Shown piece by piece: positions 1 to 64,000 of a stretch of DNA of 64,000 bases. The stretch is taken from NCBI RefSeq assembly GCF_900109375.1, contig NZ_FOAB01000004.1, positions 310,001-374,000 of the forward strand. Direction: 5' to 3'. The stretch's first letter is position 1, and each line of letters starts with the position of its first letter. A model generated the notes under the pieces. That model saw only the letters and a program-made list of their open reading frames with translations, was not told where the DNA came from and did no database searches. Made by a program: the position numbers and the translations under genes. Origin of the DNA: Aquimarina amphilecti (GTDB taxonomy: Bacteria > Bacteroidota > Bacteroidia > Flavobacteriales > Flavobacteriaceae).

Positions 1-229
1 GAGCCTCAACCACTTCCCAGAAATACTCATATGCATCAGAATCTTTTCCAAGTTTATTTTCTGCTTCAATATAAATACGTCTGAAAGTTTGATCTTTCAT
101 AAATATGATCTCTAATTTGGTTTTTAATGAGTCTAACTGCTGTTTAGAAGGTGTTTGATACTCTGAGTTTGTTTGTGAGAATAAAGAGATAGTAACAAAA
201 AGGCTTAAAATTAGGTTTAGATATTTCAT
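1..229 (-). CDS. DUF6624-like secreted protein, 3' part cut by window edge
   Basis: The frame is open from an ATG at 229 to the window edge and encodes about 76 residues. It starts with a lysine and a hydrophobic stretch ending in LFSQ, a probable signal peptide. The residues after it (KDQTFRR, then a helix with GKDSDAYEYFWEVVEA) resemble the N-terminal part of DUF6624 proteins (a DQ-x-x-R motif, then a kyG-dS-w pattern). The conserved HadNd and YGTQ motifs of that family would lie outside the window. Function is unknown. A second DUF6624 protein lies at 10852-11523. The family call is moderate because only the start is visible. Confidence 0.6.
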   Translation of the reverse strand, partial: MKYLNLILSLFVTISLFSQTNSEYQTPSKQQLDSLKTKLEIIFMKDQTFRRIYIEAENKLGKDSDAYEYFWEVVEA

Positions 230-625
230 CTTTCATAAATTAAATGAATTCAAATATAGAACTAATTATTTAGTTTGAACTATTTTTTTAGTTCAAAACT
301 TATGTTGCTTGAGAATATATCAATAAATTCATTTTAATTATTGACTAAGTATACGCTGCTAATCTGTTTTTTGTAAAGTTATAAGGTACTTGTTTTGGGT
401 AGTGATATCTTTTTGCGTTGGTAAATCTTAAGAATAATAAAATAATATACCTATAAATAGGGGAGACTGAGATTTAGAACAACACGTAAATACTTGCAAT
501 TAGATGTTAGATGTTAATCAGTATCTTAAAAATGGATGTTTAAAAAGCTGAGGCAACCATTTGGATAAAATTTACGTCTTATTTAATAAAGGTACTTTAA
601 TAAGAATGATAAAACGTAAATAGAT
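230..625. other. 396-bp intergenic region with one hairpin (272-300)
   Basis: No coding frame is convincing here. The clearest structure is an inverted repeat at 272-300: AGTTTGAACTA, a T-rich loop, then TAGTTCAAAACT, which pair except for one bulged base. It lies about 45 bp upstream of the minus-strand gene starting at 229, so it could be an operator or a leader hairpin. No good Bacteroidota promoter was found for the plus-strand gene at 626. Confidence 0.35.
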
Positions 626-1036
626 ATGTTAGAAGATAAAAAAATAGACATTAAAATTAAACTCGCTGCTTTATGGGCTTCAGTAACTTTTTGCTACTTG
701 TATGGAGATTATTTTGAACTATATACTCCTGGTAAAATAGATAGTTTAATTACGGGTAAAAATGTTCTAGATAGCCCCAATAAATTATTAATAGCTTCTA
801 TAATATTGGCAGTTCCTTCGGTTATGGTAGCTGGTTCAATCATCTTGAACGCAAAAATAAATCGAATACTAAATATTTTCTTCGGGATACTGTTTTCATT
901 AATGATGATAGTAATAGGACTGGGTTCTTTAACTGAATGGTCTAGTTTTTATGTTTTTCTTGCGTTTTTAGAAAGTATAATTACCATCCTGATTGTTTGG
1001 TATGCATGGAAATGGCCACGTGAGCAACAAGTGTAG
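626..1036 (+). CDS. DUF6326 family small membrane protein
   Basis: This 136-residue protein has about four hydrophobic segments (roughly residues 12-30, 54-73, 80-99 and 108-127) and a short charged C-terminus. The start MLEDKKIDIKIKLAALW, the motif CYLYGDYFELYTPG and the end VWYAWKWPR match my memory of DUF6326 inner-membrane proteins common in Bacteroidota. The length fits the family. The biochemical role is unknown. It is the only plus-strand gene in the first 21 kb, and it converges with the sulfurtransferase gene, whose stop lies 8 bp away. Confidence 0.75.
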   Translation: MLEDKKIDIKIKLAALWASVTFCYLYGDYFELYTPGKIDSLITGKNVLDSPNKLLIASIILAVPSVMVAGSIILNAKINRILNIFFGILFSLMMIVIGLGSLTEWSSFYVFLAFLESIITILIVWYAWKWPREQQV

Positions 1037-1043
1037 TATATTC

Positions 1044-1919
1044 TTAAAAAGATTGTACTATAGGTCTATCAGGATCTTGTTTCCATACATTAAATGATCC
1101 ATCAAATAAACTAGATTCAACTCCTATTTGCGCCAACGCCAACATTGCTACGGTACCCGAATAACCAGCTCCGCAAGAACAAATTATTTTCTCAGTTTGC
1201 CAGTTTGGAACCGTCTTATTTAATAGTGTTTTAATTTCTTCTGGTCGAATAAAAAGTCCTGTGTTTTTGTCTATAAATGAATCATACGAGGCACTAATAG
1301 CTCCAGGAATATGACCTGTACGCGGATCTTCTGGTTTTCCGTTATATCCGTTAATACCACGTCCATCCAAAACACAAGAATACTCTTTGTCAACTATAAA
1401 ATCTTCTAGAGACCTCCTTAAGTGTTCTTGAGCTATTGGTTCAAATGTACCTTTTAGTGTATTTGGTATTTCTTGTGAAACTGGTAGGTTTTTAATTTTC
1501 CAATTTTTAAAACCTCCATTTAAAACACGAACATTATCGAAACCCCAATAACGCATAGCCCACCAAATTCTACCGGCAAACATGTGATTGTAGTTATCAT
1601 AAAGGATTACTGTGTCTCTTTTATTAATTCCTAGGTCTATAAAAGATTGTTTAGCCTCTGTAAAAGAGGATATTTGTGCTAGACTAGGTACAATGTCCGT
1701 TTCTATAAACTCTTTTCTCCAGTCGAGAAAACTTGCTGTAGGAATATGTTCAACTTTATATTCATCAAATAAAGGCTTAGGGTTTGTTCCCCAAATTCCT
1801 CTTACATCAAAAACTTTGATGTTATCTTGCCCCAAAATTGTACTCAATTCTTTTGCTGAAATCAGTGGTGGGAATAATTCATCACTACTAGTTTTATTTA
1901 CACGATGTTTTTTTTCCAT
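1044..1919 (-). CDS. Thiosulfate/3-mercaptopyruvate sulfurtransferase (two-domain rhodanese)
   Basis: This 291-residue cytosolic enzyme has two rhodanese domains (about 18-145 and 168-288). The first carries family marks such as FDVRG and HIPTASFLDW but no catalytic cysteine (YDNYN at that place). The second carries LDGRG, GHIPGA and the active loop CSCGAGYSG, with Cys249 in the catalytic position. SseA-type enzymes move sulfane sulfur from thiosulfate or 3-mercaptopyruvate to cyanide or thiol acceptors. The loop differs from CGSGVT, so the substrate cannot be read from sequence. It stands alone on the minus strand. Confidence 0.85.
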   Translation of the reverse strand: MEKKHRVNKTSSDELFPPLISAKELSTILGQDNIKVFDVRGIWGTNPKPLFDEYKVEHIPTASFLDWRKEFIETDIVPSLAQISSFTEAKQSFIDLGINKRDTVILYDNYNHMFAGRIWWAMRYWGFDNVRVLNGGFKNWKIKNLPVSQEIPNTLKGTFEPIAQEHLRRSLEDFIVDKEYSCVLDGRGINGYNGKPEDPRTGHIPGAISASYDSFIDKNTGLFIRPEEIKTLLNKTVPNWQTEKIICSCGAGYSGTVAMLALAQIGVESSLFDGSFNVWKQDPDRPIVQSF

Positions 1920-1982
1920 TAAAAGTAGTATTATATAATAATAATCTTGAGGTTTTCAATGAACGGATTAAAGCTACATTAA

Positions 1983-2894
1983 TTATATCCATTCTGCCTT
2001 GATTCCCATATTGTTTAGTTCTTCTAATACAGGTTCTTTAGCATAACATAGCACTGCTTTTTTTAAGTTAGGGAACTGTTTTGCATCTATTGCTGTTTCG
2101 ATATCCCAATATTCTTCCCAACCTTCACCAAACCTTAGTAATTGTAGATAAATGTCATTTCCACCATCTTGATATATCTCCGTTATTTTAGATGCCATAG
2201 TTTTTGGAATCGGTAAGTCTTTAAAATATTGAGTGACTTCAGTTATTGGTTCGTAACCTTCTTCTTCTATGTCAATTTCTCTTTTATCATACCAATTGAC
2301 AAAATCGTAAAGATCAAATTTGGGAGTTAGTAATTCTTTAGTATACATTAACTCTTGAATAATCGATAATTTGAAACCAAAATCGCTAAATTCAATCTGT
2401 TTTTCTTGTAATGGTTTTATGATATACGAGTCTTTTGTGAGTACAGGTTTTACATATTCTTTATCAAATATTTGATTGTATGAAATACTGATTAAACAAG
2501 GATTTTTTTTGCCAGTATATGTGAAACTTTTCACCTCATATTTCCGCATTTCAATTTTTTTGAAATTCCTTTTATTAATCTCTACACCGTCCACAATAAT
2601 TTTACCTTTAAAAAAAGGTTTTTGTTCTGATTTGGAACTAGTCTCCATAGGATTATAACCGGTATGTAGAGAAATATGATTGGTTCTCCCGTTTTTATGT
2701 GGATTTGTACTAATGCCAAAGTCCTTCCAGTAGATTTCATTTCCTTTCATTACATATTCGACATTAAAATAAGTAGCTAACGTCTTCCAATCGATTGGTA
2801 ATGTAACTATATGTTCATTGATCAATAATTGATCTTTTCGAATTTCAATGACTACATCTGGTTTTTTATTTTTTTTGCGAAATAGTTGGATCAT
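1983..2894 (-). CDS. Hypothetical protein with DUF6892-like C-terminal half
   Basis: This is a 303-residue soluble protein with no signal peptide. The N-terminal half (about 1-120) is beta-rich and ends in a segment about an invented-looking calyx fold that I do not recognise further. The C-terminal half (about 160-303) has FGFKLSIIQELMY, LLTPKFDLYDFVNWY and a final FPNLKKAVLC segment, which resemble DUF6892, found in polymorphic-toxin immunity-like and other accessory proteins. The family name is from memory and tentative. It is a single gene followed by the inverted-repeat element at 2969-3119 on its upstream side. Confidence 0.5.
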   Translation of the reverse strand: MIQLFRKKNKKPDVVIEIRKDQLLINEHIVTLPIDWKTLATYFNVEYVMKGNEIYWKDFGISTNPHKNGRTNHISLHTGYNPMETSSKSEQKPFFKGKIIVDGVEINKRNFKKIEMRKYEVKSFTYTGKKNPCLISISYNQIFDKEYVKPVLTKDSYIIKPLQEKQIEFSDFGFKLSIIQELMYTKELLTPKFDLYDFVNWYDKREIDIEEEGYEPITEVTQYFKDLPIPKTMASKITEIYQDGGNDIYLQLLRFGEGWEEYWDIETAIDAKQFPNLKKAVLCYAKEPVLEELNNMGIKAEWI

Positions 2895-2968
2895 ATTCCT
2901 GATGTAAATATAATTAATGCTGTGTAGCTAAAATTTATTGTCTCAGTTTAAATTCGATTTTTTTAATG

Positions 2969-3119
2969 AAGCATAAGACGGTGACATATATGTTACTTTA
3001 ACTCGGCACTAAGTTAACTATAAATATAATAGGTTATTTTTCATTAATGACCATTAGAAGTAAGTTAACTTAGTGGATTATTAAAGACTTAAGGACTTAT
3101 AATAAACCGTCTTATGTTC
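2969..3119. repeat. Nested inverted-repeat element, about 150 bp, MITE-like
   Basis: Outer arms CATAAGACGGT (2972-2982) and ACCGTCTTATG (3106-3116) are perfect 11-bp inverted repeats. Inside them, CACTAAGTTAACT (3007-3019) and AGTTAACTTAGTG (3063-3075) form a perfect 13-bp inverted repeat around a 43-bp centre. The segments between the arms pair only partly, so the whole is a degenerate palindrome. There is no coding frame and no clear target-site duplication. It could be a miniature inverted-repeat element, a remnant of one, or a large regulatory structure between the genes at 2894 and 3153. Confidence 0.55.
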
Positions 3120-3152
3120 TTATATATTGTCAATAATTAATTCTGTTATTTA

Positions 3153-4790
3153 TTAATTAATTATCGCTGGTAATATATATTCTTTCATTATTTTGTCTGC
3201 ATTAGGATGCGCGTTAGGATTGTTATATGCAGAAGAAGTTATAACTATTACATAAGGAATGTCTTTACATATAAAAATTTTGTTTCCGCCTCTACCACTA
3301 CAAAAAGAAACCTCATAGTCTTTTCCATTAACATTATATGTTTTATTCCAGAAAAGGTATCCATAATACCCATCTTTTATACCTGCAGCTGCTTGTGACA
3401 CTTGTTTTGATAAACTTTTCTCTACCCACTTTTTGGTTATAATTTGTTTACCATTCCATGTACCCTTGTTTTTGTATAGTTGTCCATATTTTGCAAAGTC
3501 AATGGCTCTTAGTTGTATTCCTCCCGCGGTATTACCAACTTTTTGAGGAGTATGTTGCCATTTATAATTAGTGATATTAAGTGGTTTAAAAAGTTTTTTA
3601 TCCGCATAAGAAACTAATCCATCAGGAACAGATTTATGAATAATATCACCTAAAATAACTACTCCTGCGGTAAAATAAGTGAAATCTGTTTCTATTTTTT
3701 TGCTTTTTTTCATCGGTAAATCTAATGAGAATTTAACCCAGTTATCTGTTGGATACATGTTTTCTTCATTTCCTGGACTACTATAATCGTTATCATCTCC
3801 AAGAAATCCTGAACTCATTGTTAGAAGAGATTTTAGGGTTACTGAATCTTTCTTTTTGCTATAATTTTTAAAGGATTTTAAATTGTAAAAATCTTTTAGA
3901 AAAACCTTCTCATTGTTTATGAAATCATCCTGTATAGCAATTCCTAACATTGTAGAAGCAAATGATTTTCCTACAGACCTAGAATCGTGTAGACTATTTC
4001 TATGTTCGCCATTAAAATATTCTTCTATTAGAAGTTTATTTTCTTTTATAACTATGATCCCATTAATGTTTTCAAATCTTTTTTCAGCGATTTTTCTATT
4101 TAACGCTTCTATTTTGCGATTATCGAAACTATCTTTCGATACTTCCCAACCACTATTTGATTGGATTTTTTGAACAGGTATTAGGTTTTCATCTACTTGG
4201 ATTTTAGCTACTTTGATGGAAATAGTCCCTTTAGCTAAAACAGCACCTACTTTTACTGTTTCTTGTTTTAAATAGGGTCTAACTTCGATTGTTAAGGAAT
4301 GATTGCCTTCTGTCAATATATCTTGTCCACCACTTAATTTCATGAACCTTAACCACATGAACCAACCCCAAAAATCAATCTGTTCAGGATAGAGTAAAGG
4401 AACCATATATTTAAGTTTGGTCGTTTTAGCATCTAGAGTTCCTGCACCTTTATTTAGATTTTCTACGTGAACTTTTTTACCATCGACTAAGAATGAAAAT
4501 TGAAAATTCCCATTGTTTAATAATTGATCTTGAGATAGGTTAGGAGCCAATAATTTGAGGCTCTCTATAAGAGGTTGTTCTAAAGTAAAGTGGATGTTCA
4601 GAAAAGCATCCTTGTTTAGAGTAAAACTATTGACATAGTTATTCGATGTAAGGTTACTTTTTTTGAAGTCAACTTTAGAAAAATGTAGGCTTTCACTTTC
4701 TCTTGTTTGAGAATTTTCTAGGGTCGAACTTTTACTAGTATTACAAGCTATTAGTAAGCAAATAATAAGTACTAAATAATTTGATTTCAT
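3153..4790 (-). CDS. Serine hydrolase lipoprotein (class C beta-lactamase fold) with extra N-terminal domain
   Basis: The 545-residue protein begins with a lipoprotein signal (LLIAC, lipidated Cys16). Residues about 40-200 form a beta-rich domain that I do not recognise. Residues about 225-545 are a beta-lactamase-related (Pfam Beta-lactamase, PBP4*-like) domain. The nucleophile motif SxxK is S272-V-G-K275. The second motif is Y372-F-T374, not the usual YxN. Near the C-terminus, FCSGRGGNK sits where the KTG/HxG motif is expected. Such enzymes act in the envelope as peptidases or esterases. An AraC regulator lies 93 bp upstream on the same strand and may control it. Confidence 0.85.
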   Translation of the reverse strand: MKSNYLVLIICLLIACNTSKSSTLENSQTRESESLHFSKVDFKKSNLTSNNYVNSFTLNKDAFLNIHFTLEQPLIESLKLLAPNLSQDQLLNNGNFQFSFLVDGKKVHVENLNKGAGTLDAKTTKLKYMVPLLYPEQIDFWGWFMWLRFMKLSGGQDILTEGNHSLTIEVRPYLKQETVKVGAVLAKGTISIKVAKIQVDENLIPVQKIQSNSGWEVSKDSFDNRKIEALNRKIAEKRFENINGIIVIKENKLLIEEYFNGEHRNSLHDSRSVGKSFASTMLGIAIQDDFINNEKVFLKDFYNLKSFKNYSKKKDSVTLKSLLTMSSGFLGDDNDYSSPGNEENMYPTDNWVKFSLDLPMKKSKKIETDFTYFTAGVVILGDIIHKSVPDGLVSYADKKLFKPLNITNYKWQHTPQKVGNTAGGIQLRAIDFAKYGQLYKNKGTWNGKQIITKKWVEKSLSKQVSQAAAGIKDGYYGYLFWNKTYNVNGKDYEVSFCSGRGGNKIFICKDIPYVIVITSSAYNNPNAHPNADKIMKEYILPAIIN

Positions 4791-4840
4791 TTTTGATTTT
4801 ATATTTGATTGATAATTGAATTATTCCACAAACATAGACT

Positions 4841-4880
4841 TATCGGGACTTCCAAAAGCTCCATATTATATATTGGGACT
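4841..4880. promoter_or_regulatory. Possible AraC direct-repeat operator
   Basis: TATCGGGACT (4841-4850) and TATTGGGACT (4871-4880) are direct repeats 30 bp apart, about three helix turns, in the short gap between an AraC regulator gene and the serine hydrolase gene. AraC proteins commonly bind direct repeats. That they are operator sites is inference. Confidence 0.3.
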
Positions 4881-4883
4881 CAT

Positions 4884-6023
4884 TTAAGAATGACCAGCAT
4901 TGTTTTTTATTGATTTCTTATACTGTAGTGGGGTAACTCCTTTGATATTTTTAAATACTCTATTAAAAGTTGTTTTTGAATTAAAGCCACATTCAAAAGA
5001 TAAACCTAATAACGTTATGTGATCATAGTCATCACTATTCATTTTTTTTATGATAGCGTTTACACGATATTCATTTATAAAATCGGAGAAATTTTTATCT
5101 AAACCATCATTGATCACTTTAGATAAAATATTGGGATGCATATCCAGATTTTCAGCTAAGGATTTTAATGTCAATTCTGAATTAAGGTAAAAACGATTGG
5201 TTATCATTTGCTCTTTTAACCAAGATGCTTTTTTTAAGATTTCTTCGGATGGCTTTTCTTTCTCATTATTATTATTCCTATTGGTTTCCAATAAAATTAC
5301 TTCTGGTCTTAAAAAAGCTTCAGCACTAATCCAAATAGTAACAATTGATAATAACACGTAAATTGGATAATAATCAGCTAGTCCTAACTGGAAATTAAAT
5401 AGTACATAATCTATAATAGTGTAAGGTGTCCATAAGAACCAAAGTATGGCAAATATGATAATTAATCGATATAGCCACCTTAAGCTATATGCATCATTAT
5501 TGCTGTAATTTTTGTTTAACCACGTGTGATACCTTTTAATTTTTTTTAGCGCATATATAGAGTAAGTTATAATAGATACAATAGCAAAAAATTGTATAAC
5601 AGGCATCAATTGAAGGTATGTATTAGTCTCTACACCAATAATATTATTAGCAAGTGCATCACGACTAATCATAAGGTGTACTGCAAGTTCTATTACTAAA
5701 GGTAAAAAATGAAGGATATCTTTTTTAGAAATATGATAACTAAAGTTCGTTGTTTTTTTTACATATAGATATAATAATGGCCCAAGAGCTAAAGAATAAT
5801 TCAGTGGTATTAAATAAAAATATGGTATGTAATTAGTTATTTGAAAATCTAAACTTAATATCCAAATATTCCATAAAACGATTATAAAGGTTAGTATTCC
5901 AAGTAATACATTGGCTTTTTTGTTTATGCGTCTTGTAAGAATTAATAATAGTCCAAATGTAGTTCCTATAAATACAGAAGCTATTATAATAAGATTAAAA
6001 AGATTTAAATTGAATTCACACAT
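4884..6023 (-). CDS. Membrane-anchored AraC family transcriptional regulator
   Basis: The 379-residue protein has seven hydrophobic segments in residues 8-235, a linker rich in Asn, Glu and Lys (about 240-255), and a C-terminal AraC HTH_18 domain (about 275-375). Within the HTH, LTLKSLAENLDMHPNILSKVIND is the first recognition unit and LGLSFECGFNSKTTFNRVFK the second, diagnostic one. The 7TM-plus-HTH layout is known in Bacteroidota and suggests a regulator that senses the membrane or periplasm. It lies 25 bp downstream of the MORN-repeat gene and 93 bp upstream of a serine hydrolase, so the three may be co-transcribed. Confidence 0.88.
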   Translation of the reverse strand: MCEFNLNLFNLIIIASVFIGTTFGLLLILTRRINKKANVLLGILTFIIVLWNIWILSLDFQITNYIPYFYLIPLNYSLALGPLLYLYVKKTTNFSYHISKKDILHFLPLVIELAVHLMISRDALANNIIGVETNTYLQLMPVIQFFAIVSIITYSIYALKKIKRYHTWLNKNYSNNDAYSLRWLYRLIIIFAILWFLWTPYTIIDYVLFNFQLGLADYYPIYVLLSIVTIWISAEAFLRPEVILLETNRNNNNEKEKPSEEILKKASWLKEQMITNRFYLNSELTLKSLAENLDMHPNILSKVINDGLDKNFSDFINEYRVNAIIKKMNSDDYDHITLLGLSFECGFNSKTTFNRVFKNIKGVTPLQYKKSIKNNAGHS

Positions 6024-6048
6024 TAATTTGTATTCGGTATATGTAATA

Positions 6049-6819
6049 TTAATTATTGTAAGAAACAGTTTCCACTAAATCTCCTTGTTTGTCATAGGTC
6101 TTCCACGTTCCAACTTTTTTAAAATTTTGTTTAGCGCCTATTTTATAAATCTTACTATTTTTAAAGTATTCAACGTACTTTCCGTGGTCCACACCATTTT
6201 TAAATTCTCTCTCGCATCGTAGTGTTCCATTATCGTAGTAATATTTCCAGACTCCATTTTCTTTACCATTTTGTTTTTCTCCAACCTTACTTATATTTCC
6301 ATTTTTGAAATATTCAACTTGTTTCCCATTTTGTGAACCGTTCGAATAATTTTCAATATTTATAAGTTCACCGCTATCATAATAGTTTTTCCATTCTCCA
6401 GTCGCTCTTCCTTTATTATCAAAATGTCTTAGATATTTTAGCTTCTTATTTTTCTTAAAATAACTTTTCCATTCCCCAATTTTTATACCTTCTTTATAAG
6501 ATCCTTCCATATATAAAACCTGCGAATAATCAATTTTTTGATATCCATCTAGTAGATCGTTTTTGTAATTTCTTATAGACTCTTGTTCTCCATTTTCATA
6601 GTATGAAATCCACTCTCCGGTTTTTTCTTTATTAATAAGTTGTCCTTCGGATTTAAGGTTCCCTGAGGCATAATAGTTTTTGAATTTTTCAATTTTTATA
6701 GTGTCAGTGACCGAAATTTTAACATTTTCATTAGTGTTTTTTTTATTATTGAGAGTGCACTGAGTAAGAGAAAACGTAGTTATAAGAGCTAGGGAAACTA
6801 GCTTAATTCGGGCATTCAT
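6049..6819 (-). CDS. MORN-repeat / YwqK-like lipoprotein
   Basis: The 256-residue protein starts with a lipoprotein-type leader (FSLTQC, Cys22). Residues 45-250 are about eight repeats of the form YY-x-(S/N)G-x-L followed by (N/K)G-x-x-x-G-x-W, the MORN_2 variant seen in proteins annotated as toxin-antitoxin YwqK family antitoxin. That name should not be read as evidence of a toxin, since no partner gene is adjacent. In Bacteroidota these lipoproteins are abundant and their role is unclear. The gene is followed after 25 bp by the AraC regulator. Confidence 0.8.
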   Translation of the reverse strand: MNARIKLVSLALITTFSLTQCTLNNKKNTNENVKISVTDTIKIEKFKNYYASGNLKSEGQLINKEKTGEWISYYENGEQESIRNYKNDLLDGYQKIDYSQVLYMEGSYKEGIKIGEWKSYFKKNKKLKYLRHFDNKGRATGEWKNYYDSGELINIENYSNGSQNGKQVEYFKNGNISKVGEKQNGKENGVWKYYYDNGTLRCEREFKNGVDHGKYVEYFKNSKIYKIGAKQNFKKVGTWKTYDKQGDLVETVSYNN

Positions 6820-7039
6820 ATTATATCTTTTCAGGAAAATTACGTTTATTATTTTAATTATGATAAATCCTTACAGGATATGTTTTTTTTAAGGTTTAGA
6901 TAATATGTAAACTATTCTAATACCTTTTTTATCCTAATCTCGATGGATTAATTTTTAACCTTGCAAACACAAAGGATTAGTAAACTTCTAAATATTTTAA
7001 AAAAAGTAATCAATTATTAATAATGATTTACTGTTCTTT

Positions 7040-7600
7040 TTAGTTTAGAGGAAACGTAATTCCAAGGCTTAGTGCTCCAACATATTGTTGGACAGTTGGC
7101 TGAAAATAATAAGCAAACCCGAGATCAATATTATGATTTTTTCCTAATTCTAATCCAAAAGAAAACGGGATGTGATAAATAATACCGCTTTTATCAATGT
7201 TATCAAATGCTGTTATTGTTTCAAATTTTCCAATCGAAGTTCCTATTCCAATCTCAGCATAGGGAGCTACCCAAGGAATTGGTGCTCTTAATCTTGCTTT
7301 TCCTCCAAGTAAGAAGGCTTTTGTTTCAGCTTTTTCATCAGTTGGATTATCATTTAAATCTTTTCCATCTGAGTTCGTCGAAATAAAACCTGCATAAGGT
7401 TTGAGCTCAACCCAAGAAGTAATTTTTAATACAAATTCTCCTTGTATAAAAAAACCATTATTAACGACTTGATCAACACTGTTATAGGGTGCACTCAGTC
7501 CGTAACCAATTTGGGCATTGATAGATTTTTGTTTTATAAACTGCGCTTGAGTTAAGCCAGAAGTTAGAACGATGGTCAATAATATGATTGTTTTTTTCAT
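7040..7600 (-). CDS. Small outer-membrane beta-barrel protein
   Basis: The 186-residue protein has a signal peptide (MKKTIILLTIVLTSGLTQAQ). Alternating polar and hydrophobic strands follow, such as FIQGEFVLKI, ELKPYAGFIS, APYAEIGIGTSIG, FSFGLELG and HNIDLGFAYYF, and the last strand ends in an aromatic-rich LSLGITFPLN. This is the layout of small eight-stranded porin-like (OMP_b-brl) proteins. No enzyme motif is visible. It is a single gene flanked by about 220 bp and 110 bp of non-coding DNA. Confidence 0.75.
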   Translation of the reverse strand: MKKTIILLTIVLTSGLTQAQFIKQKSINAQIGYGLSAPYNSVDQVVNNGFFIQGEFVLKITSWVELKPYAGFISTNSDGKDLNDNPTDEKAETKAFLLGGKARLRAPIPWVAPYAEIGIGTSIGKFETITAFDNIDKSGIIYHIPFSFGLELGKNHNIDLGFAYYFQPTVQQYVGALSLGITFPLN

Positions 7601-7713
7601 GGGATATTACAAGGTTTACTATAAGTATCTTTATAGAGGAAAATGTTACCTTGTTTTTGTGTATTTATAATAAAAAATCAGATTTATTATAAGTAGATCA
7701 TATTTTGATATTT

Positions 7714-8049
7714 TTAGATTTCTTCTAAAGTTGATTTCCCTTTAGATTTATCCCCAGATGTCCATTCCCAAGTTTCGTGAAGACGGATTTTTCCATTTGC
7801 TAATATTTCAGGTTTAGAAAAACAGATTCCAGTCATTAGTTCTCCTTTATTGTTTATTTGATGATAACGCATTTCAATATTTCCATTTTCATCAACTAAG
7901 CCTATTAGATGTCCTTTTCGAATTTGACCTCCACTATATTCTGAGGTCAGAACTTTACCTTTCTGTTTGTATTCGAAAATAGTCTCTTTTGTTGTTTCTG
8001 CATTTTTAGAGTTTTGTATAGGACGAAATGATTTATTATTGTAATTCAT
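7714..8049 (-). CDS. Small conserved protein of the family mislabelled n-acetylglutamate synthase
   Basis: The 111-residue cytosolic protein is made of beta hairpins with the conserved phrases EYSGGQIRKGHLIGLVDENG, MRYHQIN and LHETWEWTSGDKSKGKS. Databases often name this family n-acetylglutamate synthase, but no acetyltransferase or amino-acid-kinase domain is present and the length is far too short, so the name should not be trusted. The repeated Gly-Asp turns suggest a compact beta barrel. The true function is unknown. It stands alone between a porin-like gene and a hydrolase gene. Confidence 0.75.
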   Translation of the reverse strand: MNYNNKSFRPIQNSKNAETTKETIFEYKQKGKVLTSEYSGGQIRKGHLIGLVDENGNIEMRYHQINNKGELMTGICFSKPEILANGKIRLHETWEWTSGDKSKGKSTLEEI

Positions 8050-8121
8050 TTTTTTAAGTTACTTTTTATATTAATCGTTTGTCGCACTATTTTTACTTAA
8101 GAATAGTTTCGTTTGGATTTA

Positions 8122-9660
8122 TTATTCTTCATTTTCTAATTGTTTCAGTTTATCGATTGCATTTTGATTTTCGGGATTCAGTTCTAATGATTTTTTAAAA
8201 CTTGCAATAGCATTTTTGTAATCTTTTTTATAAAGATAAGCTTCTGCTAAGCTATCATATAAATTAGCGGATGTTGGATATAAGTACAGCGCTAATAAAA
8301 ACAAGTTTATACCTTGTTCTATTTTTATAGGATTAAATGATAACTTAAGTCCTAGTGTATTTAGCATACCTTCTTCTAGCTTAAGTTTTGGATGTTTTAT
8401 TATTGTTTTTTTATAAAGTGAAATTAGGTTTCGATAATCATTGTGGAGTGCTATATCATTAAAATTCATATAGTCAAATACTTTCTGGATAGGTTTTTTC
8501 TTTTTTCTTGAAATCAGATTTTTCGAGCTGCTATTTTTAGTAAAATCTTCTTCAATCAATATTTTCGCGTCCGGATTGTTTTTTAAAGTAGCATTTAAAA
8601 AAAGTAGTGTTTGTTCTGATAGTAATTTATAAGAATACATGATTTTTTTATCATTTTTATCTTGCCTTTTATCTCTATTGGTAAATAATACTCCAAAGGA
8701 ACTAAAATAAGAATGAGAAAGGTCATGAAATTTATACCTATAGCGAGGACTATATTTAAGGGAATCATATAATTGAAATTCATAATTCAATTCGGCTGGG
8801 ATTTTATCGCTAATAAGAACTTTTTCAGGAATTTCTTTTTGAGCAAAATGTATATAGGGAATATCAAATTTATCTAAATTAAAATATGGAGATTTTTCTA
8901 GAACAGTGTACCGATATCTTTCAGTACCATCTAGACTAACTACTGCTTTAATGTTCCTGTTTTTCATAGCTGTTATCACATTGGATAATCCACCAAAACT
9001 AAAGCCCATAAGCGCTATCTTATCAGGGTCAATATTTTCATATTTATGTATTTCTTTTAAAAGGAATTCTACATCTTTTGATTGTGTTTCCAAGTCTTTT
9101 GTAGTTCCTCCTTCTAACAATCTAGTATCTGTTCCTCTTGATGGGCTTGATATTACAACAAAACCATTGCTTGCTAGATATTCGAATAATGTAAAGTTTT
9201 CGATAGAAGAGGCTTCATAACTAGGAGCATAAATAATAACCGGAACTATTTCTTTTAAAGAACGGGTATTGGTGAAGGCATTTACTTTTTCTGAAAGATG
9301 GGCTTGGTTTTGTGGCGTATTCGATAAGTAAGAAAACCAATCCAACAAAAACGAGTTTGGTAAATTATTCCATTCTTCCTCTTCCTTTAGAATTTCTAAA
9401 TAATTTAAAACAGATAATTGTTTTGAGTTTTTGTTATCAATGCTAGCTGGATACCACATGCTAATATGGATTGGTCTATGCGTAAACTGGTTATTGAACT
9501 CATTTTTGATTTGGTATGTTCTTGTACTATCAGTAGTTATATAATGTTTAAAACCTACTTTATATTGACCTTGATCTAAGTTGATTTCTTTTAAAGACGT
9601 CTGTGCATTTATAGAATATAATTGCAAAAATATTAAAATTATGACAGTAGTTATTCTCAT
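8122..9660 (-). CDS. Secreted alpha/beta hydrolase (dienelactone/PAF-acetylhydrolase-like) with C-terminal TPRs
   Basis: The 512-residue protein has a signal peptide ending INAQ. Residues about 60-340 are an alpha/beta hydrolase: VPVIIYAPSYEASS supplies the oxyanion strand, LMGFSFGG gives the nucleophile Ser221, and a conserved VVSLDG follows. The arrangement is close to platelet-activating-factor acetylhydrolase or dienelactone hydrolase-like proteins. Residues about 440-510 contain two tetratricopeptide repeats (ANLYDSLAEAYLYKKDYKNA is the clearest). The TPR tail suggests a docking role. The substrate is unknown. Confidence 0.8.
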   Translation of the reverse strand: MRITTVIILIFLQLYSINAQTSLKEINLDQGQYKVGFKHYITTDSTRTYQIKNEFNNQFTHRPIHISMWYPASIDNKNSKQLSVLNYLEILKEEEEWNNLPNSFLLDWFSYLSNTPQNQAHLSEKVNAFTNTRSLKEIVPVIIYAPSYEASSIENFTLFEYLASNGFVVISSPSRGTDTRLLEGGTTKDLETQSKDVEFLLKEIHKYENIDPDKIALMGFSFGGLSNVITAMKNRNIKAVVSLDGTERYRYTVLEKSPYFNLDKFDIPYIHFAQKEIPEKVLISDKIPAELNYEFQLYDSLKYSPRYRYKFHDLSHSYFSSFGVLFTNRDKRQDKNDKKIMYSYKLLSEQTLLFLNATLKNNPDAKILIEEDFTKNSSSKNLISRKKKKPIQKVFDYMNFNDIALHNDYRNLISLYKKTIIKHPKLKLEEGMLNTLGLKLSFNPIKIEQGINLFLLALYLYPTSANLYDSLAEAYLYKKDYKNAIASFKKSLELNPENQNAIDKLKQLENEE

Positions 9661-9792
9661 TGAGTTAGATATTAAGTGTTCATTTTTAAAGATTTAGTAA
9701 CTTAAAGAATGTTACACTTTAGATTTACAATTAACATTTAATAAATTAATCTAATAGGAAAATAAGCTTTATGTTTTATAGTAAACTAAACA

Positions 9793-10725
9793 TTATTTGA
9801 TTTTATAATCTTCAATTATTGTGCTAATACCTTTTTGATAAGAAGTTATTTTGAAATCAGGAAATCTATTTTTGAATTTAGAGGAATCAAAAATATTATC
9901 AATCTTATAACGAGGTAATAATTCCTTAGTTTCTCTTATGTTTTGATTAAAAATTGATCCTATGTTTAAAATTAGGGACCCTAAGACATTATACTCAATT
10001 TTTCTATCTAGTTGTATCGAGATTTGTTCAATAATTCCTTTATATGTTAGTCGATTATCATCGCAAGGAAGATGCCAAGTCTGACCATATGTTTCTGGAG
10101 TATTTCCAATTAAAGCCATTGCCTTACTGGCATCAGGGGTATAAATTAAAGTTCTTAAGACATTATCTTTTAGAAATACTTTAGGTGTTTTATTAGCTTT
10201 TAATGCATCAAAAATAAGTGTATTCGTTATTCCTTTTGTTTTATTTGGGCCATAAAACTCAGGTGCTCTGCATATTACCGCATTAACTTCTTTTTTCTTA
10301 ATTGCATTTAATAAAAATTCTACTGCTATTTTTTTTGCTTCTCCTTTTTTACCTTTTGGTTGTAGAGGAGTGTTTTCTTTTTGAATTTTGCTGTCTTGCG
10401 GATATGCATATGTGTTATCGAAGTAGACAAGTTTACAGTTATTTGTTTTGCAAGCTGCTATTACATTCTTCATGATTATAGGCCAATCTCTTAACCAAAT
10501 TTTAGATTGATAAGGAAGTCCTACAGTTAAATAAGCAGTTTTAGCATTTTCTAAAGCTTTATCAACATCTTTTTCTTTTAACAAGTCACCTTTGAATAAG
10601 ATGTCATTGGTGTGTACCTTTTTAGGATTTCGTCCAACAAGTTTAATTTCTTTTGTATAATTCGATCGTAATTCTTTGGCTAATTCCTCTCCAATTATTC
10701 CATTTGCACCTAAGATTACCTGCAT
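9793..10725 (-). CDS. NAD(P)-binding SDR-like epimerase/dehydratase
   Basis: The 310-residue cytosolic protein has an N-terminal Rossmann nucleotide-binding motif, GANGIIGEELAKEL (G-x-x-G-x-x-G, residues 6-12). Further family marks are FKGDLL (adenine-side acidic residue), AYLTVGLPY and the stretch VYFDNTYAYP, whose Tyr may be catalytic although the YxxxK signature is not clean. The EFYGPN motif occurs in extended or atypical SDR epimerases. The substrate cannot be told. Similar proteins are annotated NAD-dependent epimerase/dehydratase or NmrA-like. Confidence 0.8.
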   Translation of the reverse strand: MQVILGANGIIGEELAKELRSNYTKEIKLVGRNPKKVHTNDILFKGDLLKEKDVDKALENAKTAYLTVGLPYQSKIWLRDWPIIMKNVIAACKTNNCKLVYFDNTYAYPQDSKIQKENTPLQPKGKKGEAKKIAVEFLLNAIKKKEVNAVICRAPEFYGPNKTKGITNTLIFDALKANKTPKVFLKDNVLRTLIYTPDASKAMALIGNTPETYGQTWHLPCDDNRLTYKGIIEQISIQLDRKIEYNVLGSLILNIGSIFNQNIRETKELLPRYKIDNIFDSSKFKNRFPDFKITSYQKGISTIIEDYKIK

Positions 10726-10851
10726 TATAGTATTAATTCATGTTCAACACTTTGTAATATACTCTTTAAAATGTTAATTGTTGAAATAAGTAATGTTTCT
10801 ACAAGATTTGATAATCATCATTGAACTACTATTATTGCATATCGTTACGTT

Positions 10852-11523
10852 TTATTTATATAACTGAGGTGTTGTAATTCCTTTGTCAAGAAACATTTGT
10901 TTGTTCATTTCAAAATGTGACTTTGTCATTTCATTATAATATTCCTTAAAAGCAGGAAGAGCATATTCTTTTCTTAGGCTATCTATATTTGTAGAATCTA
11001 GCAAACCATTTTTTGGTATCGCTTGTCCATTTTTATTGTATGTTAGTTGAGTGCCAAAACGTTGAGGTTTGTTTAAATTAACTTGAATCCTATCTTCTAA
11101 CATCGCATAACAATATTTGTCATTACTTCCGTTTTTAATTTCTTTCTCCATCGCTTTCAGCATTTTTTGTTGAAACTGGACATCGTTGTCTGCGTGCTGA
11201 ATTGGAAGCCAAAAACTTGTTGAAGCTTCTTGTCCAACTTTTCGCTCTCCGAGATAGCCATATTTTTTAAATAGTGTTTTAATTTTTTGTTGATTTATTA
11301 TCGCAACACTATCTCTTTGGTGTTCAAAAATCTCCCAAGCCTTTTTGTAGCCGTGCAATTCTCTTAAATCAGCCGGAGGTATACCAGCGTATTTTTGGTC
11401 AAGTATTTCAATTTCATTTAGTTCTGATATGATCTGTTTTTTATCTTCCTCAGAGATGTTTTTGTTATTTGTACAACTTGTAAGTGCTATGGTTATAACG
11501 AGTAATGAAATTATTTTTCTCAT
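10852..11523 (-). CDS. DUF6624 lipoprotein
   Basis: The 223-residue protein has a lipoprotein signal (ITIALTSC, Cys17). The body carries the DUF6624 marks: an N-terminal helical DQ-K region, KKYGYLGERKVG, the central HADNDVQFQQKML, YAMLEDRIQVN and KPQRFGTQLTY, then a C-terminal EYYNEM helix. The function of DUF6624 is unknown. His, Asp and Arg are the most conserved positions, which hints at an enzyme or a metal site (inference). A paralogue starts at position 229 of the window. Confidence 0.8.
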   Translation of the reverse strand: MRKIISLLVITIALTSCTNNKNISEEDKKQIISELNEIEILDQKYAGIPPADLRELHGYKKAWEIFEHQRDSVAIINQQKIKTLFKKYGYLGERKVGQEASTSFWLPIQHADNDVQFQQKMLKAMEKEIKNGSNDKYCYAMLEDRIQVNLNKPQRFGTQLTYNKNGQAIPKNGLLDSTNIDSLRKEYALPAFKEYYNEMTKSHFEMNKQMFLDKGITTPQLYK

Positions 11524-11544
11524 AGTTTATCGGAATTATGGATA

Positions 11545-11576
11545 TAACTAAAGACTTTAGATGAAATCTTTAGTTA
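11545..11576. repeat. 10-bp inverted repeat between two lipoprotein genes
   Basis: TAACTAAAGA (11545-11554) and TCTTTAGTTA (11567-11576) form a perfect stem with a 12-base loop. There is no U-tract after it on the minus strand, so it is not a classical terminator. It lies between the small lipoprotein gene and the DUF6624 gene and may be an operator or a weak 3' end. Confidence 0.35.
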
Positions 11577-11630
11577 CAGATTTTAGACTCTAGTTTTATT
11601 TAAGTTTATATTTTAGTAATTGAGAAGAAT

Positions 11631-11837
11631 TTATAAAACATCAAATTTTTTTGTTATATCCGGAAGGATGAGTCTTAGTGTTTGATCTTCAATTCCAATT
11701 AATTCTAATTTTCTCTTTAGTGTAGTGTCCTTATGAATTTTAGATACTTCGTTTTTTGGGATAGTGTTAGTAGATGTATCTGTTGCATTATTACAAGAAA
11801 AGAGTATTAGTAAGAATATAGAAAATAGATGTCTCAT
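11631..11837 (-). CDS. Small lipoprotein, unknown function
   Basis: The protein has 68 residues with a clear lipoprotein leader (MRHLFSIFLLILFSC, Cys15), a Ser/Thr/Asn-rich linker and a short charged tail. No family is recognised. The gene is only 48 bp downstream of the serine hydrolase gene starting at 13517 and on the same strand, so it may be the last gene of that transcript. Confidence 0.55.
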   Translation of the reverse strand: MRHLFSIFLLILFSCNNATDTSTNTIPKNEVSKIHKDTTLKRKLELIGIEDQTLRLILPDITKKFDVL

Positions 11838-11885
11838 GTTTTAGTTTTTGTAATTGAATGTAAAGAAGTACAGTGTTAGCAATGA

Positions 11886-13517
11886 TCAGTCTTTTTTTTC
11901 AAAAAATTGCCCGACTAGGTTTTGCCTTGATAAATTAAATCCAAGAACTTCTCCTTCAGAATTAAAGATAAAGTCGATTTTACCAAAGTAGCTATTTATT
12001 ACATTCATCATAGATTCAGAATATATGTTGAGTGAAAAGGTTCCGTTTATAGTGTGTTTTACAATTAGTTTGTTATCAATAATCGTAAGTTCATAGATTG
12101 CATTATGATCTTTGTTTTTGTAGATGCCTATGTATTTGGTAAGATCAATATTAGAGTTATCTATGGTTGGAAGATCTACTTTTTTAGCCCTGAAAGAAAA
12201 ATCTAGGAAACGCAAGTCTAAACTATCCTCATTAAAGATCAATTTAGAATAAGGTAAAACAAAATCAAACACGTTTTTTCCTGTTTTAGGGAGCATTATT
12301 TTTTCGGATGTTCCATGAGTTCCAAAGTATAATGAATTATCCTCTTCCCAAATATTATAATATGTACTAGCATTTAATTCATAAATTCCTTCATAAGAGG
12401 ATAAGTCACCCTTGTATGATGGCTCTTTTTTATTTATTAAATTATCTTTTAGTAGTATTTCTAAGGAATCATATATGATTTCATACCCTGATAATCCTCC
12501 AGCATTGGATAAGAAGATTAATGATAAATCATGTTTTGGAGCGTGTAAAATATAAGATCTATAACCTTCCGTTCCTCCGCCATGGAATACAATATCAATG
12601 CCTTTATAATTTTCAAACTGAATTCCTAGACCATATTCTATAACTCTATTGTTATTTAGAATAGTTTCTTTCTGCATTCGTTTGAAATGTTTTTGATATT
12701 TAGAATTTTTTCTTGTAAAATTTTTAGCCCAAACTATTAAATCATTTAAGCTAGCATATACTCCAGAAGATCCTATCGTGCTAATTTTTACAGAATTATT
12801 TATAATATTATTTTCTATAGAAGTATAAGAATATGCTTTATGTGGAATTACCTGATTGTAGTTGTCTACAGCTTGGCTATAATCCATTCCAAATGGATCA
12901 AATACTTTTTCTTTGAGCTGTTCTTGAAACGTTTTTTCGCCTACATTGGTAATGATTTTCGAAAGTAAAACAAAACCTGTGTTGTTATACTGATAATCAT
13001 TTCCTGGCTTAAAATTAAATTGTCTTATATTAAATAACATAGTTATAACCTCTTCATAGGTCATTTTTTTGATTCCTTTTATTTGGGCAAGTTCATCAAC
13101 ATTAGGCAATCCGTGTGTATGATTCATTAATTGTTTAATGGTAACTTTATAAGGAAGCTCTTTAAGTTCTGGTAAATAATCTCGGATGTCATCATTAATG
13201 GATAACTTTCCTTCTCCTTGTAAGATTAAAGTTAATAATGAGGTCATTTGCTTAGAATTGGAAGCAATATTAAAAACTGTTGTATCCGCAATAGGTATTT
13301 GATATTCTACATTAGCCAATCCCATTGTTTTTTTGAATGTAACTTTACCCTTTTGTATTATAGCAAAAGCTCCACCTGGATTTTTTTTATCGAAATGAGA
13401 TTCTAAAATAGATGTTATTTTTTCTGAATCTATGGCTCGTATGGACTGTGCATTTATTAATATTGGTTGTATTAGTAGTATTATTATAAGAATACATTTT
13501 ATATATATGGTTTTCAT
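11886..13517 (-). CDS. Secreted serine hydrolase, class C beta-lactamase/PBP4* family
   Basis: The 543-residue protein has a signal peptide (ending INAQ, residue 24). The catalytic domain spans about 30-365: S86-N-S-K89 is the SxxK nucleophile/base pair, Y177-N-N179 is the YxN motif and FHGGGTEGY provides the HxG third motif. Residues about 370-543 are a beta-rich C-terminal domain typical of larger Bacteroidota members. All three active-site motifs are intact, unlike the paralogue at 3153. It probably acts in the periplasm on a peptide or ester. It is 19 bp downstream of another serine hydrolase gene, forming a tandem pair. Confidence 0.88.
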   Translation of the reverse strand: MKTIYIKCILIIILLIQPILINAQSIRAIDSEKITSILESHFDKKNPGGAFAIIQKGKVTFKKTMGLANVEYQIPIADTTVFNIASNSKQMTSLLTLILQGEGKLSINDDIRDYLPELKELPYKVTIKQLMNHTHGLPNVDELAQIKGIKKMTYEEVITMLFNIRQFNFKPGNDYQYNNTGFVLLSKIITNVGEKTFQEQLKEKVFDPFGMDYSQAVDNYNQVIPHKAYSYTSIENNIINNSVKISTIGSSGVYASLNDLIVWAKNFTRKNSKYQKHFKRMQKETILNNNRVIEYGLGIQFENYKGIDIVFHGGGTEGYRSYILHAPKHDLSLIFLSNAGGLSGYEIIYDSLEILLKDNLINKKEPSYKGDLSSYEGIYELNASTYYNIWEEDNSLYFGTHGTSEKIMLPKTGKNVFDFVLPYSKLIFNEDSLDLRFLDFSFRAKKVDLPTIDNSNIDLTKYIGIYKNKDHNAIYELTIIDNKLIVKHTINGTFSLNIYSESMMNVINSYFGKIDFIFNSEGEVLGFNLSRQNLVGQFFEKKD

Positions 13518-13536
13518 AAGATTTTAATTTATGATT

Positions 13537-15006
13537 TTAGTGCTTTTTAAATGTAATAGGTTCTTTTTGCGAGAATAATTGTAAACCGGAGATATCTCCG
13601 TTCAGATCATCGATAAACTTTAAATCGAATTGAGGACTAAAAACGTCTTTAAAATTTTTGGTCGGTTTAAAAAAGAATGAGTTGTGATGTGTATGCTGTA
13701 ACTGGAATTTATATTTAGGTAATACCGCGTATAATTTTTCATTTTCTATGATAACTTTAATACGTCCATATCCTTTTGCTTCAAATATTCCACAAAAATT
13801 ATCCAAAGGGTGGGTCGGCATTTTCTCTTTATTAAATGATTGATAGGGAAGTGGTTTGAAAATTTCTTTTATTTTCACTGGGTATGCTGACTCAGGATCG
13901 ATGTTAAATAATTTTCTTGTAATGATATCCGCTATAAGGTGCGGTAACAAAGAATTATCTTGATTACTAAGCACTACGATGCCTATTTTTTCAAAAGGAA
14001 ACATTACTAAGGAAGAACTAAACCCAAATGTATTACCACCATGGTCTATTCTATAATGACCATAGCTAGATTTTAGACGCCATCCAAATCCATCTCCGTG
14101 TAAAAAAGAATCACTTTCATAATCTCCATTTTTGATGTTTTGAAGCCTTGTTGCCTGCTTAACATAAGCTTTTGGGATAACTTCATTGTTTTCAAAAGTT
14201 CCATTGTTTATCCAAGTTAACATCCAGTTTGATAGATCGCTTACGGTACTTTTTATTGCTCCAGCTGGACTGATAGAATTGTATATCTCGAACTTTACTT
14301 GCTCTATGTTTTTATTATATAAACCATAGGGTAAGGAATAATTATCAGATTTACTGATTTCTTCGAGTTTGGTGTATGAATTATTCATAGATAAAGGTTT
14401 GAATATCATTTCGTGGATATTGGTATCCCAACTTTTCTTTGTTATCTGTTCAACTATTGTCCCAGCTAACGTATATCCCATATTACTGTACTCGAAACTG
14501 TTTTTAATTTCACCTTCTGGTTTTAGATACTTTAATCGTTGGACTACTTTGAGTTTGTTTTTTTCAGGGAAAAACACTTCTGATGTACCTTGATTTCCAA
14601 TCCCACTTTTATGGCTTAGTAAGTCTTCAATAGCAATTAAATTATTCATCTTATCATTGTAGAATTCAAAATCTGGAATGTACTTAGCAGGTTTATCTTT
14701 AAATGAAACTTTGTTTTGGGATGCTAGGATGCCCAAAAGTGAACCAGTAAATGCTTTGGTTGTCGAACCAATTGGGAAAACAGTGTTTTCTGTTACGGGT
14801 AATTGTTCTTTTAGATTTCTATATCCAAAGCCTTTTGAGTATATAATTTCATTATCCTTTACTACCGCTACAGATAATCCAACTGCTTGATATTTTTCGA
14901 TCCATAGCTTTATGTCATCTTCAATTCCGTTTAACTCAGAGGTGCTTTTTTGACTAAAAGAATATTGAAAGAATATGAAGAGAGTGATTACATAAATTGA
15001 TTTCAT
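13537..15006 (-). CDS. Secreted serine hydrolase, class C beta-lactamase family (tandem paralogue)
   Basis: I start this gene at the ATG at 15006, because translation there begins with a proper signal peptide (MKSIYVITLFIFFQYSFSQ), while the longer frame to 15048 adds 14 residues before it. The 489-residue protein has S81-T-T-K84 (SxxK), Y173-S-N175 (YxN) and DHGGNTFGF (HxG), then a C-terminal beta domain from about 375. It forms a tandem pair with the gene 19 bp downstream. An AraC regulator and a 15-bp inverted repeat lie immediately upstream. Confidence 0.88.
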   Translation of the reverse strand: MKSIYVITLFIFFQYSFSQKSTSELNGIEDDIKLWIEKYQAVGLSVAVVKDNEIIYSKGFGYRNLKEQLPVTENTVFPIGSTTKAFTGSLLGILASQNKVSFKDKPAKYIPDFEFYNDKMNNLIAIEDLLSHKSGIGNQGTSEVFFPEKNKLKVVQRLKYLKPEGEIKNSFEYSNMGYTLAGTIVEQITKKSWDTNIHEMIFKPLSMNNSYTKLEEISKSDNYSLPYGLYNKNIEQVKFEIYNSISPAGAIKSTVSDLSNWMLTWINNGTFENNEVIPKAYVKQATRLQNIKNGDYESDSFLHGDGFGWRLKSSYGHYRIDHGGNTFGFSSSLVMFPFEKIGIVVLSNQDNSLLPHLIADIITRKLFNIDPESAYPVKIKEIFKPLPYQSFNKEKMPTHPLDNFCGIFEAKGYGRIKVIIENEKLYAVLPKYKFQLQHTHHNSFFFKPTKNFKDVFSPQFDLKFIDDLNGDISGLQLFSQKEPITFKKH

Positions 15007-15073
15007 CTTTACTTGTTTTTTGATTTCTACACAAAAGTGAGTATTCAAAAAGATGAAATGGTACGGGTATAAG

Positions 15074-15112
15074 AAGTCGAACCTTTTTTTACCATATAAA
15101 AAGGTTCGACTT
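15074..15112. repeat. Perfect 15-bp inverted repeat upstream of the serine hydrolase pair
   Basis: AAGTCGAACCTTTTT (15074-15088) and AAAAAGGTTCGACTT (15098-15112) are exact reverse complements around a 9-base loop. The element starts 15 bp after the AraC stop and ends about 68 bp before the serine hydrolase ATG. It could end the regulator transcript, but no U-tract follows the stem on the minus strand, so an operator or mRNA leader hairpin is equally likely. Confidence 0.6.
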
Positions 15113-15126
15113 TAAATCGAACGTTC

Positions 15127-16203
15127 CTAAGTTGTTGATTTACGGTAGCTTGAAGGTGTGTTTGATGTATGTTTTTTGAAGGCAGTATTAAACGAAGATT
15201 TGGAATTAAATCCCACTTGATACATAATCTGTTGAATATTTAATGAAGTATCTTTTAATAATTTTTTAGCTTCTTCAATTCTATAAGCATTTATAAAATC
15301 AAAGAAATGTTTATTTAAATGTCTGTTGATTAGAAGAGATAAGTTTTTTTCTGAAATATCTATTTGGACCGCCAATTTCTGTAGTGTAAGTTCAAAATCT
15401 AAATAAGGTTTATCACTTTCCATAAATGAATGTAATCTCTTTAAATGTTCATCTTCAATAGGAGTGGTTTTTTCTGATAACTCACTTAGGGAATTCGAAG
15501 TTAGCGGTTTCAGATTCATGTTTATACCGGTAAAAAGTTCTGGACGATATAAAGCACTTAATACAAAATATATGGTAATGATTAATACCATAATACTAAT
15601 CAATACATTTATATTTACTATATATCCCTGAAAAGTGGAGTTAGATAAATACCATCTTAAAATTACAAAGCTATGTGCAAAACAAGAAAAAGCTGTGATA
15701 TTAAATAGCCATTTATAGACCACGTAATTTGTGCTAGAATAATTTTCAAGATAAACGGTTTTATATTTTTTGAGAACTATAAATACAATGATGATGTAAC
15801 CAATGAATTGTAGTTCACCAATTATTTCAAAAATCATTAAACTTTGATCGGAAAACCCTGTTATTTTAAAGAGCAATAAAAATAGAATGAATAGAGAGGC
15901 GTGTATACTATGCTTTTTCTTTATTCTAAAGTTAGTATAACAAGCGGAAAGTACATAAAGATAAAATAAAGGTAGTTGCGATAGACTAGAAGATACTTTT
16001 AAAATATTGAGATTTGGATACTCTAAAATTTTATTTGAAAATAATCCTGTAAGATCGAATGCGATTACTAATAAATATATGCCAAATAGTCTATTAGATA
16101 ATTTGTTTTTTGTTTTGACAGTAAATAGGAAAATGGAAAGTAATAGCATTAAAAAAACAACTATTTTTCCAATACTTTCTATGAGTTCTATTTTGTTCTC
16201 CAA
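15127..16203 (-). CDS. Membrane-anchored AraC family transcriptional regulator
   Basis: The 358-residue protein has about seven transmembrane helices in residues 8-235 and an AraC HTH_18 domain at about 255-355. LTLQKLAVQIDISEKNLSLLI is the first helix-turn-helix and IMYQVGFNSKSSFNTAFKKHTSNTPSSYR the diagnostic second one. The architecture is the same as the regulator at 4884, though the sequence is diverged. It is immediately upstream of the tandem serine hydrolases on the same strand, which are its likely targets (inference). Confidence 0.87.
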   Translation of the reverse strand: MENKIELIESIGKIVVFLMLLLSIFLFTVKTKNKLSNRLFGIYLLVIAFDLTGLFSNKILEYPNLNILKVSSSLSQLPLFYLYVLSACYTNFRIKKKHSIHASLFILFLLLFKITGFSDQSLMIFEIIGELQFIGYIIIVFIVLKKYKTVYLENYSSTNYVVYKWLFNITAFSCFAHSFVILRWYLSNSTFQGYIVNINVLISIMVLIITIYFVLSALYRPELFTGINMNLKPLTSNSLSELSEKTTPIEDEHLKRLHSFMESDKPYLDFELTLQKLAVQIDISEKNLSLLINRHLNKHFFDFINAYRIEEAKKLLKDTSLNIQQIMYQVGFNSKSSFNTAFKKHTSNTPSSYRKSTT

Positions 16204-16345
16204 TAATGATTAGCTTTATAAATTATTATCAATAAATATTAAGAAAATAATCATAATAAACCAGTTAGGTCTTTTTTGATTTGATTGACTTCCTAGTTTT
16301 GTTTAATGATCATAAAGGTTAGATACAATTCTAATTCAATTGATT

Positions 16346-17527
16346 TTACTGTATAAAAGTGACTTTAGCAATTTTACCATTTTCAACTTCATAAATGGCA
16401 ACAGCTTTCATTTTCTTTCCGTTCATAATCAGAAATTCCTCATCAATTACTTTATTTCCATACACAATTCGATTTTTAATTTCGCAATGTAAATCTGGAG
16501 TTTGTTCAAAAAAAGAAGCATACCCTTTTTTTAATTTTTCTTTACCTTCATATATCAATTCATTTGGATAATTATACACTTTTATGTTATTCGAATATGT
16601 GTCAACAAAACCATGAATATCTCTATTGTTATACGCATCTAGTTGTTTTTGAACAATTTTTTCTGGAGAAACATCAGACACCAAAGCAAGCATAGTTCCT
16701 ATTTCATTAGTAGTAATTCGACTAATATTAGCAATTTCTTTATCCAGAAATGTATGAAAGATACTCCATTGGGTGTCAGTTTTGGGATTGAACTTAAATA
16801 TGATATTATTTTTTGGCATTAGAATAGTACCATTTATCAACCAACACATATCTTCCGCCATAGGAATGCTGTTAATTATTTTTTTAGTTTCACCAGTAAT
16901 TGGATTTAGCGATCTTATTTCCCATTCATCATTTTCCTTACTAATGTAACTAATCAGTTTACTGTTAGGAATTTTATGTAATGATCTTCCTGTTTTTTTC
17001 TGAAAAGTCTTATTTGCTTTTGTCTCTAAATTAGAAACCACTAATGATAAGCCTCCATCTTCGAGTACAGAAGAAACCAGTATGTTTTTGTCAAACCAAA
17101 CGTGATAGCCGATGATTAGGTCTTTTATAAGAACCGTTGGCTTTCCATTTTTAAAATCATATTTATATAATAATTGTGTTCCTGTGGTATCTAATCTAAT
17201 TGCAGATATTGCTTTTTGATTAGGAATTTTAGTAGGTGAGTATTCACTACCTACTGCTGTTTCAGAGAACCAATCTACTTTGTTATCTCTAATATTATAT
17301 TTAGCAATGTCTGTTTGTTTATTTCTAATGGAAGCAAAAAGTACAATATTATCGTTGTAAAAGGATGGCTGATTATCGTATCCTTCATTATTAGAAATGT
17401 TACGTTTATTTTTTAGTTCCAAAGTTTGACCAGTGGCAAGAAGATCAAATAAATAAACTTCTGTATTTGGTTGAGCAGATACTACAAAAACGGAAAAGAG
17501 TAGTACAAACAAGAAATGTTTTTGCAT
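16346..17527 (-). CDS. Secreted TolB/WD40-like beta-propeller fused to a SnoaL-like domain
   Basis: The 393-residue protein has a signal peptide (ending VVSAQ, about residue 18). Residues about 25-275 show TolB/PD40 repeats (NEGYDNQPSFYNDNIVLFAS, SEYSPTKIP and NSKLISYIS), as in WD40-like propellers. Residues about 285-393 are an NTF2/SnoaL-like domain: PEKIVQKQLDAYNNRDIHGFVDTYSNNIKV, then a beta sheet ending in VAIYEVENGKIAKVTFI. SnoaL-like domains bind small molecules or act as weak enzymes. The fusion and the secretion signal are unusual for that fold. It is a single gene 142 bp upstream of the AraC gene. Confidence 0.75.
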   Translation of the reverse strand: MQKHFLFVLLFSVFVVSAQPNTEVYLFDLLATGQTLELKNKRNISNNEGYDNQPSFYNDNIVLFASIRNKQTDIAKYNIRDNKVDWFSETAVGSEYSPTKIPNQKAISAIRLDTTGTQLLYKYDFKNGKPTVLIKDLIIGYHVWFDKNILVSSVLEDGGLSLVVSNLETKANKTFQKKTGRSLHKIPNSKLISYISKENDEWEIRSLNPITGETKKIINSIPMAEDMCWLINGTILMPKNNIIFKFNPKTDTQWSIFHTFLDKEIANISRITTNEIGTMLALVSDVSPEKIVQKQLDAYNNRDIHGFVDTYSNNIKVYNYPNELIYEGKEKLKKGYASFFEQTPDLHCEIKNRIVYGNKVIDEEFLIMNGKKMKAVAIYEVENGKIAKVTFIQ

Positions 17528-17588
17528 TGGTTTTGTTTTCTAAAATACATTGAATTATCAAGTATTTTCTTAAGTATTTGTTAAGAGT

Positions 17589-18752
17589 TTATAGTAGTTG
17601 TTTTCTAGAACTATATAGTCCTATGGCAGGACCAACGGCTAATAACACAAATAAATATGAAGGATCAATTTTGGTTACTAAATATGAAAGTAGTTGAATG
17701 CTTATGATCGTAATTGCAAATCCTATACAATTAACTATAGTAAGCCCTGTTCCTCTAAGTTCTGCAGGAGCTGCAGCAGCAACTAGAGTTGAAAATTGCG
17801 GGGAGTCAGATATAACCACCATACCCCAAACACATAGTAATCCTAAGAATATTTCTGTCTGTAATTGAAATAATAGAGGAGAGGTTATACAAAAGAGTCC
17901 AGAAATGATAAGCGAATATCGAGCTACTTTTCTACTTCCTGTTTTTAAAGATATATATCCACCTATGATACAAGAGAAAAAACCTACACCAATAATGATA
18001 AATGACCAGAAAGATATTGGGATTCCTATTCTGTGGTGTTCTACATATGTTTTTAATAAAATAGGAACAAACCCCCAAAATGCATATAGTTCCCACATGT
18101 GGCCAAAATATCCCAAAGCTGCCTTTCTAAAACTAATAATTCCAAAAAGCTCTGTTATTACTCCTAATTGAAGCTTAGAAACAGGTTTTCTGTAGGGACC
18201 ATTAGGAACGAAAACGAAAATTAAAACACCACCAATAGCGGCTAAAAGGCTCGTAGATTGTATCACTATTTTATAATCACTATTCCAAGAAAGTTCTTTT
18301 AGTAAATGGGGCAATGCAGTTCCTAAAACTAATGCTCCAACTAAATATCCTAAGGCTTTTCCTAATCCATCTTTATAATAATCAGAGGCTATTTTCATAC
18401 CTACAGGATAAATTCCTGCAAGAAAGAAACCTGTACCGAAACGAGCCGTTAATACATTGAATACAGTAATATTAGGTATTAACAACGCAATATTACAAAG
18501 TGCTCCCAAAAGTGCCGATATCATAAATACTTTAGAAGGAGGGAACCGATCTACTAGGGTTAACAAAGCAAAAGTTAGTGTACCAACTATAAATCCAAAC
18601 TGTACTGTGGATAATAGATATCCAAGAATATTAAATCCAGCATTAAATTGAGCTGCAAAGTCATCAATAACAGCATTACCTGCAAACCATAAGGATGTGC
18701 AGAAAAACTGTGCAATGATAATTACGGGAAGTATATAAAATTTAGGTTTCAG
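17589..18752 (-). CDS. Major facilitator superfamily transporter (probable CTG start)
   Basis: The coding frame continues upstream of the first conventional start (a TTG at 18566) through 62 more residues that form a typical first MFS helix pair (FYILPVIIIAQFFCTSLWFAGNAVIDD). No ATG, GTG or TTG lies in that extension. A CTG at 18752 sits 7 bp after AAGGA and gives MKPKFYILPV and 387 residues, the usual MFS length with 12 helices; ATA at 18758 is the alternative. The gap to the trehalose synthase stop is 10 bp, so translational coupling is likely. The substrate is unknown. Carrying a sugar such as trehalose is only a guess from the neighbour. Confidence 0.75.
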   Translation of the reverse strand: MKPKFYILPVIIIAQFFCTSLWFAGNAVIDDFAAQFNAGFNILGYLLSTVQFGFIVGTLTFALLTLVDRFPPSKVFMISALLGALCNIALLIPNITVFNVLTARFGTGFFLAGIYPVGMKIASDYYKDGLGKALGYLVGALVLGTALPHLLKELSWNSDYKIVIQSTSLLAAIGGVLIFVFVPNGPYRKPVSKLQLGVITELFGIISFRKAALGYFGHMWELYAFWGFVPILLKTYVEHHRIGIPISFWSFIIIGVGFFSCIIGGYISLKTGSRKVARYSLIISGLFCITSPLLFQLQTEIFLGLLCVWGMVVISDSPQFSTLVAAAAPAELRGTGLTIVNCIGFAITIISIQLLSYLVTKIDPSYLFVLLAVGPAIGLYSSRKQLL

Positions 18753-18762
18753 AGATATTTCC

Positions 18763-20976
18763 TTATGATTGTTGATTGAACTCTTTTAATAATTCGTGAA
18801 CTTGATTTGTATCTTCTACATAATATTTAGCGATGGTCTTCTTGAGTCCAACTTTAACTGTATATGAAGAAGAAGGTAATTCTTTAAACATGTATTCATC
18901 TGTCCAATCATCTCCAATGGCAAAGATAAAATCATATTTTTTTTCAGTCAACATTTTACACGCTGATTTACCTTTGTTAATTCCACTAACTTTTATTTCT
19001 AATACTTTATCGCCTTCTAGAATTTCTAGGTTGTGATTAGCTATTAGATGTTGTATGGTCGTTTTAAGTTCCATAGATCTTAATTTTCCTAAATCAGGAT
19101 CTACATTTCTAAAATGCCATGCTAATGAATAATTTTTTTCTTCTATTAGAGAACCTGGTGTTCTATCAGTAAACGATTCTAAAACTGGGGCGATTGACTC
19201 AAACCAATCATTACTAACTCGTTCCAAAAGTTCCCAATCTTTATTGTTTTCTTTTAACCAAGCACCGTGCTCAGTGATTAAAGTATAATCCTTATGACCA
19301 AACCACTTGTTAAAAGTGAATTTATCTCTTCCTGTAATTAAAATTACTTTGGTGCGATCATCACTTTGTAACGTATCTAAAATATCAAATATTTCTTGAG
19401 TAGGTTTAGCATTTTCCGGAATTTTTTCGAAAGGAGCTAAAGTACCATCATAATCAATGTACAGAATTCTATTTTTTGAAGTATTATAATCATTAAATAA
19501 ATCCTTCTTAATAGTAGGGGTTAGTTTTTTTAGAGAGTATTTCTTAGCAGTAGTTTTGGTAGCTTCTAAAGATTCCATAAAGTCATTAGCCCATTTCTCT
19601 ACATTATATCTTTTTAATCGTTTTTGTAATGCTTTATTTCTTTTTATTTGTTCTTCCTCCGGCATTTCTAACGCAAACTTTAGTGTGTCTGCTATTTCTT
19701 CAAAATTATTAGGGTTGATAATAAGTGCTTCGCTCATTTCTTTTGAAGCTCCCGTCATTTCACTTAAAATTAGAACTCCTTTTTGATCTACTCTAGAAGC
19801 AATATATTCTTTTGCTACAAGATTCATCCCATCTCTAATAGGAGTTAGTAAAGCAACTTCGCTTGATGTGTATAAATCAATCAAGTTTTCAAAAGGCATA
19901 GAACGATAAAAATACCAAATAGGGGTCCAACTTACTTCAGAAAATTTTCCATTAATTCTACCTACCAATTGGTCAATTTCGTTTTTTAGTAATTGATATT
20001 GTGGAACATTAGATCTGGATGGTACTGCAAGCATTACAAGTCTTGCTTTACCCTTAAATTGAGGATATTTATCCAAAAAATATTCAAAGGCTCTTAATCT
20101 ATTGGCAATCCCTTTGGTGTAATCTAGTCTGTCAATAGATAAGATAAGTTTAGCTCGATCACCACTTATTAAATGTTCATCGATCTTTTGTTGTATCTCT
20201 GTTTGATCTTTTTTCTCTTTTTCATCATGAATAGTAGCGGCGTTATGAAATTTATCATAATCAATTCCCATGGGAAAAGAATCTACTTTCACTATTCTAT
20301 TATCTATATGAACATTATTGAAGTTAATTTCTAATCCTAAAATTCTTTGTGCTGAACTTAAGAAATGACGTTCATAATCATATGTATGGAAACCAATAAG
20401 ATCAGCTCCTAATAATCCTTTTAATAATTCTTCTCTACAAGGAATTGTTCTAAAAACCTCATAAGATGGGAAAGGAATATGTAAAAAGAATCCTATCGTT
20501 ACGTTTGGTTTCTTTTTGCGAATCATTTCTGGTAATAATAGTAGTTGGTAATCATGTACCCAAATTGTATCATCTTCACCAAGGTTTTCAATAATTACAT
20601 CTGCAAATTTTTGATTTACATGTTGATATATTTCCCAACTGTCTTTGTTAAATTCAGTATATTCCATGAAGTAATGGAATAATGGCCAAAGTGTATTATT
20701 ACTAAAGCCGTAATAGAATCCATCTATTTCTAATTCTGTTAAAGGTACTCCAACACACTGATGTTTTTTTAGAGCTTTTTCAACTAGATTTCTTTTTTTA
20801 GTATCTAATTGTTCTTCTGTTAGTCCACTCCATCCTATCCAAATGCTATCACTTCCGGAGTGTACGGACTTCATTCCTGTTGCTAATCCCCCAACACTTG
20901 GTGTAGTTTTGATGGAATTATTATCAATTTCTAATTGTAAGGGTAGTCGATTTGAGATTATGATAGTTTTGCTCAT
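18763..20976 (-). CDS. otsAB: Bifunctional trehalose-6-phosphate synthase/phosphatase (OtsA-OtsB fusion)
   Basis: The 737-residue cytosolic protein has two enzymes. Residues 1-470 are GT20 trehalose-6-phosphate synthase, joining UDP-glucose to glucose-6-phosphate: GGLATG near residue 30, WVHDYQLLLLPE (139-150), RLDYTKG (283-289) and the nucleotide-binding RDGMNLVAKEY (381-391). Residues about 500-737 are a HAD-type trehalose-6-phosphatase with D508-Y-D510-G-T, LITGRDKF, and the metal motif GDDWTDEYMF. The fusion makes free trehalose, an osmolyte and stress protectant. The GH15 gene diverges from it across 92 bp, and the MFS gene follows. Confidence 0.95.
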   Translation of the reverse strand: MSKTIIISNRLPLQLEIDNNSIKTTPSVGGLATGMKSVHSGSDSIWIGWSGLTEEQLDTKKRNLVEKALKKHQCVGVPLTELEIDGFYYGFSNNTLWPLFHYFMEYTEFNKDSWEIYQHVNQKFADVIIENLGEDDTIWVHDYQLLLLPEMIRKKKPNVTIGFFLHIPFPSYEVFRTIPCREELLKGLLGADLIGFHTYDYERHFLSSAQRILGLEINFNNVHIDNRIVKVDSFPMGIDYDKFHNAATIHDEKEKKDQTEIQQKIDEHLISGDRAKLILSIDRLDYTKGIANRLRAFEYFLDKYPQFKGKARLVMLAVPSRSNVPQYQLLKNEIDQLVGRINGKFSEVSWTPIWYFYRSMPFENLIDLYTSSEVALLTPIRDGMNLVAKEYIASRVDQKGVLILSEMTGASKEMSEALIINPNNFEEIADTLKFALEMPEEEQIKRNKALQKRLKRYNVEKWANDFMESLEATKTTAKKYSLKKLTPTIKKDLFNDYNTSKNRILYIDYDGTLAPFEKIPENAKPTQEIFDILDTLQSDDRTKVILITGRDKFTFNKWFGHKDYTLITEHGAWLKENNKDWELLERVSNDWFESIAPVLESFTDRTPGSLIEEKNYSLAWHFRNVDPDLGKLRSMELKTTIQHLIANHNLEILEGDKVLEIKVSGINKGKSACKMLTEKKYDFIFAIGDDWTDEYMFKELPSSSYTVKVGLKKTIAKYYVEDTNQVHELLKEFNQQS

Positions 20977-21068
20977 AAAGGGTGGTGAAAGTTGGTTGAA
21001 TAATTTTGATTGATTAAATTTCGGTTCAGTGAATAAAGGTACGTTTATTTAAAAGAACTTGAGTTTAT

Positions 21069-22871
21069 ATGGATAATTTGGACTACGGAATTATAGGAAA
21101 TTGTAAAAGTGCAGCGTTGATTTCTAAACAAGGAGCAATTGATTGGTGTTGTTTGCCAAATTTTGATTCTTCTTCTGTTTTTGCGAAAATTTTAGATGAA
21201 AAAAAAGGAGGTTCATTTGAAATTTTGGTTTCAAAGGAATACACTATTTCTCAAAAGTATATTGCTAAAACAAATATTCTCGTTACAGAATTTAATAATG
21301 GTAATGATGTTTTCGAAAGTATAGATTTTATGCCGAGATATCAGAATGAAGATGGCACATATCATACACCTGCAGATATTGTACGATATATTAAATTGAT
21401 TTCTGGAAAACCGTCTTTTAGAGTTAAATATAATCCTAAATTAGAGTATGCTAAAGAAGAAACTTATTCTAAAAAGAGTGATGATTATATAAAAAGTATC
21501 ACGGATAAAGACAAGTATGATACCTTATACCTTTATTCAGATCTAGACTTAGAATCTATTTTAAGTTCAGAGGAAATTGTGCTTTCTGGCAATGCTTATT
21601 TTTTGATTAGTTATCACGAGAAAATTCTAAAACAATCTTTAGAACTCTGTTATCTTAAACTGCAAAGAACTAGAGTTTATTGGATGAATTGGAGTGAAAA
21701 AACGACTTCATATACAATTTATAATGATCAAATTCTTAGAAGTGCATTAGTTCTAAAGTTGCTTAGCTATGAAAAATCCGGAGCAGTTTTAGCTGCAGCC
21801 ACTACATCTCTACCAGAAACTATAGGAGAAGTTCGTAATTGGGATTATCGTTTTTGTTGGATTAGAGATGCTTCTATGGTAATAAAAGTAATTTCTGATT
21901 TAGGCCATAAACGAGTAGCGCAGCGTTTTCTTCAATTTATCATAGATATTATACCTGATAAAGACGAAAAGATCCAGATTATGTATGGAATTAATGGAGA
22001 AAAAGATCTTACAGAAAAAACACTAGACCATTTAAGTGGTTATAAAAATTCTAGTCCTGTTCGTATAGGGAATGCTGCTTTTCATCAAAAACAAAATGAT
22101 ATTTATGGTATTTTGATGAATGTAATATATCAACAATTTGTAAAATTTGATTGTGCAGTTGATGATAGTGAGAGTTTATGGACTATTAGTAAAAGTATTG
22201 TCCATATCGTAAATGTAAACTGGGAAAAACCTGATAAAGGTATATGGGAGTTTAGAACAGAGGAAAGGCATTTTACGTTCTCGAAATTATTATGTTGGGT
22301 TGCTGTGGACAGAGCTATAAAAATAGGAGAACTGATAGGTAAAACGAAAAATAACGCTAGATGGATTGAGCTTAGAGATAGAATTTATAATGATATCTAT
22401 AAGAATGCTTGGAATGAAGAAGTGCAGGCATATACCCAGTCTTATGGATCTTCTGATCTAGATGCTTCTACATTATTGATGGAATCTTATGGTTTTATAG
22501 AGCCTATGGATTCTAGGTTTATAAGTACCGTAAAAGCTACGGAAAAAGAATTATGCAACGGTGGATTATTATATCGTTATAAAAATAAAGATGATTTTGG
22601 ATTGCCATCTTCATCCTTTACCATTTGTAGCTTTTGGTTTATTAATAGTTTAAACAAAATAGGAGAGAAGGAAAAAGCAAAAGTAATGTTTGATCAATTG
22701 TTATCTTATAGTAATCATTTGGGTCTTTTTAGTGAGGATATAGATTTTAAATCTAAAAGATTATTGGGGAATTTTCCGCAAGCATATTCGCATTTAGCGC
22801 TTATCGAAACCGCAGTTAATTTTTCTGAAGGAATAACAAAAGAAAAAGAACTCATAGAGACAATATTATAA
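21069..22871 (+). CDS. Glycoside hydrolase family 15 protein (glucoamylase/trehalase type)
   Basis: The 600-residue cytosolic protein has an N-terminal beta-sandwich (GIIGNCKSAALISKQGAIDWCCLP is the family start) and an (alpha/alpha)6 barrel from about residue 215. Diagnostic motifs are RNWDYRFCWIRDASM (256-270), GIWEFRTEERHFTFSKLL (391-408, Glu394 the likely general acid) and, near the end, LLGNFPQAYSHLALIETA. GH15 members cleave alpha-glucosides, and bacterial ones include trehalases. Its divergent position next to the trehalose synthase makes trehalose the best substrate guess, but sequence alone does not decide. Confidence 0.88.
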   Translation: MDNLDYGIIGNCKSAALISKQGAIDWCCLPNFDSSSVFAKILDEKKGGSFEILVSKEYTISQKYIAKTNILVTEFNNGNDVFESIDFMPRYQNEDGTYHTPADIVRYIKLISGKPSFRVKYNPKLEYAKEETYSKKSDDYIKSITDKDKYDTLYLYSDLDLESILSSEEIVLSGNAYFLISYHEKILKQSLELCYLKLQRTRVYWMNWSEKTTSYTIYNDQILRSALVLKLLSYEKSGAVLAAATTSLPETIGEVRNWDYRFCWIRDASMVIKVISDLGHKRVAQRFLQFIIDIIPDKDEKIQIMYGINGEKDLTEKTLDHLSGYKNSSPVRIGNAAFHQKQNDIYGILMNVIYQQFVKFDCAVDDSESLWTISKSIVHIVNVNWEKPDKGIWEFRTEERHFTFSKLLCWVAVDRAIKIGELIGKTKNNARWIELRDRIYNDIYKNAWNEEVQAYTQSYGSSDLDASTLLMESYGFIEPMDSRFISTVKATEKELCNGGLLYRYKNKDDFGLPSSSFTICSFWFINSLNKIGEKEKAKVMFDQLLSYSNHLGLFSEDIDFKSKRLLGNFPQAYSHLALIETAVNFSEGITKEKELIETIL

Positions 22872-22916
22872 TAATCGATCACTAGGAGTCCCTTTTATAA
22901 CTTGTTAATATATATG

Positions 22917-23711
22917 TTATTCGACTAATGTAATTGTACCAAAGATATCAGCATTGATCCAACCTTGGTTTTTGTCTTCTCCAGGAACAAAGACAGAGCC
23001 CATGAAATTCTCTCTTTCTTTACTTGTATCATTGTCGTTATAAGCGATAGCGAAACCTAATTTCTGGTTATTAGATAAAACTACAGGGTCATTGGCTTTT
23101 CCTTCTTGGTAAGTATCATCATATACAGTAAGCTCAAATTCCCACACAGAAACATCATCTTTTGTTGTGCGTTTCATTTTTATATGATTATTGTAAAGTA
23201 GTGGTTTTTTCTCTGCATCTAGATCAACAACATTTCCGTCTAATGCTACGTGGTACGCAAATGCATTGTTGTTATATTGATGTTCACCACCAGAATTATC
23301 TGCATCTATAAAGATCTCAACACAATCATCATCCCACCATAATTTAAGGGGATCTTTATATTGATCATATAGAATATCATCTTTTATTTCTACTAAAATA
23401 TATAATGCTTCTGGTGTCCAAGTCATTTTATATCTACCAAAGAAATCTTTGATATCTGGAAATTCACCAATCCAATTCTGATCCATTGGATACCATTTAG
23501 TTTGGTTCCATATAGGATCATTCATATCTCCATCGACATTAGGAGCTATTTCCGCTTTTTTAATATCTCGGACTTGATGATCTTTTTTTCCTTTTTGTGG
23601 AATTACAGTTTGTTCTTTGGAATCCGCAATTGTTTTGTCAGAATTGTTATGTTCTTGGTTTTTGCAAGATATCAATATAATTAGAGATAAAAAGAAAGTT
23701 ATTTTTTTCAA
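22917..23711 (-). CDS. CBM9-like sugar-binding lipoprotein
   Basis: The 264-residue protein has a lipoprotein signal (LIILISC, Cys16), an acidic/Lys linker and a family-9-like carbohydrate-binding module at about 55-262: IAPNVDGDMNDPIWNQTKW, ALYILVEIKDDILYD, WWDDDCVEIFIDADNSGG and WEFELTVYDD are the classic strands. CBM9 modules bind sugar ends, and stand-alone copies occur with polysaccharide-use genes. It is between a terminator behind the alpha-amylase and the converging GH15 gene, so it has its own transcript. Confidence 0.85.
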   Translation of the reverse strand: MKKITFFLSLIILISCKNQEHNNSDKTIADSKEQTVIPQKGKKDHQVRDIKKAEIAPNVDGDMNDPIWNQTKWYPMDQNWIGEFPDIKDFFGRYKMTWTPEALYILVEIKDDILYDQYKDPLKLWWDDDCVEIFIDADNSGGEHQYNNNAFAYHVALDGNVVDLDAEKKPLLYNNHIKMKRTTKDDVSVWEFELTVYDDTYQEGKANDPVVLSNNQKLGFAIAYNDNDTSKERENFMGSVFVPGEDKNQGWINADIFGTITLVE

Positions 23712-23846
23712 AAGATGAGTATTATAGTTAATAAAATGAATTCTTAAAGAACGGAAAGATATTAAAAACTATACGCTTTTTATAGATGATAAATGAAAGT
23801 TAAGATTTTGTAAAGTTAAAATAAGTCTCATAGTATATTTAATATT

Positions 23847-23884
23847 AAAAAAAGCGGTCGTTTTATTATAACGACCGCTTTTTG
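23847..23884 (-). terminator. Intrinsic terminator of the alpha-amylase gene
   Basis: AAAAAGCGGTCGTT and AACGACCGCTTTTT form a perfect stem around a short AT loop, with a U-run on the minus strand. It is about 50 bp after the amylase stop and well before the CBM9 gene. The stem is symmetrical, so it could also act in the other direction. Confidence 0.85.
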
Positions 23885-23932
23885 ACTACCAAATCAACTT
23901 GTGATAATTGGTATATAATTTAGGGCAAAAAA

Positions 23933-26227
23933 TTATTGTTTTATAATTTTGATTCTTTTAAGTTTTTTACCATTTAATGTTATCGTACCGAAGTAGATGC
24001 CAGATTCACGCATATCATTTGCATTGATTTCTATGGTTTGATTTCCAACTTGTGTATTTTGACTATATACAGTTTTGGTCTGTCCTAAGATATTAGAAAT
24101 AGTAACTTTTAAAACACCATTTTCTGATGTATTTACGCTTAATGTTCCTCTTTCTTTAATCGGATTAGGCCAAAGAGTAACAATACTTTTTTCTATGATC
24201 GAAGAATTTTCTTTGTCCGCTGTATCAGCTAATTCCATAGCTCTATTAGAAGGACAATTATTGGTGCAATTATTAGACCAAGTTCCTGTTCTTTTTCCAT
24301 TACTACTTCCCGTAACTCTATACCATCCATCTGTTCCTCTTGTTAGATCAATTGTTTGTTGACCATTTCCATTATTGAAAACTACCCCTACATTATTCGT
24401 AGCAACACCATTAGGCAATGTAAAAGTTTTTCTACACCAAGATGTACCACTTAGATTGTTCATACTAGTTCCAGGCCAATCCGAAGTTCCAGACAGCGTT
24501 TGATTAGTAGATTTGTTGTATAGATACATGTTAGTGCTGTTGCCCCATCCACCACCAGGCTTTTGGAAATTTAATGTCACTTCATTAGATGTTCCAGATC
24601 CATTACCACTACAATCACTAGGGCAATTGTCAGACCAAGTATTTCCTCTAAACCATCCACTAGTACTTCTAGAAAGGTCATCCGTTTGATTGTTTTCATC
24701 GTTGAAAATAACTCTAATGTTATTAGCAGATATACCGGCTGGAGGCGTTATTGTAAATGAGTACCAATCAGTTCCTGAAATATTTGTCATGTTATTACCA
24801 GGCCATCCGCTAGTTCCAGGAAGTGTAGCATTTGCACCAGCATCGAATACGTATGCGTTTATATTTGATCCCCAACCTGAAGGTTTGAAAAAATTAACAG
24901 TGAATGGAGGTACTGTCTCTCCACCACCGGTTGTTTCACCTTGTGTCCACACAGCGTAGTCAGTACCGGAAGTCTGTAATGTCCATCCACTTCCATTAGG
25001 AGACCAATTTCCAGATCCTAACTTCATTGCTAGTGTTCCAGATTTTCCATCGATGTAGGCGGCATATAAATCTCCTCTTGCTTCATCAATGCTAATAGTA
25101 GATCCAGAATGTACTCTTACACTCTTTCTTGCCGAAATAAGATCTTTAATAGCATTTTGTACTCCAGCTCCTCCATCAAAGAAATGAGTCCAGAATACCA
25201 TTGGATTTCCTGGGTGTGTTAAAATATAAGCATATCCTTTTCTAAGATTTGTCTCTCCACCAGGGAAAACGAAGTTTGATCCACAACATTGTTGTGCAAA
25301 CCCAGTATCATGATTATCAAGAAAAGTAACTGATTTAGATGGGTTAATACCCATCATACCAGAAGGCCTACCCTGACCATCTCTTAAATACGATAAGTTA
25401 TTATCTCTAAAAGCATTTTGTAAACTTACCTTAGTGTTAAAATCAAAAGCGGAAGACGAACCTTGTGTTCTATTAACAAAATTATTAGTTTGTACTCTGC
25501 TACTTTCTAATAGCTCTCCTACTGCAAAATAAGGATTGGTAGCATCATTATATTCTTTATTATATATTGGGTCATATCCATGAACAAAATCATATCTCCA
25601 GCCATCAAAACCAAGATCATCTTGTAACTTTTTCATCCATTTAATAATCTCCGCTCTTACTGCAGGATTTCTGTGATCCAGATCTCTAGCAGCTGCAAAT
25701 CCTCCACTAGAACCATCGGCTTTTAAGTCAAATCCAGGTACGAAATCATTATTAATACTAAATTCTACCGGACCATTTACAAAGTTTCTTCCTTCATCAT
25801 CAGCTGTGATATAAAATGTAGGCCAAGCTGGATTCGTAAATGTTACTGCATCGTTAGTACCAACACGGTGATTCACTACGATATCACTAATAACTTTAAT
25901 ATCTAAATTATGATATTGATCGATTAATGATTTTAGTTGGTTAGTAGTACCATAGGCACTATCAAAATTATTAATTTCTCTAGGCAAATATCCTTGTGGT
26001 GCTGCAGAATTACTTGGAGGTGGCATCCATATTAAATCAATACCAGCATCACTAATAGTAGTTCTAGCATTGGATACAACATTATACCAAGTTTGACCAG
26101 CTGGTTGATTTTGTACATTCCAGTCAAAAGCCTGAAACATTACATCCTCATCTTGTGCTTGTAACTGTAAAAAAGGTAAACAACATAAAAAGCTTACCAA
26201 AATTTTTAAGAGGTTTTTTCTTTTCAT
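23933..26227 (-). CDS. Secreted alpha-amylase (GH13) with two starch-binding modules and T9SS sorting domain
   Basis: The 764-residue protein has a signal peptide (ending LQAQ, residue 25). The GH13 barrel spans about 28-430: DIVVNH (115-120), GWRYDFVH with nucleophile Asp213, VGELLES with acid Glu238 and FLDNHDT with Asp307. It ends in an all-beta domain. Two CBM26-type starch-binding repeats follow (about 440-540 and 548-650), each with a GWG or WGN start, a SGWPG or SDWPG turn and a Cys pair near the end. The last 75 residues (WPNPIKERGTLSV to LKRIKIIKQ) are a type A T9SS C-terminal domain, so the enzyme is secreted or surface-bound. It cleaves starch and glycogen. Confidence 0.93.
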   Translation of the reverse strand: MKRKNLLKILVSFLCCLPFLQLQAQDEDVMFQAFDWNVQNQPAGQTWYNVVSNARTTISDAGIDLIWMPPPSNSAAPQGYLPREINNFDSAYGTTNQLKSLIDQYHNLDIKVISDIVVNHRVGTNDAVTFTNPAWPTFYITADDEGRNFVNGPVEFSINNDFVPGFDLKADGSSGGFAAARDLDHRNPAVRAEIIKWMKKLQDDLGFDGWRYDFVHGYDPIYNKEYNDATNPYFAVGELLESSRVQTNNFVNRTQGSSSAFDFNTKVSLQNAFRDNNLSYLRDGQGRPSGMMGINPSKSVTFLDNHDTGFAQQCCGSNFVFPGGETNLRKGYAYILTHPGNPMVFWTHFFDGGAGVQNAIKDLISARKSVRVHSGSTISIDEARGDLYAAYIDGKSGTLAMKLGSGNWSPNGSGWTLQTSGTDYAVWTQGETTGGGETVPPFTVNFFKPSGWGSNINAYVFDAGANATLPGTSGWPGNNMTNISGTDWYSFTITPPAGISANNIRVIFNDENNQTDDLSRSTSGWFRGNTWSDNCPSDCSGNGSGTSNEVTLNFQKPGGGWGNSTNMYLYNKSTNQTLSGTSDWPGTSMNNLSGTSWCRKTFTLPNGVATNNVGVVFNNGNGQQTIDLTRGTDGWYRVTGSSNGKRTGTWSNNCTNNCPSNRAMELADTADKENSSIIEKSIVTLWPNPIKERGTLSVNTSENGVLKVTISNILGQTKTVYSQNTQVGNQTIEINANDMRESGIYFGTITLNGKKLKRIKIIKQ

Positions 26228-26994
26228 TTTTAAGATTTTTTGTTCTGTTCAAAAACAGTAGTTTGTAATAAGTGAGTAAGTTTTTTTTCGTGAATTTTCG
26301 TACTTAGGGAATAAGAATATGAAATAAATAACTTAGGAAAGACGCGCAGGTAAAAAGTAACGGTTTTAATTAATGGTTAAATAAAACTAACTTTGTTTAC
26401 TGTAATTAAAAGAAAATCAAAGATTTGATGTGCTTTAATTGTGTTGATAGTAATTATGACGACTATAAAAAAGTAATTTTTTTCAAATTTTTTATTTCTA
26501 CAATAAATTCTATGTTTTCTGACTAAACTATTTAATAGAATTATTTTGTTTAATTAAAGTAGCTCAAATAATCTCGAAATTTTCGGAGGAGGGGAAATTG
26601 ATTTCATAATTCATAAGTTTTAGTTTGTAAAAGTGTTTCTTGTGTTAAATTTCCTCTAAGTTATTACGAAATATTCAATTTAGGTCTTTCAGAGAGTTAC
26701 TACAACGTTTTCGTGTTGATAAATTCTCAATATTTCACATAATATATTGAAAAACAACATATAATTAACAGTTGTTTATTGTGATTATATAATTTCGAGG
26801 ATTCTTTTGTATGCTATGCTAATTGTTATTTTAGAGTTGATTATTCTTTGTTTTCCGATTTTTTTTGATTGATTATGGTGAGGTATGAAACATTTTCTTA
26901 TGTTAAACTAGATTAATGTTTTGATAATCATTTGGTAGTAAGAAATTTAGATTTGTAAAGTATTTTAGTAGAACCAACTTAAATATATTATACC
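26228..26994. other. 767-bp non-coding region between amylase and phospholipase-like genes
   Basis: No coding frame of note is present. TAACTTTG at 26388-26395 matches the -7 consensus but lacks a good upstream box. The region holds the divergent control regions of the genes on both sides and is otherwise AT-rich without a clear structure. Confidence 0.4.
26920..26955 (+). promoter_or_regulatory. Probable promoter of the phospholipase-like gene
   Basis: TTTG (26920-26923) and TAGATTTG (26948-26955), 24 bp apart, resemble the Bacteroidota -33/-7 promoter. The -7 box is perfect and lies 39 bp before the ATG. The spacer is longer than usual. Confidence 0.45.
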
Positions 26995-27786
26995 ATGAAA
27001 ATTCAATTTAGATTTCCAGTATTATGCTTTTTATTTTTAGTACTATTAAACTCTTGTGATAAACAGGAGAGTACTACTAATGATGAAATTATCGGATTAG
27101 AAATTCACCAAGAGGATCAATTGGAAGGTGAAAAAGAACTTAACGGCTTCCAAATTGCATACAAGGTTGCCAAAAAATCTAATTATTATACCCTTAAAGT
27201 ATCTATAAATGATGTTCGATTAGTAGCTTCAATAGATTATGACACTGAATATATTGAAATAGATGGTAAAAGTGTCGTGTTGTCTAATAAAGAAAAAGAA
27301 ACATTATTAATGATAGGCGAACAGATCTCGGAGTATTTATTTAAAGATGGATCTGTTGACAATTTTACAATGGCAGAATTTACTTTGTTAAAATTACTTG
27401 AATATTGGGCTAAATCACCTAGTAATTATAGTTATGAAAAAATTATTTTTAAAGGAAAACAAACTAACCTTTCGAAAGGAAATGATGATGGGATAACCTG
27501 TATCCGAAAGAACACTTATGTTACGGCTGTTTATGATGACAATGTAGGGCAGACTTATAGAGATCGTAAATTAGTAAATGGTGATCGTTGCTTAGGGCGT
27601 TGCGGTTCTGGATGTCCTGGCGTTTTTTCTATTGCAAGCGCTTGGACTAAAGATTGTTTGGATCATGATCAATGCGGTAGAGTACTGGGAGGTAGTACTA
27701 ATCCTTTTGATCGTAATTGCGGAGATGAATATTCGCAAGCAGCGGATGATTTCCTTTTTGGCGTATTACGCGGATGTAGAGGATAG
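26995..27786 (+). CDS. Lipoprotein with phospholipase A2-like C-terminal domain
   Basis: The 263-residue protein has a lipoprotein leader (LLNSC, Cys21). Residues 30-165 form a mixed domain I do not recognise. Residues 168-263 are Cys-rich: C203-G-S-G-C207, then D220-C-L-D-H224-D225-Q-C227, then N-C242-G-D244-E-Y-S-Q-A-A. This order matches the secreted PLA2 fold: the glycine-rich calcium loop, the CxxHDxC catalytic helix (His224/Asp225) and the C-x-D-x-x-x-A-A helix with the second Asp. Such enzymes cut the sn-2 ester of phospholipids. Activity is inferred from the motif only. Confidence 0.65.
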   Translation: MKIQFRFPVLCFLFLVLLNSCDKQESTTNDEIIGLEIHQEDQLEGEKELNGFQIAYKVAKKSNYYTLKVSINDVRLVASIDYDTEYIEIDGKSVVLSNKEKETLLMIGEQISEYLFKDGSVDNFTMAEFTLLKLLEYWAKSPSNYSYEKIIFKGKQTNLSKGNDDGITCIRKNTYVTAVYDDNVGQTYRDRKLVNGDRCLGRCGSGCPGVFSIASAWTKDCLDHDQCGRVLGGSTNPFDRNCGDEYSQAADDFLFGVLRGCRG

Positions 27787-27802
27787 GTGAAATTTAGATA
27801 AC

Positions 27803-27840
27803 AAAAAAACCGTCTTTCCCCAACAGAAAGACGGTTTCTT
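27803..27840. terminator. Bidirectional intrinsic terminator
   Basis: ACCGTCTTTC and GAAAGACGGT form a perfect stem around CCCAACA, with an A-run on the left and a T-run on the right. It lies between two converging genes (the phospholipase-like gene and the acyl-CoA dehydrogenase gene) and can serve both. Confidence 0.88.
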
Positions 27841-27898
27841 AAATCAAAATTAAACAACTTCCTAGTTTTAATCCTTAGGAACGGATATATTATTATTG

Positions 27899-29716
27899 TT
27901 ATGAAAAGCAGTATCCGTTTTCGGCAGCTACTTTATCAGCAATTTTTGTTCTTAATGCAACCACATTTGGTTGGTTCGCATATTTAGTGAAACGTTTAAG
28001 TCCCATTAACATCATGCGTTGCTCATCTCCTTCAGCAAAAGAAACGATTCCTTCTTTTCCTTTTTTAATAACGATATCTACTGCGTTATATAAGTATAAT
28101 TGAGACATTGCAATTTGGATCTCTTGAGAATATTCCCCAAAACGCTTAGCATTTTTCTCTGTACGTAGGATTGTAGATTCAGCCATATAAATTTCAATTA
28201 GAATATCAGAAGCAGCCATTAATAATTGTTGGTGTTCTTCTAATTGTGGACCAAATTTCTGCATAGCAGCTCCTGCAACCATTAAGAATACTTTCTTCAT
28301 TTTTGCAATGATCTCTTTTTCTTCTGCAAATAATGCAGAGTAATCGGGAGTGTCAAAAGAAGGAATTCCTGTTAATTCATCAGCAACTTTCATAGCAGGG
28401 TTTAAAAGATCTACGTGACCTTTCATTGCTTTCTTTACAAGCATACCTACTGCTAACATACGGTTGATCTCATTAGTACCTTCATAGATACGAGAAATAC
28501 GAGCATCTCTCCAAGCAGATTCCATCGGAGTATCTGCAGAGAATCCCATTCCACCAAATATTTGAATACCCTCATCAGTAGTATTCTGCACATCTTCAGA
28601 AACTGCAACTTTTAATATAGAACATTCTATAGCATATTCTTCTACTCCTTTAAGTTCAGCTTCTTGGTGTGTATTACCTTCCGCTTGACGAATAGCAATT
28701 CTATCTTCGATATTTTTTGCCGCACGGTAACTTGCAGATTCATCTGCATAGGTATTAGTAGCCATCTCAGCGATCTTAGATTTGATAGCTCCAAAATTCA
28801 TAATAGGAGTTTTAAACTGAATACGCTCATTAGCATATTTAGTAGCTTCTCCAATAACTCTACGTTGTGCATCTAAACAAGCTGCAGCTAATTTGATACG
28901 TCCAACATTTAATGCATTCATTGCTATTTTGAATCCATTACCTCTTTCTGATAACATATTCTCTACAGGTACTTTAGTATCACTAAAGAATACCTGACGA
29001 GTAGAAGAGGAGTGGATACCTAATTTCTTTTCTTCATCACCTAATGAGATACCATTGGTATTGTTAGGATCATATTCTACAATAAATCCAGTAATATTTT
29101 TGTCATCCTCAATACGAGCAAAAACAATCATTACATTACAAAATCCTGCATTAGAGATCCACATTTTTTGACCAGAAATCGAATAATGCTTACCATCATC
29201 AGATAAAACAGCTTTCGTTTTACCGGAGTTAGCATCAGATCCAGCTCCTGGTTCAGTCAAACAGTATGCTCCCATCCACTCTCCAGTGGCTAATTTAGAA
29301 ACATATTTTTTCTTTTGTTCTTCATTACCATATAATGATATCGGCATAGTACCAATACCTGTATGAGCTCCAAAAGCAGTACTAAATGATCCTGTAGCAC
29401 CTGATATATAATCACATACCAACATTGTAGAAACAAATCCCATTCCTAGACCGTCATATGCTTCCGGTACAGCAACACCAAGAAGACCAAGTTCTCCAGC
29501 CTTTTTCATGCACTCTGCAGTAAAAGCATAATCTTTTGATTCGAATTTCTCCCAGTGTGCCCAAAGTTCTCTATCTACAAATTCTTTGGTACTATCACGC
29601 ATCATCTTTTGCTCTTCAGAAAAATCTTCTGGAGTAAATACATCTTCAGCTTTCGTTTCTTTAACAAGGAATTGACCTCCTCTAAGAATATCTTTATTTA
29701 AAGTTTCTGTACTCAT
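27899..29716 (-). CDS. Acyl-CoA dehydrogenase (fatty-acid beta-oxidation)
   Basis: The 605-residue flavoenzyme has the usual N-terminal, middle and C-terminal acyl-CoA dehydrogenase domains (about 35-150, 155-255 and 270-430), then a helical extension of about 170 residues as in the long ACAD subfamily. Motifs: WMGAYCLTEPGAGSDANSGKT, MWISNAGFC and QIFGGMGFSADTPMESAWRDARISRIYEGTNEI, the FAD-binding signature with the likely catalytic Glu in EGTNE. It introduces the 2,3-double bond into acyl-CoA and is the last gene of the MarR-led operon, 31 bp after the thiolase. Confidence 0.93.
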   Translation of the reverse strand: MSTETLNKDILRGGQFLVKETKAEDVFTPEDFSEEQKMMRDSTKEFVDRELWAHWEKFESKDYAFTAECMKKAGELGLLGVAVPEAYDGLGMGFVSTMLVCDYISGATGSFSTAFGAHTGIGTMPISLYGNEEQKKKYVSKLATGEWMGAYCLTEPGAGSDANSGKTKAVLSDDGKHYSISGQKMWISNAGFCNVMIVFARIEDDKNITGFIVEYDPNNTNGISLGDEEKKLGIHSSSTRQVFFSDTKVPVENMLSERGNGFKIAMNALNVGRIKLAAACLDAQRRVIGEATKYANERIQFKTPIMNFGAIKSKIAEMATNTYADESASYRAAKNIEDRIAIRQAEGNTHQEAELKGVEEYAIECSILKVAVSEDVQNTTDEGIQIFGGMGFSADTPMESAWRDARISRIYEGTNEINRMLAVGMLVKKAMKGHVDLLNPAMKVADELTGIPSFDTPDYSALFAEEKEIIAKMKKVFLMVAGAAMQKFGPQLEEHQQLLMAASDILIEIYMAESTILRTEKNAKRFGEYSQEIQIAMSQLYLYNAVDIVIKKGKEGIVSFAEGDEQRMMLMGLKRFTKYANQPNVVALRTKIADKVAAENGYCFS

Positions 29717-29747
29717 TTTATTAGTGTTATTTCTTTATTCTATTTTT

Positions 29748-30938
29748 TTAGTTCAAAAATTCAAAAATACCCGCAGCACCTTGTCCTGTTCCAACACACA
29801 TGGTTACCATTCCGTATTTACCTTTCATATCTCGCTTACGCATCTCATCAAATAACTGAACAGAAAGTTTAGCTCCAGTACAACCAAGTGGGTGACCTAA
29901 AGCAATAGCTCCTCCGTTTACGTTCACTATATCTTGATTAATATTTAGTTCTCGCATAACTGCTAATGATTGCGAAGCAAAAGCTTCATTAAGTTCTATT
30001 AGCTCAATATCGTCCTGCTTTAAACCTGCTTGTTTCAAAGCCTTCGGAATTGCTTTTACAGGTCCAATACCCATAATTCTAGGTTCTACACCAGCTGCTG
30101 CATAGTTAACAAGCCTTGCAATAGGTTCTAGATTTAATTCTTTTACCATATCCTCACTCATTACCATTACAAAAGCTGCACCATCACTCATCTGAGAAGA
30201 GTTACCAGCAGTTACACTCCCACCAGCTTCAAAAACTGGCCTAAGTTTTCCTAAAACTTCTTTGCTAGTTCCTTTACGAGGCCCTTCATCTTTAGTTACT
30301 GTATATGATTTACTGGCTTTTTTTCCGTTTTCATCAACATAAATTTGCTCTACATTGATAGGAACGATTTGATCTTGAAAACGATTTTCTGCTTGCGCTT
30401 TTAACGCTTTCATATGAGAGTTATAGGCAAATTCATCTTGATCTTCACGTGATACATTGAATTGATGTGCTACTGCTTCTGCAGTGTTACCCATTCCCCA
30501 GTAGTAATCTTCGTGACCAGATTTTGCTAAATCATAATTTAATTCTGTTTTGTATCCAGTCATAGGAACAGAACTCATGCTTTCGGCACCACCAGCAATA
30601 ATACAATCTGCCATTCCAGCTTGTATTTTTGCAGTAGCCATACCGATAGTTTCAATTCCTGAAGAACAAAATCTATTTACCGTAACACCAGGTACGTCTA
30701 TTGATTCTAATCCCATTAATGAAATTAAACGAGCCATATTTAGACCTTGAGATCCTTCTGGCATTGCATTACCAACAATAACATCATCGATACGACTCTT
30801 GTCTAGTTGAGGTAGCTCTTTCATCATATGCTGAATAGTTTCAGCTGCTAACTCGTCAGTTCTTTTAAATCTGAACACTCCGCGAGGTGCTTTTCCTACG
30901 GCTGTTCTATATGCTTTTACTATATATGCGGTTTTCAT
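29748..30938 (-). CDS. fadA: Acetyl-CoA acyltransferase (3-ketoacyl-CoA thiolase)
   Basis: The 396-residue enzyme has the three thiolase signatures: [11 protein letters not shown] with acyl-accepting Cys91, [15 protein letters not shown] with the catalytic His, and [14 protein letters not shown] with the second Cys. It cleaves 3-ketoacyl-CoA to acetyl-CoA and the shortened acyl-CoA, the last step of a beta-oxidation cycle. The gaps to its neighbours are 15 bp (upstream HAD/ECH fusion) and 31 bp (acyl-CoA dehydrogenase), so it is co-transcribed. Confidence 0.95.
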
Positions 30939-30953
30939 TTCTTTTTCTTTTTT

Positions 30954-33359
30954 CTAGTTTCTTAAAGGTTTACCTTTTTTAAGCATATGTTCTATACGCT
31001 CTAACGTTTTGCGTTCTGTACATAAAGACAAGAAAGCTTCGCGCTCTAGATCTAATAAGTATTGCTCAGTTACAAGAGTTGGTTCTGATAAATCTCCTCC
31101 AGCCATAACATATCCTAGCTTATTAGCAATTTTATGATCGTGCTCAGAGATATATTTACTAGCTTCCATAGAATCCGTACCAACTAAGAACATACCTAGT
31201 GCTTGTTTTCCAAGAACTTTTACATCTTTTCTTCTTACTGGTTGTGTATATCCTTGTTCTGCCATTAATTTTGCATATGCTTTTGCAGTAGCAATCTGAC
31301 GATCTTTATTAACAACAACAATATCTTTTCCTTTTTGAAGTAAATTAGTATCAAATGCTTCGTAAGCAGAAGTTGATACTTTGGCCATACCTATTGTTAA
31401 GAAATGTTCTTGAAGTACATTTAACTCTACATCATCTTTTTTGAAAAGATCAGAGGCTCTTAATGCCATTTCTTTAGAACCACCTCCACCAGGGATAACA
31501 CCAACACCGAATTCTACTAATCCCATATAGGTTTCTGCAGCAGCAACTACTTTATCAGCGTGTAGTGAAATTTCGCATCCGCCACCTAATGCCATACCAT
31601 GTGGTGCGACAATCGTAGGAATCGATGAGTAACGCATACGCATCATAGAATCTTGGAAATATTTAATAGCCATATTCAGTTCATCATATTCCTGCTCTAC
31701 AGCCATCATAAAGATCATTCCGATATTTGCTCCTACAGAGAAATTAGCAGCTTGATTACCAACTACTAATCCTTGGAAATTTTTCTCAGCCATATCAATA
31801 GCTGTATTTAATCCAGCAAGTACATCTCCACCAATAGTATTCATCTTACTTTGGAACTCTACATTAAGAATTCCATCTCCAAGATCTTCTACAACTACGC
31901 CGCTATTTTTGAAAACTTCAGATGATTTTCTGATATTATCAAGAATTATGAATGCATCTTGTCCAGGAACTTTTACTTGTGCCTTTTTTGGAATGTCATA
32001 ATAATTAGTTGCTCCATCTTTTACGGTATAAAAAGAAGAGTTTCCAGAAGATATCATATCATTAACCCAAGCAGCAGGTTCATGTCCTTCTGCTTTCATT
32101 ATTTCGATTCCTTTTTCTACACCAATTGCATCCCATATTTGGAATGGACCGTGTTCCCATCCAAATCCAGCTTTCATTGCATCATCAATCTTATAAAGAT
32201 CATCTGTGATTTCAGGAATACGATTCGATACATATGCGAATAATGCAGCAAAACTTTTACGATAAAATTCTCCAGCCTTATCTTTTCCAGCTACTAAAAC
32301 TTTAAAACGATCTACTACCTTGTCAATAGTTTTGGTCATTTCTAAAGTAGCAAATGAAGCTCTTTTTTTACTTCTATATTCTAGAGTATCTAGGTCTAAA
32401 GAAAGAATTTCCTTTTTCCCTTCTGGCGATACATTTTTTTTGTAAAAACCTTGTTTTGTTTTGCTTCCTAACCATTTATTTTCCATCATTGTGTTAATGA
32501 AGGCAGGAAGTTTAAATAATTCGTGACGCTCATCATCTGGGCAATTGTCAGCAATACCATTGGCAACGTGCACTAAAGTGTCTAGACCTACGACATCAAC
32601 TGTACGAAAAGTAGCAGATTTAGGACGTCCGATTACAGGGCCAGATAATTTATCAACTTCTTCTATGGTTAATCCCATATCTTTTACCATATGGAATAAG
32701 CTCATTATACTGAAGATACCAATTCTATTTCCAATAAATGCTGGAGTATCTTTAGCTACTACAGATGTTTTTCCTAAGAATTGTTCTCCATATCCATTTA
32801 GGAATTCAAGAACTTCTGTAGAAGTATCTGGGCCAGGGATGATCTCAAATAATTTTAAGTATCGTGCAGGATTAAAGAAGTGAGTTCCACAGAAATGTTT
32901 CTGGAAATCTTCGCTTCTTCCTTCATTCATGAATTTTATTGGAATACCTGAAGTATTAGAGGTTATCAATGTTCCAGGTGTTCTATGCTTTTCTAGGTTT
33001 TCAAAAACTATTTTTTTGATATCTAGTCTTTCTACTACTACCTCGATAATCCAATCTACATCAGCTACTTTTGCGATATCATCTTCCAAATTTCCTGTCG
33101 TGATACGATTAGCAAATTTTTGACTGTAAATAGGAGAGGGTTTAGATTTAAGAGCAGCGGTTAGTGAATCATTTACTAATCTGTTGCGAACCACTTTACT
33201 TTCTAGTGTAAGGCCTTTTGCCTTTTCTTTGTCGTTTAATTCTCTTGGTACTATATCTAATAATAATACTTCGACGCCAATATTAGCGAAATGACATGCA
33301 ATACCTGAGCCCATAATTCCTGACCCAACTACTGCAACTTTTTTAATGACTCTTTTCAT
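30954..33359 (-). CDS. 3-hydroxyacyl-CoA dehydrogenase / enoyl-CoA hydratase fusion
   Basis: The 801-residue protein has the NAD-binding dehydrogenase first (VVGSGIMGSGIACHFANIG, residues 10-28; 3HCDH N and C domains to about 450). The enoyl-CoA hydratase/isomerase domain is C-terminal, with GANIGMIFM, GGGCEISLHADKV and MGLVEFGVGVIPGGGGS giving the oxyanion hole and catalytic Glu. The order is the reverse of E. coli FadB but is known in Bacteroidota and other bacteria. It performs two steps of beta-oxidation. It is 18 bp downstream of the MarR gene. Confidence 0.93.
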   Translation of the reverse strand: MKRVIKKVAVVGSGIMGSGIACHFANIGVEVLLLDIVPRELNDKEKAKGLTLESKVVRNRLVNDSLTAALKSKPSPIYSQKFANRITTGNLEDDIAKVADVDWIIEVVVERLDIKKIVFENLEKHRTPGTLITSNTSGIPIKFMNEGRSEDFQKHFCGTHFFNPARYLKLFEIIPGPDTSTEVLEFLNGYGEQFLGKTSVVAKDTPAFIGNRIGIFSIMSLFHMVKDMGLTIEEVDKLSGPVIGRPKSATFRTVDVVGLDTLVHVANGIADNCPDDERHELFKLPAFINTMMENKWLGSKTKQGFYKKNVSPEGKKEILSLDLDTLEYRSKKRASFATLEMTKTIDKVVDRFKVLVAGKDKAGEFYRKSFAALFAYVSNRIPEITDDLYKIDDAMKAGFGWEHGPFQIWDAIGVEKGIEIMKAEGHEPAAWVNDMISSGNSSFYTVKDGATNYYDIPKKAQVKVPGQDAFIILDNIRKSSEVFKNSGVVVEDLGDGILNVEFQSKMNTIGGDVLAGLNTAIDMAEKNFQGLVVGNQAANFSVGANIGMIFMMAVEQEYDELNMAIKYFQDSMMRMRYSSIPTIVAPHGMALGGGCEISLHADKVVAAAETYMGLVEFGVGVIPGGGGSKEMALRASDLFKKDDVELNVLQEHFLTIGMAKVSTSAYEAFDTNLLQKGKDIVVVNKDRQIATAKAYAKLMAEQGYTQPVRRKDVKVLGKQALGMFLVGTDSMEASKYISEHDHKIANKLGYVMAGGDLSEPTLVTEQYLLDLEREAFLSLCTERKTLERIEHMLKKGKPLRN

Positions 33360-33377
33360 TTTTTTAACTTCTGGTTG

Positions 33378-33833
33378 TTAAGATGTTATAGATTCTTTTT
33401 TTGTGTATATTTTTTTCGTCGCAATAAGATCATTTATCAATTGAAATACTTCTAAGAAAGTATCAAGTTTTTCTTTTGATACATGCTTTCTTACTGCATG
33501 ATCAAATGTGAAAACTACATCTTTTGAAAAATTTCTCATTTCTACTCCGAAAGGGGTTAGATAAATTAGAACACCACGTCCGTCTTGAGGATTCTTCTTT
33601 CTAAAGATTAATCCTTTTTCCTCCATGGTTTTTAAAGTTCTTGATAAACTGGTTGCTTCCATACCCATTTTAGGGCCTAATGAGGTAGATGGTGTTCCGT
33701 TTTCAGGATCTATGCTTATTAATGCAAATCCTGTGGCCATTGTGCTACCTTTTTTACCTGCTTCTTCATTATACATTTTGGCAACTGCCATCCATGTTGC
33801 ACGAAGTGCATAATCAATCGTTTTTTCTCTCAT
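33378..33833 (-). CDS. MarR family regulator of the beta-oxidation operon
   Basis: The 151-residue protein has a winged-helix domain: LGPKMGMEATSLSRTLKTMEEKGLIFRKKNPQDGRGVLIYLTP is the recognition helix and beta wing (NPQDGRG is the MarR DxRxxx-like wing), followed by a helical dimer end. It is the first gene of the operon with the HAD/ECH fusion, thiolase and acyl-CoA dehydrogenase, and its own promoter holds a 26-bp palindrome. I infer an autorepressor released by an acyl-CoA, as in FadR-type control by MarR relatives. The ligand is unproven. Confidence 0.9.
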   Translation of the reverse strand: MREKTIDYALRATWMAVAKMYNEEAGKKGSTMATGFALISIDPENGTPSTSLGPKMGMEATSLSRTLKTMEEKGLIFRKKNPQDGRGVLIYLTPFGVEMRNFSKDVVFTFDHAVRKHVSKEKLDTFLEVFQLINDLIATKKIYTKKESITS

Positions 33834-33853
33834 TCAGAAAATTTGTTATGCAG

Positions 33854-33861
33854 TAAAGGTA
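33854..33861 (-). promoter_or_regulatory. -7 box of the MarR operon promoter
   Basis: TACCTTTA on the minus strand, 21 bp before the MarR start codon, resembles the TAnnTTTG box and is directly downstream of the operator palindrome at 33867-33892. No clear -33 box is present. Confidence 0.5.
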
Positions 33862-33866
33862 AGAAA

Positions 33867-33892
33867 AATTTATTATGCGTGCATAATAAATT
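33867..33892. promoter_or_regulatory. Operator palindrome in the MarR promoter
   Basis: AATTTATTATGC, centre GT, then GCATAATAAATT is a perfect 12-bp inverted repeat. It covers the -10 to -40 zone upstream of the -7 box. Its core ATGCGTGCAT recurs at 35958-35973, upstream of the acyl-CoA synthetase, so it is very likely the MarR binding site. Confidence 0.75.
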
Positions 33893-33944
33893 GGGTAAAA
33901 AATCAAAAAAAGAGTAAGTAATGTACGTTTTTCTGTTGAATTAA

Positions 33945-33973
33945 TAAAAAAACTCCTCATAAAATGAGGAGTT
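33945..33973 (-). terminator. Intrinsic terminator of the acyl-CoA synthetase gene
   Basis: AACTCCTCAT and ATGAGGAGTT form a 10-bp perfect stem around AAA, followed on the minus strand by a seven-T run. It is about 55 bp after the synthetase stop. Confidence 0.9.
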
Positions 33974-34026
33974 TACTGATTTAAAGTTAAAGTTTTACAC
34001 TATACATTTGTAATCAGTGAATTGAA

Positions 34027-35799
34027 TTAGCCATAAATTTTACTGTATAAATCTTGGTATTTTGCTTTGATCACTCTTCTTTTTAATTTCATTGTAGGAG
34101 TAAGGTGCTCTGCTTCAATACTCCATTCGTCTGCGGTAAGTTCGAATCGTTTGATACGTTCCCACTTTCCGAATTTCTCATTATGTTCATCCACTTCTTC
34201 TTGGAAACGATCAATTACAGTTTGATTACTAACGATCTCTTCATTGGTGGCTCCAATGGCAATATTCTTTCGGTTTGCCCAGTCCTTTACAAATTCAAAA
34301 TTAGGTTGGATAAATGCGGCTGGCATTTTTTCTCCATCTCCAATCACCATTATTTGTTCAATAAAACGAGATTGTTTCATTGCGTTTTCAATTACTTGAG
34401 GGGCAATATATTTACCTCCAGAAGTTTTGAACATTTCTTTTTTGCGATCGGTAATTCGTAAGAATCCTTCATTATCTATTTCTCCAATATCTCCAGTGTG
34501 GAAATATCCATTTTTGAGAACTTCTTTACTTTTTTCTTCGTCTTTATAATAACCCATCATTACTTGTGGGCCTTTTATAAGAATCTCACCATCTTCAGCA
34601 ATTTTAACTTCTGTATCAGGAAGCATTTTTCCTACAGTGCCAATTTTGAAACCTTTATCTCTAATATCATTCACAGAAACTACAGGTGATGTTTCTGTTA
34701 ATCCATAACCTTCCATTACATTAATGCCAGCGGCATTGAATACTCTAGCAAGTCTGGACTGTAAAGCTGCACTACCCGAAGCTATCACTTTTAGATTTCC
34801 TCCTAATGCTTCTTGCCATTTACTAAAGATTAGTTTTCTGGCAATTCCTAATTTCTTTTCGTACCACCATCCATTAGCTCCATATGGTTCATATTGTAAT
34901 CCTAATTCTACTGCCCAGAAAAACAATTTCTTTTTTACACCTGTTAGATCTGCTCCTTTTGCAATAATTTTATCATATACTTTTTCTAGGAGTCTAGGAA
35001 CAGCTGTCATCATATCCGGCTGTATCTCTTTCAGGTTGTCACTTATCGTTTCTAGAGATTCTGCAAAATAAATACCAATACCTCTATATTGGTATAAGTA
35101 CATTAGCATTCTTTCATAAATATGACAAACAGGTAAAAAACTCAATGCTTTAACCTCTCCTCCGAAATCTGCAAATCTAGTAGCACTATGTAAGGCATTA
35201 GATACGATATTTTTATGACTTAGCATAACACCTTTAGGTCTTCCGGTAGTTCCAGAAGTATAGATTAGTGTCGCTAAATCATCTTCTTTAACAGAAGCCA
35301 TGATTTTTTCTACTTCTTCTTGATTACTATCATCTTTTCCAAGCTCTAATACCTTATTCCAACTATCACATCCTTCTATATCATTAAAAGAATATACTCC
35401 TTTAAGAGAAGGAACATTATCCTGTATGTTTTTTACTTTTTGCAAAACTTCATCATCTGATACAAAACAATATACAGACTCAGAATGATTTAGGACATAT
35501 TCATAATCTTCTTGAGAAATAGTAGGGTAGATAGGTACATCTTGAGCAGCTATCTGTAAAACTCCAATATCTACAATATTCCATTCTGTTCTGTTGTTGG
35601 AAGAAATAATCGCAACTTTATCATTAGGTTTAACGCCTAATCGTAAAAGACCGCGACTGATCTGATTTGCTTTATCTACATATTCCTTAGTCGAAGTCGC
35701 AACCCACTCTCCATTATATTTTGTAATTAAAGCTTTGTCTAAGTTGTGTTTTTCTAATTGGTAATGTGGAAAATCAAATAATCTAGTAATTGTATTCAT
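34027..35799 (-). CDS. fadD: Long-chain acyl-CoA synthetase (AMP-forming)
   Basis: The 590-residue protein is an ANL-family adenylating enzyme: LIYTSGTTGRPKGVMLSH is the P-loop-like A3 motif, EGYGLTETSPV is A5, then YFHTGDIG and RITDRKKEMFKTSGGKYI (the A8 hinge and Lys region). Residues 1-480 are the large domain and the rest the mobile domain. It activates fatty acids to acyl-CoA at the membrane, the entry step of beta-oxidation. It is a separate transcript from the MarR operon, but its promoter carries the same palindrome core. Confidence 0.93.
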   Translation of the reverse strand: MNTITRLFDFPHYQLEKHNLDKALITKYNGEWVATSTKEYVDKANQISRGLLRLGVKPNDKVAIISSNNRTEWNIVDIGVLQIAAQDVPIYPTISQEDYEYVLNHSESVYCFVSDDEVLQKVKNIQDNVPSLKGVYSFNDIEGCDSWNKVLELGKDDSNQEEVEKIMASVKEDDLATLIYTSGTTGRPKGVMLSHKNIVSNALHSATRFADFGGEVKALSFLPVCHIYERMLMYLYQYRGIGIYFAESLETISDNLKEIQPDMMTAVPRLLEKVYDKIIAKGADLTGVKKKLFFWAVELGLQYEPYGANGWWYEKKLGIARKLIFSKWQEALGGNLKVIASGSAALQSRLARVFNAAGINVMEGYGLTETSPVVSVNDIRDKGFKIGTVGKMLPDTEVKIAEDGEILIKGPQVMMGYYKDEEKSKEVLKNGYFHTGDIGEIDNEGFLRITDRKKEMFKTSGGKYIAPQVIENAMKQSRFIEQIMVIGDGEKMPAAFIQPNFEFVKDWANRKNIAIGATNEEIVSNQTVIDRFQEEVDEHNEKFGKWERIKRFELTADEWSIEAEHLTPTMKLKRRVIKAKYQDLYSKIYG

Positions 35800-35950
35800 A
35801 CGTTGTTTCAGATATTTTTACTCTTTTTAAAAGACCCTCAGTCAACTCTATTTTTTAGAAAAATAATACAGCTAACCGTTATTATAAAGTTGCACAATTT
35901 TTTTTGAATTTCTTTAAATTCGCCTACTTTTTATTCTGGAAAGAATTTTA

Positions 35951-35981
35951 AGAAACTACTATGCGTGCATAGTTTCGCAAA
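35951..35981 (-). promoter_or_regulatory. Acyl-CoA synthetase promoter with MarR-type operator (35958-35973)
   Basis: ACTATGC, centre GT, GCATAGT (35958-35973) is a perfect 7-bp inverted repeat sharing the core ATGCGTGCAT with the MarR site. On the minus strand it lies between a TTTG (35978-35981) and a weak -7 box TAGTTTCT (35951-35958), spaced by 19 bp. Binding there would block RNA polymerase. The leader to the start codon would be about 145 nt. Confidence 0.6.
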
Positions 35982-36017
35982 TTATAAAAAATCTAACAAT
36001 ACACAACCCTAATATAT

Positions 36018-36050
36018 AAAAAAAGGAGCTATCTTTTGATAACTCCTTAA
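36018..36050 (-). terminator. Intrinsic terminator of the carboxypeptidase gene
   Basis: AAGGAG-C-TATC and GATA-A-CTCCTT pair with one internal mismatch around TTTT, and a seven-T run follows on the minus strand. It lies 25 bp past the carboxypeptidase stop. Confidence 0.8.
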
Positions 36051-36074
36051 TTTTTATGGGATTTAATTGAATAA

Positions 36075-38474
36075 TTATTGTTTTACAATTTTAAAGGTTT
36101 TAACGTTTTTTCCTATTTCGATAGTTAAAAAGTATAATCCTGCAGTCAATTTTGAGATATCAAATTCTTGATTTCCAGAAACTTTGTTTTTTGCGTATAT
36201 CTCTTGTCCTATTATATTTCTAAGATGTAGATTGAAATTGGAAGAAGGTGTTGCCGCAATTTTTAGTATATCTTTTGCTGGGTTTGGGAAAACCTTGAAT
36301 TCCGAAAACAAATTTTCTTCAATATCTAATACATTTTGATCGAGACTATTTACAATTAAATCATCAAAAAAGAAACCATCTTCTTCAGTATTACCGTCTG
36401 ATACAAATTGAAAACGGACTTTGATTGTTTCTCCAAGATAATCACTAAGATCAATTTCTTCTAGTATCCAATCTGTTTGGGTTCCATCGTATAATGGTTC
36501 TCCTGTTGGTTGGCCAGCATTGGTGCTTCCTGTGTTAGTGAACTTTCCGCATTGAGGAATCCAAGAGATTCCATCATCAATGGAAACTTCGAACTGAGTA
36601 TAATCCCAATTATTTTCAATATCCCATTTGGCATTGAATTGGATATTAGCAAATGCAGCTGTACTGAGATCTATGCTTTGAGTAAGTTCTATAGTTTTAT
36701 TCTGATTAGATCCATAATTTCCAGTAGGCGATTCTGTTATTGAAGCATTTGGAGAAACAAATGTAGCCGTTGTAGTAGACCATCCAGATTGCGTGTAGTC
36801 TCCTACACTGTTAGCATCATTATTTACAATGCTTTGAAGCGATCCGTACTTTTTAATAACATCTATAGATTCAGTAATTGTACCTCCATCTATTTTTATA
36901 GTATAAGAAATATCATCACCTACACCAATCATATTATCGAGATTGATTTGTATATTATCAGAGGTATCGATTCCAATTTGTGTATTACTATAGCTTTTAG
37001 GGCTACCCACACTAGTTATATTTGTGGATACCGGGACAATAGTTACTGTAAAATCTCCATTTCCGGTAATACCTAATCTCTTTAATGTATATTCAGCATT
37101 AAAAGAAGTTATTTCTCCAACAAAAAGATTTCCTATGCTTTCTATTTGAGCATAGTTGTTAGTCATTTTTGCTGCTGTAAGATTTAGGTACATCATTTCT
37201 TTACAAATACCATCTATTTGGTTTGAGGCCGGCCAGAAGGCAGTACCAACTTCCGGAGTGAAAGAAAATATTTTATTATGAGATTGTGATATACCTCCAT
37301 ACATGAAATCATCACTGTCACCGGCAAATGGAGCATCCCTGAGGGGATTGTAACCATTTTCCGAAGTGAGTTCATCACCTATGGCAATAAAAATATCTTC
37401 ATCAGGAGTGGGAGTATTGGCTGCATAAGAATACGGGAAATATAATAATTCACCAAAAGTATGATTGTTTAATGCAATGATAAAATTGTGTTGTTCTGTG
37501 AACCATTTCATTGCTTGATTTTCTACTTCAGAAAAGGCGCTAGTACCGTGGTAAGTTTGATCGTTGGTATTATTAGATGAGCCTGGACCTCCCCAGGTAG
37601 CTGCTGCGGAATTTCCATTTGGATAGTGATCATAATTCCTGTTGTTATCGACTCCGTGTGTATTGAATCTGTTTTTTCTCCAAAGACCACCACCATTTGG
37701 ATTTGTGACTTGATTATAAAGATATCCATCTGGATTTATAACAGGAACGAAATATAGCTCAGTATTATCTACAATTTGTTTAATATCTGGATCAGTATTG
37801 TAATTCTCTAATAGATACCACATATAATAAATAAGTTGTGATAAACTAGCAGGTTCTCTTGCGTGATGGATAGCGTCATATAATATTTCTGATTCATTTT
37901 CATCTACATCAGGATTGTCAGAAATACGCACCCATTGTATTGTATTGCCGCCTATGGATGGAGAAACAGAATTATCTGGAGTACCATTAGTTACAAACGT
38001 TCCAATATCAGCTCTTGCTGAAATTAATGTTGGATATTGAGCTCTCATAGCATCAAGATTATCTAACATTTCTTGATAGGTTAAATATCCTCCCATAGAT
38101 CCAAGAGAAAAGTTAGATGGAGTAGGGTAGCTATTATTGGTTCCGTTTCCAGAGGGACATGCAAGATTTAGGATCGCTTTTTGATTTTTTGCCCTTTCAT
38201 TTCTTTTAATAAAATCGGTTTCTGCATCTTCAATTATAATTTCAACGGCAAAACCAAGGTCTTTTGCGGTCTGAATTTCTCCAATAGAAAAATCAGAAAT
38301 AATAAAAATACCTCGTTTATGTTGTCCGTGATCCATTGGTACTCCAGCATCCATAAGAATTTTGAAGTTCTCCGGAGTATTATAAGTAATTTTAGCTCTA
38401 CTATATGAAGGTTTTGTTTGAGCTATAATTATAGTTGAAACTAATAGAACTAGAGTGCTAAATATTTTTTTCAA
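36075..38474 (-). CDS. Secreted zinc carboxypeptidase (M14) with T9SS sorting domain
   Basis: The 799-residue protein has a signal peptide (ending IAQ), a short pro-region, then an M14 domain at about 125-435. The zinc ligands lie in YDAIHHAREPAS (H-x-x-E) and a later HTFGELLYF His; NPDGYLYN, the substrate-binding RNYDHYPNG and catalytic Glu in FTPEVGTAFWP follow. Beta-rich modules lie at about 440-725, including a jelly-roll with FFFDDLIVN. The last 75 residues (VFPNPAKDIL to VKTFKIVKQ) are a type A T9SS C-terminal domain. It trims C-terminal residues from peptides outside the cell. Confidence 0.93.
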   Translation of the reverse strand: MKKIFSTLVLLVSTIIIAQTKPSYSRAKITYNTPENFKILMDAGVPMDHGQHKRGIFIISDFSIGEIQTAKDLGFAVEIIIEDAETDFIKRNERAKNQKAILNLACPSGNGTNNSYPTPSNFSLGSMGGYLTYQEMLDNLDAMRAQYPTLISARADIGTFVTNGTPDNSVSPSIGGNTIQWVRISDNPDVDENESEILYDAIHHAREPASLSQLIYYMWYLLENYNTDPDIKQIVDNTELYFVPVINPDGYLYNQVTNPNGGGLWRKNRFNTHGVDNNRNYDHYPNGNSAAATWGGPGSSNNTNDQTYHGTSAFSEVENQAMKWFTEQHNFIIALNNHTFGELLYFPYSYAANTPTPDEDIFIAIGDELTSENGYNPLRDAPFAGDSDDFMYGGISQSHNKIFSFTPEVGTAFWPASNQIDGICKEMMYLNLTAAKMTNNYAQIESIGNLFVGEITSFNAEYTLKRLGITGNGDFTVTIVPVSTNITSVGSPKSYSNTQIGIDTSDNIQINLDNMIGVGDDISYTIKIDGGTITESIDVIKKYGSLQSIVNNDANSVGDYTQSGWSTTTATFVSPNASITESPTGNYGSNQNKTIELTQSIDLSTAAFANIQFNAKWDIENNWDYTQFEVSIDDGISWIPQCGKFTNTGSTNAGQPTGEPLYDGTQTDWILEEIDLSDYLGETIKVRFQFVSDGNTEEDGFFFDDLIVNSLDQNVLDIEENLFSEFKVFPNPAKDILKIAATPSSNFNLHLRNIIGQEIYAKNKVSGNQEFDISKLTAGLYFLTIEIGKNVKTFKIVKQ

Positions 38475-38641
38475 GGGCTTTGGTATTTAGGTTTTAAAAT
38501 AGTTGTAGTATTTGGATAAAAATACTGATTAAATAATCAATTATAATACCCCATTGTTATATCCAACCATTATAGATATATAACAGCTGGATTATAATTA
38601 ACCCTAAATAAATTAGAATAATAATTTATGAATTTATGTGA

Positions 38642-41600
38642 TTATTGATTCTTAATCCATTTTCTTGCATTTACAAAAGCTTCTATCCAAGGTGATACTT
38701 CATCTTGTCTTCCTTCGGGATAATTAGCCCAATTCCATTGAAATGTAGAGCGCTCAATATGAGGCATCATTACTAAATGACGTCCAGTTGTGTCACACAT
38801 CATCGCAGTGTTGTAATCGGATCCATTAGGATTTGCAGGATATCCTTCATATCCGTACTTAGCAACTATGTTATATTGATCTTCAGAAAGAGGAAGATTA
38901 AATTTCCCTTCACCATGAGAAATCCATACTCCTAATGTACTTCCTGCTAATGTGGATAACATGACTGAATTGTTCGCTTGGATTTTAACCGAAGTAAAAT
39001 TGCTTTCATGTTTATGAGAATCATTGTGGCGCATTTTTCCGTGCTCACTATGATCTGGATTGATTACTTCTAATTCCATGAACAATTGACAACCATTACA
39101 AATACCCACAGATAAAGTGTCTTCTCTTTTGAAAAAGTTTTTAAGAGCAGTATTGGCTTTTTCGTTATAAAGAAAAGCACCTGCCCAACCTTTAGCAGAA
39201 CCAAGAACATCACTATTGGAGAATCCACCAACAGCACCAATAAATTGAATATCTTCTAAAGTTTCCCGACCGGATATAAGATCCGTCATATGTACATCTT
39301 TTACATCAAAGCCAGCTAAATACATAGCATTTGCCATCTCGCGTTCAGAATTACTTCCTTTTTCACGAATGATAGCGGCTTTTGGTCTTGGTTGATCATT
39401 ATCAATTACTGGAAGTTGTCCAGTAAAGTGTTTAGGAAAAGTATATTCTAAAGGCTGGTTTGCAAAATTACTAAATCTATCTTTAGCTAGATTATTTGCA
39501 GTTTGTTTCTGATCTAATAGGTACGAAGTTTTATACCAAGTTTTTCTTAATTTTTCGATATCAAAATCATAAGAATCATCTAAGTTTTTGATTCCTACAG
39601 AAGCTTTATTGGTTACTTTTCCAATATTAAAAAATGGTATGTTGTTTTTAGAAAGTATAACTTCTATATCTGAATTGTTTGCGCTTTGAAATACTATACC
39701 TGCGTTTTCCGAAAATAATAACTTGATAGTATCTTGTTCTCCAAGTTTAGAAAGGTCTAAGGTTGCTCCTAGATTAATATCTGCAAAGCATAGTTCCAGC
39801 AAAGTAGTTATTAAACCTCCAGAAGCAATATCATGTCCAGCTACTATTTTACTTTCTCGTATTAGTTGTTGGATAGTATTAAAAGTGTTTTTAAAACTTT
39901 CGGCATCCTTAATATTAGGAGCTTTAGAACCAATTTTATTTGTTATTTGTGAAAAAGATGAACCACCTAATTCATAAGTGTCTTGCGATAAATTGATATA
40001 ATAAATATCTCCGCCATTTTTCTGAAGTACTGGCTCTACCACTTTAGTAATATCATTACAATTAGCTGCTGCAGAAATAATTACAGTACCAGGAGAAATT
40101 ACTTCTTCATTAGCGTATTTTTGCTTCATAGAAAGAGAATCTTTTCCAGTAGGTACATTGATCCCTAAATCAATTGCAAAATCAGAAATAGCTTTTACTG
40201 CTTTATATAACCTAGCATCTTCACCTTCATTTTTGCAAGGCCACATCCAGTTAGCTGATAAAGAAATGGATTGTAATCCATCTTTAAGTGGAGCCCAAAT
40301 AATGTTACTCAAAGCTTCGGCAATAGAATTTTTACTTCCTGCTTCGGGATTAATAAGTCCTGAAATAGGGGAGTGTCCAATAGATGTAGCAATACCTTCG
40401 TTAGAAGTATAATCTAAAGCCATTACTCCACAATTATTAAGCGGTAATTGTAATGGTCCTGCACACTGTTGTTTGGCAACTTTTCCTCCTACACATCTGT
40501 CTACTTTATTAGTAAGCCAATCTTTACAAGCAACAGCTTCTAATTGTAATACTTGTTCAAGATATTGATGTATATTTTCTTTTTGATAAGATATCTCTTT
40601 ATAATTACGATCAATAGTTTTATCATTCATGATAGTTTTAGGAGAACTACCAAACATATCTTCTAATGCCAAATCCATTGGTTTATCACCTTTGGTTTTA
40701 GACTGAAAAGTAAAACGGTCATCACCTGTAACATCACCTACTTGATACATTGGAGAACGTTCACGATCAGCTATACGTTCTAAAGTATCAATATCTTTTT
40801 GTCCAATAACCAATCCCATTCGCTCCTGAGATTCGTTACCAATAATTTCTTTTGCTGATAAGGTAGGATCTCCAACAGGTAATTTATCAAGATCAATTTT
40901 TCCACCGGTTTCTTCTACTAACTCAGAAAGACAATTTAGATGTCCACCAGCTCCATGATCATGGATAGAAACAATAGTATTTATTTCACTTTCTACCATA
41001 CCTCGAATAGCATTGGCAGCACGTTTTTGCATTTCTGGATTTGAACGTTGGATGGCATTTAATTCGATACCACTACTAAACTCGCCAGTATCTGCAGAAG
41101 ATACTGCAGCTCCACCCATACCGATTCGATAATTCTCTCCACCAAGAATAACAATTTTATCACCGGTTTCAGGTTTATCTTTAAGCGCTTGTTCGTTTTT
41201 ACCATATCCGATACCACCAGCTTGCATAATAACTTTGTCAAAACCTAATTTACGAGCATCTTCTTCGTGTTCAAAAGTTAATATAGATCCAGTGATTAAC
41301 GGTTGTCCAAATTTATTTCCAAAATCGGAAGCTCCATTAGAAGCTTTGATTAGAATATCTACTGGAGTTTGATATAACCATTTTCTTTCTTCTACGGATT
41401 GTTCCCAAGGACGATTTTCTTCTAATCTAGAATAGGATGTCATATATACAGCAGTTCCTGCTAACGGCAAAGAACCTTTTCCACCTGCAAGACGATCTCT
41501 GATTTCTCCACCAGAACCTGTAGCAGCGCCGTTAAATGGTTCTACCGTGGTAGGGAAATTGTGTGTTTCAGCTTTTAGCGAGATAACACTTTCATATGGT

Positions 41601-42307
41601 GTTTCTTGATAGAAGTCAGGTTTGTCAGCACTTTTTGGTGCAAACTGAGTTACCTTAGGACCTTTTATAAAAGCTACATTATCTTTATATGCAGAAACAA
41701 TATCGTTGGGATTTGTTTCAGAAGTCTTCTTTATTAATTTAAAAAGAGAGGTTGGCTGTTCTTCTCCATCGATAATAAAAGTTCCATTGAATATTTTATG
41801 TCTACAATGCTCTGAATTCACCTGAGAGAAACCAAAAACTTCTGAATCGGTAAGCTTTCTTCCGATTTTTTTAGAAATCCCTTCTAAATACGCTACTTCT
41901 TCTGTACTAAGTGCTAATCCTTCAGATTTGTTATATGCATCGATATCATCAATTTCGAGAATAGCTTCAGGTTTAATATCGATGGTGTAAATATCTTGAT
42001 TTAGATTCGTATACTTTTGCGAAAGCATAGGGTCAAAATCAACAAAATTTTCTGCAACGGCTTTGAATTCTTCAATTCTGATAATTCCTTGAATCCCCAT
42101 ATTTTGGGTGATTTCTACTGCATTAGTACTCCAAGGTGTTATCATTGCGGCCCGCGGACCAACAAAAAAAGCGTCAATAGACGCCGTTGAGATTTTAGGT
42201 TGGTTGCCAAATAACCATACTAATTTTTTGATATTTTCTGTTGAGATTTCATCAGTAGTTTGTACTGTAAATACTTTCTCATTTTGATTTCCGAAGAAGT
42301 GGATCAT
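38642..42307 (-). CDS. purL: Phosphoribosylformylglycinamidine synthase (single-chain PurL)
   Basis: The 1221-residue cytosolic enzyme makes FGAM from FGAR, glutamine and ATP in purine synthesis. It has the N-terminal PurS-like domain, two AIRS-like ATP-binding halves (about 140-720; ETHNFPTTVEPFNGAATGSGGEIRD is the signature) and a C-terminal glutaminase with SVGICNGCQLF (catalytic Cys), then a HisGlu pair near the end. I use ATG 42307, since MIHFFGNQ is the family start. The longer frame begins at a TTG at 42343 that is part of the -7 promoter box. Confidence 0.95.
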   Translation of the reverse strand: MIHFFGNQNEKVFTVQTTDEISTENIKKLVWLFGNQPKISTASIDAFFVGPRAAMITPWSTNAVEITQNMGIQGIIRIEEFKAVAENFVDFDPMLSQKYTNLNQDIYTIDIKPEAILEIDDIDAYNKSEGLALSTEEVAYLEGISKKIGRKLTDSEVFGFSQVNSEHCRHKIFNGTFIIDGEEQPTSLFKLIKKTSETNPNDIVSAYKDNVAFIKGPKVTQFAPKSADKPDFYQETPYESVISLKAETHNFPTTVEPFNGAATGSGGEIRDRLAGGKGSLPLAGTAVYMTSYSRLEENRPWEQSVEERKWLYQTPVDILIKASNGASDFGNKFGQPLITGSILTFEHEEDARKLGFDKVIMQAGGIGYGKNEQALKDKPETGDKIVILGGENYRIGMGGAAVSSADTGEFSSGIELNAIQRSNPEMQKRAANAIRGMVESEINTIVSIHDHGAGGHLNCLSELVEETGGKIDLDKLPVGDPTLSAKEIIGNESQERMGLVIGQKDIDTLERIADRERSPMYQVGDVTGDDRFTFQSKTKGDKPMDLALEDMFGSSPKTIMNDKTIDRNYKEISYQKENIHQYLEQVLQLEAVACKDWLTNKVDRCVGGKVAKQQCAGPLQLPLNNCGVMALDYTSNEGIATSIGHSPISGLINPEAGSKNSIAEALSNIIWAPLKDGLQSISLSANWMWPCKNEGEDARLYKAVKAISDFAIDLGINVPTGKDSLSMKQKYANEEVISPGTVIISAAANCNDITKVVEPVLQKNGGDIYYINLSQDTYELGGSSFSQITNKIGSKAPNIKDAESFKNTFNTIQQLIRESKIVAGHDIASGGLITTLLELCFADINLGATLDLSKLGEQDTIKLLFSENAGIVFQSANNSDIEVILSKNNIPFFNIGKVTNKASVGIKNLDDSYDFDIEKLRKTWYKTSYLLDQKQTANNLAKDRFSNFANQPLEYTFPKHFTGQLPVIDNDQPRPKAAIIREKGSNSEREMANAMYLAGFDVKDVHMTDLISGRETLEDIQFIGAVGGFSNSDVLGSAKGWAGAFLYNEKANTALKNFFKREDTLSVGICNGCQLFMELEVINPDHSEHGKMRHNDSHKHESNFTSVKIQANNSVMLSTLAGSTLGVWISHGEGKFNLPLSEDQYNIVAKYGYEGYPANPNGSDYNTAMMCDTTGRHLVMMPHIERSTFQWNWANYPEGRQDEVSPWIEAFVNARKWIKNQ

Positions 42308-42340
42308 GCTCCCAGACTTTGTGTTGTTTTTAATAAACCG

Positions 42341-42348
42341 CAAATTTA
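42341..42348 (-). promoter_or_regulatory. -7 box of the purL promoter
   Basis: TAAATTTG on the minus strand is a perfect TAnnTTTG box, 33 bp before the chosen ATG. The upstream -33 box is not clear. Its last bases are the TTG that would serve as an upstream start in a longer reading. Confidence 0.55.
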
Positions 42349-42423
42349 CTACTTTTCTTAAGAAAGTATTGTATAAAACTTTATAGGAATGATTGAGTTG
42401 TTCACTAAATTTTAAACAATAAT

Positions 42424-42457
42424 CAAAAATAAAAAAAGCGGCTAAACTGCCGCTTTT
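42424..42457 (-). terminator. Intrinsic terminator of the endonuclease I gene
   Basis: AAAAGCGGC and GCCGCTTTT form a perfect 9-bp stem (42434-42457) around TAAACT, with a seven-T run on the minus strand. It is 4 bp past the endonuclease stop codon, and it isolates purL downstream. Confidence 0.88.
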
Positions 42458-42461
42458 CGTT

Positions 42462-44312
42462 TTATCGTATAATTACCTTTTTGGTAATGCTTTTTTGAGC
42501 TGAAATAATTTCTAGCAGAAGCATTCCTTGCGGCAAGTTTGATATCTGAATGGTTTCTTCAATATTCTTTTTAGAAATAATTCGTTTACCTGTGATGTCA
42601 TAAATATTTAACTCATTATTGATGTCATTAGGAATACTGATAGTTATAGAGCCATCTATTGAAGGGTTTGGATATAAGCTAAAATCATCAATAATTTCAT
42701 CATTGACACTAAGGGTGTTATTGCCTTCAATTTGGAAGTTGTCTATAGTCCACCTTGTAGCATTACCGCCATCCGTATCATATTTGAAAGCAAAATATAC
42801 CTGCTCAGTTATTGTAGAAAGATCAATATTCGAAAATTCATTACTATCAGAGGTTCCATTTCCAGAAGGATGTACTGGTATCGTAACATTTGGTACAGAA
42901 GTCCAATTAAAATTAGATGGGTTTCCATTTCCATCGTAATCCGATGAAACTAATAATTCTAACACCGTGTTTCCAAATTCTGATCTTGTATAAAAACTTA
43001 AAAGCTCACTATTAGTATCATTAAAGTTAATAGGATTAGTAGTTATTAGCCAATCAATACTTGGTATTGTACTACCACCACTGAAAGCGTTCATTTGATA
43101 ACCACCAGAGTTATTCTGGCCAGCATCGGTATCGCAAGTCCAATCTTGATCACTGGTTTCGCTTATACTGGTAAAATTATTGGTTACTGTATTACAATCA
43201 TTGAAATTTTCATTAATTAAAAAATTCGGAGTGGATAATGTGGTTATAGTTATTAAATTACTTCCTGTAGAGATATTTTCGGAAAGGTCTACTGCAAATA
43301 CCTGAATGTCATATGTTGTTTCAGCTGTTAATGAGGTAATATCTGCGATAGTATTTATAGCACTAGTAATATAATTTCCATCAACAAAAATATCATAGCG
43401 AATCACTTCGGTATTGTCTGTGGCTTCAGTCCATGAAATTGTTATTTCATTAGATTCAATCTCATCTGCGCTAAGATTAGTTGGCATAGAAGGTATCTCG
43501 TTATCAGAAGGTGTATTGTTCCAAATATTTTCTGCAACAGGCCCTCCCCATATTTGAGTAGCTAAGTTAGGGTTGTCTATGAAAGGATTTCGGTTTCCTT
43601 GTGCATACAGATCTGTTGTGTTATGGTAATTATTCCGATTAATTTCTATTCTGGACACTGGGTCTTCTGCGTTCCACTCTAGTAGTGTATCAATCATATT
43701 TGAATCTACGCTATTAATTGTACCAACCGTTACATTAGATGGAAGTGCTCTATCTCCATAGCGCACGTACATATATAACATCATTCGTGCGATATCTCCT
43801 TTCCATTCATCTCCTGGATACCAATCTCCTTGAGCAGTAATCCCTGAGTTACCATTGCCATCAGCGAATTTCCTGTTGCTACGACTGCTGTTTCTTTGAA
43901 CATCGGAAGGTCTAAGATGATGTGCATCTGCTCCAGGACCCTCTAAACCAAGATTAGGAGTTCCTAAAGATCTGGCGTAAGTGTGTTCTCTATTCCATTC
44001 ACCGTTATCACCTCCATTATTGTTTTTCCCTCTGCTTATATCGTTAGTAACATCTCCATCTGTACCATTCTCGTATCCATAAATTAATATAACATTGTTT
44101 ACATCGTTTGGATCTTCATCTGTAATTCTACTTGCCTCCCATATACCAGGAGTATAAGACAAAAAATTAACGTGTGTTTCTAGAATTTTAGTAGCAAGTT
44201 CATCTCTAAGTTCAATTCCTGTTTTAGTAAGGTCTACGTTATTATAATAAGGTTGTTGACTATAGGTAAAGTATGTTCCTAATAATAAGAGAAAAAGTAT
44301 TCTTGTTTTCAT
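42462..44312 (-). CDS. Secreted endonuclease I with fibronectin type III and T9SS domains
   Basis: The 616-residue protein has a signal peptide (MKTRILFLLLLGTYFTYSQ). Residues about 25-265 are the endonuclease_1 domain with EHTYARS, GPGADAHHLRPSDVQRNSSRSN (active-site His pair) and RYGDRALPSN. A fibronectin type III repeat lies at about 275-360, a beta sandwich domain at about 370-535, and the last 75 residues (LYPNPSIDGSITIS to KSITKKVIIR) are a type A T9SS sorting domain. It cleaves nucleic acid outside the cell. It is 20 bp downstream of the RNA methyltransferase gene. Confidence 0.9.
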   Translation of the reverse strand: MKTRILFLLLLGTYFTYSQQPYYNNVDLTKTGIELRDELATKILETHVNFLSYTPGIWEASRITDEDPNDVNNVILIYGYENGTDGDVTNDISRGKNNNGGDNGEWNREHTYARSLGTPNLGLEGPGADAHHLRPSDVQRNSSRSNRKFADGNGNSGITAQGDWYPGDEWKGDIARMMLYMYVRYGDRALPSNVTVGTINSVDSNMIDTLLEWNAEDPVSRIEINRNNYHNTTDLYAQGNRNPFIDNPNLATQIWGGPVAENIWNNTPSDNEIPSMPTNLSADEIESNEITISWTEATDNTEVIRYDIFVDGNYITSAINTIADITSLTAETTYDIQVFAVDLSENISTGSNLITITTLSTPNFLINENFNDCNTVTNNFTSISETSDQDWTCDTDAGQNNSGGYQMNAFSGGSTIPSIDWLITTNPINFNDTNSELLSFYTRSEFGNTVLELLVSSDYDGNGNPSNFNWTSVPNVTIPVHPSGNGTSDSNEFSNIDLSTITEQVYFAFKYDTDGGNATRWTIDNFQIEGNNTLSVNDEIIDDFSLYPNPSIDGSITISIPNDINNELNIYDITGKRIISKKNIEETIQISNLPQGMLLLEIISAQKSITKKVIIR

Positions 44313-44332
44313 TATATGTGTGATGTGTTGAG

Positions 44333-45541
44333 TTATTTTCTTTCTAATAATGCCATATAAAATCCATCAAATCCAGATTCTGAAGAAAGCACCTTTTTAT
44401 CTTTAACAAAGGTGAAATCTTTTCCTATTTCTTTCGTTAAGAAAGCTTTAACTTGATCTTGGTTTTCTGAAGGTAATATAGAACAAGTTGCGTATACTAG
44501 CTTTCCACCAGGCTTAACCATTTTAGCATAACTTTCTAAAATTTCTGATTGCGTTTGTTTGATTTTATCTAGAAATTCTGGTTGTAATTTCCATTTAGCA
44601 TCAGGATTTCTGCTTAATACACCTAACCCGCTACAAGGAGCGTCGATTAAAACGCGATCAGCTTTGTTATGAAGTTTCTTTATGTCTTTAGTGCTTTCGA
44701 TGGTTCTCGGTTCGATATTGTGAGCACCTGCACGTCTAGCTCTTCTTTTAAGTTCTTTTAGTTTGTTACTATAGATATCCATAGCAATGACTTGACCTTT
44801 ATTCTCCATTAATGCTGCCAAGTGTAATGTTTTTCCTCCAGCTCCTGCGCAAGTATCTACTACTCGTTGACCAGGTTTTACATCTAAAAATTCAGCTACT
44901 AATTGTGATGAAGCATCCTGTACCTCGAAAAATCCTTTTTTAAAAGCTTCAGTAGAAAAGACATTGGCTCGTTCTGTAAGTTGAAGCGCCGAAGAATATC
45001 CTTTTATAAATTCGGTATCAATGTTTTCATCTTCGAGAATACCTCTAAGTTTATCTCTAGATATTTTCAATAGATTTGCTCTTAGTATAACTGGTGCTTG
45101 TTCATTTAAAGCAGCAATTTCTTTTTCCCATTTAGATCCAAGTTCTTTTTCTCCTAATTCATCCATCCAATCAGGTATAGATTCTCTAAATTTTCGAATC
45201 TTGCTTAATTCATCAAAACGACCTTTAATACGTCTGGTTGGAGTAGGGGCGATTTGCTTCCAATCTGGTAAAGTAATTCCTCTAAGTGTAGCCCAAACTG
45301 CAAATATTTTCCATAGGTTTTCTCTTGAATAATGCTCAGAGATGTCTGCAATTTCAGAATAGAGACGTTTCCATCTAACTATGTCGTATACAGTTTCTGC
45401 GACAAAACTTCTGTCACGTGAGCCCCATCTTTTGTCTCGTTTTAGTAATTTCTGAACTACCTTATCTGCATAAGCTCCTTCATTAAAAATTTCATTAAGT
45501 CCATCAATTACAGCAAAGACCAGATTTCTATGTAAACGCAT
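44333..45541 (-). CDS. RsmB/NOP-type 16S rRNA m5C methyltransferase
   Basis: The 402-residue enzyme has an N-terminal NusB/RsmB-like helical part (about 1-150), then a SAM-dependent methyltransferase: VVDTCAGAGGKTLHLA (motif I, SAM loop), VLIDAPCSGLGVLSRNPDAKWK (motif IV, DAPCSG) and VYATCSILPSENQ (motif VI, TCS) with the two catalytic cysteines. It modifies a cytosine of RNA, most likely 16S rRNA. The endonuclease gene follows at 20 bp, and a divergent promoter region lies upstream. Confidence 0.9.
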   Translation of the reverse strand: MRLHRNLVFAVIDGLNEIFNEGAYADKVVQKLLKRDKRWGSRDRSFVAETVYDIVRWKRLYSEIADISEHYSRENLWKIFAVWATLRGITLPDWKQIAPTPTRRIKGRFDELSKIRKFRESIPDWMDELGEKELGSKWEKEIAALNEQAPVILRANLLKISRDKLRGILEDENIDTEFIKGYSSALQLTERANVFSTEAFKKGFFEVQDASSQLVAEFLDVKPGQRVVDTCAGAGGKTLHLAALMENKGQVIAMDIYSNKLKELKRRARRAGAHNIEPRTIESTKDIKKLHNKADRVLIDAPCSGLGVLSRNPDAKWKLQPEFLDKIKQTQSEILESYAKMVKPGGKLVYATCSILPSENQDQVKAFLTKEIGKDFTFVKDKKVLSSESGFDGFYMALLERK

Positions 45542-45562
45542 CCTTTATTTTTTTAAGGTTTG

Positions 45563-45600
45563 CAAAGGTAATCCTTTGCTTTAGAATAGTGTTATATTTG
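45563..45600. promoter_or_regulatory. Divergent promoters with two -7 boxes
   Basis: TATATTTG (45593-45600) on the plus strand and TACCTTTG (45570-45563) on the minus strand are both perfect TAnnTTTG boxes in the 76-bp gap. They would give leaders of about 12-17 nt for both genes. Neither has an obvious -33 box, so support is limited to position and consensus. Confidence 0.5.
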
Positions 45601-45617
45601 GTTTAAAAATATTGGGT

Positions 45618-46697
45618 ATGAGATTTTTACTGTCACTAATTGTTGTAATATTTCTTTTTAGTTGTAGTACTGAAAAACGTATGATCATTAAACATGATTT
45701 TTCTGCGGTAACAGTAATGCCTTTTTATAGTGATACAGTAAGCATAAGAGCTATCGAAATAAGTGATGATCAATTAATGTTTGCTGGAAGTAATGGAATA
45801 TATGGAACTTTTGATATTGATGAGAAATTTAATATAAATAATAAGAAAATTGCCATCTTAGGTTTTGAAGGAAAGAAAAATCAATTTAGAGCTATTGCAC
45901 AAACCAAAACGAACTTTTTTGTATTGAGTATTGAATCTCCAGCGCTATTGTACCAAGTAAATAAGGAAAGTAGAGAGGTGAAATTGGTTTATAAAGAACA
46001 TCATGATAAAGTATTTTATGATGCTATGGTGTTTTGGGATGATACTGAAGGAATTGCCATGGGAGATCCAACAGACGGATGTTTATCTGTTATAATTACC
46101 AGAGATGGAGGCGAAACTTGGAGCAAACTTTCTTGCGATGTATTACCCAATACAGCAGAAGGTGAAGCTGCGTTTGCGGCTAGTAATGGAAATATAAGAA
46201 TAATAGGTAATGATGTTTGGATTGTATCTGGAGGGATAAAATCCAGAGTGTTTTATTCATCAGATAGAGGTAATAGTTGGGATGTTTCTACAACCCCTAT
46301 ACTTCAGGGAACCGAGACTTCGGGAGCTTATTCATTGGATTTTTATGATAAAAGTAATGGAATAATTTTCGGAGGAGATTATACAAAACCAGAAGTAAAC
46401 AAAAAAAACAAAGCCATTACCAATGATGGAGGTAAGAATTGGAGTTTAATTGCTGATGGAGTGGGAGCTGGATATAAGAGTTGTGTACGTTATGTACCTA
46501 ATAGTGGAGGAAAAGAAATTGTAGCGGTTGGCTTTACAGGAATATCTATTTCAAGTGATTCGGGAAACACTTGGAAAGATATTAGTACAGAAAGCTTTTA
46601 TACAATTCGTTTTATAAATGATAGTATTGCAGTTGCTGCTGGAAAAAATAGGATGGCAAAATTAATTTTTAAAACAAAAAAAGTAAATGATCAATAA
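45618..46697 (+). CDS. YCF48-like BNR/propeller lipoprotein
   Basis: I start at the ATG at 45618; a longer frame uses a TTG six bases earlier. The leader MRFLLSLIVVIFLFSC is a lipoprotein signal (Cys16). The body has Asp-box/BNR-type repeats of the form S-x-D-x-G-x-x-W: ITRDGGETWSKL, YSSDRGNSWDV, TNDGGKNWSL and SSDSGNTWKDI. That gives a six- or seven-bladed propeller like YCF48/Hcf136 or sialidase-like proteins. Bacteroidota copies are often called oxidoreductase without support. It converges with the Spy-like gene. Confidence 0.82.
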   Translation: MRFLLSLIVVIFLFSCSTEKRMIIKHDFSAVTVMPFYSDTVSIRAIEISDDQLMFAGSNGIYGTFDIDEKFNINNKKIAILGFEGKKNQFRAIAQTKTNFFVLSIESPALLYQVNKESREVKLVYKEHHDKVFYDAMVFWDDTEGIAMGDPTDGCLSVIITRDGGETWSKLSCDVLPNTAEGEAAFAASNGNIRIIGNDVWIVSGGIKSRVFYSSDRGNSWDVSTTPILQGTETSGAYSLDFYDKSNGIIFGGDYTKPEVNKKNKAITNDGGKNWSLIADGVGAGYKSCVRYVPNSGGKEIVAVGFTGISISSDSGNTWKDISTESFYTIRFINDSIAVAAGKNRMAKLIFKTKKVNDQ

Positions 46698-46713
46698 GGT
46701 TCATTTACTTTTT
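46678..46713. terminator. Bidirectional terminator between converging genes
   Basis: AAAAAGTAAATGA (46678-46690) and TCATTTACTTTTT (46701-46713) are exact reverse complements, 13-bp stem and 10-base loop. The left arm overlaps the last codons of the YCF48-like gene. The run of five T to the right and five A to the left supports both strands. Confidence 0.8.
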
Positions 46714-46737
46714 GTACAATATAGGTAAGATCTATTA

Positions 46738-47181
46738 TTACTTTCCTTGCCGCCTATTACGTAATTGTTTTAATAGACGTTTATTGAAATCCATTTCTGC
46801 TTTTACCAGTTTTAGGATTTTTTTATGCGGAATCACTTGTCTTAAATCTGAAATTAGTTTTTTACGAGTAAGGAATTTTTTTTCTTCTGCTTTAATGTAG
46901 TTGTTTAAAAATTCTTCTGATTCTTTTTCACTTAAGTTTTCGAAACCATTTGCCTCTTTTATTGCTTTAATTGACTTACGCTCCTTTCTTTTGAACCCTT
47001 CCATAGTCTCCTCATGCTCATTATAAATAGGCCAAAATTGTTGTGCTTCCTTGCTGCTCAAGTCTAGTTGTTCCGTTATGTAAGCTATTTTTAAAGCTTT
47101 TACTTTTCCTCTAGGTCCTCTTTGACCAAAAGAGAAGTTAATAGTAAAAACGATAATAAATAGTAATAATATCTTTTTCAT
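46738..47181 (-). CDS. Spy/CpxP-like periplasmic protein of an ECF sigma operon
   Basis: I use ATG 47181 (MKKILLLFIIVFTINFSFGQ, a clear signal peptide) rather than a start 33 bases upstream. The 147-residue protein is helical and basic, with ITEQLDLSSKEAQQFWPIYNEHEE followed by a second helical pair, as in the LTxxQ-type sensors often annotated sensor of ECF-type sigma factor in Bacteroidota. It is 10 bp after the acidic membrane protein gene and is the last gene of the sigma operon. Confidence 0.8.
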   Translation of the reverse strand: MKKILLLFIIVFTINFSFGQRGPRGKVKALKIAYITEQLDLSSKEAQQFWPIYNEHEETMEGFKRKERKSIKAIKEANGFENLSEKESEEFLNNYIKAEEKKFLTRKKLISDLRQVIPHKKILKLVKAEMDFNKRLLKQLRNRRQGK

Positions 47182-47191
47182 GTGTTCTTTT

Positions 47192-47833
47192 TTATTCAAC
47201 ATATATAATTTCATCCTCTAATTCTTCATCTGATAAATAGTTTTCTAATTCTTCATCAGTAATATCTTCGTCGCTAAATGTATTTGTTAGGTTAATTTCT
47301 TCGTCTAATAATTCTGCAATTTCAGAATCACTAAATTCTGCATTTCCTTCATCGAAATATTCTTGAATATCTACTATGTCAACAGAATCAAAACTAAAAG
47401 AATCTTGTCCTTTATTTATTGATATAGAAATTATAATAGCTATCATAGCAGCTATACCAGAGATATATAAAATGTTTTTCCGAGATAAAAGTGATATTAT
47501 TTTAGGTTCTTGATTGGTATTTATTGTTTTTTGTAGAATAGTGTTCTCTACATTTTCAAAGTATTTTTCAGGAGTGCTTAATCCCGTTTTGATACCACCA
47601 GCTAATATAGAAGATTCCTGATTCTCAGAATTTATGTTTTTAAATATATCGTGCTCAAGCTTATCAAAATAGTTTTCTGGAACTTTTAAACCAGAGTTAG
47701 CTTTATTGGGGAGTGCAGAATTGACTTGATCATCCATAGAAATTTTTTCAAAAAGTTTCTCTTCGAAATTTTCGAAATAATCACTGGGAACTTTAAATCC
47801 TTCTTTGTTGTTATGTAAATTATTATTTTTCAC
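47192..47833 (-). CDS. Single-pass membrane protein with three N-terminal repeats (anti-sigma candidate)
   Basis: The 213-residue protein has no signal peptide. The N-terminal half carries three repeats with a period of 36 residues (13-31, 49-67 and 85-103) of the form F/L-x-(V/T)-P-x-x-Y-F-(E/D)-x-x-E-x-x-(I/L)-x-x-x-I. One hydrophobic helix follows (about 120-140), and the last 70 residues are extremely acidic (many Asp/Glu). This fits the second gene of Bacteroidota sigma operons; an anti-sigma role is inferred from position and topology, not from a recognised domain. Confidence 0.65.
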   Translation of the reverse strand: MKNNNLHNNKEGFKVPSDYFENFEEKLFEKISMDDQVNSALPNKANSGLKVPENYFDKLEHDIFKNINSENQESSILAGGIKTGLSTPEKYFENVENTILQKTINTNQEPKIISLLSRKNILYISGIAAMIAIIISISINKGQDSFSFDSVDIVDIQEYFDEGNAEFSDSEIAELLDEEINLTNTFSDEDITDEELENYLSDEELEDEIIYVE

Positions 47834-47864
47834 TATATCTAGGACGCTGTAAATGTAAAAAGGT

Positions 47865-48410
47865 TTAATTAGTTTTTAAATATTCTTCGATTTTTTTGGA
47901 CGCTAAATGATAGGATGCTTTTAGTGCTCCTTCACTAGTTTCCAGAATTTCAGAGATTTCTTTATATTTTAATTCTTGAAAATATTTCATATTAAATACC
48001 TGTTGTTGTTTTTGAGGTAATAATGCTATTGCTTTTTGTAGCTTAAGTTGGATTTCATCTCCTTCAAAATATACATCGGCTTCTAAGTTTTCAATAAGTT
48101 GTTGTTGTAGTTCTTCATTACTAATATTATACTTTTTTGCTTTTTGATTCAAGAAGGTGATTGACTCATTGGTTGCAATTCTATACATCCAAGAATATAA
48201 TTTACTATCTCCTTTAAATTTTGAAATGTTTTTATATACTTTTATAAAGACATTTTGTAGGATATCATCGGTGTCGTCATGATTTTTGATCATATTTCTT
48301 ATGTGCCAATATAACCGTTGCTTATACATAGATACAAGCTTAGTAAAGGCATTATTTATGTCTTTATCTGTTTGTAACGCTATAAGTAAGTCCTCTTCTT
48401 GAATATTCAA
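47865..48410 (-). CDS. ECF-type RNA polymerase sigma factor (sigma-70 family)
   Basis: The 181-residue protein has sigma region 2 (about 20-95: DDTDDILQNVFIKVYKNISKFKGDSKLYSWMYRIATNESI) and region 4 (about 125-180: LPQKQQQVFNMKYFQELKYKEISEILETSEGALKASYHLA). There is no C-terminal extension. It leads a three-gene operon with an acidic membrane protein (31-bp gap) and a Spy-like periplasmic protein. The cue it answers is unknown. Confidence 0.93.
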   Translation of the reverse strand: MNIQEEDLLIALQTDKDINNAFTKLVSMYKQRLYWHIRNMIKNHDDTDDILQNVFIKVYKNISKFKGDSKLYSWMYRIATNESITFLNQKAKKYNISNEELQQQLIENLEADVYFEGDEIQLKLQKAIALLPQKQQQVFNMKYFQELKYKEISEILETSEGALKASYHLASKKIEEYLKTN

Positions 48411-48580
48411 TAGTAAATAATGATTTAAGTAATGATTAGTATACGCTAGTTTACTATTAGACTAAAATAACAAAAAAAGGTTTAATATGATATTGAATTA
48501 TTTTCTTTGTAAGAATTTGTAGGAATAAATATATTATTTCTGCTAAAACAATATATTTTTTGGACAAAATACACAATAAA

Positions 48581-48611
48581 TTTGTTTTATTAAAAAAATG
48601 TATTATCTTTA
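48581..48611 (+). promoter_or_regulatory. Promoter of small-RNA copy 1
   Basis: TTTG at 48581-48584 and TATCTTTA at 48604-48611 are separated by exactly 19 bp, as in the other two copies. Confidence 0.7.
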
Positions 48612-48616
48612 CATTG

Positions 48617-48750
48617 TAATTTAGAAAAGATACTTTCACATTTTTAAAATGTAGAATTCAAAAAAATAATTTTAGTTTTTATTTTATATTAAGCCCCTAT
48701 ATTAAGATGATTTGTTTCAATTAAAAGAGTGTTTCCGCACTCTTTTTTTT
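48617..48750 (+). ncRNA. Candidate small RNA, copy 1 of 3 (most diverged)
   Basis: The 5' end is set about 6 bp after the -7 box, and the 3' end at the U-run of the intrinsic terminator. The RNA is about 134 nt. It shares ATTAAGCCCCTA and TTAAGATGATTTG (48689-48714) with the other copies and ends in AGAGTG, loop TTTCCG, CACTCT and eight T. Its 5' hairpin differs from copies 2 and 3 (ACATTTT/AAAATGT without a C-run). In the terminator stem one pair is U-A here and C-G in the other copies, a compensatory change. No conserved frame exists. Confidence 0.7.
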
Positions 48751-48875
48751 GTTTTCATTGTTTTTTTAGTTTCTTACTTTTTTATTTTTAAAGTAAGAAA
48801 AATACTACTTTATTGTTATTTTTGATTTGATTTTTATGTTTTAATACATTTTTTATAGATAAAAAGCATATAAAG

Positions 48876-48906
48876 TTTGCGTGTTTACAAAATTATAGTA
48901 TCTTTA
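48876..48906 (+). promoter_or_regulatory. Promoter of small-RNA copy 2
   Basis: TTTG at 48876-48879 and TATCTTTA at 48899-48906 are 19 bp apart. Confidence 0.75.
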
Positions 48907-48911
48907 CATTG

Positions 48912-49042
48912 TAAATAAGAGTTAACGCTTTCATTTTCCCCAAGATGAAAGATTTTAATAAAAATGAGTTTTAATTTTAGATTAAGCCCCTAAATTAAGA
49001 TGATTTGTGTGAAGAAAAAGAGCGTGGAGACGCTCTTTTTTG
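48912..49042 (+). ncRNA. Candidate small RNA, copy 2 of 3
   Basis: A predicted 131-nt RNA. Hairpin 1 is CTTTCAT (48928-48934), loop TTTCCCCAAG, ATGAAAG (48945-48951). Hairpin 2 is weak: TTAATTTTAG and CTAAATTAA pair with one bulge around ATTAAGCCC (about 48971-48998), so a C-run is again exposed. The terminator is AGAGCGT, loop GGAG, ACGCTCT (49019-49036) and six U. The last 65 nt are identical to copy 3 except for one base in the terminator loop. Confidence 0.8.
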
Positions 49043-49190
49043 TTTATATGTATATCTGTCCTCATGTACTATAATTGAATAATAAGTATTTGAAAAGTAA
49101 TTTAAAAGTAGGTTTTTACTTACTCTTTTATTGATTTATGTGTTTTTAAATGTTAAAAAGTTAGTTTTTATAGATAAAATACATTTTTTG

Positions 49191-49221
49191 TTTGCGTTAT
49201 ACAAAAATAGTTCTATATTTA
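49191..49221 (+). promoter_or_regulatory. Promoter of small-RNA copy 3
   Basis: TTTG at 49191-49194 and TATATTTA at 49214-49221 are again 19 bp apart. The stretch upstream (TTTTTATAGATAAAA, from about 49165) is shared with copy 2 and may be an UP-like element. Confidence 0.75.
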
Positions 49222-49226
49222 CACTG

Positions 49227-49356
49227 TGAAAATGAGTTAGTACTTTCATTTCCCCCAAAATGAAGGTTTTTATAAAAGTGAGTTTTAATTTTAGATTAAG
49301 CCCCTAAATTAAGATGATTTGTGTGAAGAAAAAGAGCGTGTAGACGCTCTTTTTTG
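49227..49356 (+). ncRNA. Candidate small RNA, copy 3 of 3
   Basis: A predicted 130-nt RNA. Hairpin 1 is CTTTCAT (49243-49249), loop TTCCCCCAAA, ATGAAGG (49260-49266), where a U-A pair of copy 2 becomes a U-G wobble. Hairpin 2 with the AAGCCCC loop and the terminator AGAGCGT, GTAG, ACGCTCT (49333-49350) follow. Because an A-run precedes the terminator, it can also end the ABC transporter transcript that comes in on the minus strand (stop at 49385). Confidence 0.8.
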
Positions 49357-49384
49357 TTTTATAAATATTTGATAATCATATGAT

Positions 49385-51211
49385 TTAGTTGTCAAATGAT
49401 TGCATGGTAACTAGTTTTTGATAAGCTCCATTCTTAGCAATAAGTTCTTCGTGAGTTCCTTGCTCTACAATACGCCCTTTTTGCATTACAACGATTAAAT
49501 CAGAATTTTGTATAGTTGATAGCCTATGTGCAATAACGATACTTGTTCTATTTTTCATCATATTTTCTAAGGCAGATTGAACTAAACGTTCACTTTCTGT
49601 ATCCAAAGCTGAGGTAGCTTCATCCAAAATCATAATAGGTGGATTTTTTAATACAGCTCTTGCGATCGAAAGTCTTTGTTTTTGACCTCCACTTAGCTTG
49701 TCTCCACTATCTCCAATTACTGAATTAAGCCCTTCTGGTTTTTCTTTTACAAATTCCCAAGCATTGGCAACTTTTAAGGCGTTAATAATTTCTTCATCGG
49801 TTGCATCTTCCTTACCTATTAGTAAATTGTTTTTGATAGTATCATGAAACAAAATAGAATCTTGTGTAACTAATCCCATTAAGCCTCTAAGAGAATTTTT
49901 AGTAATATCTTTAATATCAACTCCATCAATTTTTATAGCACCTTTATTTACATCATAAAATCTAGTGACCAAGTTAGCTATGGTAGATTTACCACTACCG
50001 GATTGGCCAACTAAAGCTACCGATTTTCCTTTAGGGACAGTAAGATTGAAATCGTTTAAAACATATTCATCTTCATATTTAAATGATATGTTTTCTAATC
50101 GAATGTCTGTAGCAAAGTCGTTTTTTACTGCAGCTTTTGGTTTATCTTGTAATGGTGAATTTGTATTAAGAATTTCTAATACACGCTCCGCAGCAGCGTT
50201 TCCTCTTTTTACTCCGTAACTTGCTTTAGAAATAGCTTTGGCCGGAGTTAGAATATTATAAGCAAGGCCCATATAAACAATAAAAAGACCTGGATCTAAT
50301 GATTTTTCAACGAGTACCATTTGACCACCATACCATAATAGTATAGCTATTACAGTAATTCCTAAAAATTCGCTTGTAGGCGATGCTAGGTTTTGCCTAT
50401 TTAATAGTGAATTCGAAAAATTGTAAAACCTTAATGTAGATTCTTGAAACTTTTTCCCAAAAATATTCTCGGCATTAAACCCTTTAATAACTTTTAATCC
50501 TCCTAACGTTTCCTCTACTATGGATAGAAAGTACCCTTGCTCTTTCTGAACTTTATCAGAGTGTTTTTTAAGTTTTTTTCCGATTAAGGAAATTAAAAAA
50601 CCTGAAACTGGAATAAAAATAAAAACAAATATCGTTAGCTTCACACTAATTAATAACATCGCACATATAGTGAATATAATCATTAGCGGTTCTCTTACTA
50701 TCAATTCTAATATAGATAAAAAGGAATGTTGAATCTCCAATACGTCTGTAGAAATTCTGGCGATAGTGTCTCCTTTTCTTTTTTCTGAAAAGTAAGAAAG
50801 AGGAAGATCTACTGTTTTTTGATATAATTCATTTCTAATATCTTTTAATACTCCATTTCTTAAAAACGTAATGAAATACATAGCTAAATAGCTAAAGATA
50901 TTTTTCATAAAAAACATAGTAATGACTAATACAACCATAAATAGGAGTACATCATCATTTCCTTGTTCTGCTTTTTGAGTAACAAAATAGTTAAGATAAC
51001 TTTCCGCGTATTCTCTAATTTTTAAAATACCATTCCATTCAGGCTCTTGACTAACTCTTTTAGTCTTGTCGAAAAGAACATTTAACATTGGGAATAAAGA
51101 TACCATTGCCAGTGTTCCGAATAGCGCATAGAAAATATTTGATATGATATTTAATATTGCATATATTTTATAAGGTTTCGCAAAGCGAAGGATTTGTTTA
51201 AAGTAATTCAT
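49385..51211 (-). CDS. ABC transporter, fused permease and ATPase (MsbA/lipid-exporter type)
   Basis: The 608-residue half-transporter has six transmembrane helices in residues 15-330 and a nucleotide-binding domain at about 365-600: Walker A VGQSGSGKST, Q-loop VTQDSILFHD, signature LSGGQKQRL, Walker B IMILDEATSALD and the H-loop VIAHRLST. It exports lipids or other hydrophobic compounds as a homodimer. It lies 31 bp downstream of the phosphoglucomutase gene, on the same strand. Its substrate cannot be told. Confidence 0.9.
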   Translation of the reverse strand: MNYFKQILRFAKPYKIYAILNIISNIFYALFGTLAMVSLFPMLNVLFDKTKRVSQEPEWNGILKIREYAESYLNYFVTQKAEQGNDDVLLFMVVLVITMFFMKNIFSYLAMYFITFLRNGVLKDIRNELYQKTVDLPLSYFSEKRKGDTIARISTDVLEIQHSFLSILELIVREPLMIIFTICAMLLISVKLTIFVFIFIPVSGFLISLIGKKLKKHSDKVQKEQGYFLSIVEETLGGLKVIKGFNAENIFGKKFQESTLRFYNFSNSLLNRQNLASPTSEFLGITVIAILLWYGGQMVLVEKSLDPGLFIVYMGLAYNILTPAKAISKASYGVKRGNAAAERVLEILNTNSPLQDKPKAAVKNDFATDIRLENISFKYEDEYVLNDFNLTVPKGKSVALVGQSGSGKSTIANLVTRFYDVNKGAIKIDGVDIKDITKNSLRGLMGLVTQDSILFHDTIKNNLLIGKEDATDEEIINALKVANAWEFVKEKPEGLNSVIGDSGDKLSGGQKQRLSIARAVLKNPPIMILDEATSALDTESERLVQSALENMMKNRTSIVIAHRLSTIQNSDLIVVMQKGRIVEQGTHEELIAKNGAYQKLVTMQSFDN

Positions 51212-51242
51212 TAATTATTTTAGAAACGGTAATAACCGTCAT

Positions 51243-52970
51243 TTAAGTTAACTGTAAATCTTTTTTGATTGCTGCTATTTTAGTGTTCAGTTTTTGTTCC
51301 ACAGTATCAAAAGCTGACAAATCGTCAATAGATTCTTGTACACTCATATAGAACTTAATTTTTGGTTCAGTTCCACTTGGTCTTGCGGCTATTTTACTTC
51401 CTGCTTCAGTATAAAAAATCAATACATTAGATTTTGGGATTTCAATCAAATGTTGAGTTTTATCTAAAGTATTTGTTGCTATGCTTGTTTGATAATCTTC
51501 AATTAATACAATTTTTTCTTCAGCGATCTCAGTAGGAGGATTGTTTCTTAAATCGATCATTGTTTGCTTGATTTCCTCAGCTCCTTTTATTCCTTTTTTT
51601 ACAAGAGAAACAAGGTTTTCTTTGTAAAAGCCGTGATCAACGTATAAATTTAATAGCTCTTTATAAAATGAACTTCCATGAGATTTTGTGTACGCAACAA
51701 TCTCGCAGGCTAAAAGGGTAGAGGTAACGGCATCTTTATCTCTAACGAAGTCACCTACCATAAAACCAAAGCTTTCTTCGCCACCACCAATAAAGTGCTT
51801 GTCAGGGAAGTCTTTGATCAGTTTAGCGATCCATTTAAAACCAGTAAGTACTTCTTTATACTCTACTTCATAAGCAGCCGCAAGATTTTTCATCATTGGA
51901 GTGGATACGATAGTAGAGGCAATAAATTCGTTTCCTTTTATTCCTTTTGATTTATAATGTTTTAATAAAAACCAAGTCATTACGATCATGGTTTGATTTC
52001 CGTTAAGTAATTGTAATTCTCCATTACTATTTCTAACGGCAATCCCTAATCGGTCGCAATCTGGATCTGTTCCGATTACAATATCGGCATTCACTTTTTC
52101 GGCAAGTGCTGTTGCCATTGCAAGTGCTTCTGGCTCTTCTGGATTTGGAGATTTTACAGTTGGGAAATTACCATCAGGCACTTCCTGTTCTTTTACAATA
52201 TGCACATTGTTGTATCCTGCCTTCTTCAAAGTTTCAGGAACCGCAGTGATGGATGTGCCATGTAGTGAGGTAAATACAATAGTTGTATTGTCTTTTGCTT
52301 CTTGTGTAGCTGCAAAACTTCCATTTTTTACACTATTCTCTATAAAAGGAGTATCAATTTCTTTATCTATTTTTTTTATAAGTTCTGTATTTGCATCAAA
52401 CTTAATATCAGCATAATTCAGAGTGTTTATTTCGGCAATGATTTCGCCATCTTGTGGTGGTACTAATTGTCCTCCATCTTGCCAATAAACTTTATATCCG
52501 TTATATTCTGGAGGATTATGACTAGCAGTTAACACGATTCCGCAATGACATCCTAATTCTTTTACAGCATACGAAAGTTCTGGTGTAGGTCGTAAACTAG
52601 AAAACAAATATACCTGTATTCCATTGGCAGAAAATACATCCGCTACCAATTGTGCCAGTGTATCACTATTATTTCTACAATCGTATGCGATTACAGCCTT
52701 TGCTTGTTCACCAGGGAATTGTTTCTGTAAATAATTGCTTAACCCTTGTGTACTTTTTCCTAAGGTGTATTTATTTATGCGATTTGTTCCTACTCCCATG
52801 ATACCCCGCATACCACCAGTTCCAAACTCTAAGTCTTTATAAAAACTCTCCTTTAATATTTCGGAGTCTTGTTGTTGTAGTTTTACAATTTCTTCTTGCG
52901 TTTGTTTGTCAAAAACAGGCGATAACCATTCTTGGACTCTAGTGTGGATTAAGGATTCTGAAACTTGCAT
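51243..52970 (-). CDS. Phosphoglucomutase/phosphomannomutase (alpha-D-phosphohexomutase)
   Basis: The 575-residue enzyme has the four family domains. Motifs: GIVLTASHNPPEYNGYKVYW with the phosphoserine, DPDCDRLG as the metal loop, FGFM/GGEESFG in the sugar-binding loop and RPSGTEPKIKFYM in the phosphate-binding domain. It interconverts hexose 1- and 6-phosphates, feeding sugar-nucleotide and cell-envelope synthesis. The length is that of the PGM2/PMM-like group. It probably heads a transcript with the ABC exporter. Confidence 0.93.
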   Translation of the reverse strand: MQVSESLIHTRVQEWLSPVFDKQTQEEIVKLQQQDSEILKESFYKDLEFGTGGMRGIMGVGTNRINKYTLGKSTQGLSNYLQKQFPGEQAKAVIAYDCRNNSDTLAQLVADVFSANGIQVYLFSSLRPTPELSYAVKELGCHCGIVLTASHNPPEYNGYKVYWQDGGQLVPPQDGEIIAEINTLNYADIKFDANTELIKKIDKEIDTPFIENSVKNGSFAATQEAKDNTTIVFTSLHGTSITAVPETLKKAGYNNVHIVKEQEVPDGNFPTVKSPNPEEPEALAMATALAEKVNADIVIGTDPDCDRLGIAVRNSNGELQLLNGNQTMIVMTWFLLKHYKSKGIKGNEFIASTIVSTPMMKNLAAAYEVEYKEVLTGFKWIAKLIKDFPDKHFIGGGEESFGFMVGDFVRDKDAVTSTLLACEIVAYTKSHGSSFYKELLNLYVDHGFYKENLVSLVKKGIKGAEEIKQTMIDLRNNPPTEIAEEKIVLIEDYQTSIATNTLDKTQHLIEIPKSNVLIFYTEAGSKIAARPSGTEPKIKFYMSVQESIDDLSAFDTVEQKLNTKIAAIKKDLQLT

Positions 52971-53067
52971 TTGTTTAGGTTTTGTTGATAAAAGTACTAT
53001 TTAATTTTGTTAGAAAATTCCTGTAAAAAGGAAGAATCACGTTAAATTTAGGTTATTTAATAATGTA

Positions 53068-53102
53068 ATGATAAAAGGGGTGTTTGTCTAAATTTTTATC
53101 AT
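53068..53102. other. AT-rich hairpin behind the glycosyltransferase gene
   Basis: ATGATAAAA (53068-53076) and TTTTATCAT (53094-53102) are exact reverse complements around a 17-base loop, 12 bp past the stop. There is no strong T-run after it, so a terminator role is only possible. Confidence 0.3.
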
Positions 53103-53113
53103 ACAATAGAGGG

Positions 53114-54061
53114 TTATAAATGTATTTTTTCCGAAATATGATATCGCTCCTTATCACGTTTGCTGGTTAACATAATTTCTCCTAGAAAACCAGCTAAGAA
53201 AAACTGTGTTCCTAGTATCATCGATGTCAAAGCGATATAAAATTCTGGTCGTGAGGCTATCAATCTTCCTGTTTTTTCTATAAAGAGTTTGTCTATCCCT
53301 AAATATAATGAAAAACAAAAACCTATTATAAAAAGGATTGTACCAATTAGACCAAAGAAATGCATAGGTCGTTTCCCAAAACGAGACATAAACCAAATGG
53401 TGATCAAATCTAAGAACCCATTTACGAAACGGTTCATCCCGAATTTAGTTTTTCCGTATTTTCTAGCTTGATGTAGAACTACTTTTTCACCGATTTTATT
53501 AAATCCGGCATTTTTTGCTAATACAGGTATGTAACGATGCATTTCTCCATGAACATCTACCTGCTTAACTACTTGATTTTTATATGCTTTTAATCCACAA
53601 TTAAAATCGTGTAATTTTAAACCAGATGTTTTTCTTGCTGCTGCATTAAAAAGTTTAGATGGTAAGTTTTTGGCAATTACAGAATCATATCGTTTCTTTT
53701 TCCAACCAGATATTAAGTCGTATCCATCTTTAATGATCATGTCATACATTTCCGGAATCTCCTCTGGATTATCTTGTAGATCTGCATCCATAGTAATGAT
53801 TACACCTCCTTGCGCTTCTGCAAAACCAGCATGTAACGCTTGCGATTTACCATAATTCTTAAGGAATTGTATTCCTTTTACATTTTGATCTTTTTTTGAT
53901 AAAGAGGTAATAGTATCCCAAGACTTATCGGTACTACCGTCGTCAATAAAAAGAATTTCATACGTATATTTGTTAGATTGCATCACTTTTACAATCCAAT
54001 TATAAAGTTCAGTAAGTGATTCTTGCTCGTTAAGCAATGGTATGACTACAGAAATATCCAT
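53114..54061 (-). CDS. Family 2 glycosyltransferase, polyprenyl-phosphate sugar type (DPM/ArnC-like)
   Basis: The 315-residue protein has a GT-A domain (1-225) with VVIPLLNEQESL, FIDDGSTD, TMDADLQDNP (the DxD motif) and a long QARKYGKTKFG. Two C-terminal transmembrane helices (about 232-258 and 268-295) anchor it in the inner membrane. Such enzymes transfer a sugar to undecaprenyl phosphate. The start codon at 54061 is 1 bp after the stop of the upstream DUF4199 gene, so translation is probably coupled. Confidence 0.9.
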   Translation of the reverse strand: MDISVVIPLLNEQESLTELYNWIVKVMQSNKYTYEILFIDDGSTDKSWDTITSLSKKDQNVKGIQFLKNYGKSQALHAGFAEAQGGVIITMDADLQDNPEEIPEMYDMIIKDGYDLISGWKKKRYDSVIAKNLPSKLFNAAARKTSGLKLHDFNCGLKAYKNQVVKQVDVHGEMHRYIPVLAKNAGFNKIGEKVVLHQARKYGKTKFGMNRFVNGFLDLITIWFMSRFGKRPMHFFGLIGTILFIIGFCFSLYLGIDKLFIEKTGRLIASRPEFYIALTSMILGTQFFLAGFLGEIMLTSKRDKERYHISEKIHL

Positions 54062-54062
54062 A

Positions 54063-54572
54063 CTATGATGATGCTACTTTAGTTTTGAAAACGGAACCTG
54101 CAATTAATGATATCACAGTCCCAATAAATATAAACCATATGGTATACATAATGACACCGATATAGGATTTACTACTATCTTGATTTTCTAAATTTTGTTT
54201 CACCTGATCCAATTGCTCGGGAGTAAACTGTTCTGTAAAACGCAATGTCATATTGGTTTGAAAATCAGGATCTATATAAACGTCATATATATATGCCATA
54301 GAACAGTAACACAAGCCAACTATACCCATTATTATAATCCCAACTTTTAATGCATCAGTAATATTTAATACACTTTTATGTGTTTTATACTTTTTGATTA
54401 CATATATAATGATAACAATCTCCAATATCAACGCAATCAAAAAAGTAAGATAATATAAGATGGGAGATATGTTTAATATTCTTGATAGGTAATCCAACGC
54501 TACTCTGGCAATACCTGTTAATATAGCTACACCAAGAATGTAAGTAAGAAAATTTTTATGAGAAACCCCCAT
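54063..54572 (-). CDS. DUF4199 integral membrane protein (paralogue 1)
   Basis: The 169-residue protein has four transmembrane helices and the DUF4199 layout: a first pair of helices, a third one at IIMGIVGLCYCSMAYIYDVYIDP, an extracytoplasmic acidic stretch and a final helix (about 140-160). The function is unknown. DUF4199 and GT2 neighbours recur in Bacteroidota. It abuts the GT2 gene by 1 bp. A perfect -7 box, TATATTTG (54608-54601), is 30 bp upstream. Confidence 0.82.
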   Translation of the reverse strand: MGVSHKNFLTYILGVAILTGIARVALDYLSRILNISPILYYLTFLIALILEIVIIIYVIKKYKTHKSVLNITDALKVGIIIMGIVGLCYCSMAYIYDVYIDPDFQTNMTLRFTEQFTPEQLDQVKQNLENQDSSKSYIGVIMYTIWFIFIGTVISLIAGSVFKTKVASS

Positions 54573-54633
54573 TGATAATTTAGTAAAATGATTTGGTTGA
54601 CAAATATAGGTATTCCATTTATAGAAAATTACA

Positions 54634-54667
54634 TAAAAAAATTGGATTGCCGTTTAGGCAATCCAAT
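54634..54667 (-). terminator. Intrinsic terminator of the second DUF4199 gene
   Basis: TTGGATTGCC and GGCAATCCAA form a 10-bp perfect stem around GTTTA, followed by a T-run on the minus strand. It separates DUF4199 paralogue 2 from paralogue 1 and the GT2 gene. Confidence 0.88.
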
Positions 54668-54691
54668 TGTATTTTTTACTTTATGTATGTT

Positions 54692-55219
54692 CTAGTATAA
54701 AGGCTCTTTCTTTTTTATTGCTAAAGAAGCTAATAACCCAATAATGATGTATATAAGCATTCCCCAGAACCAACCTTTTATTTGATTAACAAGGCTAAAC
54801 TGATTTTCTTCTTCCATTTTAGCTACTGCTTTCTCAATTTCAGATTCTGGTGTTCCGAATTTTTCCATAAAACCAACGGTAGATTCTATAACCTGTTCAT
54901 TAATCGCAGTGGCAGCATCTGGATCAACTGCAACATATATTAAAATAGTTACGACAGTACTTATTAAGGTACCAATTGCAACGGTAATTAGATACGAAGT
55001 GAATGCTTTTTTAAAGTCTATAAAACCTCCAAGTAACTTTCTACTTTTTACTGCAGATATGATACCAAAGACGATGATCATTAGCGATAATCCAATTCCG
55101 GCCATCCAATTAGTATACATTCCTTGATATACAGTATAGGCAAGAACAGTTACAAGTGATAGGACTACTCCTAAAATAACTCCAAGAGATATCGCATTAG
55201 ATTTAACAGATTTTTCCAT
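54692..55219 (-). CDS. DUF4199 integral membrane protein (paralogue 2)
   Basis: The 175-residue protein starts at ATG 55219 (MEKSVKSNAISLG). The frame extends to 55264, but that start overlaps a perfect -7 box, TAAATTTG (55269-55262), so I reject it. Four hydrophobic helices are visible, and the region after helix 3 is acidic (about 105-145). The function is unknown. It is a single-gene unit, with its own promoter and terminator. Confidence 0.82.
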   Translation of the reverse strand: MEKSVKSNAISLGVILGVVLSLVTVLAYTVYQGMYTNWMAGIGLSLMIIVFGIISAVKSRKLLGGFIDFKKAFTSYLITVAIGTLISTVVTILIYVAVDPDAATAINEQVIESTVGFMEKFGTPESEIEKAVAKMEEENQFSLVNQIKGWFWGMLIYIIIGLLASLAIKKKEPLY

Positions 55220-55329
55220 AATTATATAGTTTTGGTTATTTAGATATAACACATAAGTACACAAATTTACGAATTTGTTACATTTTGCTCAGAAAAATAT
55301 TGATATGGATAATTAAATGTGGAGTAGGG

Positions 55330-55860
55330 TTACTTAAATGGATCTCTCTTTTTTCTTATGATGAGGCCAGAAACAAGGGATATTAGGAATCCTACAATTA
55401 AATCCTCAATGAAACCAAGAAGAATCCAAGACATCGCAGAAGTGTTTCTCTGAGTCATTTTAATTTTTTTTTCAATTTCTTCTTGAGTAAAATTGGCTGA
55501 TGACTCTGCAACTTTTTTAATCTGAGCATCTTCCAATTGCGTAATGATTTCAGGGTCTATGTAATGGATTAGTAAAACTTCCCAGCTTGTTAATAGTATC
55601 CCTCCTAAAATTGATATTCCAACACCTATTTTTAATGCTTCCAGTAAACTTATAAAGTTGTTGTTTTTTGATTTAAAGACCAATAAACCGGTCATTATAC
55701 TACCTATTGTGATAAATGAAAGTAAGATTAAATGAAATAAGCCTTGATTAGTATAATTTCCTCTTAAATACGTAGTAAGACTAAAAATGACACTTATAAT
55801 ACCGAAAATAACTCCGTATTTTAAAATATATTTTTTTATAGGAATACTCTTACTTTTCAT
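55330..55860 (-). CDS. DUF4199 integral membrane protein (paralogue 3)
   Basis: The start is set to the ATG at 55860 (MKSKSIPIKKYILKYG). The longer frame to 55899 overlaps the -7 box TATATTTG (55904-55897). The protein has 176 residues, four transmembrane helices, and an Asp/Glu/Lys-rich stretch between helices 3 and 4 (about 90-135). It lies about 110 bp upstream of paralogue 2, the third member of this row of DUF4199 genes. Confidence 0.8.
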   Translation of the reverse strand: MKSKSIPIKKYILKYGVIFGIISVIFSLTTYLRGNYTNQGLFHLILLSFITIGSIMTGLLVFKSKNNNFISLLEALKIGVGISILGGILLTSWEVLLIHYIDPEIITQLEDAQIKKVAESSANFTQEEIEKKIKMTQRNTSAMSWILLGFIEDLIVGFLISLVSGLIIRKKRDPFK

Positions 55861-55947
55861 TGAGTTATTTTGGATTTTCTTAACATTTTGAATAGTCAAA
55901 TATAATAAAATGTTAGTTGCAAGATAGTTATTTTCTATTTTTTAGAC

Positions 55948-55976
55948 TTGTGATTGATAAAAAAAGACTATATTTA
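55948..55976 (+). promoter_or_regulatory. Promoter of the small lipoprotein gene at 56095
   Basis: TTG (55948-55950) and TATATTTA (55969-55976) are 18 bp apart. The leader to the ATG would be about 110 nt. Confidence 0.6.
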
Positions 55977-56094
55977 CGTTATAGAATTACGGTTAAACCA
56001 TCGTTTTTGTTGTTTTTTACAAGTCAAAGATAATAAAAGTCAAGATGCACTTTAGCCGCTTTTTTTAGCTTTTTAACTCCCAAAATATTGTAAT

Positions 56095-56583
56095 ATGAAA
56101 ACAAAATTACTTTATCTAGCAAGTTTTATGCTTGTATTAATTACATCTTGTTCTGTGGAAGAAACTACTGATCAATTATCAGAACAAGAAAAAGAATTGA
56201 AAGTGGAAAATCTTGTAAAATTATTTGTTGAAGATGTAGTTCCTTCTTCTAGTTACAGCAAATTCATAAATGATTTACAAACAAAATCATCCAGTGGATT
56301 AACAGAAGAAGAATTAAATCAAATGGAACAAGAATTCTTAAGTACACAGAGTGAAGAGTTTTTGGAACTTTATTATTTTGTTGTAAATCTTAATTTAACA
56401 GAAGATGAGTTAAGAGAAGTTGTAATTGCATATTTCTCTTTTACTAAGAGTAATTCTAATGCTTCAAAGGATAGTGATGATGATTGTACTAATGCTGAAA
56501 ATGGTCCTCAAACTTCTTTTTTATCAATATTAGGAAGGATTTTGTGTGAGATTTCAAATTATGAAAGTACAGGAAATAACTAA
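56095..56583 (+). CDS. Acidic lipoprotein, unknown function
   Basis: The 162-residue protein has a lipoprotein leader (LVLITSC, Cys19). The rest is strongly acidic and helical, with a Glu/Gln/Ser-rich centre and a C-terminal Cys pair (about Cys128 and Cys151) around SDDDC and RILCEI. I recognise no family. It is alone between its own promoter and the L31 promoter. Small anchored proteins with two Cys near the C-terminus occur in Bacteroidota, but no role can be assigned. Confidence 0.6.
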   Translation: MKTKLLYLASFMLVLITSCSVEETTDQLSEQEKELKVENLVKLFVEDVVPSSSYSKFINDLQTKSSSGLTEEELNQMEQEFLSTQSEEFLELYYFVVNLNLTEDELREVVIAYFSFTKSNSNASKDSDDDCTNAENGPQTSFLSILGRILCEISNYESTGNN

Positions 56584-56621
56584 TTACTATTTATTCCCAA
56601 AATAATTTATTTCATTTCATC

Positions 56622-56651
56622 TTGCTATTTTATAAATAATGTTTAAATTTG
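56622..56651 (+). promoter_or_regulatory. Promoter of rpmE2
   Basis: TTG (56622-56624) and the perfect -7 box TAAATTTG (56644-56651) are 19 bp apart, and the ATG follows 26 bp later. This is the best promoter match in the window. Confidence 0.75.
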
Positions 56652-56677
56652 CACCTCGAAAATGATAATATAATATA

Positions 56678-56929
56678 ATGAGAAAAGATATTCACCCAGA
56701 TAATTATAGACTAGTTGCCTTTAAGGATATGTCAAATGATGAAGTTTTTTTAACTAAATCTACTGCGAATACTAAAGAAACACTTGAAGTTGATGGTGTT
56801 GAGTATCCGTTAGTGAAATTAGAAATTTCAAGAACTTCTCATCCTTTCTATACAGGTAAATCTAAACTTATCGATACTGCAGGACGTATCGACAAGTTCA
56901 AAAACAAATATGCTAAATTCAAAAAGTAA
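56678..56929 (+). CDS. rpmE2: 50S ribosomal protein L31, type B
   Basis: The 83-residue protein has the L31 pattern [43 protein letters not shown]. It lacks the CxxC pairs of zinc-binding L31, so it is the zinc-free type B form, which in many bacteria replaces the zinc form at low zinc. Here it may be the only copy, which cannot be told from the window. Its promoter (56622-56651) and terminator (56952-56985) mark a single-gene unit. Confidence 0.95.
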
Positions 56930-56951
56930 TTTAGTACACAACGATTTTAAG

Positions 56952-56985
56952 AAGCCTTTCTTTTCAGAAAGGCTTTTTTGTTTTT
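56952..56985 (+). terminator. Intrinsic terminator of rpmE2
   Basis: AAGCCTTTC and GAAAGGCTT form a perfect 9-bp stem around TTTTCA, followed by T-runs, 23 bp past the L31 stop. Confidence 0.92.
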
Positions 56986-57036
56986 ATACGTTACCGTATT
57001 TTTGATTCGCAATACAAATTTTTCACTTTTAGAGTT

Positions 57037-58215
57037 ATGAATTATATTCTTTTTGATGGAGCTTCCAGAAATTCACTTCTTCCTTTTACGTATACCAGAC
57101 CTGTTGCTGATATCAGAATCGGAATTTTGACTATTCGAGAGAAATGGGAAAAACATTTAGGGTATGCTACTTCTACGATTACTGAGGATTATCTTAGTGA
57201 GAAATATCCAATGGTAGAATTAGAGGAGAACGTAATGATCAATGCTTCATTTCTGCCAACAGAAAATTTAGCAAAGATGGTTTCAAATTTAGAGCCAGAT
57301 CAAGCTATTTTTTATGATGATGAGCCAATTGCTTTTTATGCAAAAGAAGATCAAGAGGTAAATTTTGATGTGTATGAAGTGATACAATATAATTACGATG
57401 TATTTACGGTTAAATATACTTGGGATATTTTTTCTAAAAATGAACGGGCAATTAAAGAAGATTTTGATTTGTTGACTAAGGATAGAGAAAGTCAACCGAT
57501 ACCAGAAAGTAATAATGTAATTGCATCGGAAAAAGTTTTTTTAGAAGAAGGTGCTAAATTAGAGTTTACTACGCTCAATGCTTCTGCAGGACCTATTTAT
57601 ATTGGTAAGGATGCAGAGATTATGGAGGGGAGTTTAATCAGAGGGCCTTTTGTGTTGTGTGATCATGCTACTGTAAAAATGGGCGCTAAAATATATGGAG
57701 GAACTACAATTGGCCCCCATTCTAAAATAGGAGGAGAGGTTAGTAATTCTGTGGTGTTTGGATATTCTAATAAAGGGCATGATGGTTTTATAGGGAATAC
57801 AGTATTAGGGGAATGGTGTAATCTTGGTGCAGACACCAATACATCAAATCTTAAAAATAATTATGCTCCAGTGCGATTATGGAGTTATGAAACTGAAGGT
57901 TTTGCAAAAACAGGACTGCAGTTTTGTGGATTAATGATGGGAGATCACTCTAAATGTGGTATTAATACAATGTTTAATACGGGAACTGTAGTAGGAGTAA
58001 ATGCTAATGTATTCGGAAGTGGATTTCCGCGTAATTTTGTGCCTAGTTATAGTTGGGGAGGAAGTAGTGGTTTTACTACGTATTTGACCAAAAAAGCTTT
58101 TGAAGTAGCAAAAGTAGTGATGTCTCGACGCAGTATTGAATTAACTGAAGAAGATCAAAAAATCTTAGAACATATTTTTGAAGAAACAAAAATATGGCGA
58201 AAGAGTTATGAGTAA
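57037..58215 (+). CDS. GlmU-like sugar-nucleotide/left-handed beta-helix protein
   Basis: The 392-residue cytosolic protein begins NYILFDGASRNSLLPFTYTRPVADIRIGILTIREKWEK, the start of a family annotated GlmU-family or putative sugar nucleotidyltransferase in Bacteroidota. Residues about 1-170 resemble a degenerate GT-A domain, since the pyrophosphorylase G-x-G-T-R-M loop is not visible. Residues about 175-380 have hexapeptide repeats (GPIYIGKDAEIMEGSLIRG, IYGGTTIGPHSKIGGEV, GDHSKCGINTMFNTGTVVGVN) of a left-handed beta helix. An acyltransferase-like fold is therefore sure, and the reaction is not. A -7 box TATTTTTG (56997-57004) is close upstream. Confidence 0.75.
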   Translation: MNYILFDGASRNSLLPFTYTRPVADIRIGILTIREKWEKHLGYATSTITEDYLSEKYPMVELEENVMINASFLPTENLAKMVSNLEPDQAIFYDDEPIAFYAKEDQEVNFDVYEVIQYNYDVFTVKYTWDIFSKNERAIKEDFDLLTKDRESQPIPESNNVIASEKVFLEEGAKLEFTTLNASAGPIYIGKDAEIMEGSLIRGPFVLCDHATVKMGAKIYGGTTIGPHSKIGGEVSNSVVFGYSNKGHDGFIGNTVLGEWCNLGADTNTSNLKNNYAPVRLWSYETEGFAKTGLQFCGLMMGDHSKCGINTMFNTGTVVGVNANVFGSGFPRNFVPSYSWGGSSGFTTYLTKKAFEVAKVVMSRRSIELTEEDQKILEHIFEETKIWRKSYE

Positions 58216-58216
58216 T

Positions 58217-58252
58217 AAAAACCCCATCTTAATAAAAAAGATGGGGTTTTAG
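58217..58252. terminator. Bidirectional intrinsic terminator
   Basis: ACCCCATCTT and AAGATGGGGT form a 10-bp perfect stem around AATAAAA with A-runs and T-runs on the two sides. It lies between converging genes. Confidence 0.88.
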
Positions 58253-58279
58253 TTTTATAGTATTTAGATAAAAGAAATG

Positions 58280-59359
58280 TTATCTATTAAAATGAAATTC
58301 TGCAGTGTACGTCTCCTGGTCATCGTCATAATCTCCTTCGATAATAAGACTGTCAGTTACAGTTGCTTTACCATCAAATAAAAGATATCCGTTTTCTTCG
58401 ATACCTGTTGAAGGATCTCCATTAACAGTTTCTGTATATTCAAACTCTACTAAAGTTAATTTTCCTTCTTCTTCATCATATGCCCAATTCCCTCTAGAAC
58501 TATATAATTCTTCAGCTTCAGTTTCAAAAGTTGCTGTACAAGTTTCTCTTGTAGCTTCGTAATCCAAATTGGTGTAATTGGTTGTCTCTACATAAGTATA
58601 AGTACCATCAGCATTAAATGTTATAGGAAGTGATAAAAGAGTATCACAATAAGCATCTTCTATCAATAATTCTGTATCATTTGCACAAAATACAGTAGTT
58701 TCATCACATTCTTCTGCGCCGATAGTATCTTCTGTAACTCCATTTCTAGTTCTTTTTGTGTAGTTCCAAGTACCAACTAAGTTAGGATTTCCTCCCCACG
58801 CTTCTACTTCTACACATACTTCTACTGGCTGACTAATATTTCCATCAGTATCATAAATACATATTAGGTAACAAAAAGTACCAGCAGATACGTTGTCTTC
58901 AAAATCTACATCAATTTCAATTTCTTGATCATTTAATCTGTTTGTTTGCTCGCTAAATAATCCTTTTCTTTTTTCATTGGTAACTACATTTGATCTACCA
59001 GGAATAGAAACATTCCAGTATTCATCAGCTGTTGTTCCATCTTCGGATTGCACCTGGATATAAGCTCCTGCATAATTAGATGGTGCGTCAAAAGTAATAT
59101 CGAAACCATTTTTCTGAAAACCAGATTGCGAAGTTTCGTCTAAGCTAAAAGGTAGTGTTCCAGTAGGTGTTGGTGCATTTCCAGAAACTTGCGTTCCGTT
59201 GTCAATGATAATACCTCCAGATACGTCATCAGGATTAAGAGAGATTTCTTCTGTTGGATCCGGAGTAACTGTTACGATTCCTGAGTTAGAGTCATCGTCA
59301 CTACAAGATACTGCTGCTAGCATTAAGGATGCTAATGCAAATACATAGGTTTTTTTCAT
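58280..59359 (-). CDS. Lipoprotein with lipocalin-like C-terminal domain
   Basis: The 359-residue protein has a lipoprotein signal (LAAVSC, Cys19) followed by an acidic Asp/Ser linker. Residues about 85-190 are a beta-sandwich-like part. Residues about 195-359 begin LVGTWNYTKRTRNG, the lipocalin_4-like start seen in many Bacteroidota surface proteins, and then have paired Cys (ECDETTVFC, YCDT and TCTATF). The protein is very acidic and surface-exposed. The ligand is unknown. Confidence 0.65.
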   Translation of the reverse strand: MKKTYVFALASLMLAAVSCSDDDSNSGIVTVTPDPTEEISLNPDDVSGGIIIDNGTQVSGNAPTPTGTLPFSLDETSQSGFQKNGFDITFDAPSNYAGAYIQVQSEDGTTADEYWNVSIPGRSNVVTNEKRKGLFSEQTNRLNDQEIEIDVDFEDNVSAGTFCYLICIYDTDGNISQPVEVCVEVEAWGGNPNLVGTWNYTKRTRNGVTEDTIGAEECDETTVFCANDTELLIEDAYCDTLLSLPITFNADGTYTYVETTNYTNLDYEATRETCTATFETEAEELYSSRGNWAYDEEEGKLTLVEFEYTETVNGDPSTGIEENGYLLFDGKATVTDSLIIEGDYDDDQETYTAEFHFNR

Positions 59360-59474
59360 AAGATTTTGGTTAAAATAATATTAATTGATGGCGAATATAG
59401 TAAAAAACATCGATTAAGTGTGTTTTTTAGTCGATAAAGTGTTTCGTTCTTCGTTAGGAGGAATTATAAAAGAG

Positions 59475-61100
59475 TTATTTTTCTTTCCAAACGCGTTTTA
59501 GAACTAAGAAATTTTGCGGATTATTGGTTAATCCTTTTACATTTTTCCGGGTAAAACGAACTACTTGATCGTAGTACAGAGGTACGATAGGAGCGTGGGC
59601 AATTACAATCGAATCCATTTTAGCGTAATACGCTTCCCGTATTTTTATATCCTTAATAGAAAAGCTTTCTTCATACAATCGATCAAAAGTTTCATTCTTA
59701 AAATGTGTGTAATTAGGACCGTTAGGTGTAAAATTCTTGCTATAGTATGGTGATAAGAAATTTTCGGCATCTGGATAATCTGCGATCCAACTTGCTCGGA
59801 ATACATCTAATTCTCCGCTCCATTTCTTTTTTCTTATCGTAGATGGAGGCATTACATCCACAATAATATTAAGTCCGATCTTTTCTAGTTCACGTTGTAT
59901 AAATTCACAAATACTTTGATAATTACTATCGGTTGCAATGCTAATGGTTGGGTTTTGGTTTCCGGTAAGTTTGATATATTCTTTAATGAGTTTACGAGAT
60001 TTTTTTGGGTTATAGGTAAATCCCTTTTGATTATTAAATCCAGGTAAACCTTTTGGAATAAAACCATTGGTGGCAGGAGTTCCAACACCATTTTTTAGAT
60101 ACGTAATCATTTTTTCTCTGTCAAAACCATAGTTAATAGCTTTGCGTAGTAGTTCGGATTTTACTTCATCTTTGTCTCCATCCAAGTAGAATCCAAGATA
60201 CTCGGAGTTTAGATATGGTCCTTTGGATAAGTTTACTTGATCTTTATATTTATCTCTAAGTTTTCCGCTTGGAGTTAATAATTCATCTTTATACGATGCA
60301 TCCAAACTATTTAAGAAATCAATTTCTCCTTTCGCGAATTGCAAAAATTCGGTTTGTTTATCTGGCAAGAAAGTTACGGCCACTGCTTCTAAGTATGGTA
60401 ATTGTTTCCCGTTCTTGTCTTTTTCAAAATATAGTTCATTACGACGTAAGACTAATTTAACGTTCTCTTCCCATAATTTAAATTTAAATGGTCCAGTACC
60501 AATAGGGTTTGCTCTAAAGTCACTTCCGTAGAAGTCAACAATTTCTTTTGGGACAACGGAACAATAGCGCATGCTCATTAATCCTAAAAATGCTGGGAAA
60601 GGCTTTTTTAATTGTATCCGGAATGTAGTGTCATTGACTGCTTTGTACGTGTCTACATTTTTTAAAACCCAGTTTCCGGGAGATGCTACTTTTGGATCAT
60701 TTAATCTATCAAAACTGTATTCGAAATCATTAGCAGTTACGATTCGTGTACTATCTGTGGTTTTAAATTCAGCGTGTTTATGAAACTTTACGTCGTTTCT
60801 TAAAATGAAAATATAAGTTAGATTATCATCTGAAATTTCCCAATCTTTAGCGATATCTGGTTGTATGTTTAAGGAATCATCAAGTTGGATTAGGCTATTA
60901 AATAGTTGATTGGTGGGCCAAATAATAGATGGATTACGTGCAAACGCGGGGTCTAGCGTAAGTGTATTAGAGTATTCATTGTATCTAAATACCATATGAT
61001 CTTCATTTTCTTCAGAAGGGCTACTGCAAGAAAAGCATAGTGTGCATAGATAAGCTATTGTTAAATAGTGAATTATATAAGTTAATTGGTTGATTTTCAA
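59475..61100 (-). CDS. ABC-type peptide/solute-binding lipoprotein (SBP_bac_5)
   Basis: The 541-residue protein has a lipoprotein signal (LCTLCFSC, Cys25). It is the family-5 extracellular solute-binding fold: LNDPKVASPG, FRIQLKKPFPAFLGLMSMRYCSVVPKEIV, GTGPFKFKLW and the C-terminal FRASWIADYPDAENFLSPYYS. Such proteins deliver peptides or other solutes to an ABC importer, but no permease genes are next to it. Orphan copies of this kind are common in Bacteroidota and their cargo is not known. Confidence 0.88.
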   Translation of the reverse strand: MKINQLTYIIHYLTIAYLCTLCFSCSSPSEENEDHMVFRYNEYSNTLTLDPAFARNPSIIWPTNQLFNSLIQLDDSLNIQPDIAKDWEISDDNLTYIFILRNDVKFHKHAEFKTTDSTRIVTANDFEYSFDRLNDPKVASPGNWVLKNVDTYKAVNDTTFRIQLKKPFPAFLGLMSMRYCSVVPKEIVDFYGSDFRANPIGTGPFKFKLWEENVKLVLRRNELYFEKDKNGKQLPYLEAVAVTFLPDKQTEFLQFAKGEIDFLNSLDASYKDELLTPSGKLRDKYKDQVNLSKGPYLNSEYLGFYLDGDKDEVKSELLRKAINYGFDREKMITYLKNGVGTPATNGFIPKGLPGFNNQKGFTYNPKKSRKLIKEYIKLTGNQNPTISIATDSNYQSICEFIQRELEKIGLNIIVDVMPPSTIRKKKWSGELDVFRASWIADYPDAENFLSPYYSKNFTPNGPNYTHFKNETFDRLYEESFSIKDIKIREAYYAKMDSIVIAHAPIVPLYYDQVVRFTRKNVKGLTNNPQNFLVLKRVWKEK

Positions 61101-61124
61101 TTTTAGTAAACGGATTATTGTTGG

Positions 61125-61132
61125 TATCTTTG
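61125..61132 (+). promoter_or_regulatory. -7 box upstream of mtaB
   Basis: TATCTTTG is a perfect TAnnTTTG box about 105 bp before the mtaB start. No well-spaced -33 box is present. Confidence 0.4.
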
Positions 61133-61237
61133 ACGGCTTTTAATTAAGATACTAACGAAGGTCGGGATCTTTTGGTTAAAAACAAGTGTAAATATAAATA
61201 GATTTCTGTCTTTGCAGAAATGACTTCATAATTGTTA

Positions 61238-62551
61238 ATGAGAAAGAAAGTAGCTTTTTATACCTTAGGTTGTAAACTGAATTTTTCAGAAACCTCTACT
61301 ATTGCCAGAAATTTTACAAACGAAGGGTTTGATCGTGTGGATTTTTCTGAAAACGCTGATATTTATGTAATAAATACTTGCTCTGTTACAGAAAATGCTG
61401 ATAAAAGATTTAAAACAATTGTAAAGCAGGCTCAAAAGGTGAATCCGGATGCTTTTGTAGCTGCAGTTGGTTGCTATGCGCAATTAAAACCAGAAGAATT
61501 GGTTGCGGTGGATGGAGTGGATTTAGTGCTAGGCGCTACCGAGAAATTTAAAATTACCGATTATATTAATGACTTATCTAAGAATGAATTTGGAGAAGTT
61601 CACTCTTGCGAAATTGAAGAAGCAGATTTTTATGTAGGGAGTTATTCGATAGGCGATCGCACTAGAGCTTTTTTAAAGGTTCAGGATGGTTGTGATTATA
61701 AGTGTACATATTGCACGATTCCTTTAGCTAGAGGTATTTCACGTAGTGATACATTACAAAATGTATTGAAAAATGCGAAAGAGATTTCGGAAAAAGGTAT
61801 TAAAGAAATTGTACTTACTGGGGTTAATATTGGTGATTATGGAAAGGGAGAGTTTGGTAATAAAAAGCACGAACATACTTTTTATGAATTGGTACAAGCT
61901 CTTGATGAAGTAAATGGTATAGAAAGGCTTCGTATTTCATCTATAGAACCAAATCTTTTGAAAAATGAAACGATTGATTTTGTGTCAAAATCAAGAACAT
62001 TTGTACCTCATTTTCATATTCCTTTACAATCGGGTAATGACGAGATATTGAAACTGATGCGTCGTAGATACATGAGTGATTTATATGTAGATCGGGTGCG
62101 GAAAATAAAAGAAGTAATGCCTCATGCTTGTATAGGAGTAGATGTTATTGTTGGTTTTCCTGGGGAAACAGATGATCATTTTTTAGATACTTACAATTTT
62201 TTATCTGAATTAGATATCTCGTACTTACACGTATTTACCTATTCTGAGAGGGAGAATACGGTTGCTGCTTCGTTAGAAAATGTAGTGCCGCAAGATGTGA
62301 GAAAGAAAAGAAGTAAGATGTTACGAGGTTTATCTGTTAAGAAAAGAAGAGCTTTTTATGAAAGTCAGTTAACAACAGAAAGAACAGTGTTGTTTGAATC
62401 GGAAAATAAAGAAGGGTATATTCATGGATTTACAGAGAACTATGTAAAAGTAAAGATGCCTTGGGATCCTTCTTATGTAAATACATTATGTCGTGTACAA
62501 CTAACCGATATTGATGATGATGGCGTGGTTAGGTTTGAGCTTTTAGGATAA
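61238..62551 (+). CDS. mtaB: tRNA t6A37 methylthiotransferase MtaB
   Basis: I use ATG 61238; an upstream TTG gives only two more residues. The 437-residue radical-SAM enzyme has an N-terminal UPF0004 domain with Cys in TLGCKLN, NTCSVTENA and AVGCYAQ, then the radical-SAM motif DGCDYKCTYCTIP, and a C-terminal TRAM domain (about 375-435). It adds a methylthio group to t6A37 of tRNAs reading ANN codons. The start MRKKVAFYTLGCKLNFSET is typical of the MtaB (YqeV) group rather than MiaB or RimO. Confidence 0.92.
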   Translation: MRKKVAFYTLGCKLNFSETSTIARNFTNEGFDRVDFSENADIYVINTCSVTENADKRFKTIVKQAQKVNPDAFVAAVGCYAQLKPEELVAVDGVDLVLGATEKFKITDYINDLSKNEFGEVHSCEIEEADFYVGSYSIGDRTRAFLKVQDGCDYKCTYCTIPLARGISRSDTLQNVLKNAKEISEKGIKEIVLTGVNIGDYGKGEFGNKKHEHTFYELVQALDEVNGIERLRISSIEPNLLKNETIDFVSKSRTFVPHFHIPLQSGNDEILKLMRRRYMSDLYVDRVRKIKEVMPHACIGVDVIVGFPGETDDHFLDTYNFLSELDISYLHVFTYSERENTVAASLENVVPQDVRKKRSKMLRGLSVKKRRAFYESQLTTERTVLFESENKEGYIHGFTENYVKVKMPWDPSYVNTLCRVQLTDIDDDGVVRFELLG

Positions 62552-62621
62552 TACATTTTTAACTATTAGAAAGTAATTCTAATAATCATATGTGATCTGA
62601 ATGATAAATTAAAATATAAAA

Positions 62622-62645
62622 AAAACCTGCTCTAGAGCAGGTTTT
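62622..62645. terminator. Perfect palindromic terminator
   Basis: AAAACCTGCTCT and AGAGCAGGTTTT are exact reverse complements without spacer, between converging mtaB and the GNAT gene. The outer A/T runs let it work in both directions. Confidence 0.88.
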
Positions 62646-62665
62646 AATGTTTTTAAAAGATACTT

Positions 62666-62977
62666 CTATATGTTGATTCCAACAGGAAGAAGGTCTTTAT
62701 ATTTTCTTCTATTCTTTCGCATAAATTTTGCGATAATAGGGCTTGTAGGAACAAGTCTAATATTACGTTCTTCGATAATATTAAAAACAGCTACTATAAA
62801 TTCTTCAGAATATCCCTTTTCCATCTGTTCCTCGCTCATCACGAGTTTTGTAAGGAATATTTTTCTCTCTTGTTGAGCATACTCGATCTTTGATTTCTGA
62901 CCTTCAATAGTAGTCTCGAATTGTCTTAAAAATTCGTTGTCTACTATTTCTAATTCCACATCGCTCATGTTCTCCAT
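62666..62977 (-). CDS. Small GNAT-like acetyltransferase (YjdJ / Acetyltransf_CG type)
   Basis: The 103-residue protein has the layout of the short GNAT family (Pfam 14542): FETTIEGQKSKIEYAQQERKIFLTKLVM, VAVFNIIEERNIRLVPTSPIIAKFMRKNRRKYKDLLP. The acetyl-CoA loop is weak here (EQMEKGYSEEF instead of the usual G-x-G motif). The true start could be M1 or M4. Activity is uncertain. The family is of unknown substrate. Confidence 0.7.
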   Translation of the reverse strand: MENMSDVELEIVDNEFLRQFETTIEGQKSKIEYAQQERKIFLTKLVMSEEQMEKGYSEEFIVAVFNIIEERNIRLVPTSPIIAKFMRKNRRKYKDLLPVGINI

Positions 62978-63260
62978 ATTTTTTTTAATTTACTATTGAT
63001 AAAAATTAAAATGGGTTCTAAACATACAGTTTGTTGTTTACAGAAATTTGATAAAATTTATAAAAAATTACGATATTGTGAAGATCAAATTTTAGTATCA
63101 CTAGCTTTGCCTAACTAAGATTTGTTAGTTAAAATTTTCCCTTTTACAATAATTTAATATCCTCTTTACTTTTTTCTGATAAAGTATTACTATAGTTTTG
63201 AGCTGCAAAGATAAGAAAATTAGAACTTTAAACGTATAAACCATTGTTAAAATACCTAGT
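62978..63260. promoter_or_regulatory. 283-bp intergenic region with several -7 boxes
   Basis: No gene is visible. On the plus strand TTG (63076-63078) and TAGCTTTG (63102-63109) are 23 bp apart, and TAGTTTTG occurs at 63193-63200; both could serve the hydrolase gene at 63261. On the minus strand TATCTTTG (63213-63206) faces the GNAT gene. Any of these is plausible and none is decisive. Confidence 0.4.
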
Positions 63261-63920
63261 ATGAAGGAAGTTACCCATGTTTATTTTGTTCCTGGTATGG
63301 CTGCAGACGTATCTATTTTTGAATATATAAAATTACCTGAAGAAAAATATAGAACATATACCATCTCTTGGAAGATTCCTGAAAAAAATGAATCTATCGA
63401 ATCCTATGCAAAACGAATGTGTGAAGAGATTGAACATAAAGAATGTGTTCTTATAGGTGTTTCTTTTGGAGGAATTATGGTTCAGGAAATGAGTAAGTAT
63501 CTTAATGTTAGTAAATTGGTTGTGATTTCTAGTGTGAAGACAAAGCACGAATTGCCGAAGCGAATGAGACTTGTTAGAAAAACAAAAGCTTATAAATTGA
63601 TGCCTACATCGTTAGTTTCAAAAATAGAGAATTGGGAAAAATTAGCCTTTGGAGATTTTGCGAAAAAGAGAGCCGCCATGTATCAGAAGTATTTATCGGT
63701 AAATGATAAGACTTATTTGGATTGGGCGATAGAGAAGATAGTTTGTTGGGATCAAGAAGAGGTTATTGAGGGGATTGTACATATCCATGGTACTAAGGAT
63801 ATTGTTTTTCCTATTAATTATATTGATAACTGTATAACCGTAGAAAAAGGGACTCATGTGATGATTATTAATCGTGCGCGCTGGTTTAATAAGCATTTAC
63901 CAGAAATAATTGAGAATTAA
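63261..63920 (+). CDS. Small alpha/beta hydrolase
   Basis: The 219-residue cytosolic protein has the alpha/beta hydrolase start HVYFVPGMAADVSIF, the nucleophile elbow LIGVSFGG (Ser68), a likely acid in HIHGTKD (Asp180) and a likely base in KGTHVMI (His199), in the right order. The oxyanion strand uses PGM rather than HG. The substrate is unknown. It is probably a stand-alone gene, as the next gene appears to begin 72 bp later. Confidence 0.8.
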   Translation: MKEVTHVYFVPGMAADVSIFEYIKLPEEKYRTYTISWKIPEKNESIESYAKRMCEEIEHKECVLIGVSFGGIMVQEMSKYLNVSKLVVISSVKTKHELPKRMRLVRKTKAYKLMPTSLVSKIENWEKLAFGDFAKKRAAMYQKYLSVNDKTYLDWAIEKIVCWDQEEVIEGIVHIHGTKDIVFPINYIDNCITVEKGTHVMIINRARWFNKHLPEIIEN

Positions 63921-63992
63921 TTGCCAATATTCCAATATTTTACATTATTTTGGAAACTTAAGAATTTATTCCCCAATAAAACCTACTTAAAG

Positions 63993-64000
63993 ATGAAGAT
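63993..64000 (+). CDS. Possible start of a further gene, cut by window edge
   Basis: An ATG followed by a Lys codon (ATGAAG) begins 8 bases before the window ends. It fits the MK-type starts of this genome but cannot be verified. Confidence 0.25.

Follow-up and report, generated by a model that had tools for sequence, protein, structure and literature searches.

The window analysed in the present study, a stretch of 64,000 nucleotides from Aquimarina amphilecti, contains three tandem promoter-RNA-terminator units on the plus strand, which can be read directly from TTTG boxes at 48581-48584, 48876-48879 and 49191-49194. The units lie in a gap of 974 bp between the start of an ECF sigma factor gene (48410) and the stop of an ABC transporter gene (49385), and because both flanking genes are on the minus strand, the array is divergent from the sigma operon and convergent on the ABC gene. 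After the ECF sigma gene (window 46738-48410), genes for a 213-aa probable anti-sigma protein and then for a 158-aa secreted protein, which we take to resemble CpxP/Spy, are observed. Neither of these two proteins gave a match in Pfam, and in many relatives their genes are again found next to the array. The features of the locus are as follows.

47865..48410, minus strand: ECF-type sigma factor gene, conserved neighbour (Pfam Sigma70_r2 and Sigma70_r4_2; synteny)
48509..48523, plus strand: copy 1, paired half-sites GTAAG-N5-GTAGG, the direct-repeat form of the candidate operator (sequence, motif class)
48562..48573, plus strand: copy 1, proximal conserved box GGACAAAATACA (conserved upstream in the family)
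48581..48611, plus strand: copy 1, promoter TTTG-N19-TATCTTTA (sequence)
48616..48750, plus strand: copy 1, the diverged one, predicted small RNA (5' end placed by the box position)
48702..48724, plus strand: copy 1, conserved 3' stretch in a variant form (alignment)
48723..48750, plus strand: copy 1, terminator hairpin and U-run (sequence, folding)
48793..48808, plus strand: copy 2, candidate operator GTAAG-N6-ACTAC (motif scan)
48857..48868, plus strand: copy 2, proximal box AGATAAAAAGCA (sequence, upstream conservation)
48876..48906, plus strand: copy 2, promoter TTTG-N19-TATCTTTA (sequence)
48911..49041, plus strand: copy 2, predicted small RNA (fold z -3.8, covariance-model match)
48928..48951, plus strand: copy 2, helix 1 with C-rich loop (folding, covariation test)
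48968..49001, plus strand: copy 2, helix 2 with loop AUUAAGCCC (folding, covariation tests)
48995..49017, plus strand: copy 2, candidate seed UUAAGAUGAUUUGUGUGAAGAAA (near-invariance, start-codon complementarity)
49015..49041, plus strand: copy 2, terminator (sequence, folding)
49108..49123, plus strand: copy 3, candidate operator GTAGG-N6-CTTAC (motif scan)
49172..49183, plus strand: copy 3, proximal box AGATAAAATACA (sequence, upstream conservation)
49191..49221, plus strand: copy 3, promoter TTTG-N19-TATATTTA (sequence)
49226..49355, plus strand: copy 3, predicted small RNA (fold z -5.5, covariance-model match)
49243..49266, plus strand: copy 3, helix 1 with C-rich loop (folding, covariation test)
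49282..49315, plus strand: copy 3, helix 2 (folding, covariation test)
49309..49331, plus strand: copy 3, candidate seed (near-invariance, start-codon complementarity)
49329..49355, plus strand: copy 3, terminator, 30 bp from the stop of the convergent ABC gene (sequence, folding)
49385..51211, minus strand: ABC transporter gene, convergent conserved neighbour (Pfam; synteny)

The promoter spacer is 19 bases in each window copy and is followed by TATCTTTA in copies 1 (48604-48611) and 2 (48899-48906) and by TATATTTA in copy 3 (49214-49221). The repeat finder gave unit steps of 295 and 315 bp (family D2), and a downstream repeat family (D1) showed steps of 293 and 314 bp. A hairpin with a U-run closes each unit, and the terminator ends near 48750, 49041 and 49355 lead to predicted RNAs of approximately 130-135 nt. 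Across 111 nt of the 3' end, identity to copy 2 was 92% for copy 3 and 68% for copy 1. Direct reading and the repeat finder have therefore borne out the layout given in a preliminary description of this DNA, namely three tandem units at these steps, a constant 19-bp spacing between TTTG and the second box, about 130 nt ending in an intrinsic terminator, a more diverged copy 1 and a 974-bp gap divergent from an ECF sigma operon. Compared with shuffles, the folding energies were more favourable, with z values of -2.1 for copy 1, -3.8 for copy 2 and -5.5 for copy 3. Chance was excluded by four further copies elsewhere in the genome (E 8e-47 to 2e-53) and by matches throughout the genus.

With a 180-base query taken from copy 2, seven copies were observed in the genome of the window, comprising the three in the window and four on contig C9. 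An exact pattern of the conserved core was found in eight stretches in named records, all from Aquimarina, including A. latercula DSM 2041. In this type strain, the array is present in syntenic position. The profile search yielded 191 hits, many of which represent one copy in overlapping loci, and after weak, edge-cut and identical hits had been dropped, 127 copies were aligned. A covariance model (R1), with which copy 1 of the window scores 54 bits, matched 65 of the 66 Aquimarina genomes at E<=0.01 and all of those of good quality (58/58). The 284 matches in the genus at this threshold were distributed at 1-13 per genome (median 4), with a single match in 14 genomes and at least two homologous genes in 51 of the 66. 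In the one genome missed by R1 (G031), a weak match (E 0.19), the sequence of which appears related, was found beside an rsmB-like gene; such a gene also flanks several single-copy members. Judged by sequence, the units of the array are siblings of one genus-wide, real RNA family.

At E<=0.001, R1 matched none of 394 genomes from 236 other Flavobacteriaceae genera, a search in which distant relatives outside the genus might be missed because of stricter filters and because eight candidates were scored per genome among those shown. With a broader model (R2), weak matches (E 5e-4 to 0.017) were obtained outside Aquimarina in eight genomes from seven genera; these were rejected on inspection because most resemble ordinary terminators behind genes, with the conserved core and the neighbour genes of the window both absent; this judgement was made from the sequence in all eight cases and from ORF lists in three. 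None of the 4227 Rfam families matched at the gathering score in the whole window, and in 48400-49500 the lowest E value was 0.13, all 18 matches listed being far under their gathering scores. A pattern scan of viral contigs gave no match, and no report of an Aquimarina small RNA was found among the titles and abstracts of the open-licence PMC papers listed. The reading of the units as a duplicated small-RNA family is upheld by the seven copies and by the genus-wide matches of R1, and the suggestion of novelty is supported by the Rfam result. Apparently, this is an undescribed family of a known sibling kind, for which the comparison with FopS and Rfp18 was made by description only.

In the predicted RNA, a 5' tail is followed by helix 1, the loop of which is C-rich, by helix 2, which has AUUAAGCCC as its loop, and then by a near-invariant stretch and the terminator. 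In a 30-row alignment that left out the most divergent copies, 99.3% of cells are paired under the three-helix structure, and 6 of 30 pairs were changed on both sides (two in helix 1, four in the terminator and none in helix 2); shuffles averaged 3.0 such pairs and reached six in 1/500. In a 36-row set, the rows of which were chosen with R1 and include divergent copies, 11 of 18 pairs were changed on both sides (nine in the terminator and two in helix 2), compared with a shuffle average of 5.7, and 11 was reached in 0/500. In this set, 9% of cells are unpaired, in part because the terminator is misaligned in two rows from locus L045. MAFFT aligned both sets on sequence alone, with the structure drawn from the same sequences, and RNAalifold, applied to a 45-row alignment, returned the terminator only, helices 1 and 2 being tested afterwards as named structures. 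Covariation across relatives, which the preliminary description had singled out for checking, is present, as the terminator stem and helix 1 are backed by compensatory changes; helix 2 is backed mainly by conservation. The family, its conservation, the terminator with helix 1 and the upstream motif described below were established by computation.

A TTG precedes the TAnnTTT box by 16-23 bases in 123 of the 127 copies, and the spacer is 19 in 105 of them. For Flavobacterium psychrophilum, the available part of the source gives a flavobacterial sigma-A consensus of TAnnTTTG at -12 to -5 and a CGT box in ECF-type promoters (PMC9723704). Since the -10 box of the RNAs fits the sigma-A consensus at -12 to -5, the starts are predicted near 48616, 48911 and 49226. 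Control of the RNAs by the ECF sigma factor was considered because of the neighbour gene and is unproven, as the box fits TAnnTTTG better than the CGT box. Further upstream, a proximal box, AGATAAAATRCA, lies approximately 50 bp before the start in the multi-copy and most single-copy members. Paired GTARG half-sites were observed upstream of 85 of the 127 copies (57 inverted and 29 direct) against a base-shuffle mean of 0.06, a contrast that is not a probability because the copies are related. Measured from the TTTG box, 53 of the 57 inverted pairs begin 82-85 bp upstream, within poorly conserved surroundings, and paired half-sites were absent from all ten single-copy loci examined. In the genome of the window, the strict inverted operator was found at copies 2 and 3 and at C9:385784, the direct form at copy 1, where a good inverted form was not found, and degenerate forms only at the remaining three of the seven copies. 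Across 864 kb of this genome, the strict motif gave 5 matches compared with 4.4 expected (60 shuffles), three of which are upstream of these RNAs; the motif is neither rarer nor commoner than chance in this sample. From these candidate sites, we infer that a regulator might act through GTARG.

The neighbourhood of the RNA genes is widely shared. The ECF sigma gene or the ABC gene of the window recurs next to copies in 44 of the 60 genomes mapped (out of 66), and both genes do so in 32. In five genomes (G005, G007, G057, G082 and G031), the RNA adjoins the rsmB-like gene (a name given by resemblance); this gene is located approximately 3 kb from the array in the window. All three neighbours were unseen in 11 of the 60 genomes, some of these loci being short. 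Tandem numbers vary between genomes, e.g. seven at locus L043 and eleven in genome G067, and dispersed copies recur next to a DUF456-like gene (L003, L045 and L096; by resemblance). In the genome of the window, locus L039 (G000:C9:383500-397500) contains three copies, at 1928-2099, 2270-2434 and 11429-11603. This distribution fits a history in which an old single locus might have been amplified in tandem, with copies dispersing later.

Several observations were also made on the surroundings of the dispersed copies. By resemblance, those at L039 flank two TonB-receptor-like genes and a FecI/FecR-like pair, and a peptide of 83 aa encoded nearby, which has a GG leader and a high content of Cys and Gly, is bacteriocin-like. 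At L045 (G003:C1:807500-820500), four RNA copies are spread across 9 kb among unrelated genes, and a transposase-like gene (8752-10230) stands immediately before one of them, which is a hint at copy dispersal.

Five segments of the RNA were tested against 667 gene starts of its own genome. For the near-invariant stretch, UUAAGAUGAUUUGUGUGAAGAAA, the mean of the 15 best sites was -16.5 kcal/mol, compared with -13.6 inside genes and -13.9 for shuffles, of which 0/40 reached -16.5. The helix 2 loop was matched by 2/40 shuffles at gene starts and was stronger inside genes (-14.4 vs -13.2), and an excess at gene starts was absent for the helix 1 loop (35/40 shuffles reached it), the 5' end (21/40) and the spacer between helices 1 and 2 (16/40). 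With dinucleotide shuffles, the stretch gave -16.8 vs -13.7 in its own genome (0/60) and was reached by 3/60 in each of two relatives, G003 and G020, and by 5/60 in the outgroup G102, in which R1 has no match. Counted by gene at <= -14 kcal/mol within -35..+15, 13 of 667 genes (1.95%) were found in the own genome, compared with 0.46% for dinucleotide shuffles (0/40), and both sampled contigs agreed. This excess was strongest from -70 to +15, smaller within -10..+80 (1/40, 2/40) and absent at -200..-150 and +100..+150, with lesser excesses inside genes at +30..+80 (2/40) and +200..+250 (4/40). The two other Aquimarina samples gave 5/309 genes (reached by 4/40 shuffles) and 5/321 (1/40). Part of the signal may be composition, since the outgroup without the RNA gave 3/321 genes within -35..+15, i.e. 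0.93% vs 0.55% (11/40). The complementarity to start codons is clear in one genome and suggestive in two relatives, is not clear in the outgroup and is in part compositional. The pairing with targets is statistical only, and the earlier designation of the RNAs as trans-acting is supported by this statistical excess at start codons, which is clear in one genome only.

Among the 13 best-pairing genes, 8 have a signal-peptide-like start by a crude rule, compared with 33% of all genes. When the complement of the 16-base core was sought in the whole genome at up to two mismatches, 10 non-self matches were found, compared with 4 for the reversed pattern; only one of the 10 lies just before a start codon, and the other nine are elsewhere. 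The best site is complementary at 18 of 19 positions and lies 3-21 bases before a glycoside hydrolase 65 (GH65) gene (-21 to -3). This gene is present in 16 of the 57 genus genomes searched, and among the 16 orthologues, some with crudely placed starts, a site with at most one mismatch was found only in the own genome; two further orthologue sites would pair with a one-base bulge. Thus, the site is poorly conserved. The GH65 gene, assigned by Pfam, is at L189 (G000:C9:99000-112000), an apparent alpha-glucan locus with two LacI-like regulators and GH3-like and GH13-like enzymes (by resemblance). In addition, perfect complementarity over 11 bases, ending at the start codon, was observed for a SusC-like gene (by resemblance, and also matched by PF13715), and in two genomes a comparable site was found at a gene for an ABC-F-like ATPase (by resemblance).

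TonB/SusC receptors were considered as a target class, which is unsupported, as they were not clearly enriched. From 75 Pfam matches, 30 loci were fetched, of which 11 were unplaceable and 19 were placed, and 2 of these 19 pair at <= -12 kcal/mol (10.5%, compared with 7.8% of all genes); the five best receptor sites were reached by 4/300 shuffles. Receptor-like or secreted proteins selected with a crude regular expression had good sites in 4/6 cases in the own genome, 0/2 in G003, 0/1 in G020 and 0/2 in the outgroup.

Herein, we propose that these genes encode sibling trans-acting small RNAs that repress translation by pairing at start codons, a reading that we rate at an even chance or marginally better. 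Each copy would have its own housekeeping-type Bacteroidota promoter, putative protein-binding sites upstream and an intrinsic terminator, producing an RNA of approximately 130 nt. A common regulator may switch the copies together through the GTARG sites, so that copy number would set the dose. The stretch UUAAGAUGAUUUGUGUGAAGAAA would pair with mRNAs across the start codon or immediately ahead of it, and the initiation of translation would be blocked; candidate targets include the GH65 gene and some outer-membrane or secreted proteins. Transcription, the regulator, the co-regulation of the copies and the repression are what we infer. A point against this pairing model is that the near-invariant stretch is itself predicted to be weakly paired (34% unpaired), with the C-rich loops open (84-89% unpaired).

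The same prediction favours action in trans through the C-rich loops (UUUCCCC, UAAGCCCC), as in small RNAs whose C-rich loops are exposed, with the 3' stretch kept for protein binding or stability. These loops are conserved in most copies, and that of helix 2 beats most shuffles at gene starts (2/40 reach its top-15 mean). However, it pairs better inside genes, gene starts show no excess for the helix 1 loop, and ATTTAGGGGCTTA, allowing one mismatch, has 3 non-self matches in the whole genome compared with 7 for the reversed pattern. Moreover, copy 1 and some divergent members lack CCCC in the region of helix 1, and we consider this mode of action unlikely. The repetition of CCCC in two open loops of most RNAs, the high copy number and the near-constant 3' half in the 127 copies would also be consistent with a decoy that sequesters an RNA-binding protein or RNA polymerase in a Csr/Rsm- or 6S-like manner. 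This titration is distinctly improbable, as no 6S or other Rfam match was obtained at curated thresholds, and an RRM_1 protein was not found in this genome in a search for RRM_1 alone.

In favour of antitoxin RNAs of a type I toxin-antitoxin locus are the tandem copies with antisense ORFs, which start with ATGAAAG opposite helix 1 in 93 of the 127 copies. However, the length of this antisense frame varies between 6 and 53 codons. On the sense strand, the starts that most copies share also lead to frames of variable length, the longest entering the terminator, and a conserved small toxin ORF, overlapping or antisense, was not found in the 127 copies. No conserved reading frame was present on either strand in these copies, in agreement with the earlier statement that the units have none in common. 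Thus, we give very little credence to antitoxin RNAs or to mRNAs of very small proteins. In the window, minus-strand antisense ORFs that start opposite helix 1 have 60 codons in copy 1 (48457-48639) and 40 codons in copy 3 (49136-49258). A mobile or simple repeat, to which the multiple dispersed copies might point, or a set of mRNA leaders, an alternative already named in the preliminary description, is scarcely credible. The shared neighbours in 44 of the 60 mapped genomes and the conserved promoters and upstream sites argue against a mobile repeat, and against leaders, each window unit ends in a terminator, the next gene is convergent, and no same-strand gene follows the array. Synteny and gene order have largely refuted this reading.

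Repression by pairing at start codons may be extended to a broader hypothesis, which we regard as doubtful, that of a genus-specific amplified regulon. An ancestral single small-RNA gene, still single-copy in several lineages, might have gained the far-upstream operator and multiplied to as many as 13 copies, and one regulator would then deliver a large dose of RNA against many start-codon regions without an RRM-type partner. A multi-copy family in 65 of 66 Aquimarina genomes would give the marine Flavobacteriaceae a tractable small-RNA system, and the upstream motif could lead to the regulator of the RNAs. As the copy number varies from 1 to 13 among relatives, the question of why bacteria keep many copies of a small RNA becomes directly testable, and in Bacteroidota, FopS provides a worked example.

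Sibling small RNAs have been described in several other bacteria. LhrC of Listeria comprises seven sibling copies (LhrC1-7), in which C-rich loops are the seeds. The present genome likewise has seven siblings with C-rich loops, but it is the 3' stretch that gives the stronger target signal. FopS/GibS of Bacteroides, as described in the accessible part of a report that also names the LhrC family, are sibling small RNAs in 12-15 copies with housekeeping-type promoters, and FopS is approximately 65-70 nt long, has its seed in the 5' part and binds the RRM protein RbpB (PMC11697453). On this partial account, the likeness includes multi-copy siblings in Bacteroidota (12-15 copies of FopS, 1-13 matches per genome here), start-codon pairing (shown in FopS, predicted here), housekeeping-type promoters in both and an outer-membrane transporter among the FopS targets and among the candidates here. 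In contrast, the Aquimarina RNA of 130-135 nt is about twice as long, with its candidate seed next to the terminator, and the partner type of FopS was not found, since RRM_1 (PF00076) gave 0 matches in the genome of the window and matched 2 of 14 control genomes, including Bacteroides ihuae. Likened by description, FopS is perhaps nearest in function, with two of its features not found here. In the same bacterial family, Rfp18 of F. psychrophilum is, in the part of the source available, also a structured intergenic small RNA with predicted mRNA targets, but it is one RNA, conserved within the genus Flavobacterium, and is likened here by description (PMC9723704). The csRNAs of Streptococcus, in the available text, comprise 2-6 siblings, some tandem and others distal, under the Cia system (PMC4211561). 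They belong to another phylum, and their sequences were compared through Rfam alone. Nevertheless, they share the combination of tandem and distal siblings and are controlled by one regulatory system, as the shared upstream motif suggests for Aquimarina, and on this account the csRNAs are the nearest in organisation.
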